64,000 bases of DNA from Candidatus Melainabacteria bacterium (GTDB lineage: Bacteria > Cyanobacteriota > Vampirovibrionia > Obscuribacterales > Obscuribacteraceae): positions 1 through 64,000 of the forward strand of contig JABDBL010000013.1 of the NCBI GenBank assembly GCA_013288645.1, written 5' to 3'. Below the pieces are notes generated by a model, which was not told the DNA's origin, made no database searches, and saw only the letters and a program-made list of their open reading frames with translations. Both the position numbers and the translations under genes were made by a program. Within the stretch, counting starts at the first letter, position 1, and each line of letters opens with the position of its first letter. This document shows, piece after piece, positions 1 to 64,000 of the stretch.

Positions 1-2
1 TG

Positions 3-617
3 AAACCTCAATCGGGAAGAATAGAATTTATTAGCAACAAAACAGTCTCGGACAAAAGTAAATTACAACAGCAAATTGGTTATATTTTCCAAGATGATGC
101 TCTTCTTCCATGGCGAACTGTTGAATCTAATCTAATGCTAGTTACAGAAATAGTTGAAGGAATAACGAAAGATACAGTGAAAGAGCTTATTAATCGTTAC
201 TTGCATACTTTCCATTTAGAGAAAGAAATTCTAAAGCAATATCCTGTGCAACTTTCTGGTGGCATGAGACAACGTATAAGCATAATGCAGGCACTAATGT
301 TTGACCCACGCATACTACTACTTGATGAACCTTTTTCGGCCTTAGACTTTTTTACTAAGTTACGCTTAGAAAACGAAGTCTACCAACTAATAAAAGAACA
401 AAATAAAGCAGCAATTTTAATTACTCATGATATCGATGAGGCCATAGCTATCTCCGACAGGGTGATTATTATGTCGGCTGGTGGAAAACTTAGCAACGAA
501 TTTAAAATTGATTTTGGGCAAAGTAATCGTTCGCCTGAGGAAGTGCGGGGAACCAGTGAGTTCGCGCAATACTATCATTCAATATGGTCTCAATTACGCA
601 CAGCAATAGAAAGTTAA
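3..617 (+). CDS. ABC importer ATPase, nitrate/sulfonate/taurine type (5' end cut off)
   Basis: The reading frame is open from the first bases of the window, so the gene begins upstream and Walker A is missing. Visible parts are the Q-loop (IGYIFQDD followed by LLPWRTVESNL, typical of the SsuB/TauB branch), the ABC signature LSGGMRQR, Walker B ILLLDEP and the switch His in LITHDIDEA. In this family the protein is a cytoplasmic ATPase that powers a binding-protein-dependent importer. It lies 2 bp before the permease gene, so the two are co-transcribed. The substrate cannot be told from this half. The binding protein is not in the window and may lie upstream. An ATG at 135 is internal and should not be taken as the start. 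Confidence 0.9.
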   Translation, partial: KPQSGRIEFISNKTVSDKSKLQQQIGYIFQDDALLPWRTVESNLMLVTEIVEGITKDTVKELINRYLHTFHLEKEILKQYPVQLSGGMRQRISIMQALMFDPRILLLDEPFSALDFFTKLRLENEVYQLIKEQNKAAILITHDIDEAIAISDRVIIMSAGGKLSNEFKIDFGQSNRSPEEVRGTSEFAQYYHSIWSQLRTAIES

Positions 618-619
618 AC

Positions 620-1393
620 ATGGAAAACACTTTGCCGATTGGAAAGACAAAATTAAGCGAAAGCATTCTCTATCTCTTGCCATTGCTCGCTTTAATTTTA
701 GTTTGGTCTTTATTTACTGAGAGAAATCCGCAAGCACAATTTATTTTCTCTTCGCCCAGTCAGGTGTTTACTGCATTTATCAAATTATTGAACAGTGGTG
801 AATTATTTCGCAATAGCGGGATCACCATATTTGAGGCTTTAAGTGGTTTTTGCTTGGGCACTATATGTGGTGCTTTAATCGGACTCTCTTTATGGTATTC
901 TCAGCTCGTAGCAAAAATTGCTAAGCCATACATTACTGCTTTAGCTACTATCCCTATTTTTGCTTTAGCTCCAATCATTATAGTTTGGTTTGGCATAGGC
1001 TTGTGGTCTAAAATAATGCTTGCTTTTATTTCCACTGTTTCGGTAGCTATAGTACAAAGCTATCAAGGAGCGATGTCTGTCGAGCCTAGATTTCTGCGTT
1101 TCATGCAGGTTGTAGGTGCCACGCGAAATCAAATATTTAGCATCATAGTTGTACCGTCCTCTGTAATTTGGGTGATAAATGCGGCAAAGTTAAACATTGG
1201 TCTTGCCCTGCTGGGAGCTTTTATCGGTGAATTCATATCATCTGAGCAGGGTCTCGGTTATATGATTGTCAAAGCATCCGGTTTGTATGATATGGCCACA
1301 GTCATTGTGGGCATAATTATGCTTATCATCATTGCCCTGACTTTTACAATTGTCGTGGAACGTTTTGAAAAATTGATTCTCAAATGGAAATAA
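620..1393 (+). CDS. ABC importer permease, SsuC/TauC type
   Basis: About 257 residues with some six hydrophobic segments. A cytoplasmic EAA-type loop (MQVVGATRNQIFSIIVVPSS), the contact site for the ATPase, lies near residues 154-173. Length and layout fit the BPD_transp_1 permeases of sulfonate/nitrate/taurine importers. I chose ATG at 620, 2 bp after the ATPase stop, over an upstream in-frame start at 584 that would overlap the ATPase gene by 34 bp. The protein sits in the inner membrane. With the preceding gene it forms the end of an operon whose solute-binding component would be upstream. Confidence 0.88.
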   Translation: MENTLPIGKTKLSESILYLLPLLALILVWSLFTERNPQAQFIFSSPSQVFTAFIKLLNSGELFRNSGITIFEALSGFCLGTICGALIGLSLWYSQLVAKIAKPYITALATIPIFALAPIIIVWFGIGLWSKIMLAFISTVSVAIVQSYQGAMSVEPRFLRFMQVVGATRNQIFSIIVVPSSVIWVINAAKLNIGLALLGAFIGEFISSEQGLGYMIVKASGLYDMATVIVGIIMLIIIALTFTIVVERFEKLILKWK

Positions 1394-1423
1394 TGTCCAA
1401 ATCACCAGTGCTTACGGATGGTC

Positions 1424-2167
1424 TTATTGGTTTTGTTTAGTTTGCGCTTCTGATTCCAACACGTCAGCTTGTTGCGAACGATTTGTTTTGCGCAACAGAG
1501 CGGGATAGTATTTGTAGACGCTTAAATAATCGGGATTGGTTTCGCCCAGAGTCTTTTTAAGTACAACCAGACTTTGCACCATAAGAGGCTCACACTTGTC
1601 ATATTTTTCTAACTGAAAATATAGAAGTGATAAATTGAACATAGTAATAGCGTGATCCTGATCATCAGGCGACATGCTTTTTTCTTCAATGGCCAATGCT
1701 TTCACATAAAGTGGCTCTGCTTCTTGTAACTCCCCTTGAAGACGATAAGCTTGGGCCATATTGTCCAGTGTAAGAGCGACGAGCGGATCATTGTCCGGTA
1801 ACAATTTTTCCTCAAAAGACAGCGCCTCTTTATAGAGTGGTATTGCTTGATCATATTTACGTTGATTAGCGTATAAAAGTCCAAAATTGTTCAGACAATG
1901 TGGTCGACCCTTTTGATTAGCCTGAGGATTCTTATCCCAATACGCTAAAGCCGCCTTAAACAGCTGCTCAGCCTCTCCGTATCGACCTGATGTACTAAGT
2001 AGCTGAGCCTGACAGCTCATGTCATCACCCGAATTACCCTTTGGCTGTACACTAAATCTATTTTGAACAGAACCAGGATCTGGGCCATTTCCTTGAGCAA
2101 AGAGTGGACAGCTCGTATTTCCTAAAAAGATTACTATGATTATTAATAACGATTTCGATTGCGTCAT
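1424..2167 (-). CDS. Secreted TPR protein, kinesin-light-chain-like
   Basis: About 247 residues. From ATG at 2167 the protein starts with a signal peptide (MTQSKSLLIIIVIFLGN, probable cleavage after LFA). Three or more tetratricopeptide repeats of about 42 residues follow, with the pattern A..LY..AL..EE, as in kinesin-light-chain-type TPRs. An in-frame start at 2221 would place 18 polar residues before the signal sequence and is less likely. It resembles the product at 20887-21891. TPR domains are protein-binding scaffolds, and no enzymatic domain is visible. It converges on the ABC permease gene with about 30 bp between stops. Partner and role are unknown. Confidence 0.8.
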   Translation of the reverse strand: MTQSKSLLIIIVIFLGNTSCPLFAQGNGPDPGSVQNRFSVQPKGNSGDDMSCQAQLLSTSGRYGEAEQLFKAALAYWDKNPQANQKGRPHCLNNFGLLYANQRKYDQAIPLYKEALSFEEKLLPDNDPLVALTLDNMAQAYRLQGELQEAEPLYVKALAIEEKSMSPDDQDHAITMFNLSLLYFQLEKYDKCEPLMVQSLVVLKKTLGETNPDYLSVYKYYPALLRKTNRSQQADVLESEAQTKQNQ

Positions 2168-2319
2168 ACTAACTAATACCACTCTTTTATTTCTATCTAT
2201 CAGAGTCGCTGATACTAGCAAATTTTACATCACTAATATAGGCAATTTTGTGCGTGATTGCTGAGAATCGGATCTTGACAATCGAGTCATAATAAGTGTA
2301 CAAAATGAGGATAATGTTT

Positions 2320-2661
2320 ATGGTTATTCAAAGGCTAAATAAGAAAGTGAATCTGCACAAGAAAATCCTGGGAAAATCCGAGGCAAGAGAACAGTTTTTA
2401 CCGCTTATCGACGCAGTAGCAGAAGGAGCCGCGCCAATAAGTATATCTGATCATGGTAAACCTGTGGCTGTGCTTTTAAGTAAACAGGATTATGATTGGA
2501 TGGTAGCAAGAATGCGAATTAAGTCTAAAACACAAATTAAATCACAACCTAAAAATTCTTTACAAGGATCTATCATTCTTCTAGGTGATTTGGAAGAAGG
2601 CAGTAGAGAAATAGTTAAAATGATCCAGAAATCTATTGAAAAAACTGGGCGTGAACTATGA
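2320..2661 (+). CDS. Phd/YefM-family antitoxin-like protein
   Basis: About 113 residues. Residues 17-55 match the Phd/YefM fold: LGKSEAREQFLPLIDAV, then ISDHGKPVAVLLSKQDYDWM. The C-terminal part (QGSIILLGDLEEGS, EKTGREL) is the tail often seen in this family, which normally binds and neutralises a toxin and represses its own operon. ATG at 2320 is preferred because GAGG at 2307-2310 is well spaced; in-frame ATGs at 2305 and 2314 are alternatives. The stop overlaps the next start by 4 bp (ATGA), so the two are translationally coupled. No toxin gene (RelE, Doc or PIN type) is adjacent. Confidence 0.78.
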   Translation: MVIQRLNKKVNLHKKILGKSEAREQFLPLIDAVAEGAAPISISDHGKPVAVLLSKQDYDWMVARMRIKSKTQIKSQPKNSLQGSIILLGDLEEGSREIVKMIQKSIEKTGREL

Positions 2662-2951
2662 TATCGACTTGGAAGTATTTGGTTGATATTACGCATCCAT
2701 GGAAACGCCAACTATATGTAAAAGGGCGCAAACTGCCAGCTTCTACTGTCTGGATCGGAATGTTAGTAAATAAACTTACTCGTGAACAAGCAGCAGATAA
2801 CTGGGATATCCCGATTGAAGTAATAGACGAGATTATTTTGTATTGTGAAAATAATAAAGAACTTTTGGAAAGGGAAGCCGCTGAAGAAAAACGTCGTCTA
2901 GAAGAGAAGGGGATTAATATTGAGCATCCTAATCTCACAGAAATATCATAA
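2658..2951 (+). CDS. DUF433-like small protein, coupled to the antitoxin
   Basis: 97 residues. The pattern RQLYVKGRKLPAS, then LTREQAADNWDIPIEVIDEI, then a charged coiled-coil tail (LLEREAAEEKRRLEEKG) resembles DUF433-type proteins common in cyanobacteria. The middle part looks like a small helix-turn-helix. Family members are thought to act as antitoxin-like partners of DUF5615 or PIN toxins, but neither is encoded next to it. The start ATG overlaps the stop of the Phd-like gene. The family assignment is from recognition of the pattern and is moderately secure; the function is inferred. Confidence 0.65.
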   Translation: MISTWKYLVDITHPWKRQLYVKGRKLPASTVWIGMLVNKLTREQAADNWDIPIEVIDEIILYCENNKELLEREAAEEKRRLEEKGINIEHPNLTEIS

Positions 2952-3061
2952 TTAAATGCTTTAATTTACTCAACGTCTCTTTTTATCCTAAGAAATAACC
3001 TTAAAAGCTATTGAACAGTTAAGCAAAATATTATCGTGGATTGTGTCGAGGTATATGTCTT

Positions 3062-4903
3062 ATGTCGGCCGAATTTCAGGATGCAGAACGGAAAGATCAG
3101 CAAATTCCAAGTAATAAAAATACTGAACCCTTTGATATAGAAGATCTATTTACCGATTTCGGTAAAGTCAAAGCCAACGGAGCAGAATTACCGGCTGTAT
3201 TTGCTAAATTAGGAATTAACGAAAAGGGCAATATTTTCCAACAGACTAAGGATAAGGATGCTCTGCTAGCTAGACAAAAGCCCTATGCAGTAGAACTAAG
3301 TTCTACCAGGAAGGCTCTTGCAGCAGTGGATGTCGAAGGTAAGTTAGGTGCTGAGAAGCGATGGGACTGGACAACAGTTTCGGCAAACTTAGAAAATCCG
3401 GGAGCACAAAAGATCACTGTCAGCAGTACAACTCGTCCTGACGTTCTTGTAGCCCGTAAAGGAGATAAAACTTTCATTCTGAATAAGGAACAACCTCATT
3501 TAGATACCATGATTACAGATAGCGGACAGCCAGCACCAGCGAAAATTAACTGGGAAGAAGGGGCGCGTGAGGAGAGGAAGGACCAGTTATTAACTGCGAC
3601 GATTAGTCTTAGACAACAAGCTATGCAAGCGTGTCATGATAAAAAAATTCCTATAGCAGAGGATTTCATGAAAAGCTACCAATCCGTGCTTAAGATTGGA
3701 AATTCAGAGGGCGTATTCGATAATGCATTTTATGCAGAAAACTTAGGAAGTATAGGACAATTATATATACAAGAATTAGGCAACCCAAACAAGGGATTGA
3801 CACTACAAGAGCAATCATTGGCAATACTAGAAAAAGAAGGCGGCATGTCTAACATAAAGACTATGGAAGCGCGAGCACTGTTAATGCGTAATTACGCTTC
3901 TCATGGCAGAATGGCAGACGCGCAACAATTTGAGCGTAAACAGCGCGAAGCTATGCCTGCTTTTGACCAGTCATCAGACGCGCTTTCGTACTGGGGAGTG
4001 ACATTGCGAAATACACTAATAACCCAACTCGAAGCTACTGGACAAAAGGATGAGGCAGAAAAAATTCGCGACCGCGCCTATAAGCTTGCGACGGTGGGTA
4101 GGTCAGTAACATCCGATAACGGTGAGAATATCGGGCTGAAAAATCAACGCAATTCTTTATTGGATCATTATGTTTCTAATAATCAATTGGATAAAGTTAA
4201 GACATTAATCAATGATCAAATAAAAGATCTTAGGAAAGAGGACAGAATTAGGCCGGCTTTAAGAGAGTCAGTGGCAGAAGAACGTGACAAAATTATCAAT
4301 ATTTTGGACAAACTGGGCGATAAAGATAAACTGATTGAAGTCTTGGACGACAAACTCGTAAGTCTGAATACAGGTATCACAAGTCAAAACGGCAGAGAAC
4401 AATCGAAGCTTGATTATGAACGCCTCGAGTTAGCCAAACAATACCTGAAAGTGGGTGGCACCAGCAAAGCGCTTAGTATAGCAAAAGATCTTATTCAATC
4501 GATGGAAAAGCGCCATAGCAGTCCTGAAACTGATGCATATAAACGTATTCAAGATAGAATATCATTGGCTTCATCTCTTTCAGATTTAAGCCAAACATCT
4601 GAAATGCAAAAATTTCAACAGGAAACGATACAAAAATATAATGCCTACGAGAAGTCTGATGAAGGAAAGAGATACAATGGAGCCGCCCTTGCCAGTATTC
4701 GCCGGACATTAATAGAGCATCTAATGGAATCTAAAAATTATAAAGACGCCGAACCACTCTTAGAGTCAGAGCTCAAGTATTTAGCGCGTAAAGATAACGA
4801 CGAAAAGTTTCGCATCGGTGATACCAGAGGCAAGTATATAAAAGCACTTTTAGCTAATGGTAGATACGAAAAAGCGATGGAAGTATTACAGCCAATATTC
4901 TAG
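3062..4903 (+). CDS. Large cytoplasmic TPR-like repeat protein
   Basis: About 613 residues, no signal peptide. The first 170 residues carry no recognisable domain and include an acidic start and a beta-rich stretch (ITVSSTTRPDVLVARKGD, then TFILNKEQ). Residues from about 190 onward are helical repeats of the TPR class (for example NLGSIGQLYIQELGNPNKGL and LLENALKY-like units). The end (LIEHLMESKNYKDAEPLLE) is a typical TPR helix pair. ATG at 3062 follows GAGG at 3048-3051; a TTG at 3041 in the same frame is less likely. The general style, with an N-terminal unknown part and TPR tail, resembles other lineage-specific proteins of this genome. No enzymatic motif is seen. Confidence 0.75.
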   Translation: MSAEFQDAERKDQQIPSNKNTEPFDIEDLFTDFGKVKANGAELPAVFAKLGINEKGNIFQQTKDKDALLARQKPYAVELSSTRKALAAVDVEGKLGAEKRWDWTTVSANLENPGAQKITVSSTTRPDVLVARKGDKTFILNKEQPHLDTMITDSGQPAPAKINWEEGAREERKDQLLTATISLRQQAMQACHDKKIPIAEDFMKSYQSVLKIGNSEGVFDNAFYAENLGSIGQLYIQELGNPNKGLTLQEQSLAILEKEGGMSNIKTMEARALLMRNYASHGRMADAQQFERKQREAMPAFDQSSDALSYWGVTLRNTLITQLEATGQKDEAEKIRDRAYKLATVGRSVTSDNGENIGLKNQRNSLLDHYVSNNQLDKVKTLINDQIKDLRKEDRIRPALRESVAEERDKIINILDKLGDKDKLIEVLDDKLVSLNTGITSQNGREQSKLDYERLELAKQYLKVGGTSKALSIAKDLIQSMEKRHSSPETDAYKRIQDRISLASSLSDLSQTSEMQKFQQETIQKYNAYEKSDEGKRYNGAALASIRRTLIEHLMESKNYKDAEPLLESELKYLARKDNDEKFRIGDTRGKYIKALLANGRYEKAMEVLQPIF

Positions 4904-4952
4904 TAATTATCATTGCTTAACAAGTATTGTCAAAAGTTTTTTTTGCCAGCAT

Positions 4953-5900
4953 TCAAGCATTTTTTGCTGCTGGTCGTAATTTTTCATCCATGATTGCACC
5001 AAGCAGTAATGCTGAACCTATTACTATAAATTCTAATTCTGATGGTACACCCCACATATTGGTTAAATTGGGCAATATCCACATAATAGCAGTGCCTATA
5101 GTAATTCCAATTACAGTGCCTTCTCCGCCGCGTAAACTACAGCCGCCCAAAACTGCACCGGCAATAGCATAAAGTTCTAAGAAAAAACCATCGGATGAAG
5201 GAGTGACTGCGTTATTTTTCATCAAAAATAAAATACCGAAAAATGCCGCGAGAGTTGAACATAAAACATATGAAAGTATTTTATATTTGTCAGTGGCAAT
5301 ACCGGAATATTTAGCGGCCTTTTCATTACCACCAATCGCATATAAATAGCGTCCGTAAACACTAAAATGTAAAAATATAGCAGCTATTATCGCCAAAATA
5401 ATATAGATCACTAAAAAACGGGGCAGACCAAAAATATCACCCTCATAGAGAAAATGTCGCAGTTCAATACATTGGTTACCTATGCCTTTAGACATATTGC
5501 CCGAAATGGTTCTGGCCACTCCGCGATAAATAAACAAACCACAAAGAGTGACCATAAAAGGTGGTAAATTCATTTTTGTTATCAATAAGCCATGGATTAA
5601 ACCAATTACTGCCCCGCCACCGAGCACCAGCGGTAATGCAAGCATAGGGTCAAGTCCAAAACTTTTATCAGTGAGTAAAATAGCGCAAGCTGTGGCGCTA
5701 AGTACAACTACAGAACCAATGGATAGGTCTATGCCGCCAGTGATAATAACTAAAGCAGCGCCAAGACTTATGACGCCATATTGTCCAATACGCTCAGCTA
5801 AATTGTAATTATTTAAAGCAAAACCTTGGGATGGCACAGCAATTGCAAGCGCTATATAAAGAACAACTAGAAAAACAATTAAACCAGTTAATTTTTTCAT
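4953..5900 (-). CDS. rbsC: Sugar ABC transporter permease, RbsC type
   Basis: 315 residues with about eight to ten hydrophobic segments. The signature GGIDLSIGSVV near residue 60 and LGGCSLRGGEGTVIG near residue 255 are hallmarks of the RbsC/XylH/MglC permease family (BPD_transp_2). It forms the inner-membrane channel for a pentose, hexose or related ligand. It overlaps the ATPase gene upstream by 4 bp, which gives the order binding protein, ATPase, permease in one operon. Ribose specificity is not proven; the symbol reflects the closest well-known family member. No rbsD, rbsK or LacI-type regulator lies beside it. Confidence 0.85.
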   Translation of the reverse strand: MKKLTGLIVFLVVLYIALAIAVPSQGFALNNYNLAERIGQYGVISLGAALVIITGGIDLSIGSVVVLSATACAILLTDKSFGLDPMLALPLVLGGGAVIGLIHGLLITKMNLPPFMVTLCGLFIYRGVARTISGNMSKGIGNQCIELRHFLYEGDIFGLPRFLVIYIILAIIAAIFLHFSVYGRYLYAIGGNEKAAKYSGIATDKYKILSYVLCSTLAAFFGILFLMKNNAVTPSSDGFFLELYAIAGAVLGGCSLRGGEGTVIGITIGTAIMWILPNLTNMWGVPSELEFIVIGSALLLGAIMDEKLRPAAKNA

Positions 5901-7402
5901 GCAGCAACAAGTCCCCCAGTAGCCAATTTCATTATAGATTCCTCCGAAATATCCTTGCCTTCCAGTTCACCAGCTAATGAAGCATGATGCATGACCAATA
6001 CCCTATCGCTTACATGTAAAATTTCTTCTAAGTCACTTGAAATCATAAGAATGCCAATACCGTCTTTTGCTAGTTCGTCCATTAGTGCATAAATTTCTGC
6101 TTTAGCTCCCACGTCAATTCCTTGCGTCGGTTCATCAAAAATAATTACGCGGGGTTTGCGACATAGCCATTTAGCTAAAACAACCTTTTGTTGATTGCCA
6201 CCACTGAGAAAACCCACTTGTTGATTAAGGCTTGGTGTTTTTATAGTCAGTTTTTCACACATATCTTGGACCAATGAATCACCACCACGCAGTGGTATTA
6301 TCCCTAAATGGCCAATATTATTCAGAGATGCTAGCAGAATATTATCTTTGACGCTGGCTGGTAGAACTAAGCCATGCAAACGTCTATCCTCCGGAACAAG
6401 AAAAATACCTGCTCTTATGGCATCAGCTGGAGAACTAATGGAAATATTTTCACCTTTAAGAAAAACTTCTCCTGTTAACATTGGTCTTAAGCCTGTAATT
6501 GTTTCGGCAAGTTCAGTGCGTCCAGAACCAGCTAGTCCAGACATACCGACAATTTCTCCTGGGCGAATATCAAAGGTAATCGGCTTTTGATTTTCTAAAT
6601 AGCGCAATGCTTCAACGCGTAATAACGGCTCGGCTGTTTTTTGAACACGATGAGCGTGTTGAAAGAATTGCTTTAATTCTCTACCTACCATTAAGCGCAC
6701 CATCGCCTCATGTTTAATTTCACTCTTTTGCAGTTCGCCAGAATTTAAGCCATCGCGCAGGACCAGAACGCGATCTGCGATTTCTTCAATCTCTTTTAGA
6801 CGATGAGAAATGTATAAAACAGTCACATCTTTTTCTTTCAAGGCTTTTATAATGCCAAACAATCGCTTACTCTCGTCCAAAGATAAACTAGCAGTAGGTT
6901 CGTCCATAATCAAAATACGGAATTGAAAGGAAAGAGCACGAGCAATTTCAACTAATTGTTTTTGCCCTACTGATAGTTCACTAACTAAAGCATGTGGCGA
7001 ACAATTCAGACCAAGCTCTTGCATAATTTGATTTGCCAGATCATAGATTTTATTATCAATTAATCTTAAAATGCCACCACGTCTTGGCTCTTGCCCTAGA
7101 AAAATATTTGCTGCTACATTAAGGTTTTCCGCTAAGTGCAGCTCCTGGTGAATTAAAGCAATACCCAGTTTTTGTGCTTGAGGAATACTGGCAATGTTAA
7201 CCGTTTGTCCATCAAGCAATATCTCACCACTATCAGGGTTTATTACACCGCCCAATATTTTCATCAAAGTTGATTTACCAGCACCGTTTTCACCAACAAC
7301 CGCCAGTATTTCTCCCTTATTGACGTTCAGATCAACATTGTTCAATGCTTGTAGACCTGGAAAAGATTTACAAATTTTTTTAGCTTCTAAGAAATGAGAC
7401 AT
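5897..7402 (-). CDS. rbsA: Sugar ABC transporter ATPase, RbsA type (two ABC domains)
   Basis: 501 residues, the usual length for RbsA/MglA/XylG. Domain 1 has Walker A GENGAGKST, signature LSVGQKQ and Walker B ILIMDEP. Domain 2 has the degenerate Walker A GLAGSGRTE normal for this family, signature LSGGNQQK and Walker B VIIFDEPTQG. The degenerate second site is typical and does not indicate damage. It drives uptake through the downstream permease, with which it overlaps by 4 bp, and starts 1 bp after the binding-protein gene. Substrate is not determined by this subunit. Confidence 0.92.
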   Translation of the reverse strand: MSHFLEAKKICKSFPGLQALNNVDLNVNKGEILAVVGENGAGKSTLMKILGGVINPDSGEILLDGQTVNIASIPQAQKLGIALIHQELHLAENLNVAANIFLGQEPRRGGILRLIDNKIYDLANQIMQELGLNCSPHALVSELSVGQKQLVEIARALSFQFRILIMDEPTASLSLDESKRLFGIIKALKEKDVTVLYISHRLKEIEEIADRVLVLRDGLNSGELQKSEIKHEAMVRLMVGRELKQFFQHAHRVQKTAEPLLRVEALRYLENQKPITFDIRPGEIVGMSGLAGSGRTELAETITGLRPMLTGEVFLKGENISISSPADAIRAGIFLVPEDRRLHGLVLPASVKDNILLASLNNIGHLGIIPLRGGDSLVQDMCEKLTIKTPSLNQQVGFLSGGNQQKVVLAKWLCRKPRVIIFDEPTQGIDVGAKAEIYALMDELAKDGIGILMISSDLEEILHVSDRVLVMHHASLAGELEGKDISEESIMKLATGGLVAA

Positions 7403-7403
7403 A

Positions 7404-8522
7404 CTAGCCCTTCTTGTGTTTTAAGTCAGTAGCAAAGGTATCAACATCCATATCAAACAATCCACCGTCATCGGTCTTTTTAATCACACGCGGAGCAACA
7501 AAATAATGAGAACCGTCTGAAAGCTTTTCTAGTTCAATATTTTTTGGCATATCATCAGGCAAATTGCCGTTTGTTTTTATACAATGATCAAGAATATGCA
7601 CAGATTCATAACCAAACACGTAAGGATTCTGTACGACCGAGGCATGCACAACCCCATCTTTAATGCCTTGCAATGTCATTTCTTCTTCGTCAAAACCAAC
7701 CAGCTTAATTTGATTCTCTCTCTTTTCTCTCCGTACGCCCGCAATCATAGCTGGAACATTATAACCCCACAAGCCAACTAGACAATTCACTTCTGGATGT
7801 TTGATTAGCGTATCGAGTACGTTAGCGTAACATTTTTCCTTATCAGCATTATCTGTTTTTGTATCTATTAGAGTATATTTTCCTAAAGCAACTGGATAAG
7901 GATCGCTAGCTAATTTATGCGCTTGGTCACCTTTGCTTTGCGTTAATGGCAATCCAGCTATAGCAGCAATTACACCTTGACGCCGCTCTCTAGCATTTGA
8001 CACATCCAACTTTCCCACAAAGATAACTATTTTGCCACCGTCAGGTATAGCTTCGCGAATCAGTTTTCCCACCCGCCAACCAGCACTCACGTTATCGGTG
8101 CCGATGTAACATTTACGCCGGCTCCCCTCTCCGAGATCACCGTCTTGGGTTATGAAATGAACCCGTTCAGGAATAATGCGATTAAGAACAGATGTTTGAT
8201 TTGCACTATCAACCACGCTTATGGCAATACCTTGAATGCCTCTGGCAACTAGATCTTCAATGATTCGATGTTGTTCTGCTGCCGTCATCAAAGCGGGCAT
8301 ACGAAAATCGACATCGGCGTTAAAGTCCTTTGCCGCTGCCTTGGCCCCTTTACCAGCAATAGTCCAAAAATCAACTGCGCAATTAGTAATGACAGCAATT
8401 TTAGGTTTATTATTTTGGTGCAGTCGAACATAAAGCGATACCATTAGAGGTATCATGGCACCAACCATCAAAAGAAAAGACGTAAAGGTTCTGGTCGAAT
8501 TCTGTGACAAACCAAATTTCAC
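7404..8522 (-). CDS. Sugar-type periplasmic binding protein, membrane-anchored (RbsB-like)
   Basis: 372 residues. Residues about 45-330 follow the Peripla_BP_4 fold: KIAVITNCAVDFWTIAGKGA at the start, GIAISVVDSANQ, a sugar-site-like ITQDG, GTDNVSAGW and LVGFDEEE. The N-terminus has one hydrophobic helix (residues 14-33) but no clear cleavage site or lipobox, so the protein may stay anchored in the inner membrane. The GTG at 8522 lacks a convincing ribosome-binding site, and an internal ATG near residue 19 is possible. First gene of the operon with rbsA- and rbsC-like genes. The ligand is unknown; ribose is only one option. Confidence 0.82.
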   Translation of the reverse strand: MKFGLSQNSTRTFTSFLLMVGAMIPLMVSLYVRLHQNNKPKIAVITNCAVDFWTIAGKGAKAAAKDFNADVDFRMPALMTAAEQHRIIEDLVARGIQGIAISVVDSANQTSVLNRIIPERVHFITQDGDLGEGSRRKCYIGTDNVSAGWRVGKLIREAIPDGGKIVIFVGKLDVSNARERRQGVIAAIAGLPLTQSKGDQAHKLASDPYPVALGKYTLIDTKTDNADKEKCYANVLDTLIKHPEVNCLVGLWGYNVPAMIAGVRREKRENQIKLVGFDEEEMTLQGIKDGVVHASVVQNPYVFGYESVHILDHCIKTNGNLPDDMPKNIELEKLSDGSHYFVAPRVIKKTDDGGLFDMDVDTFATDLKHKKG

Positions 8523-8757
8523 CCATTAGGGATTCTTCTACGATTGCATTAACATAACACATCAAGGTAATTATTGTCTAACGATATCGAGCACTAGGAT
8601 GGGGGACTGAAAGATACTTCTGCGTAATTTTCGTAAAAGCTGTTGGTTTCAACAAACAACTAACTTAAATTGAACAGCAAATATAATGGTTCATTAGTTT
8701 TTATTTAATTCCTCTTAGGCTAAAATATAGGAACGGTCACATCCATAGCAAAATGAA

Positions 8758-9649
8758 ATGCTTAAACGTCAAAGAATTTTACTGCAACTATTAGCCGATT
8801 CTGGTGGAACACTGAATCGAACTAGGTTATTTAAACTAGCTTTCTTATTATCCCGACTGGGAAAAGCTAATTGCTTAGAAAATTTCTATGAGTTTCTTCC
8901 CTACCTTTACGGACCTTACTCATTCACGCTCAATCACGAACTCGATAATCTAGCATGCTCTGGTATGGTGAACTTTAACGACGATGGCAAAATTACACTA
9001 AGCGCGAAGGGTGGTGAAGCGGCAAATAGCTTGAACGAACCCGGGCTTTCTGACGATCGCAAACTAATAAGAAACGAGTATGGAAAATTGGGCCAGCAAT
9101 CGTTAATACAAACGGTTTATAAGCAATATCCGTGGTTCACGGTCAAGAGTTCGAAAGCATTAGCCAAAAACGCCACACAGATAAATTGTCGCTGTACAAA
9201 TTACACCATTGGGTATCAAGCCTATCAGGTTGACGGTTTACTAAATTTTTTATTGAAGCAAGGCATCCCGGCAGCTTATAGATACGAGACGTAATCCGGT
9301 TTCACGGCGATACGGTTTCCATAGAGGAACACTTGTAAAACTATGCCAAAAAGTGGGTATTACCTATGTTCACATTCCTGAACTTGGCATCCCTTCTAGT
9401 TGGAGACAAGATTTAACATCTGAAGAATCTTTCAAGACTTTGTTCAAGCGATACGATTCAGAAATACTGGACAAGCACACGTGTCTTCTTACAGAATTAG
9501 CGAAACAGATCGCTAAAGAGCCGTCTGCCCTAATGTGTCAGGAACGTGACCATACGCACTGCCATCGAAGTAGATTGGCAGACCGTCTGTCACGATTAAA
9601 TGGTTTATCTGTACTTGAGCTCAATAATCTATATGACAGAACAATTTGA
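8758..9649 (+). pseudogene. Winged-helix-like / DUF488 protein broken by one frameshift
   Basis: The first frame (8758-9294) encodes a winged-helix-like N-terminus (NRTRLFKLAFLLSRL, YGPYSFTLNHELDNL) and runs straight into the start of a DUF488 domain (NYTIGYQAYQVDGLLNFLLK). It then ends in an early stop. DUF488 continues in the +1 frame from about 9280: IDTRRNPVSRRYGF, GITYVHIPELGIPSSWR, and the conserved Cys/His end MCQERDHTHCHRSRLADRL, to the stop at 9649. Joined, the two parts make a protein of about 297 residues with all expected DUF488 motifs. One extra base between about 9265 and 9295 therefore separates them. This is either real inactivation or a sequencing error. DUF488 function is not established. 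Confidence 0.8.
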
Positions 9650-9866
9650 AGCAACAAGAGTACTTATAACTGTTATGACCTATCCTCACCCAAGTAAACG
9701 GTACAAGGAAATCGTGTGTACCGCTGGCATTACGGACAAAAGCGAGTGGGTTAGGCTGTATCCAATAGATTATCGATATCGCCCACATAATCAACAATTT
9801 CGTAAATATCAGTGGTTTGAAGTCGGGCTATTGCCGAGGGTTGATCCTCAACTAAAATTATTCTAG
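9633..9866 (+). pseudogene. Third gene of the DUF488 cassette, apparently truncated
   Basis: 77 residues from ATG at 9633, overlapping the end of the DUF488 frame by 17 bp. The sequence LITVMTYPHPSKRYKEIVCTAG followed by WVRLYPIDYRYRP and FRKYQWFEV matches the N-terminus of an uncharacterised family that typically follows such DUF488 genes. As I recall, family members are roughly three times longer. Here the frame stops just after FEVGLLPRVDPQLKLF, and I see no continuation in other frames before the next gene. Together with the upstream frameshift this suggests a cassette in decay. Function unknown. Confidence 0.6.
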
Positions 9867-9908
9867 CTAGATGCCTAGCCGATCAATCAAGTTAAAAGAT
9901 AGCAAAAT

Positions 9909-9959
9909 CCTTGATGTAATGTCAAAAACCCTTGATGTGCGAAAAAACCCCTTTATAAT
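9909..9959 (+). promoter_or_regulatory. TSUP-gene promoter with a direct-repeat operator
   Basis: A perfect -10 TATAAT lies at 9954-9959, with -35 TTGATG at 9932-9937 (spacer 16). The nonamer CCTTGATGT occurs twice, at 9909-9917 and 9930-9938, exactly 21 bp apart. This is two helical turns, and the second copy overlaps the -35 box. Such a layout suits a regulator bound on one face of the DNA that blocks or recruits polymerase. The predicted start near 9966 leaves a leader of about 23 nt before the ATG at 9989. Regulator identity unknown. Confidence 0.6.
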
Positions 9960-9988
9960 TGCAAAGAGTAGCAAACTAGAGTAAATAA

Positions 9989-10723
9989 ATGTCGGTTCTT
10001 ATTTTCATAATCGCATTTGCAGCCACACTCTTTGGATCTGCAAGTGGCAGTAGTTCGTCAATTATCGCCATCCCTTGTTGGCTAGGTTTAGGATTTCCGC
10101 TACCGACAGCCGTTGCTTGCGACAAAGTTAGTGCTACATTTTGGACGGCATTAGCTTCACGCAATTATTTAAGTGGCAAACAGATAGATTTTGCTTTATT
10201 GGCAGGACTTTCCGTATTCGGCATTATTGGCGCAATATTAGGCGCGCATGTGACTAGCTCCCTCAACAGCTACGTAACGAAACCAATTGTTGGATTGCTT
10301 ATTCTTGCAGCAATTTTACTTAGTTGGCTTAAAAAGGGATTTGGAGTCTCATCCAGTAACCCATTGCTAAGCAAATCAGTATGTAGTGCGCTTGGATTGC
10401 CCTTAGGATTCTATGAAGGCTTTTTTGGTTCTGGTAATAGTATTTTTACCTCTCTTACTTTATGTAAAACACGCGGATTTGATTTAATCACTGCACTAGG
10501 CCATTATTATTTTCTTGCTTTTATTTGGTGTATGTGTGCCGCCACTTCGTATTCTTTGAAGGGATTTTTCAGCTGGTGGTTGACTGTTCCGGCTGTATTG
10601 GGTTCAATTGCAGGCGGACAAATTGGTTCTACGCTCGGAAAACGTATGGGAGTACAAACAGTAAAAAAACTTTTTACTGTGGTTGGAATAATTTTTGGAC
10701 TTAAGTTACTGGCAGGGATCTAA
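9989..10723 (+). CDS. TSUP-family (TauE/SafE) membrane transporter
   Basis: 244 residues with seven to eight hydrophobic segments and the two-fold repeat of the TauE/SafE family. Gly- and Ser-rich repeat starts are visible at residues 12-25 (FGSASGSSSSIIAIP) and around 139-155 (GFYEGFFGSGNSIF). Family members export sulfite, sulfoacetate or other small sulfur-containing or organic anions across the inner membrane. The gene has its own promoter with repeated operator-like sites and a terminator shared with the convergent Cys-rich gene. Substrate cannot be assigned. The sulfur link to the Cys-rich neighbours is only suggestive. Confidence 0.82.
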   Translation: MSVLIFIIAFAATLFGSASGSSSSIIAIPCWLGLGFPLPTAVACDKVSATFWTALASRNYLSGKQIDFALLAGLSVFGIIGAILGAHVTSSLNSYVTKPIVGLLILAAILLSWLKKGFGVSSSNPLLSKSVCSALGLPLGFYEGFFGSGNSIFTSLTLCKTRGFDLITALGHYYFLAFIWCMCAATSYSLKGFFSWWLTVPAVLGSIAGGQIGSTLGKRMGVQTVKKLFTVVGIIFGLKLLAGI

Positions 10724-10740
10724 TTGATCATTTTCCGACT

Positions 10741-10785
10741 AAAAAAGACGAAAGGAGGACAAGAGTATTGTCCTCCTTCGTTTTA
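10741..10785. terminator. Bidirectional intrinsic terminator
   Basis: A near-perfect hairpin pairs AAGGAGGACA (10752-10761) with TGTCCTCCTT (10769-10778) around a 7-nt loop. The stem extends through CG pairs with one bulged A. It is followed by TTTT on the + strand and preceded by a run of A (10741-10746) that gives U residues on the other strand. It can end transcription of both the TSUP gene (+) and the Cys-rich gene (-), whose stops lie 18 and 30 bp away. Confidence 0.8.
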
Positions 10786-10814
10786 ACTAAGATTATCGCA
10801 AATCTTAGTCTGCA

Positions 10815-11054
10815 TTAACCACAGCAACCTGCACCAGATTTAGCAGTGCAATGAGTTCCTGAGCAACAAGCACAGCAATGACCGGGCTGAGTTTTTTCAG
10901 TCTTGCAACAACTTTCTTTTGTGACAGTGCTGCAATGCTTCGCAGATTGTTTTTCTACTTGGGTAGACTTATCACCAGTTTGGGCAAAGCTGGAATAAGT
11001 ATTGAACAATCCCAGAACAGAGAGAACAGTTAATGAAACAAGTAATTTATTCAT
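10815..11054 (-). CDS. Small Cys-rich secreted protein, possible metal binder
   Basis: 79 residues. A signal peptide (residues 1-24, cleavage after FA) is followed by about 55 residues holding ten cysteines in CC and HC pairs (KHCS, ESCCK, GHCCACCSGTHC, GAGCCG). Spacing of Cys and His suggests binding of soft metals such as Cu, Zn or Cd in the periplasm, but no named family is recognised. AAGGAG sits 7 nt before the ATG, a strong ribosome-binding site. It lies 82 bp downstream of another Cys-containing secreted protein on the same strand and converges with the TSUP transporter. Confidence 0.7.
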   Translation of the reverse strand: MNKLLVSLTVLSVLGLFNTYSSFAQTGDKSTQVEKQSAKHCSTVTKESCCKTEKTQPGHCCACCSGTHCTAKSGAGCCG

Positions 11055-11136
11055 GATTTTTCTCCTTAAGAAAACAAATTACGACCATCCGTTTGCAAAC
11101 ACGCTAACAGATCAAAAGCTATAATTTGCTGGCGGG

Positions 11137-11499
11137 TCAGATCAAAAGTGCACGTTTTCTTAAATAGAGCTCGTTGGAGGCCAGATGCAGCGGTCTGCGT
11201 CCGTCTATGAACATATGAATTCTGGCTTGCTTATTATCAGCAAAAATGCGCGATGTCGATGATTGCAGATCAATATTTGTTGTTTTAATCTGCACCTGAA
11301 CGACCTTATTGGGCAATTTATGAATTGGCACTGGTATGCAGCAAGCACAGTCATTTTGAATGGTTGCTTCTATACTATTGTCAATCTCTGCACAGCAGCA
11401 ATTGCCTTTAACTTCTAAAGCATTAGCAGAGGATACAACCGCTGAGCTTGTGACAAGAAGCGCTATTAATATGCTGGTAAAAAAGCGAATCATATACAT
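11137..11499 (-). CDS. Secreted protein with a double Cys cluster, unknown
   Basis: 120 residues (118 if the ATG at 11493 is used). A signal peptide (MIRFFTSILIALLVTSSAV, cleavage near ANA) is followed by two compact cysteine clusters, NCCCAE and DCACCIP, about 15 residues apart. A C-terminal part without Cys follows (residues 60-120). No family recognised. The two clusters resemble metal-binding or disulfide-forming sites of small periplasmic metal-handling proteins. The same strand and small gap to the next Cys-rich gene suggest a shared role, although a promoter-like site lies between them. Confidence 0.6.
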   Translation of the reverse strand: MYMIRFFTSILIALLVTSSAVVSSANALEVKGNCCCAEIDNSIEATIQNDCACCIPVPIHKLPNKVVQVQIKTTNIDLQSSTSRIFADNKQARIHMFIDGRRPLHLASNELYLRKRALLI

Positions 11500-11943
11500 A
11501 CCAATCTTCGTACCTTATTACTAACATATTGCCCCCGTTCAGTAAGTCTGTCAATTGCCCTAAATTTTTTAAGTTTGCACATTTTTCGGGCTACCGTGAT
11601 GTAGATTAAAAGAAAAGTTAGTGGACGAGATTTAGGTATTAGTTCAATACCGGATATTTGATAATATTTTAGTTCCGTCAAGCTCAGCAGGCGAAACCAT
11701 TTAAGCGTCTTTTTGTTAGTAAATTTAGCAATTCTTTAGCTTAAAAGCTGAAAAATAGGGCATTCCTAAACTGAAAATATTAATGACCAAAAACTGTATT
11801 TTACGGAGACGATAAAAAATTTTAATAGATTAAAAAGCGTATTAATTTAGTTCATTGCATCACAATTGACTTAACCGCATACAAAAATCTCACAAAAAGA
11901 CATTATACTCTCGAAAGCAATGCATAATGGAGAGAAATTCACT
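11500..11943. other. 444-bp intergenic stretch, little recognisable
   Basis: Strongly AT-rich DNA between the divergent Cys-protein gene and the 11944 gene. I find no convincing gene; a 63-codon frame on the minus strand at 11490-11681 has no ribosome-binding site and no protein-like features. A -10-like TATACT at 11904-11909, about 34 bp before the ATG at 11944, is the only promoter candidate, and its -35 side is poor. Confidence 0.4.
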
Positions 11944-13275
11944 ATGGCTGACCAACAAGCGCCTAAAAACGACGAGATTAAGGAAGCATCTAGAACATCC
12001 GAACCAAATACCGGTACTAATATTATTACGCAATTAGAAGAGATATGTGGACCTTTAGCCAGTGCTAAGGTCGATTCATCAAAAATCAGTGAACAAAGGC
12101 CAGCTGGATCTGAGGAAAAACCAGGATTAAAAGAAAAAGAACTGCTGTCTGCATTACTCACAACTGGACTGATTACTTCTGGTGATTTAAATGACGATCC
12201 TAAAGCCTCTTCTAAAGCAGATGCTGACGATTTAGTTGACGAACCTAAAGCCTCTGCTAAAGAAGGTGCTGATGAAAAAAGCTATAAACCAACAGCCGAA
12301 GAACTTGATAATGCATTGAAATCTGATAATCCTGCAAAAGCATTAGCAAAAATTGCTGACCGTTTAGTAGCTGAAGTTAAACCAAAACCAGGGCAAGGTT
12401 TGAACATTCCAGGTGAAGGTTTGAACGATACAAAATTCCGCGCTGCCCTTGAAGAACATATAAAAAGATCAGAACTCATAACAAGAGGAGGAGGACTTGC
12501 CGCCGCAATGGAATTTGCTAATGCAACTGGTCCAAAGTATATAGTGGGCTCCAATTCAAATCCTATGGACGGCTCAGTCAATATGCAATTTTTCGTACAG
12601 AAAGAAAAGGTAGCCCTTGAAGTTAATGCAAATGGAGATATGGCTCCTGGCCCGCGAATTGCCAACGATTTAAAAATTGCTAATCCACGAGCCGCATTAG
12701 CAGAAGACTGGGCAAAAAGAATTACTGTTGCCGCTAAAAGTACTGGTCCAGAAAAAGGTTTGAATGATCCTGCAATCAGAAAACAGATTGAGGACTTCGT
12801 AGAAAAGAATTATCTAAACGGAGCATCACCAGACTATTTTGGCCTGCAAAAGCAATTGCTAGATAAAATTAGCCCAGATTATCGTGCAGAGCTGATGGTC
12901 GGTGAATCTGAGCATGAAAGAGTTAATCTTAGATTTTCAAAAGTCGGACAAGATGGGGGTTCTGATATGACAATCCGTCCATTCTCGTCACAAGCTGAAT
13001 TAGCAGCAGAACTAGCAAAGCAATTCGAAGCGAGTTCGTGGCGAGACCAAGCTAGCATGGCTAGACCAATAGGTAGCCTATACAGAGCGTTTCAGGGCCA
13101 AATAAAGGAAGCCAAAACGCCCGCAGAAGCGGACTATCGTTGCAGAGCTTTGGTAGCTAAAATTAACGAAGCTAATGAGACCGGACGCTTGAAGTTACCT
13201 CGAGATTTTAAGTTCTCTAAAGAAGTCGAATATGAACCAAGGATAAAAGTAAAGTTCGATGATTTAAAACTATAA
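11944..13275 (+). CDS. Lineage-specific cytoplasmic protein with an internal duplication
   Basis: 443 residues, hydrophilic, no signal peptide. The first 120 residues are acidic and Ala/Ser/Lys-rich, with an imperfect short repeat (DDPKASSKADADDL, then DEPKASAKEGADEK). The rest appears to hold two related domains of about 130-150 residues, each opening with GLND plus a helix. The first is GLNDTKFRAALEEHI and the second GLNDPAIRKQIEDFV. Each then has a beta section with an F-rich strand (NMQFFVQKEKVALEV versus ERVNLRFSKVGQDG). Start ATG at 11944 follows GGAGAGA at 11929-11935. No known family recognised. It resembles in composition the N-terminal part of the 3062 gene product. Function unknown. 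Confidence 0.7.
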   Translation: MADQQAPKNDEIKEASRTSEPNTGTNIITQLEEICGPLASAKVDSSKISEQRPAGSEEKPGLKEKELLSALLTTGLITSGDLNDDPKASSKADADDLVDEPKASAKEGADEKSYKPTAEELDNALKSDNPAKALAKIADRLVAEVKPKPGQGLNIPGEGLNDTKFRAALEEHIKRSELITRGGGLAAAMEFANATGPKYIVGSNSNPMDGSVNMQFFVQKEKVALEVNANGDMAPGPRIANDLKIANPRAALAEDWAKRITVAAKSTGPEKGLNDPAIRKQIEDFVEKNYLNGASPDYFGLQKQLLDKISPDYRAELMVGESEHERVNLRFSKVGQDGGSDMTIRPFSSQAELAAELAKQFEASSWRDQASMARPIGSLYRAFQGQIKEAKTPAEADYRCRALVAKINEANETGRLKLPRDFKFSKEVEYEPRIKVKFDDLKL

Positions 13276-13481
13276 AAAGGCGTCTGCGAAGAGACTCTGA
13301 CGATCCAAAAGTTATAGCGATAAATTCGGCATTGGGGCATCTAGATTGTTCTATAATTCTTGATTCACAAATAGTAGTGAAATTAGAAAATCCACTGCTA
13401 TTTTAAACGCAGCCCTAATGCAATAACTGGGTAAATAATCAATAGCAAAGCAAGCATGACTAATCGAATAAGGTCAGCAGC

Positions 13482-15323
13482 TTAGTGGCTAACTGGCTTT
13501 TTCGGCACGCTTTGGTGCTTTTTATCAGCTTTGGCTGGAACAGGACCAGCTGCTGGTTTGGGACCTTCAATACCAAAAAATTTAAGTAATACTGCCTTAG
13601 CTATCGGAGCGCAAGTCGACCCCCCATGTCCTCCGTGTTCAACAAAGGCACTGATAGCTATACGAGGTTTATCGGCAGGAGCATAACAGGCAAACCAGGC
13701 ATGAGTTTTGCTACCAACTGGCGGTGCTTCAGCTGAGCCGGTTTTGCCCGCCACTTCGATACCATTGCCAAGTTTGGTGGCGCCACCTGTACCACTAGCG
13801 ACTACGGCTTTCAAACCAGCTAATACAACATCAAGATATTCTTTGTGAGTCTTAACTTTTTCTGGTTTGGGTGACGGTATTTGTCTATCACCAATTTTAA
13901 TAACAAAATGCAAGTTCGGTATCTGTCCACGCATACCTAAGCCACCGAATATGCGTGCTGCTTGGGCCGGAGTAACTTGCACATATGTTTGTCCAATAGC
14001 CATATGCAAAGTATTGCCTGGGTACCATTTTTCATGGCAGACGCGCAATTTCCATGCAGAGTCTGGCACTAAACCTACACCTTCATGACGCAACTCAACG
14101 CCAGTGGGTCGTCCTGCTCCGAATTTAACTCCCCACTCTTTAATCTGCTCAGGCGTTAGTTTTAACCCCATTTGATAAAAAGCAGAATCGCGAGACCAGG
14201 CAAGACACTTAACTAAATCGTATAGACCAGTAGCTTTAGTCCAATCACCAAAGAAAAAGCCACCAAGACTAACACCACCCGAAACATGTATTTTAGTGTC
14301 CGGTTTCACCACTTTACTCTCTAAAGCAGCTAATAATGTAATAGCTTTCCAGATAGATCCCGGTGGAAAACCAGAAAGAGCACGATTAAATAAGGGGTGA
14401 TCTGGAGCATTAATGCGCTTCCAAGCATCTTTGTTAATGCGCTTAGTAAAAATATTTGGATCAAAGCTTGGACGTGAAACCATTGCTAGTATTTCGCCAG
14501 TGCGCGGATCGATTGCCACAACAGCACCGGAGCGGTCTCCCAAAGCTTCATATGCGGCTTTCTGCAGGTCTAAATCGAGTGAGGTGATGAGTGACTTACC
14601 AGCAACTGGATCTCGAGTAATTTCGGGTTTAGAAGTTTCGGCAGAAATAGATTGACCACTAGCATTAACTTTGACCCTTTGTTCGCCATCAATGCCACGT
14701 AACTGTACATCATAGATGCGCTCAATACCATCTTGACCAATTACGTCCCCCATGTGACGTTCGGGTCTTGTTTCTAGCTGCCCTTGGGTAATTTCGCCAC
14801 AATAGCCAATAGCATGAGCAGTAAGATCACCTTGCACATAATTTCTACTTATATCTGGCAAAATATCTATACCGGGTAAAAATATTTTTTGCTCGTAAAA
14901 ACGGCTTACTGTACCAACATCTATGTCTCGTTCAACAACGACTGGCAAAACGGAATTCGAGGCTTTGGCCTTCAATAGGATGTTGAAAAGTTTTGGTGCT
15001 GGAACGTCAATTACACGAGCTAGTTTTTCTGCTAAGACGTCACATTGCTCCAATTCATTTGGAATTGCTATTAAAGATAGAGTTTGCTTATTAGTAGCAA
15101 GTAGATTGCCATGGCGATCATAGATAATTCCTCGTGGTGCGCGCAAAAATGTCACCCGAGTGCTGTTAGATACCGCCTTATTCAAGTAGTAGTGATTTTG
15201 AATAATTTGCAGCCATACGAGACGCGTCACCAAAATAGCTGTAGATAAAAGTATAAGAAAACGAAAATATTTTGCTTTCTGGATAGCCAGATTTATAGTT
15301 TTTTTTTGTGCTCTGGTCTTCAT
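13482..15323 (-). CDS. mrdA: Penicillin-binding protein 2, peptidoglycan transpeptidase
   Basis: 613 residues. An N-terminal membrane anchor (about 20-42) is followed by the class B dimerisation domain (RAPRGIIYDRHGNLLA) and the transpeptidase domain with SxxK as PPGSIWK, SxD as SRD and KTGSA in VAGKTGSAEAPP. All three catalytic motifs are present. PBP2 cross-links peptidoglycan during side-wall growth together with RodA and MreBCD. The C-terminal 40 residues are Lys/Pro-rich. It is the last gene of an mreB-mreC-mreD-mrdA operon and overlaps mreD by 4 bp. No rodA follows inside the window. Confidence 0.93.
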   Translation of the reverse strand: MKTRAQKKTINLAIQKAKYFRFLILLSTAILVTRLVWLQIIQNHYYLNKAVSNSTRVTFLRAPRGIIYDRHGNLLATNKQTLSLIAIPNELEQCDVLAEKLARVIDVPAPKLFNILLKAKASNSVLPVVVERDIDVGTVSRFYEQKIFLPGIDILPDISRNYVQGDLTAHAIGYCGEITQGQLETRPERHMGDVIGQDGIERIYDVQLRGIDGEQRVKVNASGQSISAETSKPEITRDPVAGKSLITSLDLDLQKAAYEALGDRSGAVVAIDPRTGEILAMVSRPSFDPNIFTKRINKDAWKRINAPDHPLFNRALSGFPPGSIWKAITLLAALESKVVKPDTKIHVSGGVSLGGFFFGDWTKATGLYDLVKCLAWSRDSAFYQMGLKLTPEQIKEWGVKFGAGRPTGVELRHEGVGLVPDSAWKLRVCHEKWYPGNTLHMAIGQTYVQVTPAQAARIFGGLGMRGQIPNLHFVIKIGDRQIPSPKPEKVKTHKEYLDVVLAGLKAVVASGTGGATKLGNGIEVAGKTGSAEAPPVGSKTHAWFACYAPADKPRIAISAFVEHGGHGGSTCAPIAKAVLLKFFGIEGPKPAAGPVPAKADKKHQSVPKKPVSH

Positions 15324-15928
15324 GATTTAACTATCGCTTCGTGTTCTAAACCAAAGTCATACCAGGCCTTGAGTGGTACAAAAATAAAAGGAGCAATGAG
15401 AGCATTTAAAACAGCCTCCGGTATCGCTATTTGCACAAAACAACTAAATACCTCGGCTCGTCCCAATATAGCGAGTTGACAGGCCGTTATAAATTCTGCC
15501 AATACTGTACCCAAAAGAACCAAGACTATGCAGTAAAAGGATGCATGCTGGATTTTCCTAAGAGGGAAATAGCCTGCTATCCAGCCAATAAGTGGATAAG
15601 AAAGCAAAAAAACAGGCAGGATAGAAGCATAAAGGGCTGCAAATACGCCTCCCACTGCCGCACCACGGACGCTACCAGACATTGCTTGGTGTAAAGCAAT
15701 ATTTGTTACGGATCTTACTTTGATATCGTCCGAACTTAATGGTTTAATTGAAGAAGTATAAATAGAAGACCAAATAATTATGAAAGTCAAAGGCAAATTA
15801 CAAAATAAATTATGCAAAGACAATTTAGTTAAGACATCGCTTTGCAAAACCCAAATGAAATAAATAACAGAAAAAGCTAAACTTAATTCCCAAAGGTAAC
15901 GGCGAGTTTTAATGGATAACCAGAACAT
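15320..15928 (-). CDS. mreD: Rod-shape protein MreD-like
   Basis: About 202 residues, largely hydrophobic with five to six membrane helices, divergent in sequence as MreD usually is. The assignment rests mainly on its place between mreC and mrdA. I prefer ATG at 15928, with AGAGG 6 nt upstream, over the TTG at 15943 in the same frame. In known systems MreD sits in the inner membrane and links MreC to the peptidoglycan-elongation complex. It overlaps mrdA by 4 bp. Confidence 0.8.
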   Translation of the reverse strand: MFWLSIKTRRYLWELSLAFSVIYFIWVLQSDVLTKLSLHNLFCNLPLTFIIIWSSIYTSSIKPLSSDDIKVRSVTNIALHQAMSGSVRGAAVGGVFAALYASILPVFLLSYPLIGWIAGYFPLRKIQHASFYCIVLVLLGTVLAEFITACQLAILGRAEVFSCFVQIAIPEAVLNALIAPFIFVPLKAWYDFGLEHEAIVKS

Positions 15929-15962
15929 AAAGAACCTCTGCAAACTTAGAAATTAAGCGTCA

Positions 15963-16769
15963 TTATTCCTCAAGTGGTGGCAACACTAGTACCTCACTCA
16001 AATCGTAACAATTTTCCGCGAATTTGACCTCTATTTGAGTACTGGTCGCATTGTTGTCACGTCTGACGCCTATCACAGTACCTACTGGATGATTTTCGGG
16101 AAAAGTACCTCCTTTACCAAGACAGACAACTTTGTCACCAATTTCTACATTTGCGTTGATTGGCACAAAGTCTATAATGGCAGCATTCTGATGATGTCCA
16201 GAAAGAATACCTGTAATACCTAGACGTGGAATGAGCACACCTAGTTTTTGATCTGGATCAGTGACCAAACGTATGACACTAGCATGATCAGATACACTAG
16301 TTACTCGTCCGACAACACCAACACCTGTAATTACAGCAGCACCCTTAGAAATATGATCGAATGTGCCCCGGTCAATAATTATCTGCTCAAACCAGTTATC
16401 TGGGTTACGGCTCACAACTTCGGCTGCTACAACTCGTCTATCAGAGTGGGTTTTTAAATCGAGCATCTGTCGTAATTTATTCGTGTCTTTTGCTTGCTGG
16501 CGCAATTTTATGAGCTCAAGCTCTCGCTCTGCTAATTTGGTTTCTAAATCTTTAATACGGTCAGCTGAGGCTAAGAGCTTTTGTACAGTATTCCGTGTGG
16601 AAAGTATTTGGGTTGTGCTTTTAGTAAAGCAACCAGAGACAGCAGCATTGACATTTAAAATCAAACCACTAGCTGGACCAATTAAATACATTAATACAAT
16701 TGCGAAAAATATTATCTCGGCAATTGTTGCCCGATCGAAGGCAAAAGAATTTTGCTTTTGCTCAGCCAT
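15963..16769 (-). CDS. mreC: Rod-shape protein MreC
   Basis: 268 residues. One N-terminal membrane helix (about 12-35) is followed by a coiled coil (residues 60-95, DRIKDLETKLAERELELIKL) and the beta-barrel periplasmic domain with typical sequence: VVAAEVVSRNPDNWFEQIII, then GVVGRVTSVSDHASVIRLVTD. MreC scaffolds the elongation machinery in the periplasm and binds PBP2. It lies 13 bp after mreB and before mreD. Confidence 0.92.
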   Translation of the reverse strand: MAEQKQNSFAFDRATIAEIIFFAIVLMYLIGPASGLILNVNAAVSGCFTKSTTQILSTRNTVQKLLASADRIKDLETKLAERELELIKLRQQAKDTNKLRQMLDLKTHSDRRVVAAEVVSRNPDNWFEQIIIDRGTFDHISKGAAVITGVGVVGRVTSVSDHASVIRLVTDPDQKLGVLIPRLGITGILSGHHQNAAIIDFVPINANVEIGDKVVCLGKGGTFPENHPVGTVIGVRRDNNATSTQIEVKFAENCYDLSEVLVLPPLEE

Positions 16770-16782
16770 TCTTATCCAAAAT

Positions 16783-17820
16783 TTAGTTCGTCAGAGCTGA
16801 ACGTTCTAATACTCGGCGATAAGCAGGATCAGAAAGGAGTCTACCTGTTCCGATTGCTACACATGAGAGAGGATCTTCAGCAACGAATACCGGCACCTCA
16901 GTTTCATTAGAAATGAGTTCATCTAATCCTTGTAAAAGAGCTCCACCGCCTGTTAAGAAGATGCCCCTATTAAAAATATCTGCCGCTAAATCCGGCGGTG
17001 TGCGTTCCAGAGTATTTTGCACAGCATCAACTATAAAGGCTAGCGGCTCACTTAACGCTTCTCTAATTTCGCCACGACTAATAGTTACTGTCCGCGGTAG
17101 TCCGTTTAGCAAATTCAAACCACGCACATCATAGCGATCGTTTTCTGTTGTTTGATAAGCGGAGCCAAGACGAAACTTAATTTCTTCTGCGGTTCTTTCA
17201 CCTATGGCCAAACTATGTACCTTTTTTAAATAACGAATAATAGCCTCGTTCAGCTCATCGCCTGCCACTCGAATAGAAGAGTTGACTACGATGCCAGACA
17301 AACTTATTACAGCTACTTCTGTTGTTCCACCACCGATATCAACTACCATAGAGCCGGTAGGTTCAGTGACTGGCATGTTTGCTCCAATCGCAGCAGCCAT
17401 AGGTTCTTCAGGAGTATAAACTTGACTAGCGCCGGCATTGCGAGCAGCTTGTCTTACAGCTTGCTTTTCCACATCTGTAATACCGGAAGGCACACCAATA
17501 GCGATTTCTGGGCTAAGTCCAAAGCCATGGTTACCTGCGACTCTTTCTATAAAAGTTTTGAGCATTATTTCGGCATATTTAAATTCGGCAATAACACCAT
17601 CGCGTAATGGACGCAATGCTTTTACTCCTTGGGGAGTACGTCCAATCATTGCTCTTGCTTCTTCGCCGGCTGCTAATAAAGTATTCGTATTATTGTCGAT
17701 AGCCACAACGGAAGGTTCGCGAAGAACAATCCCTTCTCCGTCAATATAAATAAGTGTATTTGCAGTACCTAAATCGATACCTATACATTTGCGAAAATAT
17801 CCTTTTGCCCAGTTAAACAA
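16783..17820 (-). CDS. mreB: Actin-like shape protein MreB
   Basis: 345 residues. Actin-fold motifs are clear: phosphate 1 GIDLGTANTLIY, phosphate 2 VDIGGGTTEVAVISL and the adenosine loop LTGGGALLQGLDELI. MreB forms membrane-bound filaments that steer side-wall synthesis. The likely start is TTG at 17820 (sequence MFNWAKGYF, then RKCIGIDLG), as no ATG lies near. First gene of the mreBCD-mrdA operon. The presence of the whole set predicts an elongated or actively shaped cell. Confidence 0.95.
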   Translation of the reverse strand: MFNWAKGYFRKCIGIDLGTANTLIYIDGEGIVLREPSVVAIDNNTNTLLAAGEEARAMIGRTPQGVKALRPLRDGVIAEFKYAEIMLKTFIERVAGNHGFGLSPEIAIGVPSGITDVEKQAVRQAARNAGASQVYTPEEPMAAAIGANMPVTEPTGSMVVDIGGGTTEVAVISLSGIVVNSSIRVAGDELNEAIIRYLKKVHSLAIGERTAEEIKFRLGSAYQTTENDRYDVRGLNLLNGLPRTVTISRGEIREALSEPLAFIVDAVQNTLERTPPDLAADIFNRGIFLTGGGALLQGLDELISNETEVPVFVAEDPLSCVAIGTGRLLSDPAYRRVLERSALTN

Positions 17821-17956
17821 GATTTTCTTTGCCCCTAAATGTTGCTAATCAGTCGCAAGCCTTAAAGCATAAGCTAAGTGGCTCTTATCAAGCTAAGTTT
17901 AACACGGCTCAGTGCGGTTTTATGCATTCAGCAAGCAGAACAGTTTTACAAAGCAG

Positions 17957-19222
17957 TTAACGAATGGTACTGACTTCCCTTACATCTCGGTTAACATTGG
18001 TGTCTACAGCCTGATTAAAGTCAGGATTATAGGAGGATTGAATGGTTTTTGCCGTGTTGACTACGTAACTGCGTCCTTTCCAATTCACTTGACTGCCGCT
18101 AACTACGAGATAAGCGGCATGAAAATAAAGAGCACTCACTGCAAGACTGCCAAAGGGAAATAAGAAAAAGTTGCGCCAATCAACACCCGCATGGTGTTGA
18201 GACGTTTTTTCAAACCAAAAAGCTATAAGAAGAAATTGCACTGCTACCAGCGCTAATAAACTTAGTGTCAGGCTGTCAGTGTGACCGGTAAAGATCTTTT
18301 GGCAAACCAGCAGCAATTGAACAAACGGAAATAAGGCTACCGAATTGATCATGAATAAAATGATTAGCAGATTAGGAATACGACTGTCTATTAACGAATA
18401 AAGATTTTTAGTCCAACCCTGCCAAAGAGTGTTTAGATCTGTATACATCCGAACACTGTACAGGGACCTACCATCCGCGACCTCAATTTTATAAGCCTTG
18501 TCTTTAAATACTTGAGCTAACGCATGATCTTCAACGATTTCATTACGCACACTTTGATGGCCACCTACTGCAAAATAGGGAGCACGTCGACAAATAATGT
18601 ATTGTCCATATGCATATGCCCGATGACATTCTGGATCGTTGACTTGGTGAAATGGATCCCCTAGTAAGAAAGAGCTCAATAAGATTGGCATAATTAGCTT
18701 TTCAGGAAAACTGCCTAATTCCTGTGTCGGCAAAAAAGAGACCATATCGGCTTGCTGCTTAACCGCATAATGGACTGAATCAGCAAGAGCATTAGGTTTG
18801 TGATAGGTATCAGCATCGGTAAAAACAAACCATTCACCAGTGGCGTAATTCACAGCATGGGCCAAAGCATTGCACTTTCCAATCCAGCCGCTGGGTAAAT
18901 CCTTTCCGTGAACAAATTTAATACGATTTTTTTCATCGGCATCAACATAAGACTGAATTATCCGGGCCGTATTATCAGTCGAGCGATCATCAATAACAAT
19001 AATTTCGAAATTTGGATAATCTTGGGCCAATAAAGAGGCTATACAACGACCGATCTTGCTTTCTTCGTTACGCGCCGGCACAAGAATAGAAATGAAAGGA
19101 AGTTCGCTCCCAGACGAGTTTGCGCTCGCCACTGGACGCAAAAGTGCATAGAATGCATAGGTGAGGGCAAAGAAACCTGCAATGAGCAAAGTATTGCTTA
19201 ATACCCAACTAAATAAAATCAC
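17957..19222 (-). CDS. Membrane glycosyltransferase family 2 (CrtQ/HpnB-like)
   Basis: 421 residues. An N-terminal membrane helix (3-25) is followed by a GT-A catalytic domain: LVPARNEE, IIVIDDRSTDNTA, the metal-binding FTDADTY, the putative base VEDHALA, and a WQGWTKN site. Three more helices lie near the C-terminus. This arrangement matches family 2 enzymes that add sugars to carotenoid or hopanoid-type lipids, though the acceptor here is unknown. The GTG start overlaps the stop of the 3-hydroxyacyl-CoA dehydrogenase gene by 4 bp (GTGA), so the two are coupled. Confidence 0.8.
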   Translation of the reverse strand: MILFSWVLSNTLLIAGFFALTYAFYALLRPVASANSSGSELPFISILVPARNEESKIGRCIASLLAQDYPNFEIIVIDDRSTDNTARIIQSYVDADEKNRIKFVHGKDLPSGWIGKCNALAHAVNYATGEWFVFTDADTYHKPNALADSVHYAVKQQADMVSFLPTQELGSFPEKLIMPILLSSFLLGDPFHQVNDPECHRAYAYGQYIICRRAPYFAVGGHQSVRNEIVEDHALAQVFKDKAYKIEVADGRSLYSVRMYTDLNTLWQGWTKNLYSLIDSRIPNLLIILFMINSVALFPFVQLLLVCQKIFTGHTDSLTLSLLALVAVQFLLIAFWFEKTSQHHAGVDWRNFFLFPFGSLAVSALYFHAAYLVVSGSQVNWKGRSYVVNTAKTIQSSYNPDFNQAVDTNVNRDVREVSTIR

Positions 19223-20091
19223 TGTGCCGCACCGTAACTATAAAAACCTTTACCAGTTTTGCATCCTAAATGCCCTGCATTCACTAATTGCCGCATGAGG
19301 GGACAGGGACGATATTTTGGATCACCAAATCCGCTGTGCAAAGTTTCCATGATACTCAAGCAAATGTCAAGACCGATAAAATCCGCCAAAGCCAATGGTC
19401 CCATCGGGTGGTTATAACCTAGCGTCATACCTTGGTCAATTTCTTCGGGTGTGGACAACCCCTCCATTAAAGCAAATGCGGCCTCATTAAGCAAAACCAT
19501 ACCTAAGCGCGAAGTAACAAAGCCAGGAAAATCTTTAGATCTTATTACGGTCTTGCCAAGAACCTTACCAAAGTCTGCCACATATTTAATGGTCTGTTCG
19601 CTAGTATCTACGGCTGGAATTATTTCGAGCAATTTCATAATATGAGCGGGCGAAAAGAAATGCATACCAATAAATTTTTTAGAACGTTTGGTTGCTGCAG
19701 CCAATGCAGTAATAGAAAGGGAAGAGGTATTGGATGCAAAAATAGTCGTCTGGGCAAATTTTTTATCCAAAATGCTAAATAGTTCCTTTTTTATTGTTAG
19801 ATTTTCAGCTATAGCTTCAATAACCAAGTCACAGTCTGGCAATTTGTCAAGATTATCGATAGTAGTCAAGCTATTTCTTGCCCTTTGCAAATCATCTTTT
19901 TTTATCAGACTTTTTTCCAAAGCGGTGTTACCAAATTTTGTGAAGGTTGCTTGCGCCTTCTTTAAGGCATCTGGATATTTATCGTATAAGCAAACCTTAG
20001 CCTCACTTTTAGTTGTAATCAAATAAGCAATGGCGCTACCCATAAAGCCTGCGCCAGCAATAAAAACTGATGAAACAAAAGATTTAGTCAT
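19219..20091 (-). CDS. 3-hydroxyacyl-CoA (3-hydroxybutyryl-CoA) dehydrogenase
   Basis: 290 residues, the normal size for stand-alone enzymes of the Hbd/PaaH type. The Rossmann motif is GAGFMGSAIA. The substrate and catalytic regions are visible as ASNTSSLSITALAA, the catalytic-His stretch GMHFFSPAHIMKLLEI, and the C-terminal GPLALADFIGLD plus GKTGKGFY. It oxidises 3-hydroxyacyl-CoA with NAD(P). No thiolase or crotonase lies near, so whether it acts in butyrate-type fermentation or beta-oxidation is open. Coupled to the downstream glycosyltransferase by a 4-bp overlap; divergent from ispF. Confidence 0.9.
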   Translation of the reverse strand: MTKSFVSSVFIAGAGFMGSAIAYLITTKSEAKVCLYDKYPDALKKAQATFTKFGNTALEKSLIKKDDLQRARNSLTTIDNLDKLPDCDLVIEAIAENLTIKKELFSILDKKFAQTTIFASNTSSLSITALAAATKRSKKFIGMHFFSPAHIMKLLEIIPAVDTSEQTIKYVADFGKVLGKTVIRSKDFPGFVTSRLGMVLLNEAAFALMEGLSTPEEIDQGMTLGYNHPMGPLALADFIGLDICLSIMETLHSGFGDPKYRPCPLMRQLVNAGHLGCKTGKGFYSYGAAQ

Positions 20092-20249
20092 GAATGAGAA
20101 GTTTAGCGCACTTATTGGCAGCTACTTGAATCGATTTATTAATGATGATTGAGATATTGCTAGAGTCGCCAGACTATCTAGAAATATAGACAAATAAAAT
20201 TTTTCTATCCAAACAAAGTATTATATGTTCGCAATAAGAGGAGTTATTT

Positions 20250-20738
20250 GTGCCCAACAATAGCTTGAGAATCGGAACTGGTTTCGATATCCATCGTTTA
20301 GTAAAAGGCAAACGCCTGATTTTAGGTGGGGTGCACATACCTCACGATTTAGGATTACATGGCACATCTGATGGCGATGCTTTAATTCATGCACTCATCG
20401 ATGCCCTGCTAGGAGCCACTTGCTTGGGTGACATTGGCAAATCATTTCCAGTTGATGATCCTAAATACGAAAATGCTGACAGTACAAAATTGCTTGCTCA
20501 AGTAATAGAACAAGTTAAAAAAGAAAACTGGTCAATAATCAATATTGATTCAGTGGTGGTGTGCGAACAGCCAAGACTTTCACCATGGTATAGCCAGATG
20601 AGAGATAATCTAGCTCAAATACTAGAAATACCAAAAGACACTATAAGTATTAAAGCTAAAACTTGTGAAAAACTTGGTGATATCGGCAGTGGTGCAGCTA
20701 TTGCAGTGCAAGTTGTTGCTCTTATGGAGAGAGTGTAA
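20250..20738 (+). CDS. ispF: 2-C-methyl-D-erythritol 2,4-cyclodiphosphate synthase
   Basis: 162 residues, full length. The zinc-site DIH is in GTGFDIHRL, the hallmark SDGDALIHALIDALLGA follows, and the CDP-binding end reads KTCEKLGDIGSGAAIA. The enzyme cyclises CDP-methylerythritol phosphate in the non-mevalonate isoprenoid pathway. The GTG start at 20250 has a good GAGGAG 7 nt upstream, and no better start exists. It stands alone without ispD. Isoprenoid supply fits the lipid-directed glycosyltransferase nearby only loosely. Confidence 0.95.
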   Translation: MPNNSLRIGTGFDIHRLVKGKRLILGGVHIPHDLGLHGTSDGDALIHALIDALLGATCLGDIGKSFPVDDPKYENADSTKLLAQVIEQVKKENWSIINIDSVVVCEQPRLSPWYSQMRDNLAQILEIPKDTISIKAKTCEKLGDIGSGAAIAVQVVALMERV

Positions 20739-20886
20739 TGATCACTCGTTCGCAATGCCATAAAAAGTTTTCGATTCGCATTCTCGTTCAAGTTATAGAA
20801 TATAAGAGTCTCTATTGTAATATTCTATGATTTTCGTAATGTTATTATGGCCAAATCTCCTTCTAACCGTGTGAATATTTAAAATC

Positions 20887-21891
20887 ATGAAAAAATATTT
20901 TCTGCCTATTTTCAGTGCTTTGGTTGTTGCTTTTCCCGCCGCGTTTGCAGCTCAGTCAAAATGGGAGCAGGACATGAAAGAAGGACAAGAAGCTTTTCAC
21001 CAAGGAGAACTTGGTAAGGCAGAAAATGCATTTTTGTCTGCCATTACAGAAGCTAAAAAGTCCGGGAAAAATGATCTAAGGGCGGCAAAAAGTTTGAGCA
21101 GCCTGGCTGCGGCTTATAATAACGATGAAAAATTGGCTGATGCCGAGAATACATTTAAGCAGGCGCTTTCGATCAGAGAACAAATATTGAAACCTGGGCA
21201 TCCTGATCTGTGGAAAAATCTTATCGATCTTTCTGAGGTGTACGAACTAGAAGGCAAATTTAGTGATGCTGAAGCTTCATTAAAACATGCCCTGGCTATT
21301 CGACAACAGGCGGTGGGACCAAATCATCCTGATATTGCTGATAACTTATGTGATCTCGCCGCATTTTATGAAGACGACTTTAGTAAGAAAAAACAATCAG
21401 ATTATAATCAAGCTGAAATTTTGTACAAACGCGCTCTTACTATTAGAGAAAAAAGATGCGGTGCAAACAGCCTGCTTGTTGCCAATACTCTTGACGAGAT
21501 GACAGATTTATATGATAAATGGGTTAAATATGCTGAAGCCGAACAATTGTGTAGACGAGCTTTTTCTATCCATGAAAATATGCATAAATTTAAAGGTATT
21601 GAAAATAAATTTGATTACTTACATAAATTTGATTACATACAAAATAAACTTGATTACTTACATAAATTAGCCGATCTTTGTGATAAACAAGGCAAATACA
21701 ATGAGGCGGAGAAGTTTTATAAACAGGCCATTGTGATAGCCGAAAAAACTTGGGGGAAAGACAACGCTGGGATCGATCCATATCTAAATTATTTCAGTGA
21801 TTTTCTGCGGACAAGGAAGCGCGACAGTGAAGCTGAGAAAGTGGAATCACGCATGATTCTCCTAGAATCACATAGCGGTGCTGGCCCGTGA
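20887..21891 (+). CDS. Secreted TPR protein, kinesin-light-chain-like
   Basis: 334 residues. Signal peptide MKKYFLPIFSALVVAFPAAF (cleavage near AFA). Six or so 42-residue TPRs of the kinesin-light-chain kind follow, with the repeated core A...L..AL.IRE....P.HPD.A..L..LA..Y. Between repeats five and six the regular spacing is broken by a short Asp/Tyr-rich insertion (FDYLHKFDYIQNKLDYLHK) encoded by a threefold 18-bp DNA repeat. Presumably periplasmic or surface-exposed and protein-binding. It resembles the 1424-2167 gene product. Partner unknown. Confidence 0.82.
   Translation: MKKYFLPIFSALVVAFPAAFAAQSKWEQDMKEGQEAFHQGELGKAENAFLSAITEAKKSGKNDLRAAKSLSSLAAAYNNDEKLADAENTFKQALSIREQILKPGHPDLWKNLIDLSEVYELEGKFSDAEASLKHALAIRQQAVGPNHPDIADNLCDLAAFYEDDFSKKKQSDYNQAEILYKRALTIREKRCGANSLLVANTLDEMTDLYDKWVKYAEAEQLCRRAFSIHENMHKFKGIENKFDYLHKFDYIQNKLDYLHKLADLCDKQGKYNEAEKFYKQAIVIAEKTWGKDNAGIDPYLNYFSDFLRTRKRDSEAEKVESRMILLESHSGAGP
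21607..21663 (+). repeat. Threefold 18-bp coding microrepeat inside the TPR gene
   Basis: The unit AAATTTGATTACTTACAT begins at 21607, 21625 and 21646, with three substitutions in the second copy, one in the third and a 3-bp spacer before the third. All copies keep the reading frame and add a (K)(F/L)DY(L/I)xx repeat between two TPRs. Likely slippage-generated and probably length-variable. Confidence 0.75.
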
Positions 21892-21908
21892 CTTGGCTAT
21901 TCGATATC

Positions 21909-22580
21909 CTAACCCAGCCCTGCTTTCTTTCCCCTAGGAGGAATTATACCTTGCATGTGAGGATTAAATGTTTCAGGTGGTTCACCTCGCTCTATTGATT
22001 CAATCATCTGCAATAGTAATGAAGCTCAAGATTCCTCCTTTTCAAACTCCGTTCATGCGATCAATGTTGGAGTGATACCGTGATAAAATTTACTCTAACA
22101 ATATTCTCAGTTCATCGGCCGTTTTGCAAATACAAACTTCAGGATAGTCATTTGGCCGATCCGTTAAGCATTTGTCTGATGGTGCAATTGCTATTGTTTT
22201 TCAGTTACCGGCAGCATTACCCAGTTTCCTGCACAGAGTAGCTCAAACAGGAAATTAGTTAGTTTAGGCGAATGTCGATAAACGGCGACCATGCAACTAG
22301 TTTCCAGATTGTGGGCAAAAAGATCGGCTGAGCCACCATCATTAAAATTCAAATCAAAACAGCCATGATCATCCGGTCCTTTAGCTCCTGCTGTGCTCAC
22401 AACCTTCAGGACAGCTTTTACTTCGTCTGCACTTAGCGGATCACTGATAAGACTTGGTTCAGGAAAAAGATATCAAAACTCATGCAGACTCGCAAAAATA
22501 TTGATGACGGCGCTCGTAAAGAAGAAACGTAGATTGTATGATGGGTTCTTAGATGAGTTAAGTTTTAGTAGCGCGGTGAA
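21909..22580 (-). pseudogene. Decayed gene of about 220 codons, family unknown
   Basis: Reading the minus strand from about 22580 gives protein-like sequence with three in-frame TGA codons and two compensating one-base shifts. Segment 1 (to about 22194) reads FFFTSAVINIFASLHEF, TGA at 22473-22475, YLFPEPSLISDPLSADEVK and later NFLFELLCAGNWVMLPVTEK. After loss of one A in an A-run, frame 2 reads IAIAPSDKCLTDRPNDYPEV and ADELRILLE. One extra base near 22092 restores frame 1: KFYHGITPTLIA, TGA at 22053-22055, TEFEKEES, TGA at 22026-22028, ASLLLQMIESIERGEPPETF, ending IPPRGKKAGLG and TAG at 21909-21911. Upstream remains may extend to about 22650 in another frame. The rest of the gap to 22774 shows nothing clear. 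Confidence 0.6.
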
Positions 22581-22774
22581 CTACGACTACCCTCAAAAGT
22601 TTAAATGTTTTAGCTAAAGCATATAAACTATCGTTGAAAAGTTATCTAAATAAAGTAGCTGAATATGTCTGACTAATTTGAAGACCTGGAGAGGGCGAAG
22701 CAATAAAGTAACAGTGGCAAAAATTGATATTATATGTTACTTTTCAATAGATATTTGGGGAGGGGGGACAAATA

Positions 22775-24301
22775 ATGATTCAATGGAGCCGATTACTAAA
22801 ACTTTGTTTGGTCATTGTTCTGCTTTGGGTCACTGCTGATGCTATTGCTGTATTTGCCTGCGGCTCTCTTGCACCAGCAAGATTTACTAATACTATTGGC
22901 TTTGTATCGGAATTAGAGAAGGATGGTAAGCGTATACATCTTCTCGGTTACCAAAACACAGCCCAAAATAAAATCTATGGTGGCAATGCTTTATTTTTGC
23001 CCATTCCTGCTATTCCCGGTACGATGTCCGAAAAAAATATTGTCGATACGTCTGATATCTCGTATTTTATGGATGAGATGCAGAGAACAGTGACAAAGCC
23101 ACTGATTTCTCCTTCTGTGTGCAGTGGCATTGTATTTCTTGCTCTTCTAGCTCTATGGTTCTTCTTTCCAATCCCCGGATCAAATTTCTTGAAGAAGATG
23201 ATAAGCACCACATTCATCACTACCCTTGTAGTGGGACTATGTATATTAGTTGGCATTGGAGTTGGACTTTTTGGGGAGTTAATTCATGGGCAAATGGCTT
23301 CTACTCCAACTCAAGTAACTACCAATACCAATGCTGATACCAAGCCTAATCTTCCTTTGCGGCAAAGTGCTTCCAATACTACTGTTGCCCCACAGGGACA
23401 AGAAGCCACTTATGTCACGGGTGTAAATACAGCCGGAACGATCCGGGTAAATAATTTGGCCAATCTTGCTGCAATCCTAAATGCTATTACTAGCACCACT
23501 TTAATAGGTGGCATACTCACAGGTATCGTTTTAATAGTGCGTGGCTTTACCAAAAAAAATTTCAAAGCTAGCTTTATGGGAACAGACATTCCTGGTATAC
23601 AAATTTTAGCTGGCATACAGCTCATTCTTGTGGCATTCGTTTTTCCAATAATCATAAACTGGTTGATTGCTTCGGCTTACGATGCTCCTTTATTTGGTGA
23701 TCCTGGAGAGGCTGTTGTCTTCAATAGCGGCATTTACACAATTGTACTTGCCTCGGATGTGTCGCAAATACATGTTGCTCTTAATAAAGTTCCAGAGAAC
23801 AAACGTCCGGCTTTGAACCGCGAATTTTTTAATGCTTATAGCAAGTGGTATAAGGGCTGGACATTTGCTCTTTGTTGCTTTGATAATCAAGATGCGTTAA
23901 GGGCTACTCCCATGCTCTGGTGGTACGAGCCTAAATATCCTGACCTTATGTTTTTCCCGGCACTGGACGCGCATACTGGCAAACCACCAGATCTCGATGC
24001 CCAAGTTGAGGTAGATCACTGCCTGGTGGTGGCAAGTGATAAAGTAGAGTCTTTTCAAGATCTAATTCACATGGTAATTTCGCCCTGGCGCGATTTTCAA
24101 TTCATTACAAACCGAAGCGCAGAGAAACAAACGTATATTCCGCAGCGCATCATGGGACACTTTTATAAGGAGGTCATGTCCCAAGGCGATTTTCTTTTCC
24201 GCATAAAGGATGTAAGAAAAGGAATCTTTGAGCCAAAGAGAGCATTGCCACCAGGCGTAAGCAGTCCTCAATCTATTTGGAATTGTTCGGACAAAGGCTA
24301 A
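22775..24301 (+). CDS. Membrane protein: split soluble domain with a four-helix insertion
   Basis: 508 residues. Residues 8-28 form a signal or anchor helix ending in FAC-G, a weak lipobox at Cys29. A soluble part follows (30-110, with GGNALFLPIPAIPGTMSE and ISYFMDEMQ). Membrane helices lie at about 116-134, 150-170, 240-256 and 282-303, with a Thr/Asn-rich linker at 177-226. A large C-terminal soluble part (315-508) contains MLWWYEPKYPDLMFFPALD. The two soluble parts resemble the halves of an uncharacterised bacterial family as I remember it, but that is not verified. The last helix pair (230-310) is related to the 25492 protein. Very strong GGGGAGGGGGG site before the ATG. Function unknown. 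Confidence 0.7.
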   Translation: MIQWSRLLKLCLVIVLLWVTADAIAVFACGSLAPARFTNTIGFVSELEKDGKRIHLLGYQNTAQNKIYGGNALFLPIPAIPGTMSEKNIVDTSDISYFMDEMQRTVTKPLISPSVCSGIVFLALLALWFFFPIPGSNFLKKMISTTFITTLVVGLCILVGIGVGLFGELIHGQMASTPTQVTTNTNADTKPNLPLRQSASNTTVAPQGQEATYVTGVNTAGTIRVNNLANLAAILNAITSTTLIGGILTGIVLIVRGFTKKNFKASFMGTDIPGIQILAGIQLILVAFVFPIIINWLIASAYDAPLFGDPGEAVVFNSGIYTIVLASDVSQIHVALNKVPENKRPALNREFFNAYSKWYKGWTFALCCFDNQDALRATPMLWWYEPKYPDLMFFPALDAHTGKPPDLDAQVEVDHCLVVASDKVESFQDLIHMVISPWRDFQFITNRSAEKQTYIPQRIMGHFYKEVMSQGDFLFRIKDVRKGIFEPKRALPPGVSSPQSIWNCSDKG

Positions 24302-24348
24302 TATATTGTCGAAACACATGTTTTTGCAACATAGCCATATAGAGAAAC

Positions 24349-24903
24349 ATGAAAAAGTATCATCTGCGAGAACCAGCAAGAATCCTCTTCCATCTGGATC
24401 ATGGGTATACTAAAATATCTCTGGAAAGAACGGAGGGAAAAGGTCTTGCTTATGGGGGTGCTGAATGGGACATCCCGACTGCAAGCATTCCTCCGTATCT
24501 GCGAAAAATCGGTGCTCGGTTCATCATTATTACCGATACCATAACTCCTGAAGAAAATGATTCTGTCGAAGATATACGAAAAGAGCAGCTGATTCGTGTA
24601 GAAAACGGTTTCTGTGTCCGAGTGATAAATACATTTACATTGATTGGACGTGGCTTAATAGTAGTTGTCAGTCCGTGGGGAATTGACCGGTACCCCGCGT
24701 TAGGTGAAATTGGTAGCGCGAAAACGAATAAAGTTCGAGTGGAAATTCATCGTCCAGATGGTACTAGTTTAAGATTGTACGGATCGTTAGAAGGTATTTC
24801 TCCAAATGTATTTGGTTCCGCTACCATAAACTTGGGCGATATCGATCAGAAGGAAGTACCAATAGGATCGCAGATTTGGTCTTGCGAAGAATCTAAAGAC
24901 TGA
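24349..24903 (+). CDS. Stand-alone EF-Tu domain-II-like beta-barrel protein
   Basis: 184 residues, no signal peptide or GTPase motifs. The C-terminal half reads like domain II of translational GTPases: CVRVINTFTLIGRGLIVVV (compare the family pattern VEDVF.I.GRG.VV.G), then KVRVEIHRPDGTSLRLYGSL and ATINLGDIDQKEVPIGSQIW, where EF-Tu-like proteins have a loop, a strand and ...V..GD.L. The N-terminal 85 residues are not recognised. The fold call is from pattern recognition and is moderately secure; any role in translation is not implied. It lies between two membrane or secreted orphan genes on the same strand. Confidence 0.6.
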   Translation: MKKYHLREPARILFHLDHGYTKISLERTEGKGLAYGGAEWDIPTASIPPYLRKIGARFIIITDTITPEENDSVEDIRKEQLIRVENGFCVRVINTFTLIGRGLIVVVSPWGIDRYPALGEIGSAKTNKVRVEIHRPDGTSLRLYGSLEGISPNVFGSATINLGDIDQKEVPIGSQIWSCEESKD

Positions 24904-24930
24904 CATTAAAGGATAAGTTACGATAACACT

Positions 24931-25254
24931 ATGGATAACACGGGGAACAATACAATATTTGCCAGTTTACTTTTGGTAATCTGTACGACGATGGGCTTTG
25001 CTGATCCGACACATGAAAAGGCATCTCCCCAAGATATACAATTGAGCCGGGTCAGTATAGGGCTCGGCGCTGTGGAATCTATTAGTCTCCCGCTGGACTG
25101 GAAATTAGATCGTGTGCCAAACAGCACCAGCACAGATCAATATTTTCATGAAGTGAAAACAGGCGCATTTAAAGACTGTAACGCGGCACTGGGTGTTTAC
25201 ACTCCGCACAAATGTAATCCAGAAACCATTAGACACCTAGAGTTGGGAAATTAG
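24931..25254 (+). CDS. Small secreted protein, unknown
   Basis: 107 residues. A hydrophobic N-terminal segment (IFASLLLVICTTMGFA, residues 9-24) fits a signal peptide with cleavage after FA. The mature part of about 83 residues is polar with two cysteines (DCN and KCN) that may pair. No family recognised. It starts 27 bp after the 24349 gene and likely shares its transcript. It may be a shortened member of a longer family, since it ends without a clear C-terminal domain, but I cannot show that. Confidence 0.5.
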   Translation: MDNTGNNTIFASLLLVICTTMGFADPTHEKASPQDIQLSRVSIGLGAVESISLPLDWKLDRVPNSTSTDQYFHEVKTGAFKDCNAALGVYTPHKCNPETIRHLELGN

Positions 25255-25491
25255 CAGCTGCATATGCGGAAAAGCAGTAAACAGAAGTGGCAAAGGCAAT
25301 TGCAAATAAATAGACTCTTGACATTCATCAGTAAGGCTGGTAAGCTTTTTGACTAGCTTGAAGTCATTTACCAAGACTTTCAATTACTAATTACTAGACA
25401 AGGTAATGATGCTGATAATGGGGCAAGCCTCTAGGGATGTCTGCGGATTAGCCACTGCTATCGGTGGCACCTTACCATGGAGATCAATATT

Positions 25492-25932
25492 ATGATTTAT
25501 TTGTTGAGGAGCAGTCCGCATCAGATATTTGCAGACATCCTAATATTTCTATGTGTTGTAGCCTTTTCTGTGATTATGCTCATTCCAGCCAAAGCGCAAG
25601 ATCTACAAAATACCTCTATTTGTCCGCAAAACCCTGGATCTATCTACCTGGGTACCGATGAAGTCCGAGATAACAAACTGGCTAAACTTGAAACAGTTTT
25701 AAACATAATTGCAGGTGTTTTGGAAATTGCAGTTCTTATTGGTGGTGCGATTTTGATTATGCGTTCAATAGTCTTAGCAGATTCACTTTTCGTAATTCCT
25801 ATATTTAAACGGAAGCTCGGCAGACGCAGTCAGTTTATTTCTGGATGTGCACTAATTGCAATGGGATTGAATATTCCTGCAACTACTAATTGGCTTATTG
25901 TGTTCTTACGTGATGCGAACATCACGTCTTAA
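25492..25932 (+). CDS. Small membrane protein carrying the duplicated two-helix module
   Basis: 146 residues from ATG at 25492, with GGAG 9 nt upstream (an ATG at 25477 overlaps that site). An N-terminal signal or anchor helix (14-31, ending near AKAQ) is followed by a short loop with a Cys and then two helices (about 68-92 and 114-137). The region KLETVLNIIAGVLEIAVLIG, then GCALIAMG and NWLIVFLRDA parallels residues 230-310 of the 22775 protein (NLAAILNAITSTTLIGGILT, then NWLIASAYDA). The two genes therefore share a module. A third, partial copy follows in the same frame after the stop. Function unknown. Confidence 0.65.
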   Translation: MIYLLRSSPHQIFADILIFLCVVAFSVIMLIPAKAQDLQNTSICPQNPGSIYLGTDEVRDNKLAKLETVLNIIAGVLEIAVLIGGAILIMRSIVLADSLFVIPIFKRKLGRRSQFISGCALIAMGLNIPATTNWLIVFLRDANITS

Positions 25933-26028
25933 AGCTGTCGATTGAGTAATTTACAGCTAAGATTTGGATGCGGACTGATTATAATGGGGATTGCTATACT
26001 TGGAATTGTTAATTGGCTTCTTATGTAG
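25933..26028 (+). pseudogene. Third, truncated copy of the two-helix module
   Basis: Directly after the TAA of the 25492 gene, and in the same frame, 31 codons read LQLRFGCGLIIMGIAILGIV then NWLLM and a TAG at 26026-26028. They align with the end of the preceding protein (RSQFISGCALIAMGLNIPAT, NWLIVFL), and the DNA is also visibly similar. No start codon or ribosome-binding site belongs to it. It is best read as the leftover of a tandem duplication of the module's last helix. Confidence 0.6.
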
Positions 26029-26100
26029 CGCGTGGTGCATGTTATATTGGTGAATGATGAATTTGAGAACTAAGTTCAACAATTATCCAGAAAGGCGCCA

Positions 26101-26883
26101 ATGAGAAAAATTCGTTTGTTACTGGTGATATTTTTGGCGCTAACTGCTCAGTGCGGTCCTGTGTTCTCAGAATCAAGGGACAGCTTCTTCTCACCTAGAC
26201 CTATGCATTATAGTGGTGAAACCACTACATTAGTGATTGATACCGACATGAGCAAAATGCGCCATGATGGTCCAGACAACGGACATACAAGCATTTCTTT
26301 GTTGTCTAAAAACGGCGCTGTTTTATTCCAACGCAAATTAGATGATAATTTTAAGTGTCTTGGCTATAGTCGCGCCCAGCATGCTTACGTTTTACAGACA
26401 GTAGGCGAAACGGGAATATCGTTAAAAGTCGAAGCATTTGAATATCTACCTGAAGATAAGCCAGCTATAGTTTACTCAAAGAGTTTTACTCCCTCATTTG
26501 TTGCAGCAATGGAGGCAGTAGTACCCAGCCCAGATTTGAGATTTATTGTTTTCGTGGGTCGAGAGGAACTGAATAAGGACTATGTTTGTGATACAGTCTA
26601 TCAAGAGTCATTGATATGGCGCTTATACGTTTTGGACACAAAGTCAGATACAATTCGCTGTCTTGGCAAGGCACCAAATCCGCCACCACTTTCAAAATGG
26701 TACCTTGAAGAGGCAACAGATAGCTTCAATCCTTGCGACCAATGGCAATGGGGATTTGATGGTCCCATGCTGGAACAAAACATCTGCCAGTTTATATCAC
26801 CAAATGTGTTAAAAGTGAGTTACGGTAGAGATACCTGTAGACATCGGTCAAAAAAACGTCTCATTCGTAGGTGGACCCTATAA
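26101..26883 (+). CDS. Secreted protein, unknown (beta-rich)
   Basis: 260 residues. Signal peptide MRKIRLLLVIFLALTAQCGP (a Cys at 18 lies in the hydrophobic core, not a clear lipobox). The mature part alternates short beta strands and turns (TTLVIDTDMS, ISLLSKNGAVLFQRKL, LRFIVFVGREE, WRLYVLDTKSDTIRCLG). This recalls propeller-like proteins but shows no defined repeat. Four or more cysteines could form disulfides. AAAGG lies 7 nt before the ATG. Orphan gene in the same-strand series 22775-28360; nothing suggests an enzyme. Confidence 0.55.
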   Translation: MRKIRLLLVIFLALTAQCGPVFSESRDSFFSPRPMHYSGETTTLVIDTDMSKMRHDGPDNGHTSISLLSKNGAVLFQRKLDDNFKCLGYSRAQHAYVLQTVGETGISLKVEAFEYLPEDKPAIVYSKSFTPSFVAAMEAVVPSPDLRFIVFVGREELNKDYVCDTVYQESLIWRLYVLDTKSDTIRCLGKAPNPPPLSKWYLEEATDSFNPCDQWQWGFDGPMLEQNICQFISPNVLKVSYGRDTCRHRSKKRLIRRWTL

Positions 26884-27019
26884 TGAATTTCCAGATTAAG
26901 TTCAACATTGGATGCCATAATGACTAGGCTGCCCTAGCATAAGATGTAATTAAAAGCACAACGCTACAATCAATACGATATACAACCTTGATACTAACTC
27001 ACATTTTGGACTGAAGTCA

Positions 27020-28198
27020 ATGTATAGGAAAACGATCACAGTCTCACTTATTGCTCTGGCGCTGTTCCTTTTGCTCAAAGTATTGTGGGTATCCGTACTC
27101 TATGTTGGCGGTGATCAGCTGCTCGATGGGGACGCCAAAGAAGATCTTTTACACAGGCGAGCCTTTTTAAGAGGGGCGATTACCATTCGCCACGAGGAGC
27201 GACCAAGTAGCCAGAGCCTGCTGCCATCACGATTTCAAGGAGAGTGGGCACTGCTCAGTTGCTCCATGTACTCAATGGCTCTATGTAATCTCGCATTTCT
27301 GTATCCAGATTTGCGTGGGGAGCTAGCGCAGGAAATCCAAGCGCTTATTGGAAGAGTTCTCCAGAAATCCTATCGGCAATTTGATATAGATGCCTGGCAC
27401 GAAGATCCGCTTGATTCGCTATTATCAGAGAATGGCCACGTCTGGTATCTGGGACACCTAAACTTAATGCTCACCTGTTATCGACTGGCGGGGGGTGATA
27501 CTAGATATGATACTTTAACCCACCGCATTAGCGAAGCTCTAGCTCGCCGCATAAATCTAGATGCTGCCATGATTGCTCAAACTTATCCGGGCGAGAGATA
27601 TATTCCTGATAATTCAGTCGTGCTTGCATCACTAAAGAATCATGACATTGCATTTGGCACACAATACCACCAGCTCATAAGCAAGTGGAGACTGTCTGCA
27701 GAAGAAAAATTGATTCGCAACGATACAGGAACACTTGTGTTTGCAATATCGCCAGGAGCAAAATTGAGATCCCAAAGCCGCAGTTCTGGAGTGGCTTTTA
27801 GTTTGCTTTATCTCTTTCATGCCGATCCAGAGTTTTGCGGACAACAATATAGTAAACTCAAGCGCGCATTTGGCGCATGGTTCTTACCAGCGGTTGGAAG
27901 GTTTCCCGGCGCTGGTGCTCTAAAAGAAAACCCTGATGGTTCATGGAAAGGTGATATTGATTCAGGACCGGTAATATTTGGTTTTAGCCCTGCGGGTACT
28001 GGTTTTGGTGTTGGCTGCACTAGAGCGGCCGGCGACAGCGCCTTCCTTTCACAGATGTTGGTCACAGCAGAGATAGTCGGCTGTTCGATCGACTGGAATG
28101 GACAACGCCACTATCTCCTTGCTCCTCTTGTTGGTGAGGCGATTATGTTGGCGTCGAAAACCGCTACACCTTGGGATGGAAGATTTGTTCGTAACTGA
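27020..28198 (+). CDS. Membrane-anchored alpha/alpha-toroid-like protein (possibly linalool dehydratase/isomerase-like)
   Basis: 392 residues. One N-terminal helix (5-30) anchors the protein. The rest is a soluble domain with paired helices and conserved-looking stretches: SMYSMALCNLAFLYPDLRGE, WHEDPLDSLLSENGHVWYLG, HLNLMLTCYRLAGGDTRYD, PGERYIPDNSVVLASL, and near the end DIDSGPVIFGFSPAGTGFGV. These resemble, from memory, proteins grouped with the (alpha/alpha)-toroid linalool dehydratase/isomerase domain. Activity on terpenes is not implied. Acidic and Tyr-rich loops suggest a pocket. Last long gene of the orphan series. Confidence 0.55.
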   Translation: MYRKTITVSLIALALFLLLKVLWVSVLYVGGDQLLDGDAKEDLLHRRAFLRGAITIRHEERPSSQSLLPSRFQGEWALLSCSMYSMALCNLAFLYPDLRGELAQEIQALIGRVLQKSYRQFDIDAWHEDPLDSLLSENGHVWYLGHLNLMLTCYRLAGGDTRYDTLTHRISEALARRINLDAAMIAQTYPGERYIPDNSVVLASLKNHDIAFGTQYHQLISKWRLSAEEKLIRNDTGTLVFAISPGAKLRSQSRSSGVAFSLLYLFHADPEFCGQQYSKLKRAFGAWFLPAVGRFPGAGALKENPDGSWKGDIDSGPVIFGFSPAGTGFGVGCTRAAGDSAFLSQMLVTAEIVGCSIDWNGQRHYLLAPLVGEAIMLASKTATPWDGRFVRN

Positions 28199-28210
28199 GC
28201 GAGTATTTAA

Positions 28211-28360
28211 ATGGCAATTCTTCTTGATCCAAGCGATATGGATCTGTGTGCATATCGAGCCTCTAGTTATGATCGACAGGGACAGAAGGCTCTAGCGCAA
28301 AAGGACTGGCAAAAATATCACGAATTGGACGTTCAAAGAAAAGCTAAACTTTCAAAATAA
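28211..28360 (+). CDS. Possible 49-residue protein
   Basis: A 49-codon frame begins 12 bp after the stop of the 27020 gene, with no good ribosome-binding site. The product (MAILLDPSDMDLCAYRASSY, then DRQGQKALAQKDWQKYHELD) looks like a helix pair and could be a leftover of a TPR-like protein. Coding status uncertain. Confidence 0.3.
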   Translation: MAILLDPSDMDLCAYRASSYDRQGQKALAQKDWQKYHELDVQRKAKLSK

Positions 28361-28420
28361 TGCCTGGGTTCTCCGATATGGCATAAGATCTTTAAACTCA
28401 GAACATCTGACAAACTCAAC

Positions 28421-28449
28421 TTGACAGGGGTTTTTGTGCAGATTACACT
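28421..28449 (+). promoter_or_regulatory. Promoter of the TPR-TonB gene
   Basis: Perfect -35 TTGACA at 28421-28426, a 17-bp spacer and -10 TACACT at 28444-28449. Transcription would start near 28456 and give a 26-nt leader before ATG 28482. This favours that start over TTG 28434 or ATG 28458, which would lie before or at the start of the message. Confidence 0.65.
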
Positions 28450-28481
28450 TGCGGCAGATGGATTTTGGGAAGATTCAAAGC

Positions 28482-30440
28482 ATGAGAAAAATTCGAATCT
28501 GGCAGGCTCTAGCCGTGTCTGGCATAATGACACTACAGCCGTCTTTTGCAGCGCCATATACTAATATGGAAGATCTGGTAAAAGAATATGAGACACTTGA
28601 ACAAGAGATCCCGTTACTATTTGATCAAGAAACATCTCAAGTCAAAGCTGGAAATAAATTGCAAGCCCTCGCTAGTTTACGGCGTGCCAGTGTATTGATT
28701 GCGCAGATAGCAGTGGACTTAACATCAGGTGTCTGCTCGGGGAATCCGGCACCAGCGATACGCAAATTGCATCTTGAGGCAGCTAAGCGATTTGTGCAGC
28801 TAGAGGCTAATGACGACGCGGAGCGCGAGTTCAAGGCAGGCATAGACGTGCCACAGTCATTTGGAGACACAACTGGACTTCCAGAAGTCCAACAAGCCTA
28901 TAGCGATTTTCTGCGTAAAATAGGAAAAGTAGAGCTATCTAATGCCGCAGTTGACTCTAAATCTAGTACTGGGCTGAAAATAAAAAATAGTCGTTCTAAA
29001 ATAGACCTTAATTTTGCGATAGCTAGAGTTTGTTTTGAGAAAAAGGACTATAAAGAAGCATTCAGGCTCTATGAAGAGAACCGGCAGGCTTTGCAAAAGT
29101 TATTTGGTCCAAATGATTTAAGCCTGGCTCATTGTGATGCAAGCATGTCACTCATTCGCTATGCTGAAGGACAAAATGCTGAAGGACTTTTGCTTTATCA
29201 GAAAGCAATGAGTTTAGCGAGGAAAGTATTATTGGTTGGGGCAAAGAATCATTTACTCAACACGATTAAACAAGATTATTGCACATCAGTGCGTGTCATT
29301 GAGCTAAACAATGAGGCTGCTCTGGCGATAAATAAAGGAAATTTATTGCCGGCAATTGCAGACCTTAAAAAAGCATTAGCCATAGACCCTTGCTACGAGC
29401 TAGCAAGAGAAAATCTGGCCATTGCTTATAACAATTATGGTCTAAGCTTGGCTCCTAAGTGCGATCTTGCCTTAAAACAATTTGAGAAGTCGCTGTTTTA
29501 TGACAGAGGAAGTAGTACAGTTTCAGATAATTTAGACGGATGCTTCAAAATGATTAGTAAAAATCCGCAATCAGCTAAAGATCGTATAGTATTGGCTGAA
29601 CAGGCATTGAAAGAAAATGAACCTGAAAGAGCCATTTCTGAATATAGTGAAGCAATTAGAATTGATCCATCATGCATGTCGGCCAAGCAAGCATATTATG
29701 TGCCAAGCCTGTTGAGTCTTGCTCGGTATTATGCAAGTAAAGGTGATAATGATCAGGCAGGTTCTCTTGTAAAACAATCTCTAGAAAATTTGCACCAGCA
29801 AGCAGCAAACGAGCGGAATATTACTTTTACGTTATTAAAACATTGTTCTCAATTTGTTCCAGATAATATTTTAACAAAAGAAGAATTAAAACAACTCAGA
29901 GCTTCTCGCAGACATCACATTAAGAGATATTGCTTGCAAGCAGCTGAACTTGCTGCCAATGGAAAAACTGTGGAGGCAGAAGATAGTTACAAAAAAATGT
30001 TGACCAAGTATGATGAATTAAGGGAGGAAGATTGTGATCGATCTATAGCATCATGCTTGTTTATAGCCAGCTTATTTTTTGATGATCATGATAAATATCA
30101 AGACTCACTTCCAATGCTAACAAATGCCCTGGAAAATTATTTGCAATTTGGTTGGACCAATCCTGATTATTCAAAGTATATGGCTAATATGCAAACCCGC
30201 ATCAAATCCCTCTGGATGCCCCCTCAAGGACCAGTTAGTAAACGTACAATAGTTGATTATCAACTTTATAGAGATGGACAAATAGGTAATTTGAAACTTA
30301 AGCATTCTAGTGGCAATGCACTCCTTGATCGAGCAGGGCTAGATGCAGTGGAAAAATCGAGTCCATTTCCCATCCTACCAGTAGGCTCAGAGTCTCCGGT
30401 AGATATTGAATTCACTTTTAATTACCATGTGTACAAATAA
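28482..30440 (+). CDS. Secreted TPR protein with a TonB-like C-terminal domain
   Basis: About 652 residues. Signal peptide MRKIRIWQALAVSGIM (cleavage near SFA). The middle is TPR and helix-rich, including the canonical units AALAINKGNLLPAIADLKKA and LKENEPERAISEYSEAIRID. The last 70 residues read VDYQLYRDGQIGNLKLKHSS, then ALLDRAGLDAVEKSSPFPIL and DIEFTFNYHVYK. That is the TonB C-terminal fold as seen in energy-transducer-type proteins, but here without the usual N-terminal membrane anchor and Pro-rich spacer. No exbB or exbD is near, so an energy-coupling role is doubtful and a periplasmic scaffold is equally possible. Confidence 0.75.
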   Translation: MRKIRIWQALAVSGIMTLQPSFAAPYTNMEDLVKEYETLEQEIPLLFDQETSQVKAGNKLQALASLRRASVLIAQIAVDLTSGVCSGNPAPAIRKLHLEAAKRFVQLEANDDAEREFKAGIDVPQSFGDTTGLPEVQQAYSDFLRKIGKVELSNAAVDSKSSTGLKIKNSRSKIDLNFAIARVCFEKKDYKEAFRLYEENRQALQKLFGPNDLSLAHCDASMSLIRYAEGQNAEGLLLYQKAMSLARKVLLVGAKNHLLNTIKQDYCTSVRVIELNNEAALAINKGNLLPAIADLKKALAIDPCYELARENLAIAYNNYGLSLAPKCDLALKQFEKSLFYDRGSSTVSDNLDGCFKMISKNPQSAKDRIVLAEQALKENEPERAISEYSEAIRIDPSCMSAKQAYYVPSLLSLARYYASKGDNDQAGSLVKQSLENLHQQAANERNITFTLLKHCSQFVPDNILTKEELKQLRASRRHHIKRYCLQAAELAANGKTVEAEDSYKKMLTKYDELREEDCDRSIASCLFIASLFFDDHDKYQDSLPMLTNALENYLQFGWTNPDYSKYMANMQTRIKSLWMPPQGPVSKRTIVDYQLYRDGQIGNLKLKHSSGNALLDRAGLDAVEKSSPFPILPVGSESPVDIEFTFNYHVYK

Positions 30441-30532
30441 ATTGCTATAAGAGAATAGCAACGCATATGTTGCATTCAAATGGGAATTGAACATTGGTAC
30501 CTAAAGGCAAATTTGGTAATTGTTAGTTAGTA

Positions 30533-32278
30533 CTACCAACCATTTAAATGTTTGAGGTCAGACCAATATTGGCTTGTGGACAGCTGTTTTTTGAAGTCTT
30601 TGACAAATTGTGCTTTTGTGATCAGCTTATGGTTCGAGTCATCCTGATACGAACCGGTTTTGCCATTTGGCCATACCTTATCCAGATATTTCCAGGCAAG
30701 ATTGCCATTACCAGAATAGATAAGTTGAATCATATTTGACCAAATAGTAGATTTTAAGGGAGATAAATTTATCTGCCCTTCGGAAGATAAGCTTTCTATT
30801 TTTGTTTGTTTTACTAAGCTCGCAATGTATTGCTCATCCGGAGGCGGGCTTTTCATCAGATCTTCTGCCAGTACAAATTTGTCTTTTTCAAGTCGCAGGA
30901 TTATTGTAGCTTGTGGGGAGTCGCAATAAGCAGCATGCCAGTAAGCAAATACATTATCATTTCCTACAGCTGCACAATAGCCATTTCCGTAAAAGTCAAC
31001 AAAATAATAATTGCCAGAACCCGCATTATTCGAAGAATTTAACTCGGCAATTTTTTTAAATTCATTACCTAATGCAAACAATTTATAGTCAGCAGGCGGA
31101 TGAGCCCCTTCTGGATGATGTCCAATTATCAACATTGGTGGCAAAGATTTATCCATTCTTATTGCTGGAGTTTTTGCAGGTTTTAACTGTGAATAATCCC
31201 AGTATGCAAGCTTTCCGGCTGTTGCTATTTTCTTTACACCTGCAAATGGTATCACTAACCAGTATGAGTTGTTTTGATTTACTTTAGCGCTAAATACTGG
31301 TTTATTCTCTTGTTTATTTCCTTGCAAAATTTGTAAGCCGTCAGCTATTGGTCTATATTGGTAGTCGTTAAAGTCCCACTGTCTTTGATTATATATGCGT
31401 GTATAATCATTCAATAATGTCCATCTGAAGTTAGTATAATCTTCAATTTTATCTCCATCCTGTATGGTTTCGTTCTTCCATGCTGTAACGAAATCATCTT
31501 TTGCTTTTTGCTGCTGTCCTAATTCTTCATAGGCAATGCCGCGATTATAATAAAAATCGACTTCTCCTGGATCAAGACTTATGGCTTTATTTAAATTTTC
31601 TATCGCTCTATCATATTGCTTGAGCACCAAATATTCGACCGCACGATTTCCATAGGGCTCAGCAAAAAGAGCCTTATATTTTTCATTCATTCGCGGGTCA
31701 AGACTCACCGCTAATTGAAAATCGTCAATTGCCTTCTGGTGTAACTTCGTATACTCGTAAGCAATGCCCCGCAGGCGATAATATTCGGCATTTTTAGAAT
31801 CAATTTTTATTGCCGTGCTATAGTCAGCTATTGCCTTATTGTAATCTTTAGCTGCCTTACCGTATCTTTCTAAAGCAGTGGCGGCATTTGCACGCTTACA
31901 ATAAAGTGCAGCGTTTTGCGGATCAAGATCGATGGCATGGCTAAAATCAACAATAGCCTTTTCATATTCCACCCCTTCTGCATAAGCATCACCGCGGGCT
32001 ATATAAGCAGCCAAATACTTTGGGTCCAGGCGAATTGCTTCACTCCAGTCATTCATGGCTTTATTATCTGCCAGTGTAACCTTTTCATAGTAGGCACATC
32101 CACGCTCATAATAAGCTATAGGATCTTTTGGATTTTTAGCAATGGCTTGAGTATATTTATCAATCGATTTATCCTGAGCCCTAGCACTTAAACCAGGTAG
32201 CACGACAGCGACTGCTATCAGTAAAATAGCGGCAGCTACCCAAAGTATAAACACGAATTTATTGCTTCTATTTTCCAT
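30533..32278 (-). CDS. Membrane-anchored TPR protein with a C-terminal unknown domain
   Basis: About 581 residues. An N-terminal helix (10-32) anchors or exports the protein. Residues 40-275 hold about six classical TPRs with clear cores (AYYERGCAYYEK, YIARGDAYAEGVEYEKAIVD, YRLRGIAYEYTKLHQKAIDD, YYNRGIAYEELGQQQKAKDD). The C-terminal 300 residues have no recognised domain but include beta-rich stretches (SYWLVIPFAGVKK, NYYFVDFYGNGYCAAVG). ATG 32278 is chosen over the in-frame TTG 32290, which abuts the upstream stop. Same transcript as the 32291 gene. Likely a periplasmic scaffold or stress-type lipoprotein relative; role unknown. Confidence 0.75.
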   Translation of the reverse strand: MENRSNKFVFILWVAAAILLIAVAVVLPGLSARAQDKSIDKYTQAIAKNPKDPIAYYERGCAYYEKVTLADNKAMNDWSEAIRLDPKYLAAYIARGDAYAEGVEYEKAIVDFSHAIDLDPQNAALYCKRANAATALERYGKAAKDYNKAIADYSTAIKIDSKNAEYYRLRGIAYEYTKLHQKAIDDFQLAVSLDPRMNEKYKALFAEPYGNRAVEYLVLKQYDRAIENLNKAISLDPGEVDFYYNRGIAYEELGQQQKAKDDFVTAWKNETIQDGDKIEDYTNFRWTLLNDYTRIYNQRQWDFNDYQYRPIADGLQILQGNKQENKPVFSAKVNQNNSYWLVIPFAGVKKIATAGKLAYWDYSQLKPAKTPAIRMDKSLPPMLIIGHHPEGAHPPADYKLFALGNEFKKIAELNSSNNAGSGNYYFVDFYGNGYCAAVGNDNVFAYWHAAYCDSPQATIILRLEKDKFVLAEDLMKSPPPDEQYIASLVKQTKIESLSSEGQINLSPLKSTIWSNMIQLIYSGNGNLAWKYLDKVWPNGKTGSYQDDSNHKLITKAQFVKDFKKQLSTSQYWSDLKHLNGW

Positions 32279-32290
32279 TTTTATGAGCAA

Positions 32291-32869
32291 TCATTTCTTT
32301 TCGGGAAACGCAGCACCCACGTCTGCTGGTAGTTCCCCTGGTGTTCTTTTTACATCTGGTGAGGACGATGTATGTTCAACTCCATTTGGACGCCAGGTGC
32401 TAACCTGAACCAAGGTTGTCGCATCTGTAAGTTTTCCGTTGAAAAATTGATAGGCCGGATCTGCAGAATAAAGAGTACCAGTTAAGGTGAAATAGATACC
32501 GTATGGTGCGGTAGAAGAACCTGGTTTGGCTGGAAAAAGATATAGGCAAAAGAGTGATTCGCCCGGATGCCATTCCATCCCTTTGGGCAATTTTCCAGGC
32601 AGCCCTGGGAAATATTGAATATAGCATTCTTTCAACCAGGTAGGATTGATTAGAAATTTGGGCATATCGCAAGATCGGCGATTTACAAAGCTTGGCTCAT
32701 CAAAAATTTCTATGATCGCCTCTGCTCTCTTATTGTTTGGCAGCAGTAAATTGCCTGCAACCTTATTCAATCTCACTATCATAGGAATAGTTTCTTTAGC
32801 TGAACTTGTTTGCGTAAACGAAATTATAAGAGTACCCAGCAGAGGCCAAATAATATTCCTAAATTTCAT
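32291..32869 (-). CDS. Secreted protein, unknown
   Basis: 192 residues. Signal peptide MKFRNIIWPLLGTLIISFTQ (cleavage near SSA). The mature part holds three cysteines and Pro/Gly-rich loops (YFPGLPGKLPKGMEWHPGES, then LFCLYLFPAKPG). The Pro-rich tail (RTPGELPADVG) is probably disordered. No family recognised. It lies 12 bp before the TPR gene at 32278 on the same strand, so the two are likely made together. Confidence 0.55.
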   Translation of the reverse strand: MKFRNIIWPLLGTLIISFTQTSSAKETIPMIVRLNKVAGNLLLPNNKRAEAIIEIFDEPSFVNRRSCDMPKFLINPTWLKECYIQYFPGLPGKLPKGMEWHPGESLFCLYLFPAKPGSSTAPYGIYFTLTGTLYSADPAYQFFNGKLTDATTLVQVSTWRPNGVEHTSSSPDVKRTPGELPADVGAAFPEKK

Positions 32870-33091
32870 AATGCTCCAGGACGATATTCATTTTTATATC
32901 TATTATCTCCGGGTAAGCGCAATTTGCAAATTATAATCTATAACTGCTTTTCCCGCTGGGCAACGTTTAATGGATTTTAGTCTACAGGTCTATAATTTAA
33001 TTCTTTCAATAGTTATACGTACAATGCTATCATCATTATTACGTTAAAATGTTAGGTTATGTAGAAACAGAGTCGTTAGAAGAATCATGTC

Positions 33092-33868
33092 ATGAAAGAA
33101 AATACTACCCTTCAGACTGTTCGTGGGCTATTAGATCGCCTAATAAGCGTAGAGCGATTATCTGATAACGACGAGAAAGAGACTGCTCATAACGAAGCGA
33201 TAAAAGCCATCAAAGAACTACCAAGACCGAGAATTTTAGCGATATTAGACGAAGCTGTTGGAAAAAATAAAAGCCGTAAGCTAGCCTCCGTTTACATACT
33301 TTCAGAATTGACTGATGTGCCAGAAGTTATCATACGCATCAAAGAAATGCTCACAGATCCCGATTCAAATACACGCAGTATGCTTGTTCAAACAATAGAG
33401 TTTGCACAGTTAACTGGCCTTGCAGACTACCTTAGTGATATCATTGAGAACGATCCAGATGAATTTGTGAGAAGCAGGGCAATACATGCTGCTGGTACGC
33501 TCAAAGCGCAGACTAGTCTTCCTGTCTTGTTACGTTTAGCAAATAGCCAGGCGGAGTCGGGGGAACAAGGAGACATGCGTTGGCACACCTTATGGGCACT
33601 GCAGGCATACACAGATGAAAGCTGCCGGCAAATTCTGAGTGAAGCTTTTATGAATCCAGAAGAAAGACAGCATAAAGTAATCGCCGCCTGGGGATTGGGA
33701 AAACTTGGCGATAAGGAAGCGATTAAATATTTAATTGCCATGCTGGAGGTTCCATATAGTTCTTTGCGGGCAGCACAAGCATTGTGTGAGATCTATGGGT
33801 GGGAGTTTAAGCACAACTTGACCCGACTCAACGAAATTCGTCAGCTGACCCAAGAAATAAAACTCTAA
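33092..33868 (+). CDS. HEAT-repeat protein
   Basis: 258 residues, cytoplasmic. Several HEAT / PBS-lyase-type repeats are visible: VRSRAIHAAGTLKAQTSLPV, RWHTLWALQAYTDESCRQIL, KVIAAWGLGKLGDKEAIKYL and SSLRAAQALCEIYG. Such repeats bind partner proteins, and in cyanobacteria relatives attach or detach phycobilins, but no phycobiliprotein is encoded here, so that role should not be assumed. N-terminal 60 residues are a helical region. Stands alone on the + strand. Confidence 0.75.
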   Translation: MKENTTLQTVRGLLDRLISVERLSDNDEKETAHNEAIKAIKELPRPRILAILDEAVGKNKSRKLASVYILSELTDVPEVIIRIKEMLTDPDSNTRSMLVQTIEFAQLTGLADYLSDIIENDPDEFVRSRAIHAAGTLKAQTSLPVLLRLANSQAESGEQGDMRWHTLWALQAYTDESCRQILSEAFMNPEERQHKVIAAWGLGKLGDKEAIKYLIAMLEVPYSSLRAAQALCEIYGWEFKHNLTRLNEIRQLTQEIKL

Positions 33869-33870
33869 AA

Positions 33871-34020
33871 ATGATGAACGTGAAATTTAAATATTGTGTG
33901 TTGTTAGTAATATTGGTTCTCGTTTTCTTGAACTCGCGTGCTAGCTATTCAAAATCTGATGATAATAAAATACACGGTTTTGATTTGAGCGTTTGTAGAT
34001 GCTCCCTACAGCTGAGCTAA
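33871..34020 (+). CDS. Possible 49-residue secreted peptide
   Basis: A 49-codon frame begins 2 bp after the HEAT gene's stop. Its product has a clear export-like start (KFKYCVLLVILVLVFLNSRA) and a short polar tail with two cysteines. No ribosome-binding site is obvious, so translation would depend on coupling to the upstream stop. It overlaps the tail of the opposite-strand membrane gene by 15 bp. Confidence 0.35.
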   Translation: MMNVKFKYCVLLVILVLVFLNSRASYSKSDDNKIHGFDLSVCRCSLQLS

Positions 34021-34251
34021 TCCGGTAATGTACGAATAGATCGGTCGTATAGTAAAGAACGAATTTGCGATTGTTAGTATTATCATCAAACAGATCGTTA
34101 AAATCTTGTTATTGCTCGACACGAAAAACTTTCTTAGCAACCAAAATTCAATTGAAGCTAATATTATTGGCGGAAGTAAGAGAATAAGAATAAGAAAAAT
34201 TATAAATAGCCAACCGCTTAGTTGTTGAGCTATATGTACTAGATTATTCAT
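34006..34251 (-). CDS. Small two-helix membrane protein
   Basis: 81 residues with two or three membrane helices (FIIFLILILLLPPIILASIE and ILTICLMIILTIANSFF) and a central basic loop. AAGGA lies about 11 nt before the ATG. No family recognised. Confidence 0.5.
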   Translation of the reverse strand: MNNLVHIAQQLSGWLFIIFLILILLLPPIILASIEFWLLRKFFVSSNNKILTICLMIILTIANSFFTIRPIYSYITGLAQL

Positions 34252-34469
34252 CTAAGTTGTCCTTTTAGCAATTTAGGTAAATTGAAAATCCTGGTCTTTA
34301 TAATCCCATTTTATAGGAGTGGAGAAAAATAATGCCGCCAAATAGAACAGTTAATAAACTGTTTCGACCAGCCGCACCTTCTCTTCTATACATCAGTTGA
34401 GTTTTAGTTCAATTTACCGGTTTGAGTGACCAGATCATCAGGAGAAACCCACTTCTTTGATTAGCTGGG

Positions 34470-35651
34470 CTATTTACTCCTTGAAAGCGAGTCAGAAGGT
34501 GAAATTGTACCCTCCAGTCTTTGCTTCCAGTAGTGTTTCAGCCTCGCTTCATTCTTTGCTTGATCTTCGGAAGGGTCAAGAAAGCTGCCGGCATATTTGC
34601 CTGCGAAGAATGCGGATTCCAGATCGAAGTGGGTACCATAAATGTGATTCAGAAGTCTATAAGCGTTATAGCACAATATAGGATTAGGCGCATCAATTGC
34701 TCGCAAGAGTTCTTTCTGAGTCTTTGGCGAATGCAAATCTGTATCCAAATTAAACCCAGCTTGTGAGAAACCGTCAAGAACAGCTGCCTGCCAATTGCCA
34801 TCGGAATGTCCTTTCAAAAAGTTACGCCACCACACCTTCGCATTTTCCGATGCCTTTTCTGCTATCTTTCGCGCGTGCTCTCCAGTACCTTCTTCTTGTT
34901 TCAAATGGCGTAATTCCGTAAAGAAATCCCGGTTGCTTGCAAAGCTCAATGCACTAATCACATTGCTGCATACTGACCAATGCCTCGGGTCCATGGTGCT
35001 TTCGAGTAGATCAAAATCTTTCAAATCCAGGGTTCCTAAAAGATATGCTGATGCGTGCCAGATAGCCATTTCAAGTCCTTCGCTATCGTTATTCTTCGGT
35101 TTTAGTGCTTCTTTATAGATGGTAGCAAGATTAGTGGCATGATAGTGACCCACGCCCAGTTTTGTCGATTCGATAGCCATTTTCTCAAGAGAAGTCAAAG
35201 TCTCTTTGGTATCATTATCCAATTGTCCTTTTCCCATATAGAATGCATCTCCAACACTGACCACGTAAGGAGCAGCATTGAGAATATAGAATCGTGTGCC
35301 TGGTGAGATAGCATTTTCAGAAGCTCTCGTAAGCATAGGGCTCAGCGTTGCTGGATCATGGAACGGAATAAGCGCAATAGCGGCAAATGCCAAGCCCGTC
35401 CCATCTTTGGCCCTCGCCACGTAATCGACTAACGCTTGCTTGCACTTATCGTCTTCAGGATATACCTGCCAAAGGCTTTCCTTAGCTTGTTTCAAGAACT
35501 GCTTTGGTTCGACCTTCGCAGTAAACTGCTTTACTAGTGCGGGTTCAACTGGGTTAGGCTCTTGAGCAAATGACGCTGTAGAAAAGAGAAATGATAGTGT
35601 TAATACGGTCGGTAAGCAATATTTGGATTGGATAATGTATTTTTTAATCAT
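34470..35651 (-). CDS. Secreted helical protein, unknown
   Basis: 393 residues. Signal peptide MIKKYIIQSKYCLPTVLTLS, cleavage after SFA. The mature part is helix-rich and evenly spaced, recalling HEAT/ARM-type or superhelical proteins, without a defined motif. The ATG overlaps the stop of the M20 peptidase gene by 4 bp (ATGA), so it is translated with it. A link to peptide breakdown is possible only by position. The end is near a + strand region without genes. Confidence 0.55.
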   Translation of the reverse strand: MIKKYIIQSKYCLPTVLTLSFLFSTASFAQEPNPVEPALVKQFTAKVEPKQFLKQAKESLWQVYPEDDKCKQALVDYVARAKDGTGLAFAAIALIPFHDPATLSPMLTRASENAISPGTRFYILNAAPYVVSVGDAFYMGKGQLDNDTKETLTSLEKMAIESTKLGVGHYHATNLATIYKEALKPKNNDSEGLEMAIWHASAYLLGTLDLKDFDLLESTMDPRHWSVCSNVISALSFASNRDFFTELRHLKQEEGTGEHARKIAEKASENAKVWWRNFLKGHSDGNWQAAVLDGFSQAGFNLDTDLHSPKTQKELLRAIDAPNPILCYNAYRLLNHIYGTHFDLESAFFAGKYAGSFLDPSEDQAKNEARLKHYWKQRLEGTISPSDSLSRSK

Positions 35652-37015
35652 AATTTTTGCACCTTAGTAAAATAATCCGCAAATAATTTTATGCCGCCTT
35701 TTGCTTGTTGCCAGTCGAAGTGCTCGTTTATGGCATGGTAGCCATGTTCTGGCAAGGATAGACCAATAAAAACTATTGGCACTTTTAGAACTTCATCCAT
35801 AGAGACCACCGCACCGATGGAGCCACCTTCGCGGGTGAAAACTGGTTCGCAATGAAAAGTATTTTTGATTGCAGCAGCTGCAGCTTGATTATATTTATCT
35901 TTACAGCTACCTATAAAAGGGCCAAGGCTGCCGTCTTCAATAACTTCAGCATCAGGACACTTTGCTTTAACAAATTCGCTAAATAGCTTAAAAATCTTAT
36001 CTGGCTTTTGATTAGGTACTAGGCGCATACTTATTTTTGCCTCTGCCTGATGGGGGACAATCGTCTTAACACCAGGACCAGTGTAACCACCTACAATACC
36101 ATGCACCTCTAAAGTTGGTTTAACCCAAATGCGCTTTATTGCTTCTAAAGGTTCTTCTACTCGCACTGCCATTAATTCATGGGCTTTTTTAAAATGATCT
36201 AGCGAGAAACCGGCCTTCCCCATATTATCTAATTCTTGCTCAGAAACAGGCAAAACGTCATCATAAAAGCCCGGGATTTTCACTTCACCAGTTTTAGCGT
36301 CATAGCAATCAGTTATTAATTGACTCAATTCACCAATAGGATTACGGGCCACGCCTCCGGTTGTGCCAGAGTGAACATCTTTTTTGCCTGTGCGCAATTT
36401 AACCAGCACGCAAGACATCCCGCGCAAGCCATAGGCTATAGAAGGTTTATCTTTGCTGATCCATATTGTGTCTGAAACAAGAATGGAATTTGTTTTGAAT
36501 TTTTCTTTGTTTCTCTTGAGAAAGGAGAGAAAATTAGGACTGCCAATTTCTTCTTCTAATTCCCAAATAAATTTTATATTCAAAGGCAGTCCTTGATCAT
36601 AGACATATTTGCTAGCGTAAAGAGCCGCTAAGGCAGGTCCTTTATCGTCGGTTGACCCGCGGCCTTTATATAGGTCGTCTTTTATGGTTAGTGAGAAAGG
36701 TGGATTTTGCCATTCGTTAGCGTCAGCCGGCTGTACGTCTAAATGATTATAAATTGTAAGAGTGGGCGATTTAGCTGAATTTTCAAAATAGCCATATACG
36801 ACGGGATTGCCATTTGTTTTTATAATCTCGGCTTTGGCGCCAAATTGTTTCAGTAAATTGAGAGCAGCCTCAGCCATTTTTTCTATATCTTTTTTATGGG
36901 CAGGATCGGCACTAACACTAGGTATATCCACAAAGGCTTTTAAATTAGCTTCGTAATCTTTACGGATAGAATCTATATATTGATCAATACCTGCTTCAAT
37001 TTTTTTTGTTTGCAT
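35648..37015 (-). CDS. M20-family metallopeptidase (dipeptidase-like)
   Basis: 455 residues, the usual size for the CPG2/carnosinase-like branch. Metal and catalytic sites are visible: first metal His and catalytic Asp in YNHLDVQP, shared Asp in GRGSTDDKGP, catalytic EE in WELEEEIGS, metal Asp in LVSDT, and the final His in EHGYHAINEHFDW. The lid/dimerisation domain lies at about 205-320. It hydrolyses dipeptides or related amides in the cytoplasm using two zinc ions; specificity unknown. Lies 9 bp downstream of recF on the same strand and is coupled to the following secreted protein. Confidence 0.9.
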   Translation of the reverse strand: MQTKKIEAGIDQYIDSIRKDYEANLKAFVDIPSVSADPAHKKDIEKMAEAALNLLKQFGAKAEIIKTNGNPVVYGYFENSAKSPTLTIYNHLDVQPADANEWQNPPFSLTIKDDLYKGRGSTDDKGPALAALYASKYVYDQGLPLNIKFIWELEEEIGSPNFLSFLKRNKEKFKTNSILVSDTIWISKDKPSIAYGLRGMSCVLVKLRTGKKDVHSGTTGGVARNPIGELSQLITDCYDAKTGEVKIPGFYDDVLPVSEQELDNMGKAGFSLDHFKKAHELMAVRVEEPLEAIKRIWVKPTLEVHGIVGGYTGPGVKTIVPHQAEAKISMRLVPNQKPDKIFKLFSEFVKAKCPDAEVIEDGSLGPFIGSCKDKYNQAAAAAIKNTFHCEPVFTREGGSIGAVVSMDEVLKVPIVFIGLSLPEHGYHAINEHFDWQQAKGGIKLFADYFTKVQKL

Positions 37016-37024
37016 ATATACTTC

Positions 37025-38314
37025 CTAACGCGCTACTTTTATTTCGGTGGCACCAATTGTACCTGATTTAACCTCATAGAAATGGGCGCTTTCTAGCCAG
37101 TGTGAGTTAAAGTTAGAAACGTGAGTTGTGGAAATAATAGTTTGCATATCGCTATTAATTTGTGACATAAGTAATGATTGTCTTTTGAGGTCAAGCTCAG
37201 CTAAAACATCGTCTAATAGAAGTACGGGTGGTTCTGATAGATGTTCTCTAATCATTTCTAGCTCACTAAGTTTGAGAGCTAGGACTAATGAACGCTGTTG
37301 TCCTTGGCTAGCAAATGAAGTGGCTTCTTTGTCATTCAATAAAAATATTAGATCGTCGCGATGAGGACCCGATAAAGTCTGACCGCGCACAAGTTCTTCT
37401 AACTTTCGCTTATTTAATGAATGAAGCAAAGTTTGGACAATTACTTTTTCTTCTTCGTTATCATGGCTATTATTGTGAATCGAAGAGAGTAATTCTAGAA
37501 TTTTTATATCGTGAAAGTTTTGACCATCTCGATGATGACGCTTATCAGAATTAAGCTCCAATGCACGGCAGCGATAAAAGATTGATAAAGATTCATTTTG
37601 ATCCGAAATAAGAGATAAGTAATATTTTGCTTTGATTATAAGCTCTTGCAATGCTTTTCGTCGCCATAAGATTATGTGAGCACCATATTTAGCTACTTGT
37701 TCATTCCAGGCATCTAATTGGTCCTCATCTCTAGCAGATAAATGATTGCTCTCAAACAAGCCTTTGAGCAATTTATTGCGCTGCTGTACAACTTTTTGAT
37801 ATTTAGATAACTGTTCATAGAATGCAGGCTTTAAACGAACTATAACCGAATCAATCCAATCTCTTCTGTGACTGGGGCCACCTCGTATCAAATTCAAATC
37901 GAGAGTATTAAAAGTAACTGTAATAAGTCTGCCCCTAAGTTTTTTTAAAAGCGAGTAACTTACACCATTTACAAATACTTTTCGTTTTCTGGGCTTTTCA
38001 TTAGTGAGCCTCTCTTCTAGTCCTAGCTCCAAGAGCATTTCTGCTTCGTTAAACAATGAGAGAGCCAAATTTTCTTTAACGTTTCTAGCTAGAAAATGTG
38101 CCTCAATATGTGTTTTGCTTTTGCCATGCTGAATAAAGTCCGATTCAGAAGAAGTACGGCTTGAGTATCCGGTAGACAATAATTCAATTGCTTCTAAAAA
38201 ATTTGTCTTACCTTGAGCATTTTCTCCCACCAAAATATTTAACCCAGGATGCAAGTCTAAAAATGCATGCGAATAGTTTCTAAAATTTGACAGACTAAGT
38301 TTTTCGATCAACAT
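37025..38314 (-). CDS. recF: DNA repair protein RecF
   Basis: 429 residues, somewhat longer than the usual 360-380. The SMC-like ATPase head is complete: start LSLSNFRNYSH, Walker A GENAQGKTN, the SGPHRDDL stretch, signature ASQGQQRSLVLALKLSELEM and Walker B PVLLLDDVLAELD. The extra length lies around residues 240-300, a charged region (SDKRHHRDGQNFHD, HDNEEEKV). RecF loads RecA at gaps with RecO and RecR. It is followed by the M20 gene and preceded by ribF on the same strand; gyrB is nearby but divergent, a variation on the classical dnaN-recF-gyrB order. Confidence 0.95.
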   Translation of the reverse strand: MLIEKLSLSNFRNYSHAFLDLHPGLNILVGENAQGKTNFLEAIELLSTGYSSRTSSESDFIQHGKSKTHIEAHFLARNVKENLALSLFNEAEMLLELGLEERLTNEKPRKRKVFVNGVSYSLLKKLRGRLITVTFNTLDLNLIRGGPSHRRDWIDSVIVRLKPAFYEQLSKYQKVVQQRNKLLKGLFESNHLSARDEDQLDAWNEQVAKYGAHIILWRRKALQELIIKAKYYLSLISDQNESLSIFYRCRALELNSDKRHHRDGQNFHDIKILELLSSIHNNSHDNEEEKVIVQTLLHSLNKRKLEELVRGQTLSGPHRDDLIFLLNDKEATSFASQGQQRSLVLALKLSELEMIREHLSEPPVLLLDDVLAELDLKRQSLLMSQINSDMQTIISTTHVSNFNSHWLESAHFYEVKSGTIGATEIKVAR

Positions 38315-38337
38315 TTTGTTTTATAAATTGAATAAAT

Positions 38338-39291
38338 TTAAACGGCAGGCAGACTAGAAAACAGTTGAGAAGCAGTTTTACAATCGGTATTAATCTGCGT
38401 TTTCAGAGCTTCCGGACCAGAAAATTTCATTTCTGGCCGCAAATATTTATAGAAATATACTTCTATATTCTTATCGTAAAGATTACCTTTAAAATTTAAA
38501 AGGTGTACCTCTGTAATAGGCAAAGCATTAACATCGCCTGCAAAAGTGGGTCGACAGCCTATATTCACTACCGCATCATAGTATATCCGCTTATTGGCTT
38601 GAGCACTTAGGCGCACCTTAGCAGCATAAACGCCTGTGGCGGGTAGCATTTGAAATTGTGATGTTTGCAAATTTGCTGTAGGAAAACCTAATTTTGCCCC
38701 TCTGCCTTCTCCTGCTATAACTTTTCCCGGCAGAGAAAATGGTCTCGATAATAACTTATTAGCTATATCCAGATTAGCGTTTTCCAAGCTATCGCGTATC
38801 TTGGAGCTAGAAACTTCCATTCCATCAACATATACCGGTGTGGCTATTCGCACTGCAAAACCCATGGTTTTACCAAATTCATTAAGTAGTTGTGGATTAC
38901 CTTCTCTTTGTCTGCCAAAATGATGGTTAAAGCCCACAGAGATTAGTCTCGCCCCCATACTCTGCACTAAAACGGTCTCTACATATTCTTGCGGTGTTAG
39001 ACGACACAATTCTTCAGTAAAGGTTAAAACCAAAGCTGCTTGTACCCCTAAGTTTTCAAAAATGTCCAGGCGTTGCTCAATATTAGTTAGCAGTAATGGC
39101 GAATTACCCCGGGTTAAAGCTCTTGGATGATCTTTGAAGGTGACTACAGCACTTGTTACATCTTTTATTTTAGCTTCTTCGATAGCAGCAGCAATGACAG
39201 TCTGATGCCCTAGATGCACACCATCAAAAAACCCCAAAGCAATAGCGGACTTTCTTAGGAGATTTGGACTAGATTCATAAAAAATTTCCAA
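38338..39291 (-). CDS. ribF: Bifunctional riboflavin kinase / FAD synthetase
   Basis: 317 residues, full length. The FAD synthetase half has the nucleotidyltransferase motif GFFDGVHLGHQ, FTEELCRLTPQEYV and the kinase-domain link SSSKIRDSL. The flavokinase half shows GKVIAGEGRGAKLGFPTANL, GVYAAKV and CRPTFAG. It turns riboflavin into FMN and FAD. The start is TTG at 39291; no ATG lies near. 23 bp before recF. Confidence 0.93.
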   Translation of the reverse strand: MEIFYESSPNLLRKSAIALGFFDGVHLGHQTVIAAAIEEAKIKDVTSAVVTFKDHPRALTRGNSPLLLTNIEQRLDIFENLGVQAALVLTFTEELCRLTPQEYVETVLVQSMGARLISVGFNHHFGRQREGNPQLLNEFGKTMGFAVRIATPVYVDGMEVSSSKIRDSLENANLDIANKLLSRPFSLPGKVIAGEGRGAKLGFPTANLQTSQFQMLPATGVYAAKVRLSAQANKRIYYDAVVNIGCRPTFAGDVNALPITEVHLLNFKGNLYDKNIEVYFYKYLRPEMKFSGPEALKTQINTDCKTASQLFSSLPAV

Positions 39292-39481
39292 GCAGTATTT
39301 CAGACTCCATATATTTTTCCGGATATTTTAATTGTAGATGCATTCATCACTTTGCATGCCTATTTGTGCTAAACTTTGTTTGTTCTATGAGTAGTTTCAA
39401 TCTTTACTTTCAATTATTGGAGCGAATTTAGCTACTGGTGCAGTAAGCTAGTTCGTCAATTTTTTGAAAAATTTGGTATAA

Positions 39482-41590
<2,109 letters not shown>

Positions 41591-41607
41591 AGGCTGCAAA
41601 ACAACAA

Positions 41608-42216
41608 TTGAAAACAATTAACTTTGCTAATCTTGTTTGTTTGGCCCGAGTACTTCTCGCCCTTGTAGCCATCGCCTTATTGCTTCATCATCATGTCGGA
41701 TCGACACGCTTAGCTTTCGTGTTGACCATATTCGTGATTTGGGCAGATCAATTAGATGGTTATTTAGCACGCAAACTGAATCTAGTTTCTAAACTAGGTG
41801 GCATCCTAGATATAGCTTGTGATCGCATTGTAGAAATAGCTTATTGGATAGCCTTTGCTGTACTCGGATGGATCAATATTTGGATTCCAATTTTATTTCT
41901 CGTGCGTGGTGGTCTAGTAGACGCTATTCGAGCTTACTATCAAGAAAAAGGACTCACCGCATTTGGTGACAAAACTATGATGGAATCCGAAATTGGAAAA
42001 TTTTTGGTCGCTTCTAATTTTAGTCGTTTTAGTTATGCTGTTGCTAAAGCACTCGCTTTTTGTTTGCTCATACTTATTCACACAAATATTAAATTGACCT
42101 GGCTCTCTTCAATTGCCTTCTTCTTTGTTTATTTTGCCTGTATATTCTGCGTCATTAGAGGTCTGCCAGTTCTTCTAGAAGCAGGCGATTTAATATTTAT
42201 AAAACACCGCGATTAG
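41608..42216 (+). CDS. CDP-alcohol phosphatidyltransferase (PgsA-like)
   Basis: 202 residues with about six helices. The complete family signature D(x2)DG(x2)AR(x8)G(x3)D(x3)D is present (DQLDGYLARKL, then GGILDIACD). Members transfer a phosphatidyl group from CDP-diacylglycerol to an alcohol such as glycerol phosphate or inositol; the acceptor here is unclear. TTG at 41608 is the likely start, as no ATG precedes the first helix. It starts 17 bp after gyrB, and its end overlaps the convergent glycosyltransferase gene by 4 bp. Confidence 0.83.
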   Translation: MKTINFANLVCLARVLLALVAIALLLHHHVGSTRLAFVLTIFVIWADQLDGYLARKLNLVSKLGGILDIACDRIVEIAYWIAFAVLGWINIWIPILFLVRGGLVDAIRAYYQEKGLTAFGDKTMMESEIGKFLVASNFSRFSYAVAKALAFCLLILIHTNIKLTWLSSIAFFFVYFACIFCVIRGLPVLLEAGDLIFIKHRD

Positions 42217-43319
42217 CAATTTTTATATTTCTCATTGTATGTATTGAAATAGGGTCCTCCACCGTGGCAAAAAACCTCTAGGGCTGCCTTAATTACAACT
42301 TCTGGACTTAATTCTGTTAGACATTCTCTTTTGTCATCACAAGTCTTTTTATAATGGCATGGGCGGCAAGATAAAGATGCTTCGAATACGGCATTATGCT
42401 GGAGTCCAAATGGACGCCAGCGCTCAGGATCTGTCGGTCCAAATATAGCTAGAGTGGGTGTGCCCACGGCAGCAGATAAATGAGATGGCCCACTATCCAC
42501 ACAAATTGCTAGCTGCATAAGCTTATATAAAGCCATGCTTTCACGTATTGATAGTTGACCAGCTAAGTTAAGGCACTCTACCCCACTTAAGTCTATAATC
42601 TCCTGATTTAAAAGATTGTCTCCCGGCGCACCAGATAAAACAGGAGTGAAACCATGATCATCACTTAAAGTAGCAATAATTTTGGACCAGCTAGAGGTAG
42701 GATACATTTTGTCTGGATGAGCGGCAGCAGCATGAATAAGAACATATTTCTTTTGCTCCTTTGGTAACAACGCTCTTGCCGTTATTATTTCGTCACGGGT
42801 AGTCCAAGCTTCTAAATGATTATCAACAACCGGAATATTAGCGCCTCGTAATACGTCTAATGTGGATTCGACTTCATGCTTTTCCTTATCCCAGTGTATA
42901 TTTGTTGTTAAAAGTATAGATTTAAGTCCGCCACCATATCCGATGCGTTCTTTAGCTCCAGATAAATAAGCTAGAAGAACAGAAGATGTTGACCTTTTAA
43001 GAATAAATACAGTGTCGTAATGATTTTTTCTTATTAACGACACATAATGAGCAAATGATTTTGTTTGGCCCTTACCTTGATCATATTTGTGAAAACGTGT
43101 GGTATCGAATTCAATCAATTCATCAACATAGGGACATTCTTTGAGCACTTCTCCACTTTGAGGACCGACTAATACATCAATTTTTGCCTCAGGGTAATAG
43201 CGTTTTAAATTACGCAGAAAGGGGACCGTTAAAATAGTATCGCCAATAAAACGATACCGAATAACTAATATACGTTTTTGAGTTTTTATTTGAGTGCTGG
43301 GGTGGGTTTTGTTCTGCAT
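42213..43319 (-). CDS. Glycosyltransferase family 9, LPS heptosyltransferase-like
   Basis: 368 residues from ATG 43319 (an in-frame TTG at 43331 lies just after the lpxK stop). The N-terminal GT-B half begins ILVIRYRFIGDTILTVPFLR, as in WaaF/WaaC. The C-terminal half has the donor site with CVDSGPSHLSAAVGTPTLAI then FGPTDPERWRP. A Cys-rich end (SCRPCHYKKTCDDKRECL) is common in this family. It probably adds heptose or a similar sugar to the inner LPS core. Last gene of the LPS operon. Confidence 0.87.
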   Translation of the reverse strand: MQNKTHPSTQIKTQKRILVIRYRFIGDTILTVPFLRNLKRYYPEAKIDVLVGPQSGEVLKECPYVDELIEFDTTRFHKYDQGKGQTKSFAHYVSLIRKNHYDTVFILKRSTSSVLLAYLSGAKERIGYGGGLKSILLTTNIHWDKEKHEVESTLDVLRGANIPVVDNHLEAWTTRDEIITARALLPKEQKKYVLIHAAAAHPDKMYPTSSWSKIIATLSDDHGFTPVLSGAPGDNLLNQEIIDLSGVECLNLAGQLSIRESMALYKLMQLAICVDSGPSHLSAAVGTPTLAIFGPTDPERWRPFGLQHNAVFEASLSCRPCHYKKTCDDKRECLTELSPEVVIKAALEVFCHGGGPYFNTYNEKYKNC

Positions 43320-43333
43320 AATTGATGGCAAAG

Positions 43334-44425
43334 TTACTGCATCAAGACCGATGATATTTTAACAAGATCTGCTACATCTGGTGTGCCTTCTATCCACTTA
43401 GTATTCAAATTAATAGCCAAAATTCTTGAGCTTACGGTAGTTTCATCCAGTTTGACTAAATCTTTACGGGTGGTGATTAAATACTCAGCATTTAATTCAG
43501 TTAGTTTTTGCTTGAGCATTTCGGTGTCTTTCTCTGAATAAGAATGATGATCAGAAAATGATATTTGCTGCAAAACATTGGCACCAAGCTGCTTAACCGA
43601 TTCGAAAAAGCCCTGAGCTTTAGCCAGACCACAAAAGGCTATTACGGGCAGGTCGCGTAATTTATCGATAGAAAGATCTGTCCACCTACCAGCTATTAAC
43701 TGACGGAGAGAAGAAGGCTGAAATTGACAAAGACTGATTGAGCAGTTAGCTGCATGCTGAGTAACTAACTTTTTAAGCCGTTCTATTTTTTCAGCATTAT
43801 ATACCTTTGGAATTTTCGTTATCACCACATGGTTGGCTCGCTTAAGAGCAGATAATGGTTCACGCAAACGACCTGCTGGCAATAAATTATCATTCCAAGG
43901 CTCATCATTATAATCTAATAAAACGATATCGTAATCACGCTGTAGTCGCCAATGTTGAAAGCCATCATCTAACAATAGTATCTTGCAGTCATAGTCATTA
44001 ATAGCTTTTTGGCCACACATAAAGCGATCTTGTCCTACAATTACTATAGCTTGCGGCAACATTTGGGCCATCATTAATGGTTCATCACCGGCTGCGTCTA
44101 TTGAAGCAAAATTTCCTTGGCCATCACTTACCACTGTAATCGCTTGATTGTTTGATCTTTTGTAGCCTCTACTTAAAATACCTACTTTCATATTTTGGGC
44201 TAATAACTGATTTGCTAAGTCAACTATTATTGGAGTTTTGCCGGTACCGCCTACAGTTAGATTGCCAATGCTTATTACAGGATATGATAACTTTCCTGAA
44301 TGCAACCATTTTTCTTGATAGGCTAAATGATGAATATTTAAAAGCGATTCGTAAACGAAAGTCGCTGGCGCCAATAAATTAACGCAGAATTTATCAGCAA
44401 ATGTATGCGGATTGCCCCAGCTCAT
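43334..44425 (-). CDS. lpxK: Tetraacyldisaccharide 4'-kinase (lipid A)
   Basis: 363 residues. The P-loop and its context are diagnostic: VISIGNLTVGGTGKTPIIVD, then ILSRGYKR, DDGFQHWRLQRDYDIVLLD and AFCGLAKAQGFF. LpxK phosphorylates the lipid A disaccharide precursor at the inner membrane. The start overlaps the waaA stop by 4 bp. With waaA it shows that the organism makes a Kdo-containing lipid A, hence an outer membrane. Confidence 0.94.
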   Translation of the reverse strand: MSWGNPHTFADKFCVNLLAPATFVYESLLNIHHLAYQEKWLHSGKLSYPVISIGNLTVGGTGKTPIIVDLANQLLAQNMKVGILSRGYKRSNNQAITVVSDGQGNFASIDAAGDEPLMMAQMLPQAIVIVGQDRFMCGQKAINDYDCKILLLDDGFQHWRLQRDYDIVLLDYNDEPWNDNLLPAGRLREPLSALKRANHVVITKIPKVYNAEKIERLKKLVTQHAANCSISLCQFQPSSLRQLIAGRWTDLSIDKLRDLPVIAFCGLAKAQGFFESVKQLGANVLQQISFSDHHSYSEKDTEMLKQKLTELNAEYLITTRKDLVKLDETTVSSRILAINLNTKWIEGTPDVADLVKISSVLMQ

Positions 44426-45777
44426 AAAGTCATCTCAACTTTATTAGGTTTATTGGTTAGAGCACCGTCAAGCTTATTTCTCTGCAGAAGGATACCAATT
44501 TCGGCCAGGGATTTAGAAACAGCTCCGCGATTATTGTTGAGCCACAATTGTCCTATATTTCCCATTTTTTCCCGCAAATCCCTATCTTGAATAAGTTCGA
44601 GCAATCTATCTTCTACTGTCTGTGCGTCAGCGGCAATAAATAAAGCTTTATCGCTATCTAGAATGGTAGCAGTTTCTTTGGTCTTAAAAAGATGCGGACC
44701 ACATACCACAGGTACTGCATATAAATACGGTTCTAATAAATTATGTCCACCCACTTTAGCAATAGAACCGCCGACAAAAGCAAGAGAAGCTAGCGAATAA
44801 AAATTTGCCAATTGTCCAATTGTGTCTAACAAATAAATATCGTTTTGTTCAACAAATTTCTCGCCGTGACTATAGCGTCTCGCTCTGTAGCCAGCATTTT
44901 CAATGATTTTTGCTACTGTTTCAAAGCGCTCCGGATGACGGGGAGCAATGATCACCTTTAGGTTTTTATCTTTCCTGATTAGTGGGCTTGCGAGAAATTT
45001 CTTGTAAGTATCGAGAATAATTTTTTCTTCGTCAGGATGGGTGGATCCACCAATAAGAACTAATTCATCCGATTTAATGCCTAATTGAGCCTTTAAGTCA
45101 CTAATTGCTGCATTATTTAACAACGCTGGCCAATCGTATTTTAAATTACCAAAAACTTGAATAGGTAAATCATTACCGGCGACCGCTTTATAGTGCTCAG
45201 CTTCTTTATTTGTTTGTGCCCCTATTAAAGCCAATTTCTTTAGAACGGGACCAAAGAACCACTTAGTAAATTTATAACGTTTGAAAGAACGCGGAGACAT
45301 TCGGGCATTGAGTATTGCCACAGGTATATTTTTCTGCCAGCAAGAGTTGATAAAATTTGGCCACAACTCTGTTTCAAAAATAATTACTAAACTTGGCTCT
45401 ACTAAAGATAGAAACCGATTGACAGACCAAGTTAAGTCAAAAGGGAAATAAATCACTTGGGCCATATGACCTGCACGTTGCTTGGCGAGCAATTGTCCGG
45501 CCTTAGTAGTCGTTGAAATTACCAAAGGACTATCTGGATATTTTTCTTTTATAGCTCGCAGAAGAGGAAACACACCGTTAAACTCTCCCACTGAAACAGC
45601 ATGGATCCATATTCCTTTTTTGCAATTAGACAATGCCTTTCGTAAAGACTGATCTATGAATCCCAATTTTTGCTTAAGCCCAGCTCTTGTTTTAGGAACA
45701 AATAGCAAAATTGGGCTAGCCAAAAACAGGGCCATTGCCAAAAATAATGAATATAAGTATTGAGTTAATTGTTCCAA
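44422..45777 (-). CDS. waaA: 3-deoxy-D-manno-octulosonic-acid (Kdo) transferase
   Basis: 451 residues. An N-terminal membrane helix (about 7-27) is followed by a GT-B fold with the hallmark start IWIHAVSVGEFNGVFPLLRA, then FPFDLTWSVNRFLSLVEP, NARMSPRSFKRYKFTKWFFG, GGSTHPDEEKIIL and APRHPERF. The substrate-binding end reads FVGGSIAKVGGHNLLEPYLY. It adds Kdo to lipid IVA. The likely start is TTG at 45777, since no ATG precedes the helix. Coupled to lpxK and 22 bp after the epimerase gene. Confidence 0.94.
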   Translation of the reverse strand: MEQLTQYLYSLFLAMALFLASPILLFVPKTRAGLKQKLGFIDQSLRKALSNCKKGIWIHAVSVGEFNGVFPLLRAIKEKYPDSPLVISTTTKAGQLLAKQRAGHMAQVIYFPFDLTWSVNRFLSLVEPSLVIIFETELWPNFINSCWQKNIPVAILNARMSPRSFKRYKFTKWFFGPVLKKLALIGAQTNKEAEHYKAVAGNDLPIQVFGNLKYDWPALLNNAAISDLKAQLGIKSDELVLIGGSTHPDEEKIILDTYKKFLASPLIRKDKNLKVIIAPRHPERFETVAKIIENAGYRARRYSHGEKFVEQNDIYLLDTIGQLANFYSLASLAFVGGSIAKVGGHNLLEPYLYAVPVVCGPHLFKTKETATILDSDKALFIAADAQTVEDRLLELIQDRDLREKMGNIGQLWLNNNRGAVSKSLAEIGILLQRNKLDGALTNKPNKVEMTL

Positions 45778-45799
45778 AGCTTTTTATAGGATATTAGTG

Positions 45800-46816
45800 T
45801 TACATTTTCCAAGTAGAGAGTGTCTTAGCCATCCCCTCAATAAAGGAGATACGTTCTACATATCCCAGATCGCGTTCTGCTTTGGATATGTCAAAACCCT
45901 GATTCACTGCGACTAAACGATAAGCTGCACGAGAATAGCGAGCCAATTTATTCTTAAAATAATTCGGTACTAAAGGAGTAACCACTGAAGCCGATTCAAC
46001 AAGTAAGCGGGCAGCAAAAGCAGGAATGATTAAACTAACACGAGGCAAATTCAATTCATCACAGATGGTATCAAACAAAAGTCTTTTGCTGACCGATTGT
46101 CCGTCTGTTAAGTTATAGATTTGTCCATACGCTTTGGCATTAAGAATAGAGGACTCAATAGCACGACAAAGATTTTCTACATAAATAACGTTGGTTTCTT
46201 TCTTGGTATCACCTACTAGCATGGCGCGTCCCTTTTTCATCGCTTGAATTAACTTCGGCATCCAAGTCCTTTCACTGGGTCCATATATAAAACCCGGTCT
46301 TAGGATGGTGACATCAATACATCTGACATCGACTTGGGATATGACTATTTTCTCAGCCTCAATTTTCGAATTAGCATAAGGCTCTCTAGAATATATGGGT
46401 ATCTGTTCTTCATTTACTTTAAATTGATCCTGATCACCTGTTATAACAGATAGACTGCTTATGTGGATAAATTGTTTGACACCAGCTGCAATGGCTGCTT
46501 GCAAAACATTTTCAGTACCTTCAACGTTGACACGTTTTAATTCTTGCCAATTAGAATAAGGTTCAACTGCAGCAGCCGTATGCACAACTACCTCACAATC
46601 AGCCATATAGTCACTAAGTCTGCCGATCTCCCTGATATCGGACTCTATGTAGCATAATCTATCTGAATAATTTTGAACGATATTGTTCAGCTCATCTTTG
46701 TCGCTAGAAGGGCGCACACAACCGATTACCGAATAGCCTTTCTCAGCTAGGTATTTAATTAAGTACAAACCGACGGTACCGGTTGCCCCAGTAACAAAAA
46801 CCTTTATCCTATTCAT
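45800..46816 (-). CDS. NAD-dependent epimerase/dehydratase (extended SDR)
   Basis: 338 residues. The Rossmann motif TGATGTVGLYL opens the protein from ATG 46816, preceded by TGGGAGAA as a ribosome-binding site (an in-frame TTG at 46825 is inside it). HTAAAVEPYSNW, the catalytic YANSKIEAEK (YxxxK) and LRPGFIYGP follow, as in extended short-chain dehydrogenases acting on nucleotide sugars or sterol-like substrates. Its place in front of waaA and lpxK suggests a part in making an envelope sugar or lipid, but the substrate is not evident. Confidence 0.85.
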   Translation of the reverse strand: MNRIKVFVTGATGTVGLYLIKYLAEKGYSVIGCVRPSSDKDELNNIVQNYSDRLCYIESDIREIGRLSDYMADCEVVVHTAAAVEPYSNWQELKRVNVEGTENVLQAAIAAGVKQFIHISSLSVITGDQDQFKVNEEQIPIYSREPYANSKIEAEKIVISQVDVRCIDVTILRPGFIYGPSERTWMPKLIQAMKKGRAMLVGDTKKETNVIYVENLCRAIESSILNAKAYGQIYNLTDGQSVSKRLLFDTICDELNLPRVSLIIPAFAARLLVESASVVTPLVPNYFKNKLARYSRAAYRLVAVNQGFDISKAERDLGYVERISFIEGMAKTLSTWKM

Positions 46817-47084
46817 TTCTCCCAATCCAAGTCATAAATACTGACAACCCAAATGCCAAGCCGCAATTGAATATATCCTTGCCAAGAAGCATATTATTAG
46901 CTTTCATCCAAATCAAGCAAATGTTTGGTTTGTTTAAGCATTCTAGCAAGCCAAACACTTGCATACGAACAACACTTACAATAACGTAGATAACCGTAGC
47001 TAAGTCAATTAGGCTGATATTTTGCTTACTTTTTACAGCAAGAGTAACTAAATTTTGCCCAGCTATGAATATTTCCGCCCCCAT
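46809..47084 (-). CDS. Small membrane protein upstream of the LPS operon
   Basis: 91 residues from ATG 47084 (an in-frame TTG at 47114 would also work). Two to three hydrophobic segments are visible (ISLIDLATVIYVIVSVVRM, IFNCGLAFGLSVFMTWIG). The end overlaps the start of the epimerase gene by 8 bp, which suggests coupling. No family recognised, no good ribosome-binding site, so moderate confidence only. Confidence 0.45.
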   Translation of the reverse strand: MGAEIFIAGQNLVTLAVKSKQNISLIDLATVIYVIVSVVRMQVFGLLECLNKPNICLIWMKANNMLLGKDIFNCGLAFGLSVFMTWIGRNE

Positions 47085-47166
47085 TTGGGAATATCCTGGA
47101 TTGGCAAGCGGCAACTTTTATAGCAGGTCTTTACGACTCAGCTTGCTAGTTAACACGATATTAAAA

Positions 47167-48177
47167 ATGAAAAGACCGATAGCAATCACTTTTATCTTCG
47201 CGCTTCTCTTACAGACATTTTGCCTTAACCCGGCTTATGCTTCTGTAGAGAGGAAAGACTTAATTCCATTAGGAGAACAGTTAGGTTTTCCGGTTTATGA
47301 ATGGAAGGACGACTCTGTACAAACCAAAGCAATAATTGTCGGCTTTCATGGCATGACTTTCTATGGTTTAGCCTTAAATGATGCAGCAACCCATATGGCT
47401 GCTCAAGGCTACCTTGTTTATTCTTTTGATTTTCGAGGCTTTGGACACTGGCGGGATAGCGATCCTAGATATAAAAACGATGGCAAAGTTCACTTCAGTC
47501 AAAGTGTTGAAGACGGCAAAGTGCTTATTAATGCTTTACATGCTGAATATCCCGATTACAAAATATATTGTATCGGCGAAAGTTTGGGCTCAAATCTAAT
47601 AGTGTGGGCTTTGTGCCAAGAAACATTGCCAATTGATGGCGCCATTTTATGTGGTCTCGGGGTGAAAAATTTGCTCCATCCCAATCCTAAATGGCTATCA
47701 GATTTTGTGCTTGGAATAACTGATCCTAATAGACCTTTGAATTTAAGGCCTTATATAAAAGGCACTTTGTCCAGTGACAAAAGGCTAACCCAAATCTATC
47801 TAAATGATCCTAAAATTCACAATAAGCTGTGTTCCGTTGAGCTATTTAAGGCGATGGTCACTAATAAAAAATCGCTACAACAGATTGAGCTAATTCCAGA
47901 AGACGTCCCGCTTTTAGTTATTTCAGGCGACAAAGACCGCATTTTCAAAATCAAAGCTTTAAAAGATTTCGCTAGGATTATGGGACCCCAGCAGGTAACT
48001 TGCAAGCTTATGCCAGGCAGAGGTCATCTGCTTTTAGAATTGCATCCAATGGATACCGACTTAGCTAATACAATTGATACTTGGCTTGACGACCAAGTAC
48101 AAATCAAGGCAACAAAAATTCCCTCTAAAGACGAAGGGGCAATGCAAATGAAAGAAACTGCCTCACGTGTGCTTTAA
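47167..48177 (+). CDS. Secreted alpha/beta hydrolase, lysophospholipase-like
   Basis: 336 residues from ATG 47167, where a signal peptide begins (KRPIAITFIFALLLQTFCLN, cleavage near AYA). An upstream in-frame ATG at 47065 would put 34 odd residues before it. The hydrolase fold shows GFHGMTFYG (oxyanion loop), FDFRGFGHW, the nucleophile elbow GESLGSN, the acid SGDKDR and the final His GRGHLLLELHP. A complete Ser-Asp-His triad is therefore present. It resembles monoglyceride lipase or lysophospholipase types. Divergent from the LPS operon by 82 bp. Confidence 0.8.
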   Translation: MKRPIAITFIFALLLQTFCLNPAYASVERKDLIPLGEQLGFPVYEWKDDSVQTKAIIVGFHGMTFYGLALNDAATHMAAQGYLVYSFDFRGFGHWRDSDPRYKNDGKVHFSQSVEDGKVLINALHAEYPDYKIYCIGESLGSNLIVWALCQETLPIDGAILCGLGVKNLLHPNPKWLSDFVLGITDPNRPLNLRPYIKGTLSSDKRLTQIYLNDPKIHNKLCSVELFKAMVTNKKSLQQIELIPEDVPLLVISGDKDRIFKIKALKDFARIMGPQQVTCKLMPGRGHLLLELHPMDTDLANTIDTWLDDQVQIKATKIPSKDEGAMQMKETASRVL

Positions 48178-48302
48178 GTCGCACTCATCTTTGCCTATAG
48201 CTCTTTTGATAACTGCTGCCTAGTACTTAATAGACTGTATAATCATTAGCTGTTGAAGGAAAAACCGATTAACACCTTCAGAGCATTGGCTATGGGGAGT
48301 CT

Positions 48303-48848
48303 ATGATGCTGAGCTGTATGATTCGTGCTGATGGCTATGATCAAAAGATGATGCAGGAAAGTGTGGCTTCAATTTTGGAAGCCACCAAATTGTGCTCAAT
48401 GGCTACATCCAACGGCACAGTTCCCTATATCAATACTGCTTATTTTGCTTACACGAGTGACTTGAAAATTTATTTCCTAAGTCAGCCAACACTGCAGCAT
48501 TCGCTCAATCTAGCTCACAATCCGGCTATTTCTCTGACTGTTTTTGATAGTTCACAACCATTCGCCAGTCATTTACAAGGGCTGCAAATATTTGGTGAAT
48601 GCATTTTAACCGCGAGACAAGTTGAACGCTTTGCCTTTGACTTATATACAAAACGTTTCCCAAAATTGCTGGGTAGAGTACCCTCGTTCGAAGACTATGA
48701 GCGGGGAGTGATTAAATCAAGATTTTACGAAATAAATACACATAGCATCAAAATATTTGATGAGCCACGCTTTGGTAAAGATGTTTGGATAACCGCAATT
48801 GTTGGCAATAGACCAAAAATATTAGAAGGACTAGCCAGTGAAGCTTAA
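48303..48848 (+). CDS. Pyridoxamine-phosphate-oxidase-like flavin-binding protein
   Basis: 181 residues. The split-barrel pattern is clear: CSMATSNGTVPYINTAYFAY, LKIYFLSQPTLQHSLNLAHN, PAISLTVFD and GLQIFGECIL. Members bind FMN, F420 or haem and act as small oxidoreductases; the cofactor here is unknown. GGGGAG precedes ATG 48303 by 4 nt and the next ATG (48306) by 7. Its end overlaps the SDR gene by 11 bp, so the two are co-translated and may act on a common substrate. Confidence 0.78.
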   Translation: MMLSCMIRADGYDQKMMQESVASILEATKLCSMATSNGTVPYINTAYFAYTSDLKIYFLSQPTLQHSLNLAHNPAISLTVFDSSQPFASHLQGLQIFGECILTARQVERFAFDLYTKRFPKLLGRVPSFEDYERGVIKSRFYEINTHSIKIFDEPRFGKDVWITAIVGNRPKILEGLASEA

Positions 48849-49584
48849 AGGAAAGGTAGCTCTTATAACTGGCTCAGCAGCTAATATTGGCAAAGCAATT
48901 GCTCTAAAGTTTGCTGCCGAAGGGGCAAAAATAATCATCAATACCAAAAATAATGTTGCCGGTGGTGAACAAGTCAAAGAAGAAATTATTGCGTCCGGTG
49001 GTGAAGCAATATTTATACAAGCCGATGTATCGGACCCGACACAAGTCAATAATCTATTTGCTAAAGCAGTAGAAAAATTTGGCACAATAGACATATTAAT
49101 AAATAATGCAGGATCGGCTATTCGTGTTCCTTTTTTAGAATCAACGAAAGAGCATTGGTCTAACATATTTGATAATAATTTGTTTAGTACTGTATTGTGC
49201 TCAATTGAAGCAGTAAAAATCATGAAGCAAAATGAAAGCGGACAGATTCTGAATATGGCTTCTATCAGAGGGATTGAGCACAGTGGCAGCACGACCAGCA
49301 TGGCTTATTCGGCTGCTAAGGCGGCCATAATAAACTTCACTAAGACTTTAGCAAAAGAATTAGCACCACATATCCTAGTAAATGCTGTAGCTCCCGGATT
49401 TACGAAATCCACTGCTTTTGATAATTTACCCGAAGCCAAAATAAACGCATTTATAGACGGCTCATTGCTAAAAAAATGGATAACGCCGGATGAAATAGCT
49501 GATGCTTTCCTTTATCTTGCTGGCTCGCAAAGCATAACTGGAGAGGTCCTGGTTGTGGACGCAGGTTGGACACTAAATTATTGA
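48838..49584 (+). CDS. Short-chain dehydrogenase/reductase (FabG-like)
   Basis: 248 residues, classical SDR. Cofactor motif TGSAANIGKAIA, NNAG at INNAGSAIRV, catalytic Ser in LNMASIRGIEHSGS, catalytic YSAAKAA, and the end SITGEVLVVDAGW. It reduces or oxidises a carbonyl/alcohol with NAD(P)H. 3-oxoacyl-ACP reductase is only one option because no other fatty-acid gene is near. The GTG start overlaps the PNPOx-like gene by 11 bp. Confidence 0.88.
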   Translation: MKLKGKVALITGSAANIGKAIALKFAAEGAKIIINTKNNVAGGEQVKEEIIASGGEAIFIQADVSDPTQVNNLFAKAVEKFGTIDILINNAGSAIRVPFLESTKEHWSNIFDNNLFSTVLCSIEAVKIMKQNESGQILNMASIRGIEHSGSTTSMAYSAAKAAIINFTKTLAKELAPHILVNAVAPGFTKSTAFDNLPEAKINAFIDGSLLKKWITPDEIADAFLYLAGSQSITGEVLVVDAGWTLNY

Positions 49585-49626
49585 TACAGTCCGCTTCCAA
49601 TGCAAACATTCTGGAGAAACTTCAAT

Positions 49627-49752
49627 ATGACCGCACAGTCCATACTTATTCGCCCAGTCACTATATTTCCAGAATTCAAAGTGTTATGGGATGCTCCGGA
49701 TAACCTGGCTGCGTTTAATACATTTTCTAAGAGGGAAAGTATAAAGAGATAG
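49627..49752 (+). CDS. Possible 41-residue protein
   Basis: ATG 49627 is preceded by GGAGA about 10 nt upstream (49612-49616), a good ribosome-binding site. The 41-codon frame has a protein-like composition (QSILIRPVTIFPEFKVLWDA) and lies between two same-strand genes. No family recognised. A real small protein is plausible but unproven. Confidence 0.4.
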   Translation: MTAQSILIRPVTIFPEFKVLWDAPDNLAAFNTFSKRESIKR

Positions 49753-49776
49753 TATAGATACACGCGCTTTGAAAAA

Positions 49777-50490
49777 ATGAAAAAATTTCCCGTAAGCAAT
49801 CTTAAAACGAATGCTCTTGATACGGCTGTAAAGCATTATGTATCTTTTCCCTTATTGCACCGACTATACCTTCATTCTCGACTCTATGGATTCTTAGCGG
49901 GAAGTTCAGGTATTCTTATGGGCTTGATGGGTATTTTTGCTTGTCTAGGGTACATGCAATTTGCCTTTATTCTAGCACCAGTACTACTGGTGCTCGTTAG
50001 TTTTCAAGTCTTATGGGTCCTATGGCCTTGCAGCTGCGGAAAAGAATATCGCCTTACGGCAAAAACTAAAAAGGTTCTCCGACAGCTTACAAGAAGGTCA
50101 ATAATTGTGGAGGCATTGTTTGGATTATTTATTGCAGTGCTTTTAATATTTGCGTTAGAAAGAATTTGCGGTCATATGAACGCAAATATCATATTGTGTA
50201 TTTTATTTGTAGTGATCGGATTTCTACTGCTGCTCGATTCTCTTTTGGGAACAAAATTGTCTAAATTATCGCGAGCGATGATTCCTGAAGATCGGCATCA
50301 GCGTGTTATTGCCATGAGTGGCGCAACTATTGAAGAATTAAACGAAATATTTCAATATTATTTAGACATAGGACATTTGGACGAGGCTGAACGTATTTCT
50401 AAACTATCTCTCTCTTTAGCAGAAGGCAAAAATGTTGAGTCTCACGAGGTTTCAAAAGTACGAAAAGATGAGGAAAGAGGAGATCAATAG
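49777..50490 (+). CDS. Four-helix membrane protein with a TPR-like C-terminal tail
   Basis: 237 residues. Two helix pairs (about 38-82 and 108-155) flank a Cys-containing loop (WPCSCGKEYRLTAKTKK). After the membrane part, residues 183-230 form helices (IEELNEIFQYYLDIGHLDEA, ERISKLSLSLAEG) with TPR-like spacing. The charged end (KVRKDEERGDQ) is hydrophilic. No family recognised. Its cytoplasmic tail could bind other proteins. Starts 24 bp after the small 49627 frame. Confidence 0.6.
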   Translation: MKKFPVSNLKTNALDTAVKHYVSFPLLHRLYLHSRLYGFLAGSSGILMGLMGIFACLGYMQFAFILAPVLLVLVSFQVLWVLWPCSCGKEYRLTAKTKKVLRQLTRRSIIVEALFGLFIAVLLIFALERICGHMNANIILCILFVVIGFLLLLDSLLGTKLSKLSRAMIPEDRHQRVIAMSGATIEELNEIFQYYLDIGHLDEAERISKLSLSLAEGKNVESHEVSKVRKDEERGDQ

Positions 50491-50533
50491 AATTTAACTA
50501 TTGAGATTCTAATGATCATAGATTTATTCGGCA

Positions 50534-53074
50534 TCACAACAAATCAATAGCGTCCATATCAACGGCTATTTGTACGTCGTCAATGCTTCGTTTGTTTTTA
50601 AAAAACGTAGCTATTAAATTACGTCCATGATCACCGGTAGTATTTTTTACTATTAGATGTTGGCGATACTTGCCGTGCAATCTTTCTAGTAAGCATGGAG
50701 CAGGGCCCAGAACCATCATCTCAGAGGACTCAACAGTATCCGCTAAATAGTTGCTTAAAGATTCAGTCAATTTTTCACTTGTATGAACAGTCTTCTCTAA
50801 ATCTTCACCAGCAATCACTATGCGAATCAATTGACTAAAAGGTGGATAAAGATAGGCTTGTCTGGTAGGCAATTCAGATTCATAAAAGCTTTGATAATCG
50901 TGAGACAGAGAAGACTTTAGAGCAGGCAATTCAGGATTAAACGTTTGTACAATTACTTTTCCTGGTAAATGTCCACGTCCGGCGCGCCCCGCTACTTGGG
51001 TGAGTAATTGAAAACCACGTTCGGTACAACGATAATCAGACAAGTTAAAAGCAGCATCTGCTGCCAATATACCGACAAGAGTAACGTTAGCATTATCTAA
51101 ACCTTTAGCTATCATTTGGGTGCCGATTAAAACATCGGCTTGCCTAGAAGCAAATTTTTGAAAGACTTCTTCGTGGGCGCCTTTTTTTTGAGCTATGTCA
51201 CTGTCTAGCCGTATAATATTTGCTTCAGGTAATAGTTTTTGTAGCTCAATTTCTACTCTTTGCGTGCCTAGACCATAATTTTTTAAAAATGGTTGTTGGC
51301 AAGAAGGGCATGTTTGCGAGAGTTGAGACTGATAGCCACAATGATGGCATATTAAAAGATCAATTTCTTTGCTGCCACTACTCGTGATGCTCAGTTTATG
51401 GTATACCATGGGTACGCTGCAATTTTTACATGAAGAAACATAGCCACAAGCCCGACAAAATACATGACTGGCATAACCACGTCGATTCAAAAGCAATATG
51501 GCTTGTTCTTTTTTTTCCAAACAACTAAATAACGCCTCTGCCAAAGCTTTGGAAAAAATCGAGCGATTACCAGAAGCAAATTCCTGACGCATGTCTGCTA
51601 TTATTGTTTTCGGAAAACCTTGATCAAAAATGCGCTTAGGCATGTCCAGAATTTTATTTTGTTTTTGGGCCAAATAATAAGTAACAATATCTGGTGTAGC
51701 GCTACCACAAAGAACTAAAGCACCATTAAGTTTTGCCTTTTCCAGTGCAAGTGTTTTAGCATTATAACGAGGAGATGGGCTTGTTTGTTTATAGCTAGCA
51801 TCGTGCTCTTCGTCAATAATAATCAAGCCAAGTTTTGGCATATTCACCAAGACTGCCGAGCGCGCACCTAAAAGTATCTTTAATTGGCCATTTTGCAAAC
51901 GTCTCCAAGTATCAAAACGTTCTCCGTCACTGAGACCGCTGTGCCAAACTGCTACTTGTTCACCAAAGCGTTTTACTAAGCGTTCGGCTAATTGTGGCGT
52001 AAGAGCAATTTCTGGCACCATAAGAAGAGCAGTGCGATTATTGATTAATGCTTCATCTATTAAACGCAAATAGATTTCGGTTTTGCCTGAACCAGTGACA
52101 CCATGTAATAGCCAAGGTGTGTGATCAGCAGAAGGAGATTTTATCCTTAGTTGGGTTAGTAAAGCTTCTTTTAGTACCGAGAATACGTTTGATTGATCAG
52201 TGGTTAATTCGGGTAACGCCCTGGTTTTCTGGGCATCAATTTTTATCGTTTGCAAATGTTGTAAGGGGTCACGTATTTGGTCTTCTTTGCTCGAAGACAA
52301 AATACCTTCTTCTAATAATTTGGCTATTGTTTTATTGGTGACCTTTGCTTGTTTTACTAATTGGGATTTGTTTAATTGTCCAGGATTTTCTTGCAAAACA
52401 GCAATCACTCTTTTCCCTTGTTCATTGGCAGTCTCTTTATTTGTCCAAGTAATGACTTCTTTTGTTTTAATTTTGGTGCCGGCTGTTATCGCACTTCTGC
52501 GTTCTATAACCTTTTGCCCTAACAAGTTATTGAATACTTTATAGAAATGACTATCTTTTTGTTTAGTCGTTTTACACCAACGTTGCTTCAATGTCACTAC
52601 GGAAAGTTCATTTGTTTTGCTCTGCTTTAATATCTGCATTATTGCTTGTTGCTCTTCTGTCCAGGCATTTTCATTTGCTAACTGATCAACCAAACAGACT
52701 GTTTGCTTCAGACGAGGCACCAGACAAGCTGGTAAAGCAGCAGTAATTACATCCATCAAACTGCTTAGATAATAGTCAGCTACCCATCTAAGAAATTCTA
52801 TGTATTGAGCATCAAAAAATGCTTGTTCATCTAAGACAGTAACTATTTCTTTCAACTCTATATTTTGTGCTTCAAAGGCTTCTGGCAGGTCATTGCTTAA
52901 CGAAATTACATAGCCAGCCATAGTTCTTGATTTGCCAAATGGAACCAGCACAGGCACCCCTAGGAGGACGTCCTGTGCCAAAGTCTGCGGTATGGCATAA
53001 GTGAACAGTCTGTCCCTAACTGAACTGGCCGCTATATCGACAATTACATTGGCAAAGCCACCGAAAGCTGGCAT
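50534..53074 (-). CDS. priA: Primosomal protein N', replication-restart helicase
   Basis: 846 residues, full length. An N-terminal 3'-DNA-binding domain (ANVIVDIAASSVRDRLFTYA) is followed by a helicase core with Walker A LLHGVTGSGKTEIYLRLI, DEEH box IIIDEEHDASYKQ, GSATPD, QAILLLNRRGYA, and the two zinc sites CRACGYVSSCKNC and CHHCGYQSQLSQTCPSC. Motif V/VI is in GTQMIAKGLDNANVTLVGIL, then QVAGRAGRG. PriA reloads the replisome at stalled forks. Residues 140-290 form a less conserved insertion with a winged-helix-like part. 35 bp downstream of the HNH gene. Confidence 0.95.
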   Translation of the reverse strand: MPAFGGFANVIVDIAASSVRDRLFTYAIPQTLAQDVLLGVPVLVPFGKSRTMAGYVISLSNDLPEAFEAQNIELKEIVTVLDEQAFFDAQYIEFLRWVADYYLSSLMDVITAALPACLVPRLKQTVCLVDQLANENAWTEEQQAIMQILKQSKTNELSVVTLKQRWCKTTKQKDSHFYKVFNNLLGQKVIERRSAITAGTKIKTKEVITWTNKETANEQGKRVIAVLQENPGQLNKSQLVKQAKVTNKTIAKLLEEGILSSSKEDQIRDPLQHLQTIKIDAQKTRALPELTTDQSNVFSVLKEALLTQLRIKSPSADHTPWLLHGVTGSGKTEIYLRLIDEALINNRTALLMVPEIALTPQLAERLVKRFGEQVAVWHSGLSDGERFDTWRRLQNGQLKILLGARSAVLVNMPKLGLIIIDEEHDASYKQTSPSPRYNAKTLALEKAKLNGALVLCGSATPDIVTYYLAQKQNKILDMPKRIFDQGFPKTIIADMRQEFASGNRSIFSKALAEALFSCLEKKEQAILLLNRRGYASHVFCRACGYVSSCKNCSVPMVYHKLSITSSGSKEIDLLICHHCGYQSQLSQTCPSCQQPFLKNYGLGTQRVEIELQKLLPEANIIRLDSDIAQKKGAHEEVFQKFASRQADVLIGTQMIAKGLDNANVTLVGILAADAAFNLSDYRCTERGFQLLTQVAGRAGRGHLPGKVIVQTFNPELPALKSSLSHDYQSFYESELPTRQAYLYPPFSQLIRIVIAGEDLEKTVHTSEKLTESLSNYLADTVESSEMMVLGPAPCLLERLHGKYRQHLIVKNTTGDHGRNLIATFFKNKRSIDDVQIAVDMDAIDLL

Positions 53075-53109
53075 GGCAAAAGGACCCCGCTTACTAAATT
53101 TATTGTATT

Positions 53110-53604
53110 TTAAGCACCAATTAAGTATTTCTGCCAGCGATACTCGCTAGCATAAGAATGTTTGGAAATCTCAAAATGCACATGGCTAAATGGCTTGTGA
53201 GGAACCGTTTTAAGAGCTAGGTTTGCTTCTCTTGGAGTTCTATCACCTTTACGCACATTACACTTAAGGCATGCTGCTACAACATTGTCCCAGGTATCAG
53301 TACCCCCTTTAGAACGGGGCACTATATGATCAATAGTTAAATCATGACGATGTTCACCACAATATTGACAAGTGTATTTATCGCGGTGCAAAACGTTACG
53401 ACGCGAAAGGCTTATTTCTTTATAGGGAATCTTTACATATGCCCTAAGTCTGATAACTGTAGGTAAAGGAAAACTGGCGTAAACCAGCTTGCCATTATGT
53501 TCAATTTGCTCGGCTTTTCCTTTCAAAATAAGAACAACAGCTCGCCGCCAATTGCAAATATTTAATGGTTCATAAGAAGCATTAAGAACTAGTACCTTAC
53601 TCAA
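53110..53604 (-). CDS. HNH endonuclease-like protein, cyanobacterial type
   Basis: 164 residues. The HNH core reads CQYCGEHRHDLTIDHIVPRS, then KGGTDTWDNVVAACLKCNVR, with two CxxC zinc sites and the catalytic His. The N-terminal part (VLVLNASYEPLNICNWRRAV, then VLILKGKAE) is typical of a stand-alone family widespread in cyanobacteria and related phyla. Substrate unknown; a nuclease role in DNA repair is inferred. TTG start at 53604. Same strand and close to priA. Confidence 0.85.
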   Translation of the reverse strand: MSKVLVLNASYEPLNICNWRRAVVLILKGKAEQIEHNGKLVYASFPLPTVIRLRAYVKIPYKEISLSRRNVLHRDKYTCQYCGEHRHDLTIDHIVPRSKGGTDTWDNVVAACLKCNVRKGDRTPREANLALKTVPHKPFSHVHFEISKHSYASEYRWQKYLIGA

Positions 53605-53735
53605 ATTGACCCCAAAGCATTACTTTAAACTGGCTATTGTAGTGATTTTATCTAATCTACCTTAATATTTCCTTTAAGATTATTATAACGATCTTGCACC
53701 AATATTGTCCACAAAAACCGTCCAGACGAGGCTTA

Positions 53736-53868
53736 TGCTACAATTTCAGGGTAAGTTTTATGGACTCTTCCAGAAAACAAATTCACCACTTTTGTCAACC
53801 AGGGAAGTGGCGTTTGTCCCCTAATTGGCGCGTGCCGGTTCAATTATAAACAGGAGAATTAGAAAATC
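53736..53868 (+). promoter_or_regulatory. rpsB promoter (extended -10) and leader
   Basis: TGC-TACAAT at 53736-53744 is an extended -10 without a clear -35. The leader of about 118 nt contains a six-pair hairpin (CCACTT 53786-53791 with AAGTGG 53805-53810) and ends in AGGAG before the TTG start. S2 leaders are autoregulated in several bacteria, so this leader may bind S2; that is inference only. Confidence 0.4.
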
Positions 53869-54774
53869 TTGCCAGCAACATCGATGAGACAATTATTAGA
53901 AGCAGGTGTGCATTTTGGACACCAAACAAGACGTTGGAATCCAAAGATGCGTCCTTACATCTATGGTGAGCGCAACGGTATATATATTATTGATTTGGAG
54001 CAAACAACCAGAGCTCTTGAAAAAGCTTGTAATTATATGCGCAAAGCCGCCTCAGAAAAGAAGAATATTGTTTTTGTCGGTACTAAAAAACAAGCTGCTG
54101 AAATTATTGAACAAGAAGCAAAAAAATGCGGCGCCTTTTTTGTAAATCAGCGCTGGTTAGGCGGTATGCTCACCAATTTTGAAACAATACGCTTACGCAT
54201 TAATCGCTTGAAAGACTTGGATGAAATGAAAAACACTGGCGATTTTTATCGCCGTCCTAAAAAAGAATTGACAGTGCTAAACCGTGAAATGTTCAAACTT
54301 GAGCGCTCTTTAGGCGGTATTAAAGGTATGCGCGGTCGTCCAGATGTACTTTTCATCGTTGACCAAAAACATGAATTAATAGCCGTTTCAGAAGCTAAGA
54401 AAATGGATGTTTCTGTCGTAGGAATCGTTGATACTAATTGCGATCCAGATAATATAGATTTCGTTATTCCAGGAAATGATGATTCTATCCGCTCAATAAA
54501 GCTGATTGTTAGTTCAATTGCTGATGCCGTTTTAGAAGGCAAGCAAGGACAGACTCACTCTATACCAGGTCTGGAAAAGATAACAGCGATCGATGAATCT
54601 GAAATACCCGTTCTGGAAGAAGAAGCAATAATCGAAGAAGAAGTTGTTTCTGAAGACAAAGTTATCGTGCCTAGCAATGGTTCACTTAAAGACGAAATAG
54701 TGCCTGAATTGGTCATAGCAGCTGATACAGTTGCTATCCAATATGAAGATGCTTATCTTGATTCAGAAGACTAA
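53869..54774 (+). CDS. rpsB: 30S ribosomal protein S2
   Basis: 301 residues. The S2 core starts [20 protein letters not shown], then [35 protein letters not shown] and [22 protein letters not shown]-terminal acidic extension of about 60 residues follows ([15 protein letters not shown]), longer than in enterobacteria. TTG at 53869 is the start, with CAGGAG upstream; it keeps the usual short sequence before MRQLL. First gene of rpsB-tsf-pyrH-frr. Confidence 0.95.
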
Positions 54775-54813
54775 TACAATCATTTAGAAAATAAATAAAG
54801 AGAGGATGGCAGC

Positions 54814-55803
54814 ATGGTAGAAATTTCCGCCGCCCTGGTGAAGGAATTAAGAGAAAAAACAGGCGCAGCGATGATGGACTGCAAAAGAGCTTTGGTCCAA
54901 GCAGGTGGGGACCTTGATAAGGCTTGCGAAGTGCTAAGACAAGAAGGGATTAATGTAGCAAGCAAAAAGGCTTCACGTACAGCTAGCGAAGGATTAATTG
55001 TAGGTAAAGTTGCCGGAGATGGTAAGTCTGCTGTTATCTTAGAAGTTAACTCTGAGACCGATTTCGTTGCTCGCAATGAAGAATTCGTCAATTTAACTAA
55101 AAAACTTACTGAGACTGCTCTCAAAGCTAAGGCAAAAACAGTTGAAGAATTCCTTGGAGCTCAAGCAGATGGCTCTACAGTCGAAGCTTTAATTTCACAA
55201 ACAGTTGCTAAAACAGGCGAGAATATAGTTGTTCGCCGTATTTCGTTTTTTGACCTAGGAAATAAGCCTGGTTTATTCGGGCTTTATATACACAGTCTGG
55301 GTGGCAAAATAGGTGCCTTGGTCAAATTTGAAACGAGTGCTCCGTTAGCTAGCGACACCTTTAGCAGAGAGGTGGCAATGCATGTCGTTTTCGCTAAGCC
55401 ACAATATTTAAGCAAAGAAAATGTACCAGCCAGTGAAAGAGAGAACGAAAAGAGAATCGAATCTGGCAAAGCAGATCTTGCTGACAAAAAAACCGAAATT
55501 CGCGACAAAATTATTGCTGGACGTTTGGATAAATTAATTGCTGAACGTTGCTTGCTTGAACAACCGTTCGTTAAAGAACCAGCTATTTCGGTAAACAAGT
55601 ATATAGAAGAACAAGCCCAACAATTAAAAACGGAAATAAAAGTCACCGATTATTCTCTTATGATCTTAGGTGAAAAAGCCGATCCAATTGATCCGCCAAT
55701 GGGAAGATCAGATGAAGACGGCGCTCCCATGCCACAAGGACCAAATAGTCATAATCCTAACAAAGAAATTGCTTTAGCCGTTCCTTCGGACGCTAAAGAG
55801 TAG
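54814..55803 (+). CDS. tsf: Translation elongation factor Ts
   Basis: 329 residues. N-terminal UBA-like domain and the invariant core KELREKTGAAMMDCKRALVQ, then GGDLDKACEVLRQEGI, and EVNSETDFVARNEEF, where EF-Ts meets EF-Tu. The dimerisation half continues with AMHVVFAKPQYLSKENVPAS and ERCLLEQPFVK. The last 50 residues are a Pro/Asp-rich tail (ADPIDPPMGRSDEDGAPMPQ) not needed for the fold. Exchanges GDP for GTP on EF-Tu. 39 bp after rpsB with AGAGAGGATGG before the ATG. Confidence 0.95.
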   Translation: MVEISAALVKELREKTGAAMMDCKRALVQAGGDLDKACEVLRQEGINVASKKASRTASEGLIVGKVAGDGKSAVILEVNSETDFVARNEEFVNLTKKLTETALKAKAKTVEEFLGAQADGSTVEALISQTVAKTGENIVVRRISFFDLGNKPGLFGLYIHSLGGKIGALVKFETSAPLASDTFSREVAMHVVFAKPQYLSKENVPASERENEKRIESGKADLADKKTEIRDKIIAGRLDKLIAERCLLEQPFVKEPAISVNKYIEEQAQQLKTEIKVTDYSLMILGEKADPIDPPMGRSDEDGAPMPQGPNSHNPNKEIALAVPSDAKE

Positions 55804-55952
55804 CCCAAAAATTTAGGCGCAGGTTTATCGATTGTCAACATTGTCTTGCACTTAATATAGTCCGCTTTAAGTAAGGAGCAAGTAAGGTTGATCAGGTAGA
55901 ACATAGTAGTTTTCGTGATTAAACCTTAGACAAAGAAGCAATTAGCAGAAAA

Positions 55953-56732
55953 ATGACAGCACCAAAATTTAAACGCATACTATTAAAACTTAGTGGTGAA
56001 GCACTTGTTGGCGAGGCCCACTTTGGCATCGACCCTAATATAGTTAATCGCATTGCTGAAGAAATTCTCAATGCTCATAAATTGGGCGTACAAATTGCCA
56101 TTGTAGTAGGCGGCGGAAATATATTTCGCGGCGAGCAAGGTAGGCAATGGGGGATGGATAAAGCTGGTTCGGATTATGTTGGCATGCTCGCTACAATAAT
56201 GAATTGCCTAATTTTGCAAGAAGTATTAAAGACCAAGGGCTGCGAAACAAGAGTACAAACAGCTATAGCAATGCCAGCTATTGCCGAGCCATTCATTCGA
56301 TTAAAGGCAATTAGACATCTAGAAAAGGGAAGGGTGGTTATTTTTGGTGGCGGCACAGGCAATCCCCATGTTACAACTGATACAGCAGCAGCTTTAAGAG
56401 CGGCTGAAATCAAAGCTGATGTATTGCTTATGGCCAAAAATAATGTAGATGGCGTTTATGATGACGATCCAAGAAAAAACTCAAACGCTAAGAAGATCAA
56501 CAAAATTAGCTTCGAACAATTGATCCGCCAAGGCTTGAAAGTAATGGATCCTGCCGGTGTATCTATTTGTCAACAAAATAATATCCCCTTTGTTGTGTTT
56601 GATTTCGCTAAATCAGGCGGTATTGAACGTATTGTATTAGGAGAAAAAGTGGGCACCCTTGTTGGTGCTAACTTGGATCTGGAATTCGCATCCACAAAAG
56701 TTGAAGCAAAGAATAAAATCGAGGCAAAATAA
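55953..56732 (+). CDS. pyrH: UMP kinase
   Basis: 259 residues. Amino-acid-kinase fold: RILLKLSGEALVGEAHFGID, VVGGGNIFRGEQGR, DYVGMLATIMNCLIL, the nucleotide site VVIFGGGTGNPHVTTDTAAA, and KNNVDGVYDDDPRKN. Phosphorylates UMP to UDP, feeding pyrimidine and UDP-sugar pools. The gap of 149 bp after tsf may hold its own promoter. frr follows after 2 bp. Confidence 0.96.
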   Translation: MTAPKFKRILLKLSGEALVGEAHFGIDPNIVNRIAEEILNAHKLGVQIAIVVGGGNIFRGEQGRQWGMDKAGSDYVGMLATIMNCLILQEVLKTKGCETRVQTAIAMPAIAEPFIRLKAIRHLEKGRVVIFGGGTGNPHVTTDTAAALRAAEIKADVLLMAKNNVDGVYDDDPRKNSNAKKINKISFEQLIRQGLKVMDPAGVSICQQNNIPFVVFDFAKSGGIERIVLGEKVGTLVGANLDLEFASTKVEAKNKIEAK

Positions 56733-56734
56733 GA

Positions 56735-57292
56735 ATGAGCACAGCACAAGTCATTTCACAAGCAGAAGAGCGGATAAAAAAGGCTATTGCCCAGTTGCAA
56801 AAAGAATATCAAACAATTAGAACTGGCAGAGCCAATCCAGCATTACTAGATAGAATTGACGTTGAATATTATGGTACAAGCACCCCGCTTAAGAGTTTAG
56901 CTAATATCTCAACACCTGATGGACGCTCGCTCTTAATTCAACCTTATGACAAAGGGGCCATCAAAGAAATAGAAACAGCCATTCACAAATCAGATGTGGG
57001 TTTAACACCTACTACAGATGGTTCGTTAATCCGCATAAGCGTGCCTCAATTAACCGAAGAAAGACGCAAAGAAATAGTAAAAACAGTAAAAAAATTCGGT
57101 GAAGACACACGTATTGCTATAAGAAATGTTCGTAGAGATGCGGCCGACGAATTGAAGAAACTAAAGGGTACACAAATTTCGGAAGATGAAATTAAGCGTG
57201 AAGAGGATCATTTGCAGAAAGTCGTAGATAAATATGTTAAAGAAATTGACAAGCATGTGCATGATAAAGAAGTAGAGGTAATGGCTGTATAG
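56735..57292 (+). CDS. frr: Ribosome recycling factor
   Basis: 185 residues, the normal length. The three-helix bundle core is clear: LQKEYQTIRTGRANPALLDR, IDVEYYGTSTPLKSLANIST, PYDKGAIKEIETAI, LTEERRKEIVKTVKKF and RNVRRDAADELKKLK. With EF-G it splits post-termination ribosomes. Its stop is followed within 8 bp by the 108-bp tandem array. Confidence 0.97.
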   Translation: MSTAQVISQAEERIKKAIAQLQKEYQTIRTGRANPALLDRIDVEYYGTSTPLKSLANISTPDGRSLLIQPYDKGAIKEIETAIHKSDVGLTPTTDGSLIRISVPQLTEERRKEIVKTVKKFGEDTRIAIRNVRRDAADELKKLKGTQISEDEIKREEDHLQKVVDKYVKEIDKHVHDKEVEVMAV

Positions 57293-57300
57293 AATATTTT

Positions 57301-57666
57301 GGTAAGCGGAGAGAGCGAAGCATGAGTGAACGGAGCGATTAGACTAGCGATAAAACGGCATAAGCAGCGTAACGAACGATTGCGAGGAGCAATCGGCAGT
57401 GTAGCGGCGGTAAGCGGAGAGAGCGAAGCATGAGTGAACGGAGCGATTAGACTAACGATAAAACGGCATAAGCAGCGTAACGAACGATTGCGAGGAGCAA
57501 TCGGCAGTGTAGCGGCGGTAAGCGGAGAGAGCGAAGCATGAGTGAACGGAGCGATTAGACTAACGATAAAACGGCATAAGCAGCGTAACGAACGATTGCG
57601 AGGAGCAATCGGCAGTGTAGCGGCGGTAAGCGGAGAGAGCGAAGCATGAGTGAACGGAGCGATTAA
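57301..57666 (+). repeat. 108-bp tandem repeat array (three full units and a partial fourth)
   Basis: Units start at 57301, 57409 and 57517, with a 42-bp partial unit at 57625-57666. The copies are nearly identical; unit 1 differs by G for A at 57357 region (GACTAGCG versus GACTAACG). The array fills almost the whole gap between frr and glmS and is richer in G+C than its surroundings. Each unit contains a perfect hairpin, CGATTGC-GAGGA-GCAATCG (57377-57395, 57485-57503, 57593-57611), and a GGAGCGATTA motif. In the partial unit this GGAG (57656-57659) lies 10 nt before the glmS ATG. All units contain stops in every frame I checked, so it is not coding. Confidence 0.92.
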
Positions 57667-57669
57667 TAT

Positions 57670-59544
57670 ATGTGCGGGATCGTAGGATATTTAGGTTCAG
57701 GTAGTGCAGTACCAGTTTTGGTATCAGAACTTCGTAGTCTAGAATACCGTGGCTATGATTCAGCCGGATTAGCGGTAATTGAGGATGGCAATTTGCGCAT
57801 ACTTAAGGCTGCCGGCAAATTATCTAATTTGGAACACATTTTAAAAGAGCAAGCACCTATCGCAACTGTCGGTATAGGTCATACGCGCTGGGCAACACAT
57901 GGTGAACCAACTGATCGGAATGCTCATCCCCACACAGATGAAGCAAAAGTCGTAGCTGTTGTTCATAATGGCATTATTGAAAATTATAGGGAGCTGAAAG
58001 ACGAGTTACTAAAGAAAGACTATAAATTCGGCTCAGACACTGATACCGAAGTAGTAGCACATTTAGTATCTTACTACTATAAACAGAACAAGGACATGCT
58101 AAACGCAGTTAGGCAGGCTGTGAGTCGTTTGCAAGGTATTTATGCACTAGCCATTTTGAGCCCAGCCTATCCTGATCGTATTTTTGCCGTTAATCATCAC
58201 TATTCTCTAACAGTTGGTTTGGGCGAAAACGAGAGCTTTTTAGCTTCAGATGGCTTAGCTGTTCGTCCTTATACTAATCAACTATTGCGCCTTGAACAAA
58301 GTGAAATAGTGGAACTCTCAAGTTCCGGCTATAAACTTTACAGCTTCGAAGGCAAAGAAGTAAAACGCTCACCTATTACCTCCGAAGGCAGCCTATATAT
58401 AATCGACAAAGGCGGCTATAAACATTTTCTGCTTAAAGAAATCAACGAGCAACCAACTGTATTGAGACAGACTTTAGCTAAATATTTGCCTGATACTCAT
58501 AAGCCCGTAAATCTAAAAAAAGAAAACAAAGGATTAGTAAATGGTCTTCATACAGCCGGTATCACCCTAACAAAAGAACAAATAAAAAATATTGATCGCA
58601 TCCAGATTGTCGCTTGTGGGACCGCATTGTATTCGGGAATGGTAGGCAAATATATTATTGAAGCGTTAGCACAAATTCCTACTGAGGTTGAAATTGCTTC
58701 AGAAATTAGAGGACGCAAATTATTAGTTAATGAAAGAACATTGACCATTGCCGTGAGTCAATCTGGAGAAACAGCAGATACTTTAGCTGCCATTAAAGAA
58801 GCTAAAGAAGCTGGCTCCCATACCCTGGGTATAACAAATCGCCCAGATTCTCATTTAGCTCATATCACTACCGACTTAATCACTACTGAATGTGGTATCG
58901 AAGTCTCTGTTGCTTCTACTAAGACCTATATTGCTCAATTGGCTAGTTTCTATTTGCTCGGTATTTATTTAGCCGAAGAAAAAGGGTTGTTATCTCCACA
59001 AAAATCAGCTGAGCTCAAGCATCAGTTGCATCTGATTCCTACATGGCAGGAAAAGATTTTGAGCTCTAGTGAAGATATCCGCCAAGCTGCTTTAAAATAC
59101 AGTTCGGCAAAAGATGTTGTATTTATGGGGCGTGGCTTTAATTATCCAACAGCTTTAGAAGGGGCTTTAAAGCTTAAAGAATTGACTTATATCCATGCTT
59201 CTGGCTACGCAGCTGGCGAGCTAAAGCATGGACCAATTGCTGTACTGGATGAAAATGTTCCAGTAGTGACAATTTTAGTTCCTGGTGTTGTTTATGAGAA
59301 AACTTTATCGAACGCTTTAGAGTCTAAAGCTAGACAAGCAAAAATGATAGCTGTAGCTGTAGAAGACGATAAAAACGTTGATAGCATATTTGATACCATC
59401 ATGCGCATACCTACTGTCGATGAATTTCTAAGCCCATTGCTTACCGTTATACCATTGCAGCTCTTTGCTTATTTTACAGCAGAGGCTTTGGGTAAAGATG
59501 TAGATCAGCCGCGCAATTTAGCTAAGTCTGTTACAGTAGAATAA
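57670..59544 (+). CDS. glmS: Glutamine-fructose-6-phosphate aminotransferase
   Basis: 624 residues. The catalytic Cys follows the initiator Met (MCGIVGYLG). The class II glutaminase domain shows EYRGYDSAGLAV, GIGHTRWATHGEPTDRNAHP and VVHNGIIENYRELK. Two SIS domains carry IVACGTALYSGMVGKYIIE, VSQSGETADTLAAIKEAKEA, MGRGFNYPTALEGALKLKEL and the end DQPRNLAKSVTVE. It makes glucosamine-6-phosphate, the entry to peptidoglycan and lipid A sugars. Its ribosome-binding GGAG comes from the last partial copy of the upstream repeat. No glmS ribozyme-like core was recognised. Confidence 0.97.
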   Translation: MCGIVGYLGSGSAVPVLVSELRSLEYRGYDSAGLAVIEDGNLRILKAAGKLSNLEHILKEQAPIATVGIGHTRWATHGEPTDRNAHPHTDEAKVVAVVHNGIIENYRELKDELLKKDYKFGSDTDTEVVAHLVSYYYKQNKDMLNAVRQAVSRLQGIYALAILSPAYPDRIFAVNHHYSLTVGLGENESFLASDGLAVRPYTNQLLRLEQSEIVELSSSGYKLYSFEGKEVKRSPITSEGSLYIIDKGGYKHFLLKEINEQPTVLRQTLAKYLPDTHKPVNLKKENKGLVNGLHTAGITLTKEQIKNIDRIQIVACGTALYSGMVGKYIIEALAQIPTEVEIASEIRGRKLLVNERTLTIAVSQSGETADTLAAIKEAKEAGSHTLGITNRPDSHLAHITTDLITTECGIEVSVASTKTYIAQLASFYLLGIYLAEEKGLLSPQKSAELKHQLHLIPTWQEKILSSSEDIRQAALKYSSAKDVVFMGRGFNYPTALEGALKLKELTYIHASGYAAGELKHGPIAVLDENVPVVTILVPGVVYEKTLSNALESKARQAKMIAVAVEDDKNVDSIFDTIMRIPTVDEFLSPLLTVIPLQLFAYFTAEALGKDVDQPRNLAKSVTVE

Positions 59545-59643
59545 GGATACTAAGCGAAGCGAGGCGACATGGGCAGCGAAGCTGAGCGATGTAATATACG
59601 CCCGTTGAGCCTGAGACAAGCCTGCGCTGAGGTGAAAGCGCCT
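59545..59643 (+). repeat. Diverged single copy of the intergenic repeat family
   Basis: G+C-rich sequence between glmS and hemW. Its left end (TAAGCGAAGCGAGGCGACATG, and GAGCGATGTA) resembles the start of the 57301 unit. Its right end (TACGCCCGTTGAGCCTGAG and AGCGCCTATGATA) resembles the end of the 62576 unit. It looks like a mosaic of both. A GAGGTGAA near its end could serve as the hemW ribosome-binding site. An open frame through it from 59569 merely extends hemW upstream. Confidence 0.55.
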
Positions 59644-60780
59644 ATGATAGGCGCCTATTTACACATTCCTTTTTGTGCCTATAAGTGTCATTATTGTGAC
59701 TTTGCTACTTCTACACGTACCGAAGAATTTGGAAAACGGTATTGCCAAATATTAGAACGAGAAATTAAAGATAGATTATCAGAAGCTGCAGATAAACCGC
59801 ATATTAGTACTGTTTTTTACGGTGGCGGTACTCCAGGCTTATTGGACATTGAGTACTTAAATCAAATCCACGGGACTTTATTGAAAAATATTGTCTTGCT
59901 GACCGATTATGAAATTTCATTGGAAACAAATCCTGAAACTGTTACCAGAGAAAAAGCAAAAATATGGCGAGAAATAGGTATAAACCGGCTGTCCATAGGC
60001 ATACAGTCTTTTAATGATAGTGAACTCACAGCTCTTGGTAGAGGACATAGCTCAACCGATGCTATTAAAGCCATAGAAATTGCTAGCGACGTGGGTTTTG
60101 ACAATATAAATTGCGATTTAATGTACGGATTACCAGGGCAAAATCTAACCAGCTGGCAAAATTCCATAAATAGCTTTATTAAATTAGCCAATAAATATCC
60201 CCAGATTAAACATGTATCTGCTTATGGCCTGGAGTTAAGTCCCGCTGCTCCTTTAATTAAAATGATTCCTCTGGGTAGTAATGCTTATCCCAGCGAAGAG
60301 GTATTTGAAGAACAACTCAAATATCTGGTTACAGCCCTTGAGCAAGCTGGTTTTATGCAATATGAAATTTCAAATTTTGCTAAAAGCGGATATGAGTGCC
60401 GACACAATTTAAACTACTGGAAGCAAGGTGAATATCATGCCTTTGGTGTATCTGCACATCGCTATATTAAGCCTTATCGCAGCTCTAATTGGCGATCCTT
60501 GGGGCGGTATTTGGACGATTGCTTAACTAATGAAACTTGCGAATTAATTGACCAAGATTTAGCAAGGACAGAAGCGGTAATGCTTGGTTTAAGGATGAAC
60601 GACGGATTAAATCTTAAGCTATTTAAGCAATCTTACGGTGAAGATCTGCTAGATACGCACAAAGAGATAATCGAGAAGTTAATAGCTCATAATTTGCTAG
60701 CACATACCGCGGACCGGCTTAAACTAACCATTCTCGGCCAACCGGTGGCTAATACAATAATTGGAGAATTTCTTCAGTAA
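59644..60780 (+). CDS. hemW: HemW-like radical SAM protein (haem chaperone family)
   Basis: 378 residues from ATG 59644 (IGAYLHIPFC next). The radical SAM cluster motif CxxxCxxC is CAYKCHYC, followed by FYGGGTPGLLD, SLETNPETVT, RLSIGIQSFNDSELTALGRG and DLMYGLPGQNLTSW. The later ISNFAKSGYECRHNLNYWKQ and YHAFGVSAHR are typical of HemW rather than of coproporphyrinogen dehydrogenase HemN, whose motif has an extra Cys. An in-frame ATG at 59569 would add 25 residues encoded by repeat DNA and is rejected. HemW is a haem-binding protein that inserts haem into target enzymes. Confidence 0.9.
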   Translation: MIGAYLHIPFCAYKCHYCDFATSTRTEEFGKRYCQILEREIKDRLSEAADKPHISTVFYGGGTPGLLDIEYLNQIHGTLLKNIVLLTDYEISLETNPETVTREKAKIWREIGINRLSIGIQSFNDSELTALGRGHSSTDAIKAIEIASDVGFDNINCDLMYGLPGQNLTSWQNSINSFIKLANKYPQIKHVSAYGLELSPAAPLIKMIPLGSNAYPSEEVFEEQLKYLVTALEQAGFMQYEISNFAKSGYECRHNLNYWKQGEYHAFGVSAHRYIKPYRSSNWRSLGRYLDDCLTNETCELIDQDLARTEAVMLGLRMNDGLNLKLFKQSYGEDLLDTHKEIIEKLIAHNLLAHTADRLKLTILGQPVANTIIGEFLQ

Positions 60781-60882
60781 TTAAGTAGCATTTTAATAGT
60801 GACAAGCGCTATAAGAGTGATTTATTTGGTTCAAATAGTGGTATGGAATTAAAGGGTAAATTTACCTAAATGGCGGTAGGCA

Positions 60883-62562
60883 TTGAAAATATGTTCAGAA
60901 TGTCATGGCGAGTTTCAAGACACTGTCAGTAAGTGTCCTACAGACGAAAGTGACCTTGATTCTGAGCATGTTAATCCGCTGATAGGCACTTGTTTAGCCG
61001 GCAGGTATCAAATAATATCAATGATCGGTACCGGGGGCGCTGGTGTTGTCTATAAAGCTCAACATCTAAAGATGGATAAACCAGTGGCCGTCAAAATGAT
61101 GCATTCACATATGATGGCACAACCAGACGCCATTAGAAGCTTTTGCGACGAAGCCAAAACCGTTGCCCAACTAAAACATCACAATATAGTAACTGTATAC
61201 GATTTTGGTATTAGTACAACTAATCAACCATTTTTGGTTATGGATTACATTAATGGACCAAGTCTAAGCAAATACACTGAAGATAACGGTCCGCTGTCTT
61301 TAGAACAGATGCGATTCATTCTTGCACAAATAGTTGACGGATTGTCGTATGCTCACGCCGAAGGCATAGTGCATCAAGATTTAAAACCACAAAATATTAT
61401 TCTAAGTTATGTAGGTCAGATAGTAGACAAAGTAACCGTAGTGGATTTTGGGCTGGCCACGCTTTCTTTAACAGAGAAAGAAATGGCTATGTCCGGTAAC
61501 GGTAATAAGAAAAAGAAATTTATTGGTAGTCCGTATTATATGAGTCCAGAACAATGTTTATCAAATGTTGTTATTGATTCCAGAAGCGACATTTATTCGT
61601 TAGCTATTGTTCTCTATCAAGCATTGTCTGATAAGCTGCCTTTCGAAAAGAAATCAGCTATAGCTATGATGGATAGCCATGTGCGCGAAATACCGGTTGC
61701 TTTTAGAAATAGCAATCCAGAATTGCCTGGTTTACAAGCTTGCACAGAATTGACAAAGGTATTCAATCAGGCAATGGCTAAAGAACCAGACAACCGTTAT
61801 AAGAACATCAGTGAGTTCGGGCTTGCACTAGACGATGCATTGGCTCGCGATTCTGTAAAAGTTAAAGCAATTAAACACCGTAATTTAGCTGCTGAGCAAG
61901 TTTTAGTGCACGTAAACCAAGCAATGCAATCCGACCAATCTCTAGATAAAGTTCCAGTCCAAGCCTCAAAATTACAATTGGACCACGGAACCCAGTTTCT
62001 CTCGCGGCAAGCAGAAATTGAAGAAGCTTATCTTAATTCCCAAACAACAGACTCAAAAGTTTCAAAAACCATTAAAAAAGAAAATATCATAGTTAGCTTC
62101 TTACAAAGGATAGGGAGTATTTGTGATAGTAAGAAGGATAAAACCGTTGCTCCGAACGCAGGTCAACAAGGGAGCGAATGTTCTAATTGCAAGACTCCTC
62201 TAAAACCTGGAATCCAATTTTGTCTAAACTGTCAACGCACAATTGCTCAACCTATTCGCACAACCAAATTGTCCGAGGCACCTAACGGAAACTTTTTTGC
62301 CAATCGTTCAGGAGACGCGCCGACTTTGGACGAACAACAAAAAGCAAAAACTAAATTGCAAAAGCTAAGACAAAACAAACTAATTGTCTTAGCTAGAGCA
62401 CATCAATTTCTAAATTATGCACTCATTGCCGCTATAATCATTGGTGGCATTATAATGATTCAACGTAATCTAGTTCCGACTTCACCATCTCACAATATAA
62501 GTGACAGCCTTTCCAAGAACAGGACTGCAAATAATATGGCTACAACAAATCCGAGCCACTAA
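60883..62562 (+). CDS. Ser/Thr protein kinase with two zinc ribbons and a C-terminal membrane helix
   Basis: 559 residues. An N-terminal zinc-ribbon-like CSECHGEF...CPTDES is followed by a kinase domain of about residues 40-320: Gly loop IGTGGAGVVYKA, VAIK-type Lys in PVAVKMM, HQDLKPQNII at 164, DFGLA at 188 and activation segment GSPYYMSPEQC. The catalytic loop has HQD instead of HRD, so it is a non-RD kinase, which often does not need activation-loop phosphorylation. Residues 433-455 form a second ribbon (CSNCKTPLKPGIQFCLNCQ), and a membrane helix lies at 508-527 with a short tail outside. Start is TTG at 60883. The targets are unknown. Confidence 0.88.
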   Translation: MKICSECHGEFQDTVSKCPTDESDLDSEHVNPLIGTCLAGRYQIISMIGTGGAGVVYKAQHLKMDKPVAVKMMHSHMMAQPDAIRSFCDEAKTVAQLKHHNIVTVYDFGISTTNQPFLVMDYINGPSLSKYTEDNGPLSLEQMRFILAQIVDGLSYAHAEGIVHQDLKPQNIILSYVGQIVDKVTVVDFGLATLSLTEKEMAMSGNGNKKKKFIGSPYYMSPEQCLSNVVIDSRSDIYSLAIVLYQALSDKLPFEKKSAIAMMDSHVREIPVAFRNSNPELPGLQACTELTKVFNQAMAKEPDNRYKNISEFGLALDDALARDSVKVKAIKHRNLAAEQVLVHVNQAMQSDQSLDKVPVQASKLQLDHGTQFLSRQAEIEEAYLNSQTTDSKVSKTIKKENIIVSFLQRIGSICDSKKDKTVAPNAGQQGSECSNCKTPLKPGIQFCLNCQRTIAQPIRTTKLSEAPNGNFFANRSGDAPTLDEQQKAKTKLQKLRQNKLIVLARAHQFLNYALIAAIIIGGIIMIQRNLVPTSPSHNISDSLSKNRTANNMATTNPSH

Positions 62563-62575
62563 AGGACAAAATGAA

Positions 62576-62775
62576 ATAGTGGAGCGAACGGCAGCGGTGA
62601 GCTGGCGGCAGCGAAACGTCGATACGCGCGTTGAGCTGAGCGGAGCGAGAGCGAGGCAGCGCTTATGATACAGATAGATCGAGTTATAGTGGAGCGAACG
62701 GCAGCGGTGAGCTGGCGGCAGCGAAACGTCGATACGCGCGTTGAGCTGAGCAGAGCGAGAGCGAGGCAGCGCTTA
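62576..62775 (+). repeat. Duplicated 90-bp G+C-rich repeat (period 110)
   Basis: Two copies, 62576-62665 and 62686-62775, separated by a 20-bp AT-rich spacer. They differ at one base (CGGAGC versus CAGAGC near 62641 and 62751). The array starts 13 bp after the kinase stop and ends before the convergent 62793 gene. Its composition and short motifs (AGCGAACGGCAGCGG, CGTTGAGCTGAG) relate it to the arrays at 57301 and 59545. A 77-codon minus-strand frame across it is an artefact. Confidence 0.85.
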
Positions 62776-62792
62776 AAATTAGAATAAAGCAA

Positions 62793-63092
62793 TTAGCTTG
62801 AAAGCCAGGCTCCCCGCATGCTTTGTCCTAAACGAAAACCTTGGATTAGATTGGTACGCTTAAGCTGATAAATCTCATGTAAGAGCTCGGGATCTGATAT
62901 ACCATGTTTCTCCGAAATAGCATTTACTTGTTGCATTGCCAATGCTGAAAAATAGACGAAGACCTCGTCTCTAACTTCGCCATAACCTTGATTTGGTAGT
63001 TTTGATACGGCTCTGCCAAAATCGTTATTTATTGCTTCCATCAATTGATGTTGTAGCGAATCTGCATAAAACGAGTCTGCTTTTTTACCCAT
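62793..63092 (-). CDS. Small cytoplasmic protein, unknown
   Basis: 99 residues, soluble, helix-rich (SLQHQLMEAINNDFGRAVSK, DEVFVYFSALAMQQVNAISE, LLHEIYQLKRTNLIQGFRLG). No family recognised. It lies 37 bp downstream of the uracil-DNA glycosylase gene on the same strand, so co-expression is likely. ATG start is plausible, with GGGG (in ACAGGGGTAAG) about 10 nt upstream. Confidence 0.6.
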   Translation of the reverse strand: MGKKADSFYADSLQHQLMEAINNDFGRAVSKLPNQGYGEVRDEVFVYFSALAMQQVNAISEKHGISDPELLHEIYQLKRTNLIQGFRLGQSMRGAWLSS

Positions 63093-63129
63093 ATGTTTAC
63101 TTACCCCTGTCTTTAACGACTTGACTCAT

Positions 63130-63816
63130 TTATAGAGCAACAAGCTTTTGTTTAACCTGTTTTATATCCTGCCACATCAGCCACTTAGGACTGCCTGGCT
63201 CTTTAGACTCATTACGCAATAAATAAGATGGATGAAAAATAGGCATCGCTTGAGCACCACAGTAGTCAAACCATTTTCCGCGAATTTTACTTATTGGTTG
63301 ATTCAATTGCAAAGTATATTGTACAGCGGTTGAGCCCGCTAACAAAATGATTGCTGGCTTTACGAAAGCTATTTGGGCCATAAGGTATGGCTTACACGCT
63401 GCAGCCTCTTCCTTAGTTGGCACTCTATTTTGAGGCGGACGACACTTGACAATATTACAAATATACGTATCTTTTTGTCTATCGATTTGAACAGCAGCTA
63501 AAATTTTGTCCAACAGTTTTCCAGCTCTACCTACAAAAGGTAGCCCTATTTCATCCTCTGTTTGACCGGGTCCTTCACCTATAATCATCAGTTTTGCCTC
63601 AGGGTTGCCATCAGCAAACACTACAGTGGTGCGCGCTCGGCATAATCCGCAATTTTGGCAGACACTTGCTTGGCTTTCTGTATCAGCTAGATCAGAGAAT
63701 TGAGAAATATCCATTGTCAGCAATTGCTCTGGCCGAGATTTGCTGCGCTTTTCCACATTTACAGTGGCCTTTATAGAAGTACTTATCGTAAGCTGTTTGA
63801 GGTGCTCGTCAATCAT
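63130..63816 (-). CDS. Uracil-DNA glycosylase, family 4 (iron-sulfur)
   Basis: 228 residues. Four Cys for a 4Fe-4S cluster are visible: two in CQNCGLCRART and two in the downstream ICNIVKCRPPQNR region. The active site GEGPGQTEDEIGLPFVGRAG and the C-terminal HPSYLLRN match family 4 enzymes, which remove uracil from DNA at the start of base-excision repair. A 50-residue N-terminal extension precedes the cluster. Same strand as the 62793 gene. The 184 bp from here to the window end hold two copies of TAGCACTAA but no gene I can support. Confidence 0.9.
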   Translation of the reverse strand: MIDEHLKQLTISTSIKATVNVEKRSKSRPEQLLTMDISQFSDLADTESQASVCQNCGLCRARTTVVFADGNPEAKLMIIGEGPGQTEDEIGLPFVGRAGKLLDKILAAVQIDRQKDTYICNIVKCRPPQNRVPTKEEAAACKPYLMAQIAFVKPAIILLAGSTAVQYTLQLNQPISKIRGKWFDYCGAQAMPIFHPSYLLRNESKEPGSPKWLMWQDIKQVKQKLVAL

Positions 63817-64000
63817 AAGTGAATTTATAAATCGTCGTTGCGCTGCTTGTCTCGTTTTATCCTTTTTTATATTTATTTAGCACTAATGTAGCACTAAATT
63901 GTCTGTGAAATTGCTAATCTTCCAACTTACAAACATTCAAGATGAGCTATGGCAAGTTGATTAACATTTTTTAGGGGATATCCCAAACATCTAGATGCGC

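Follow-up and report, generated by a model that had tools for sequence, protein, structure and literature searches.

Bacterial pseudogenes generally show frame changes and nonsense codons in a gene that is intact elsewhere, and immunity genes of polymorphic toxin systems usually lie directly downstream of the toxin gene. The locus described here, in a window of 64,000 nucleotides (the whole stretch of DNA analysed) from a genome that is Obscuribacterales-like by its gene content, follows the first pattern. With a probability of about 0.88, we read it as an accessory gene that has decayed into a pseudogene, with about 148 codons on the minus strand (22483-22042), belonging to a sparsely distributed family, here called MSFD(V/I)F, and lying in a strain-variable stretch. 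It is a pseudogene of the ordinary kind, with nothing unusual in the genetic code. The features are as follows.

20739-35647, no strand: variable stretch of 14.9 kb in which the pseudogene lies; the stretch is missing in G001, a genome of the same genus, flanks compared
22042-22483, minus: pseudogene, MSFD(V/I)F family, about 148 codons; homologue-only profile in three colinear frames, full-length alignment with the homologue L041
22483-22481, minus: start ATG; homologues start here
22463-22483, minus: N-terminal piece MSFDIFF, frame of 22483; model positions 1-8 (MSFDIFFL)
22475-22473, minus: first TGA, out of frame; last base of Phe and first two of Asp in the MSFD start
22421-22462, minus: zone of the first frame change; both frames open, profile matches, site placed only to this zone
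22208-22460, minus: core segment DPLSADEV...GNWVMLP, frame of 22790; profile match about 22421-22208 (19.3 bits), coding score
22193-22207, minus: second frame change, at or beside a five-A run (22201-22197); placed by stop positions in each frame
22042-22200, minus: C-terminal piece TIAIAPSDKC...TADELRILLE-stop-ILSRYHSNIDRMNGV-stop, frame of 22788; model positions 119-152, aligns with the L041 C-terminus
22092-22090, minus: TAA, the sole nonsense codon within the true frame, from the stop list of each frame
22055-22053, minus: second TGA, out of frame; two bases of Met and one of Asn in the 'DRMNGV-stop' of the C-terminal piece
22044-22042, minus: natural stop TGA; homologues end nearby
22028-22026, minus: third TGA, 3' of the natural stop
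21909-22041, minus: segment outside the gene; weak coding score, no homologue

The 883-bp gap (21892-22774) is bounded by a TPR-protein gene ending at 21891 and a gene for a 508-aa protein starting at 22775, both on the plus strand. On its minus strand, the frame of 22790 has no stop between 22472 and 22194, and that of 22788 none between 22200 and 22093; phase-aware coding scores are above zero across most of the former interval. The score over 22208-22463 was 10.6 bits, a value reached by none of 1000 random sequences of like composition, and that over 22093-22200 was 0.2. Rfam and terminator scans of the gap returned nothing, nor did a tRNA scan of the window. The neighbouring 508-aa protein (22775-24301, plus strand) has no Pfam match; parts of it are present in all 50 of the family genomes searched, with up to 26 matches per genome, and it is a lineage-specific expanded family.

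Intact relatives of the pseudogene are found elsewhere. When the genome collection was scanned with a degenerate DNA pattern for the GNWVMLP region, four places matched. Two of these are intact genes whose architecture agrees: L041, of 161 aa, from an Acidobacteria MAG, and L040, of about 160 aa, from a Phycisphaerales MAG. The other two, L038 and L039, were chance matches. A model with the three frames joined and X at the stops aligned with L041 over the whole length (E = 9e-15) and with L040 over residues 1-118 (E = 1e-9), the identity between the window copy and its homologues being only about 30%. Distant relatives were found on Rhodococcus and Streptomyces plasmids, with marginal E-values. 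A profile built from L040, L041, L049 and L050 alone (intact homologues of Acidobacteria, Phycisphaerales, Rhodococcus and Streptomyces), with the window left out, was applied to the gap in all six frames. It matched the minus strand colinearly at profile positions 1-8 (frame of 22483), 20-96 (frame of 22790) and 119-152 (frame of 22788), with no comparable match elsewhere among the six frames. The core match scored 19.3 bits, whereas 1000 shuffled copies translated in all six frames reached 6.1 bits at best, and the claim of a sequence-only reading that the gap holds protein-like minus-strand sequence is thus borne out by both profile and coding score. Taken singly, only the core match reaches significance; the end pieces score -1.3 and 0.7 bits, and gain weight because of their colinear order and the end-to-end alignment with L041.

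The conserved start, core and C-terminal motifs of the family occur in the window copy in order. Its MSFD start is common to L040, L041 and L050, and with L041 and L040 it shares GPD(D/E)xG, DG, F-x-F-(E/D), AG(D/N)xV-x-x-P and (S/T)A-x-EL, in the same order and over a similar length. Unlike these two homologues, it is broken by two frame changes and one TAA, and a short loop is missing from it, as are a few residues at the C-terminus. Searches of 53 genomes of the order and of the phylum sample gave no other credible copy; weak matches in G001, G073 and G066 were, on inspection, full of stops and due to chance.

Translation from the ATG at 22483 meets a stop at 22435, after 16 codons, and the family protein can therefore no longer be made; judged from its reading frames, the window copy would be non-functional. 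The N-terminal frame change had been missed in the sequence-only reading, which placed 'FASLHEF-x-YLF' at the N-terminus; this is 'MSFDIFF' read in the wrong frame. That reading had also proposed two compensating one-base shifts. The one near 22194 is real and is seen near 22194-22203, where the frame of 22790 is closed by a TAG (22193-22191) and that of 22788 opens at 22200. The return to the first frame did not hold up, as the C-terminal piece keeps the frame of 22788 to its own stop ('DRMNGV-stop'); the second proposed shift skips the in-frame TAA at 22092-22090.

The genomic setting is variable. In G001 the ispF gene and a peptidase gene are convergent and 17 bp apart; in the window the same pair flanks 14.9 kb (20739-35647), and in G019 about 1.6 kb lies at this junction. 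The pseudogene thus sits in a stretch that differs between genomes. We suggest that the gene arrived with this stretch, or that this lineage alone retained it, and that its function would then have been lost through ordinary mutation. There is no close relative by which to date or score the decay.

Given that the sequence comes from a MAG, the gene might be intact and broken only by assembly errors, that is, indels at short homopolymers. The second frame change does fall at a five-A run, and a DUF488 gene elsewhere in the window also shows one frame change, so that single errors are conceivable. However, twelve core orthologues compared with G001 over 13.2 kb contained no frame break, which argues against a high error rate and for real decay, whereas the 442 bp of the pseudogene contain two frame changes, a TAA and some missing residues. 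We consider assembly error improbable, and these lesions are best read as true decay.

Another explanation would be that the open frames arose by chance, with no gene behind them. A read-through in the frames of the sequence-only reading, with X at stops, gave no credible match in Pfam or NCBIfam, in the family genomes or the phylum sample, or in scans of viral and genome contigs, plasmids and phages, as this explanation would have it. The distant homologues surfaced only after the N- and C-terminal frames had been set correctly; their matches then stood well above those of shuffled sequence and were colinear, which makes a chance origin very improbable.

That a gene of 220 residues had its Trp codons mutated to, or recoded as, TGA is so unlikely that it may be set aside: the three TGAs do sit on the path chosen in the sequence-only reading, but two are out of frame inside homologous sequence and the third is past the natural stop, the last segment of that path has no homologue, and TGA ends 12 of the 50 ORFs of the window, which together hold 190 TGG codons. 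The gene uses none of the three as a codon and has no Trp-to-TGA change, and before the natural stop no TGA stands in frame, as recoding at a Trp or Cys/Sec kept by homologues would require. TGA serves here as an ordinary stop, and the three are not recoded Trp or Sec codons. The first can be seen in CATGAGTTTTGATATCTTTTTC, which reads 'HEF-stop-YLF' in the frame of the sequence-only reading and MSFDIFF in another. The path had sidestepped TAG and TAA codons, as the stop list of each frame shows, and because its frame changes avoided these, only TGAs were left on it, a selection effect. Free choice of frame shifts can thus turn out-of-frame stops into an apparent pattern, and the apparent sign of TGA recoding, or of decay biased to Trp codons, proves false. 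Of the earlier description as a recent pseudogene with TGG-to-TGA changes, the pseudogene survives and the changes at Trp codons do not.

The proposed length of about 220 residues also gives way to about 148 codons, since the ATG at 22483 coincides with the start of the homologues and the TGA at 22044-22042 lies near their end. The segment beyond this stop, 'EFEKEES...GLG' (21909-22040), had been taken as part of the gene. Its coding score is weak (5.0 over 21912-22040, which 13 of 1000 composition-matched random sequences also attained), and it has no relative in 50 family genomes and no homologue match. It may be the relic of another gene, or chance. A Shine-Dalgarno-like motif, AAAGGAGG (22028-22041, minus strand), stands directly 3' of the natural stop, with the weakly coding-like stretch behind it.

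As for the role of the family, its relatives are annotated as 'hypothetical protein' and are uncharacterised, and it has no match in Pfam, NCBIfam or PHROGs. AlphaFold modelling of L041 (two sequences) gave a pLDDT of 68, and the PDB contained no significant fold match (best hit at E 0.03, TM no higher than about 0.4), so function cannot be derived from the fold. One distant relative, vnz_RS37630 (4001-4387 of L053, an S. venezuelae plasmid), lies 66 bp downstream of a Tox-REase-5 gene and in this position resembles the immunity genes of polymorphic toxins; this lead is marginal and stands alone. PMC3482391 lists Tox-REase-5 together with Imm52. Unlike known immunity proteins, the MSFD(V/I)F family matches neither Imm52 nor other Imm models of Pfam, and the other relatives have no such toxin gene directly adjoining; none was found beside the window copy. 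It is a doubtful proposition that MSFD(V/I)F is an as yet unnamed family of immunity proteins from interbacterial toxin systems and that the window copy is what remained once its toxin partner had been lost. The gain is modest: a variable part of the genome contains a decayed representative of a protein family that has no model.

The DUF488 gene mentioned above (about 9181-9649, plus strand) is apparently split by its single frame change. The N-terminal half is read in the last part of the ORF at 8758-9294, and the remainder lies in the ORF at 9353-9649, which matches the Pfam DUF488 model from position 44 on (E = 6.5e-16).
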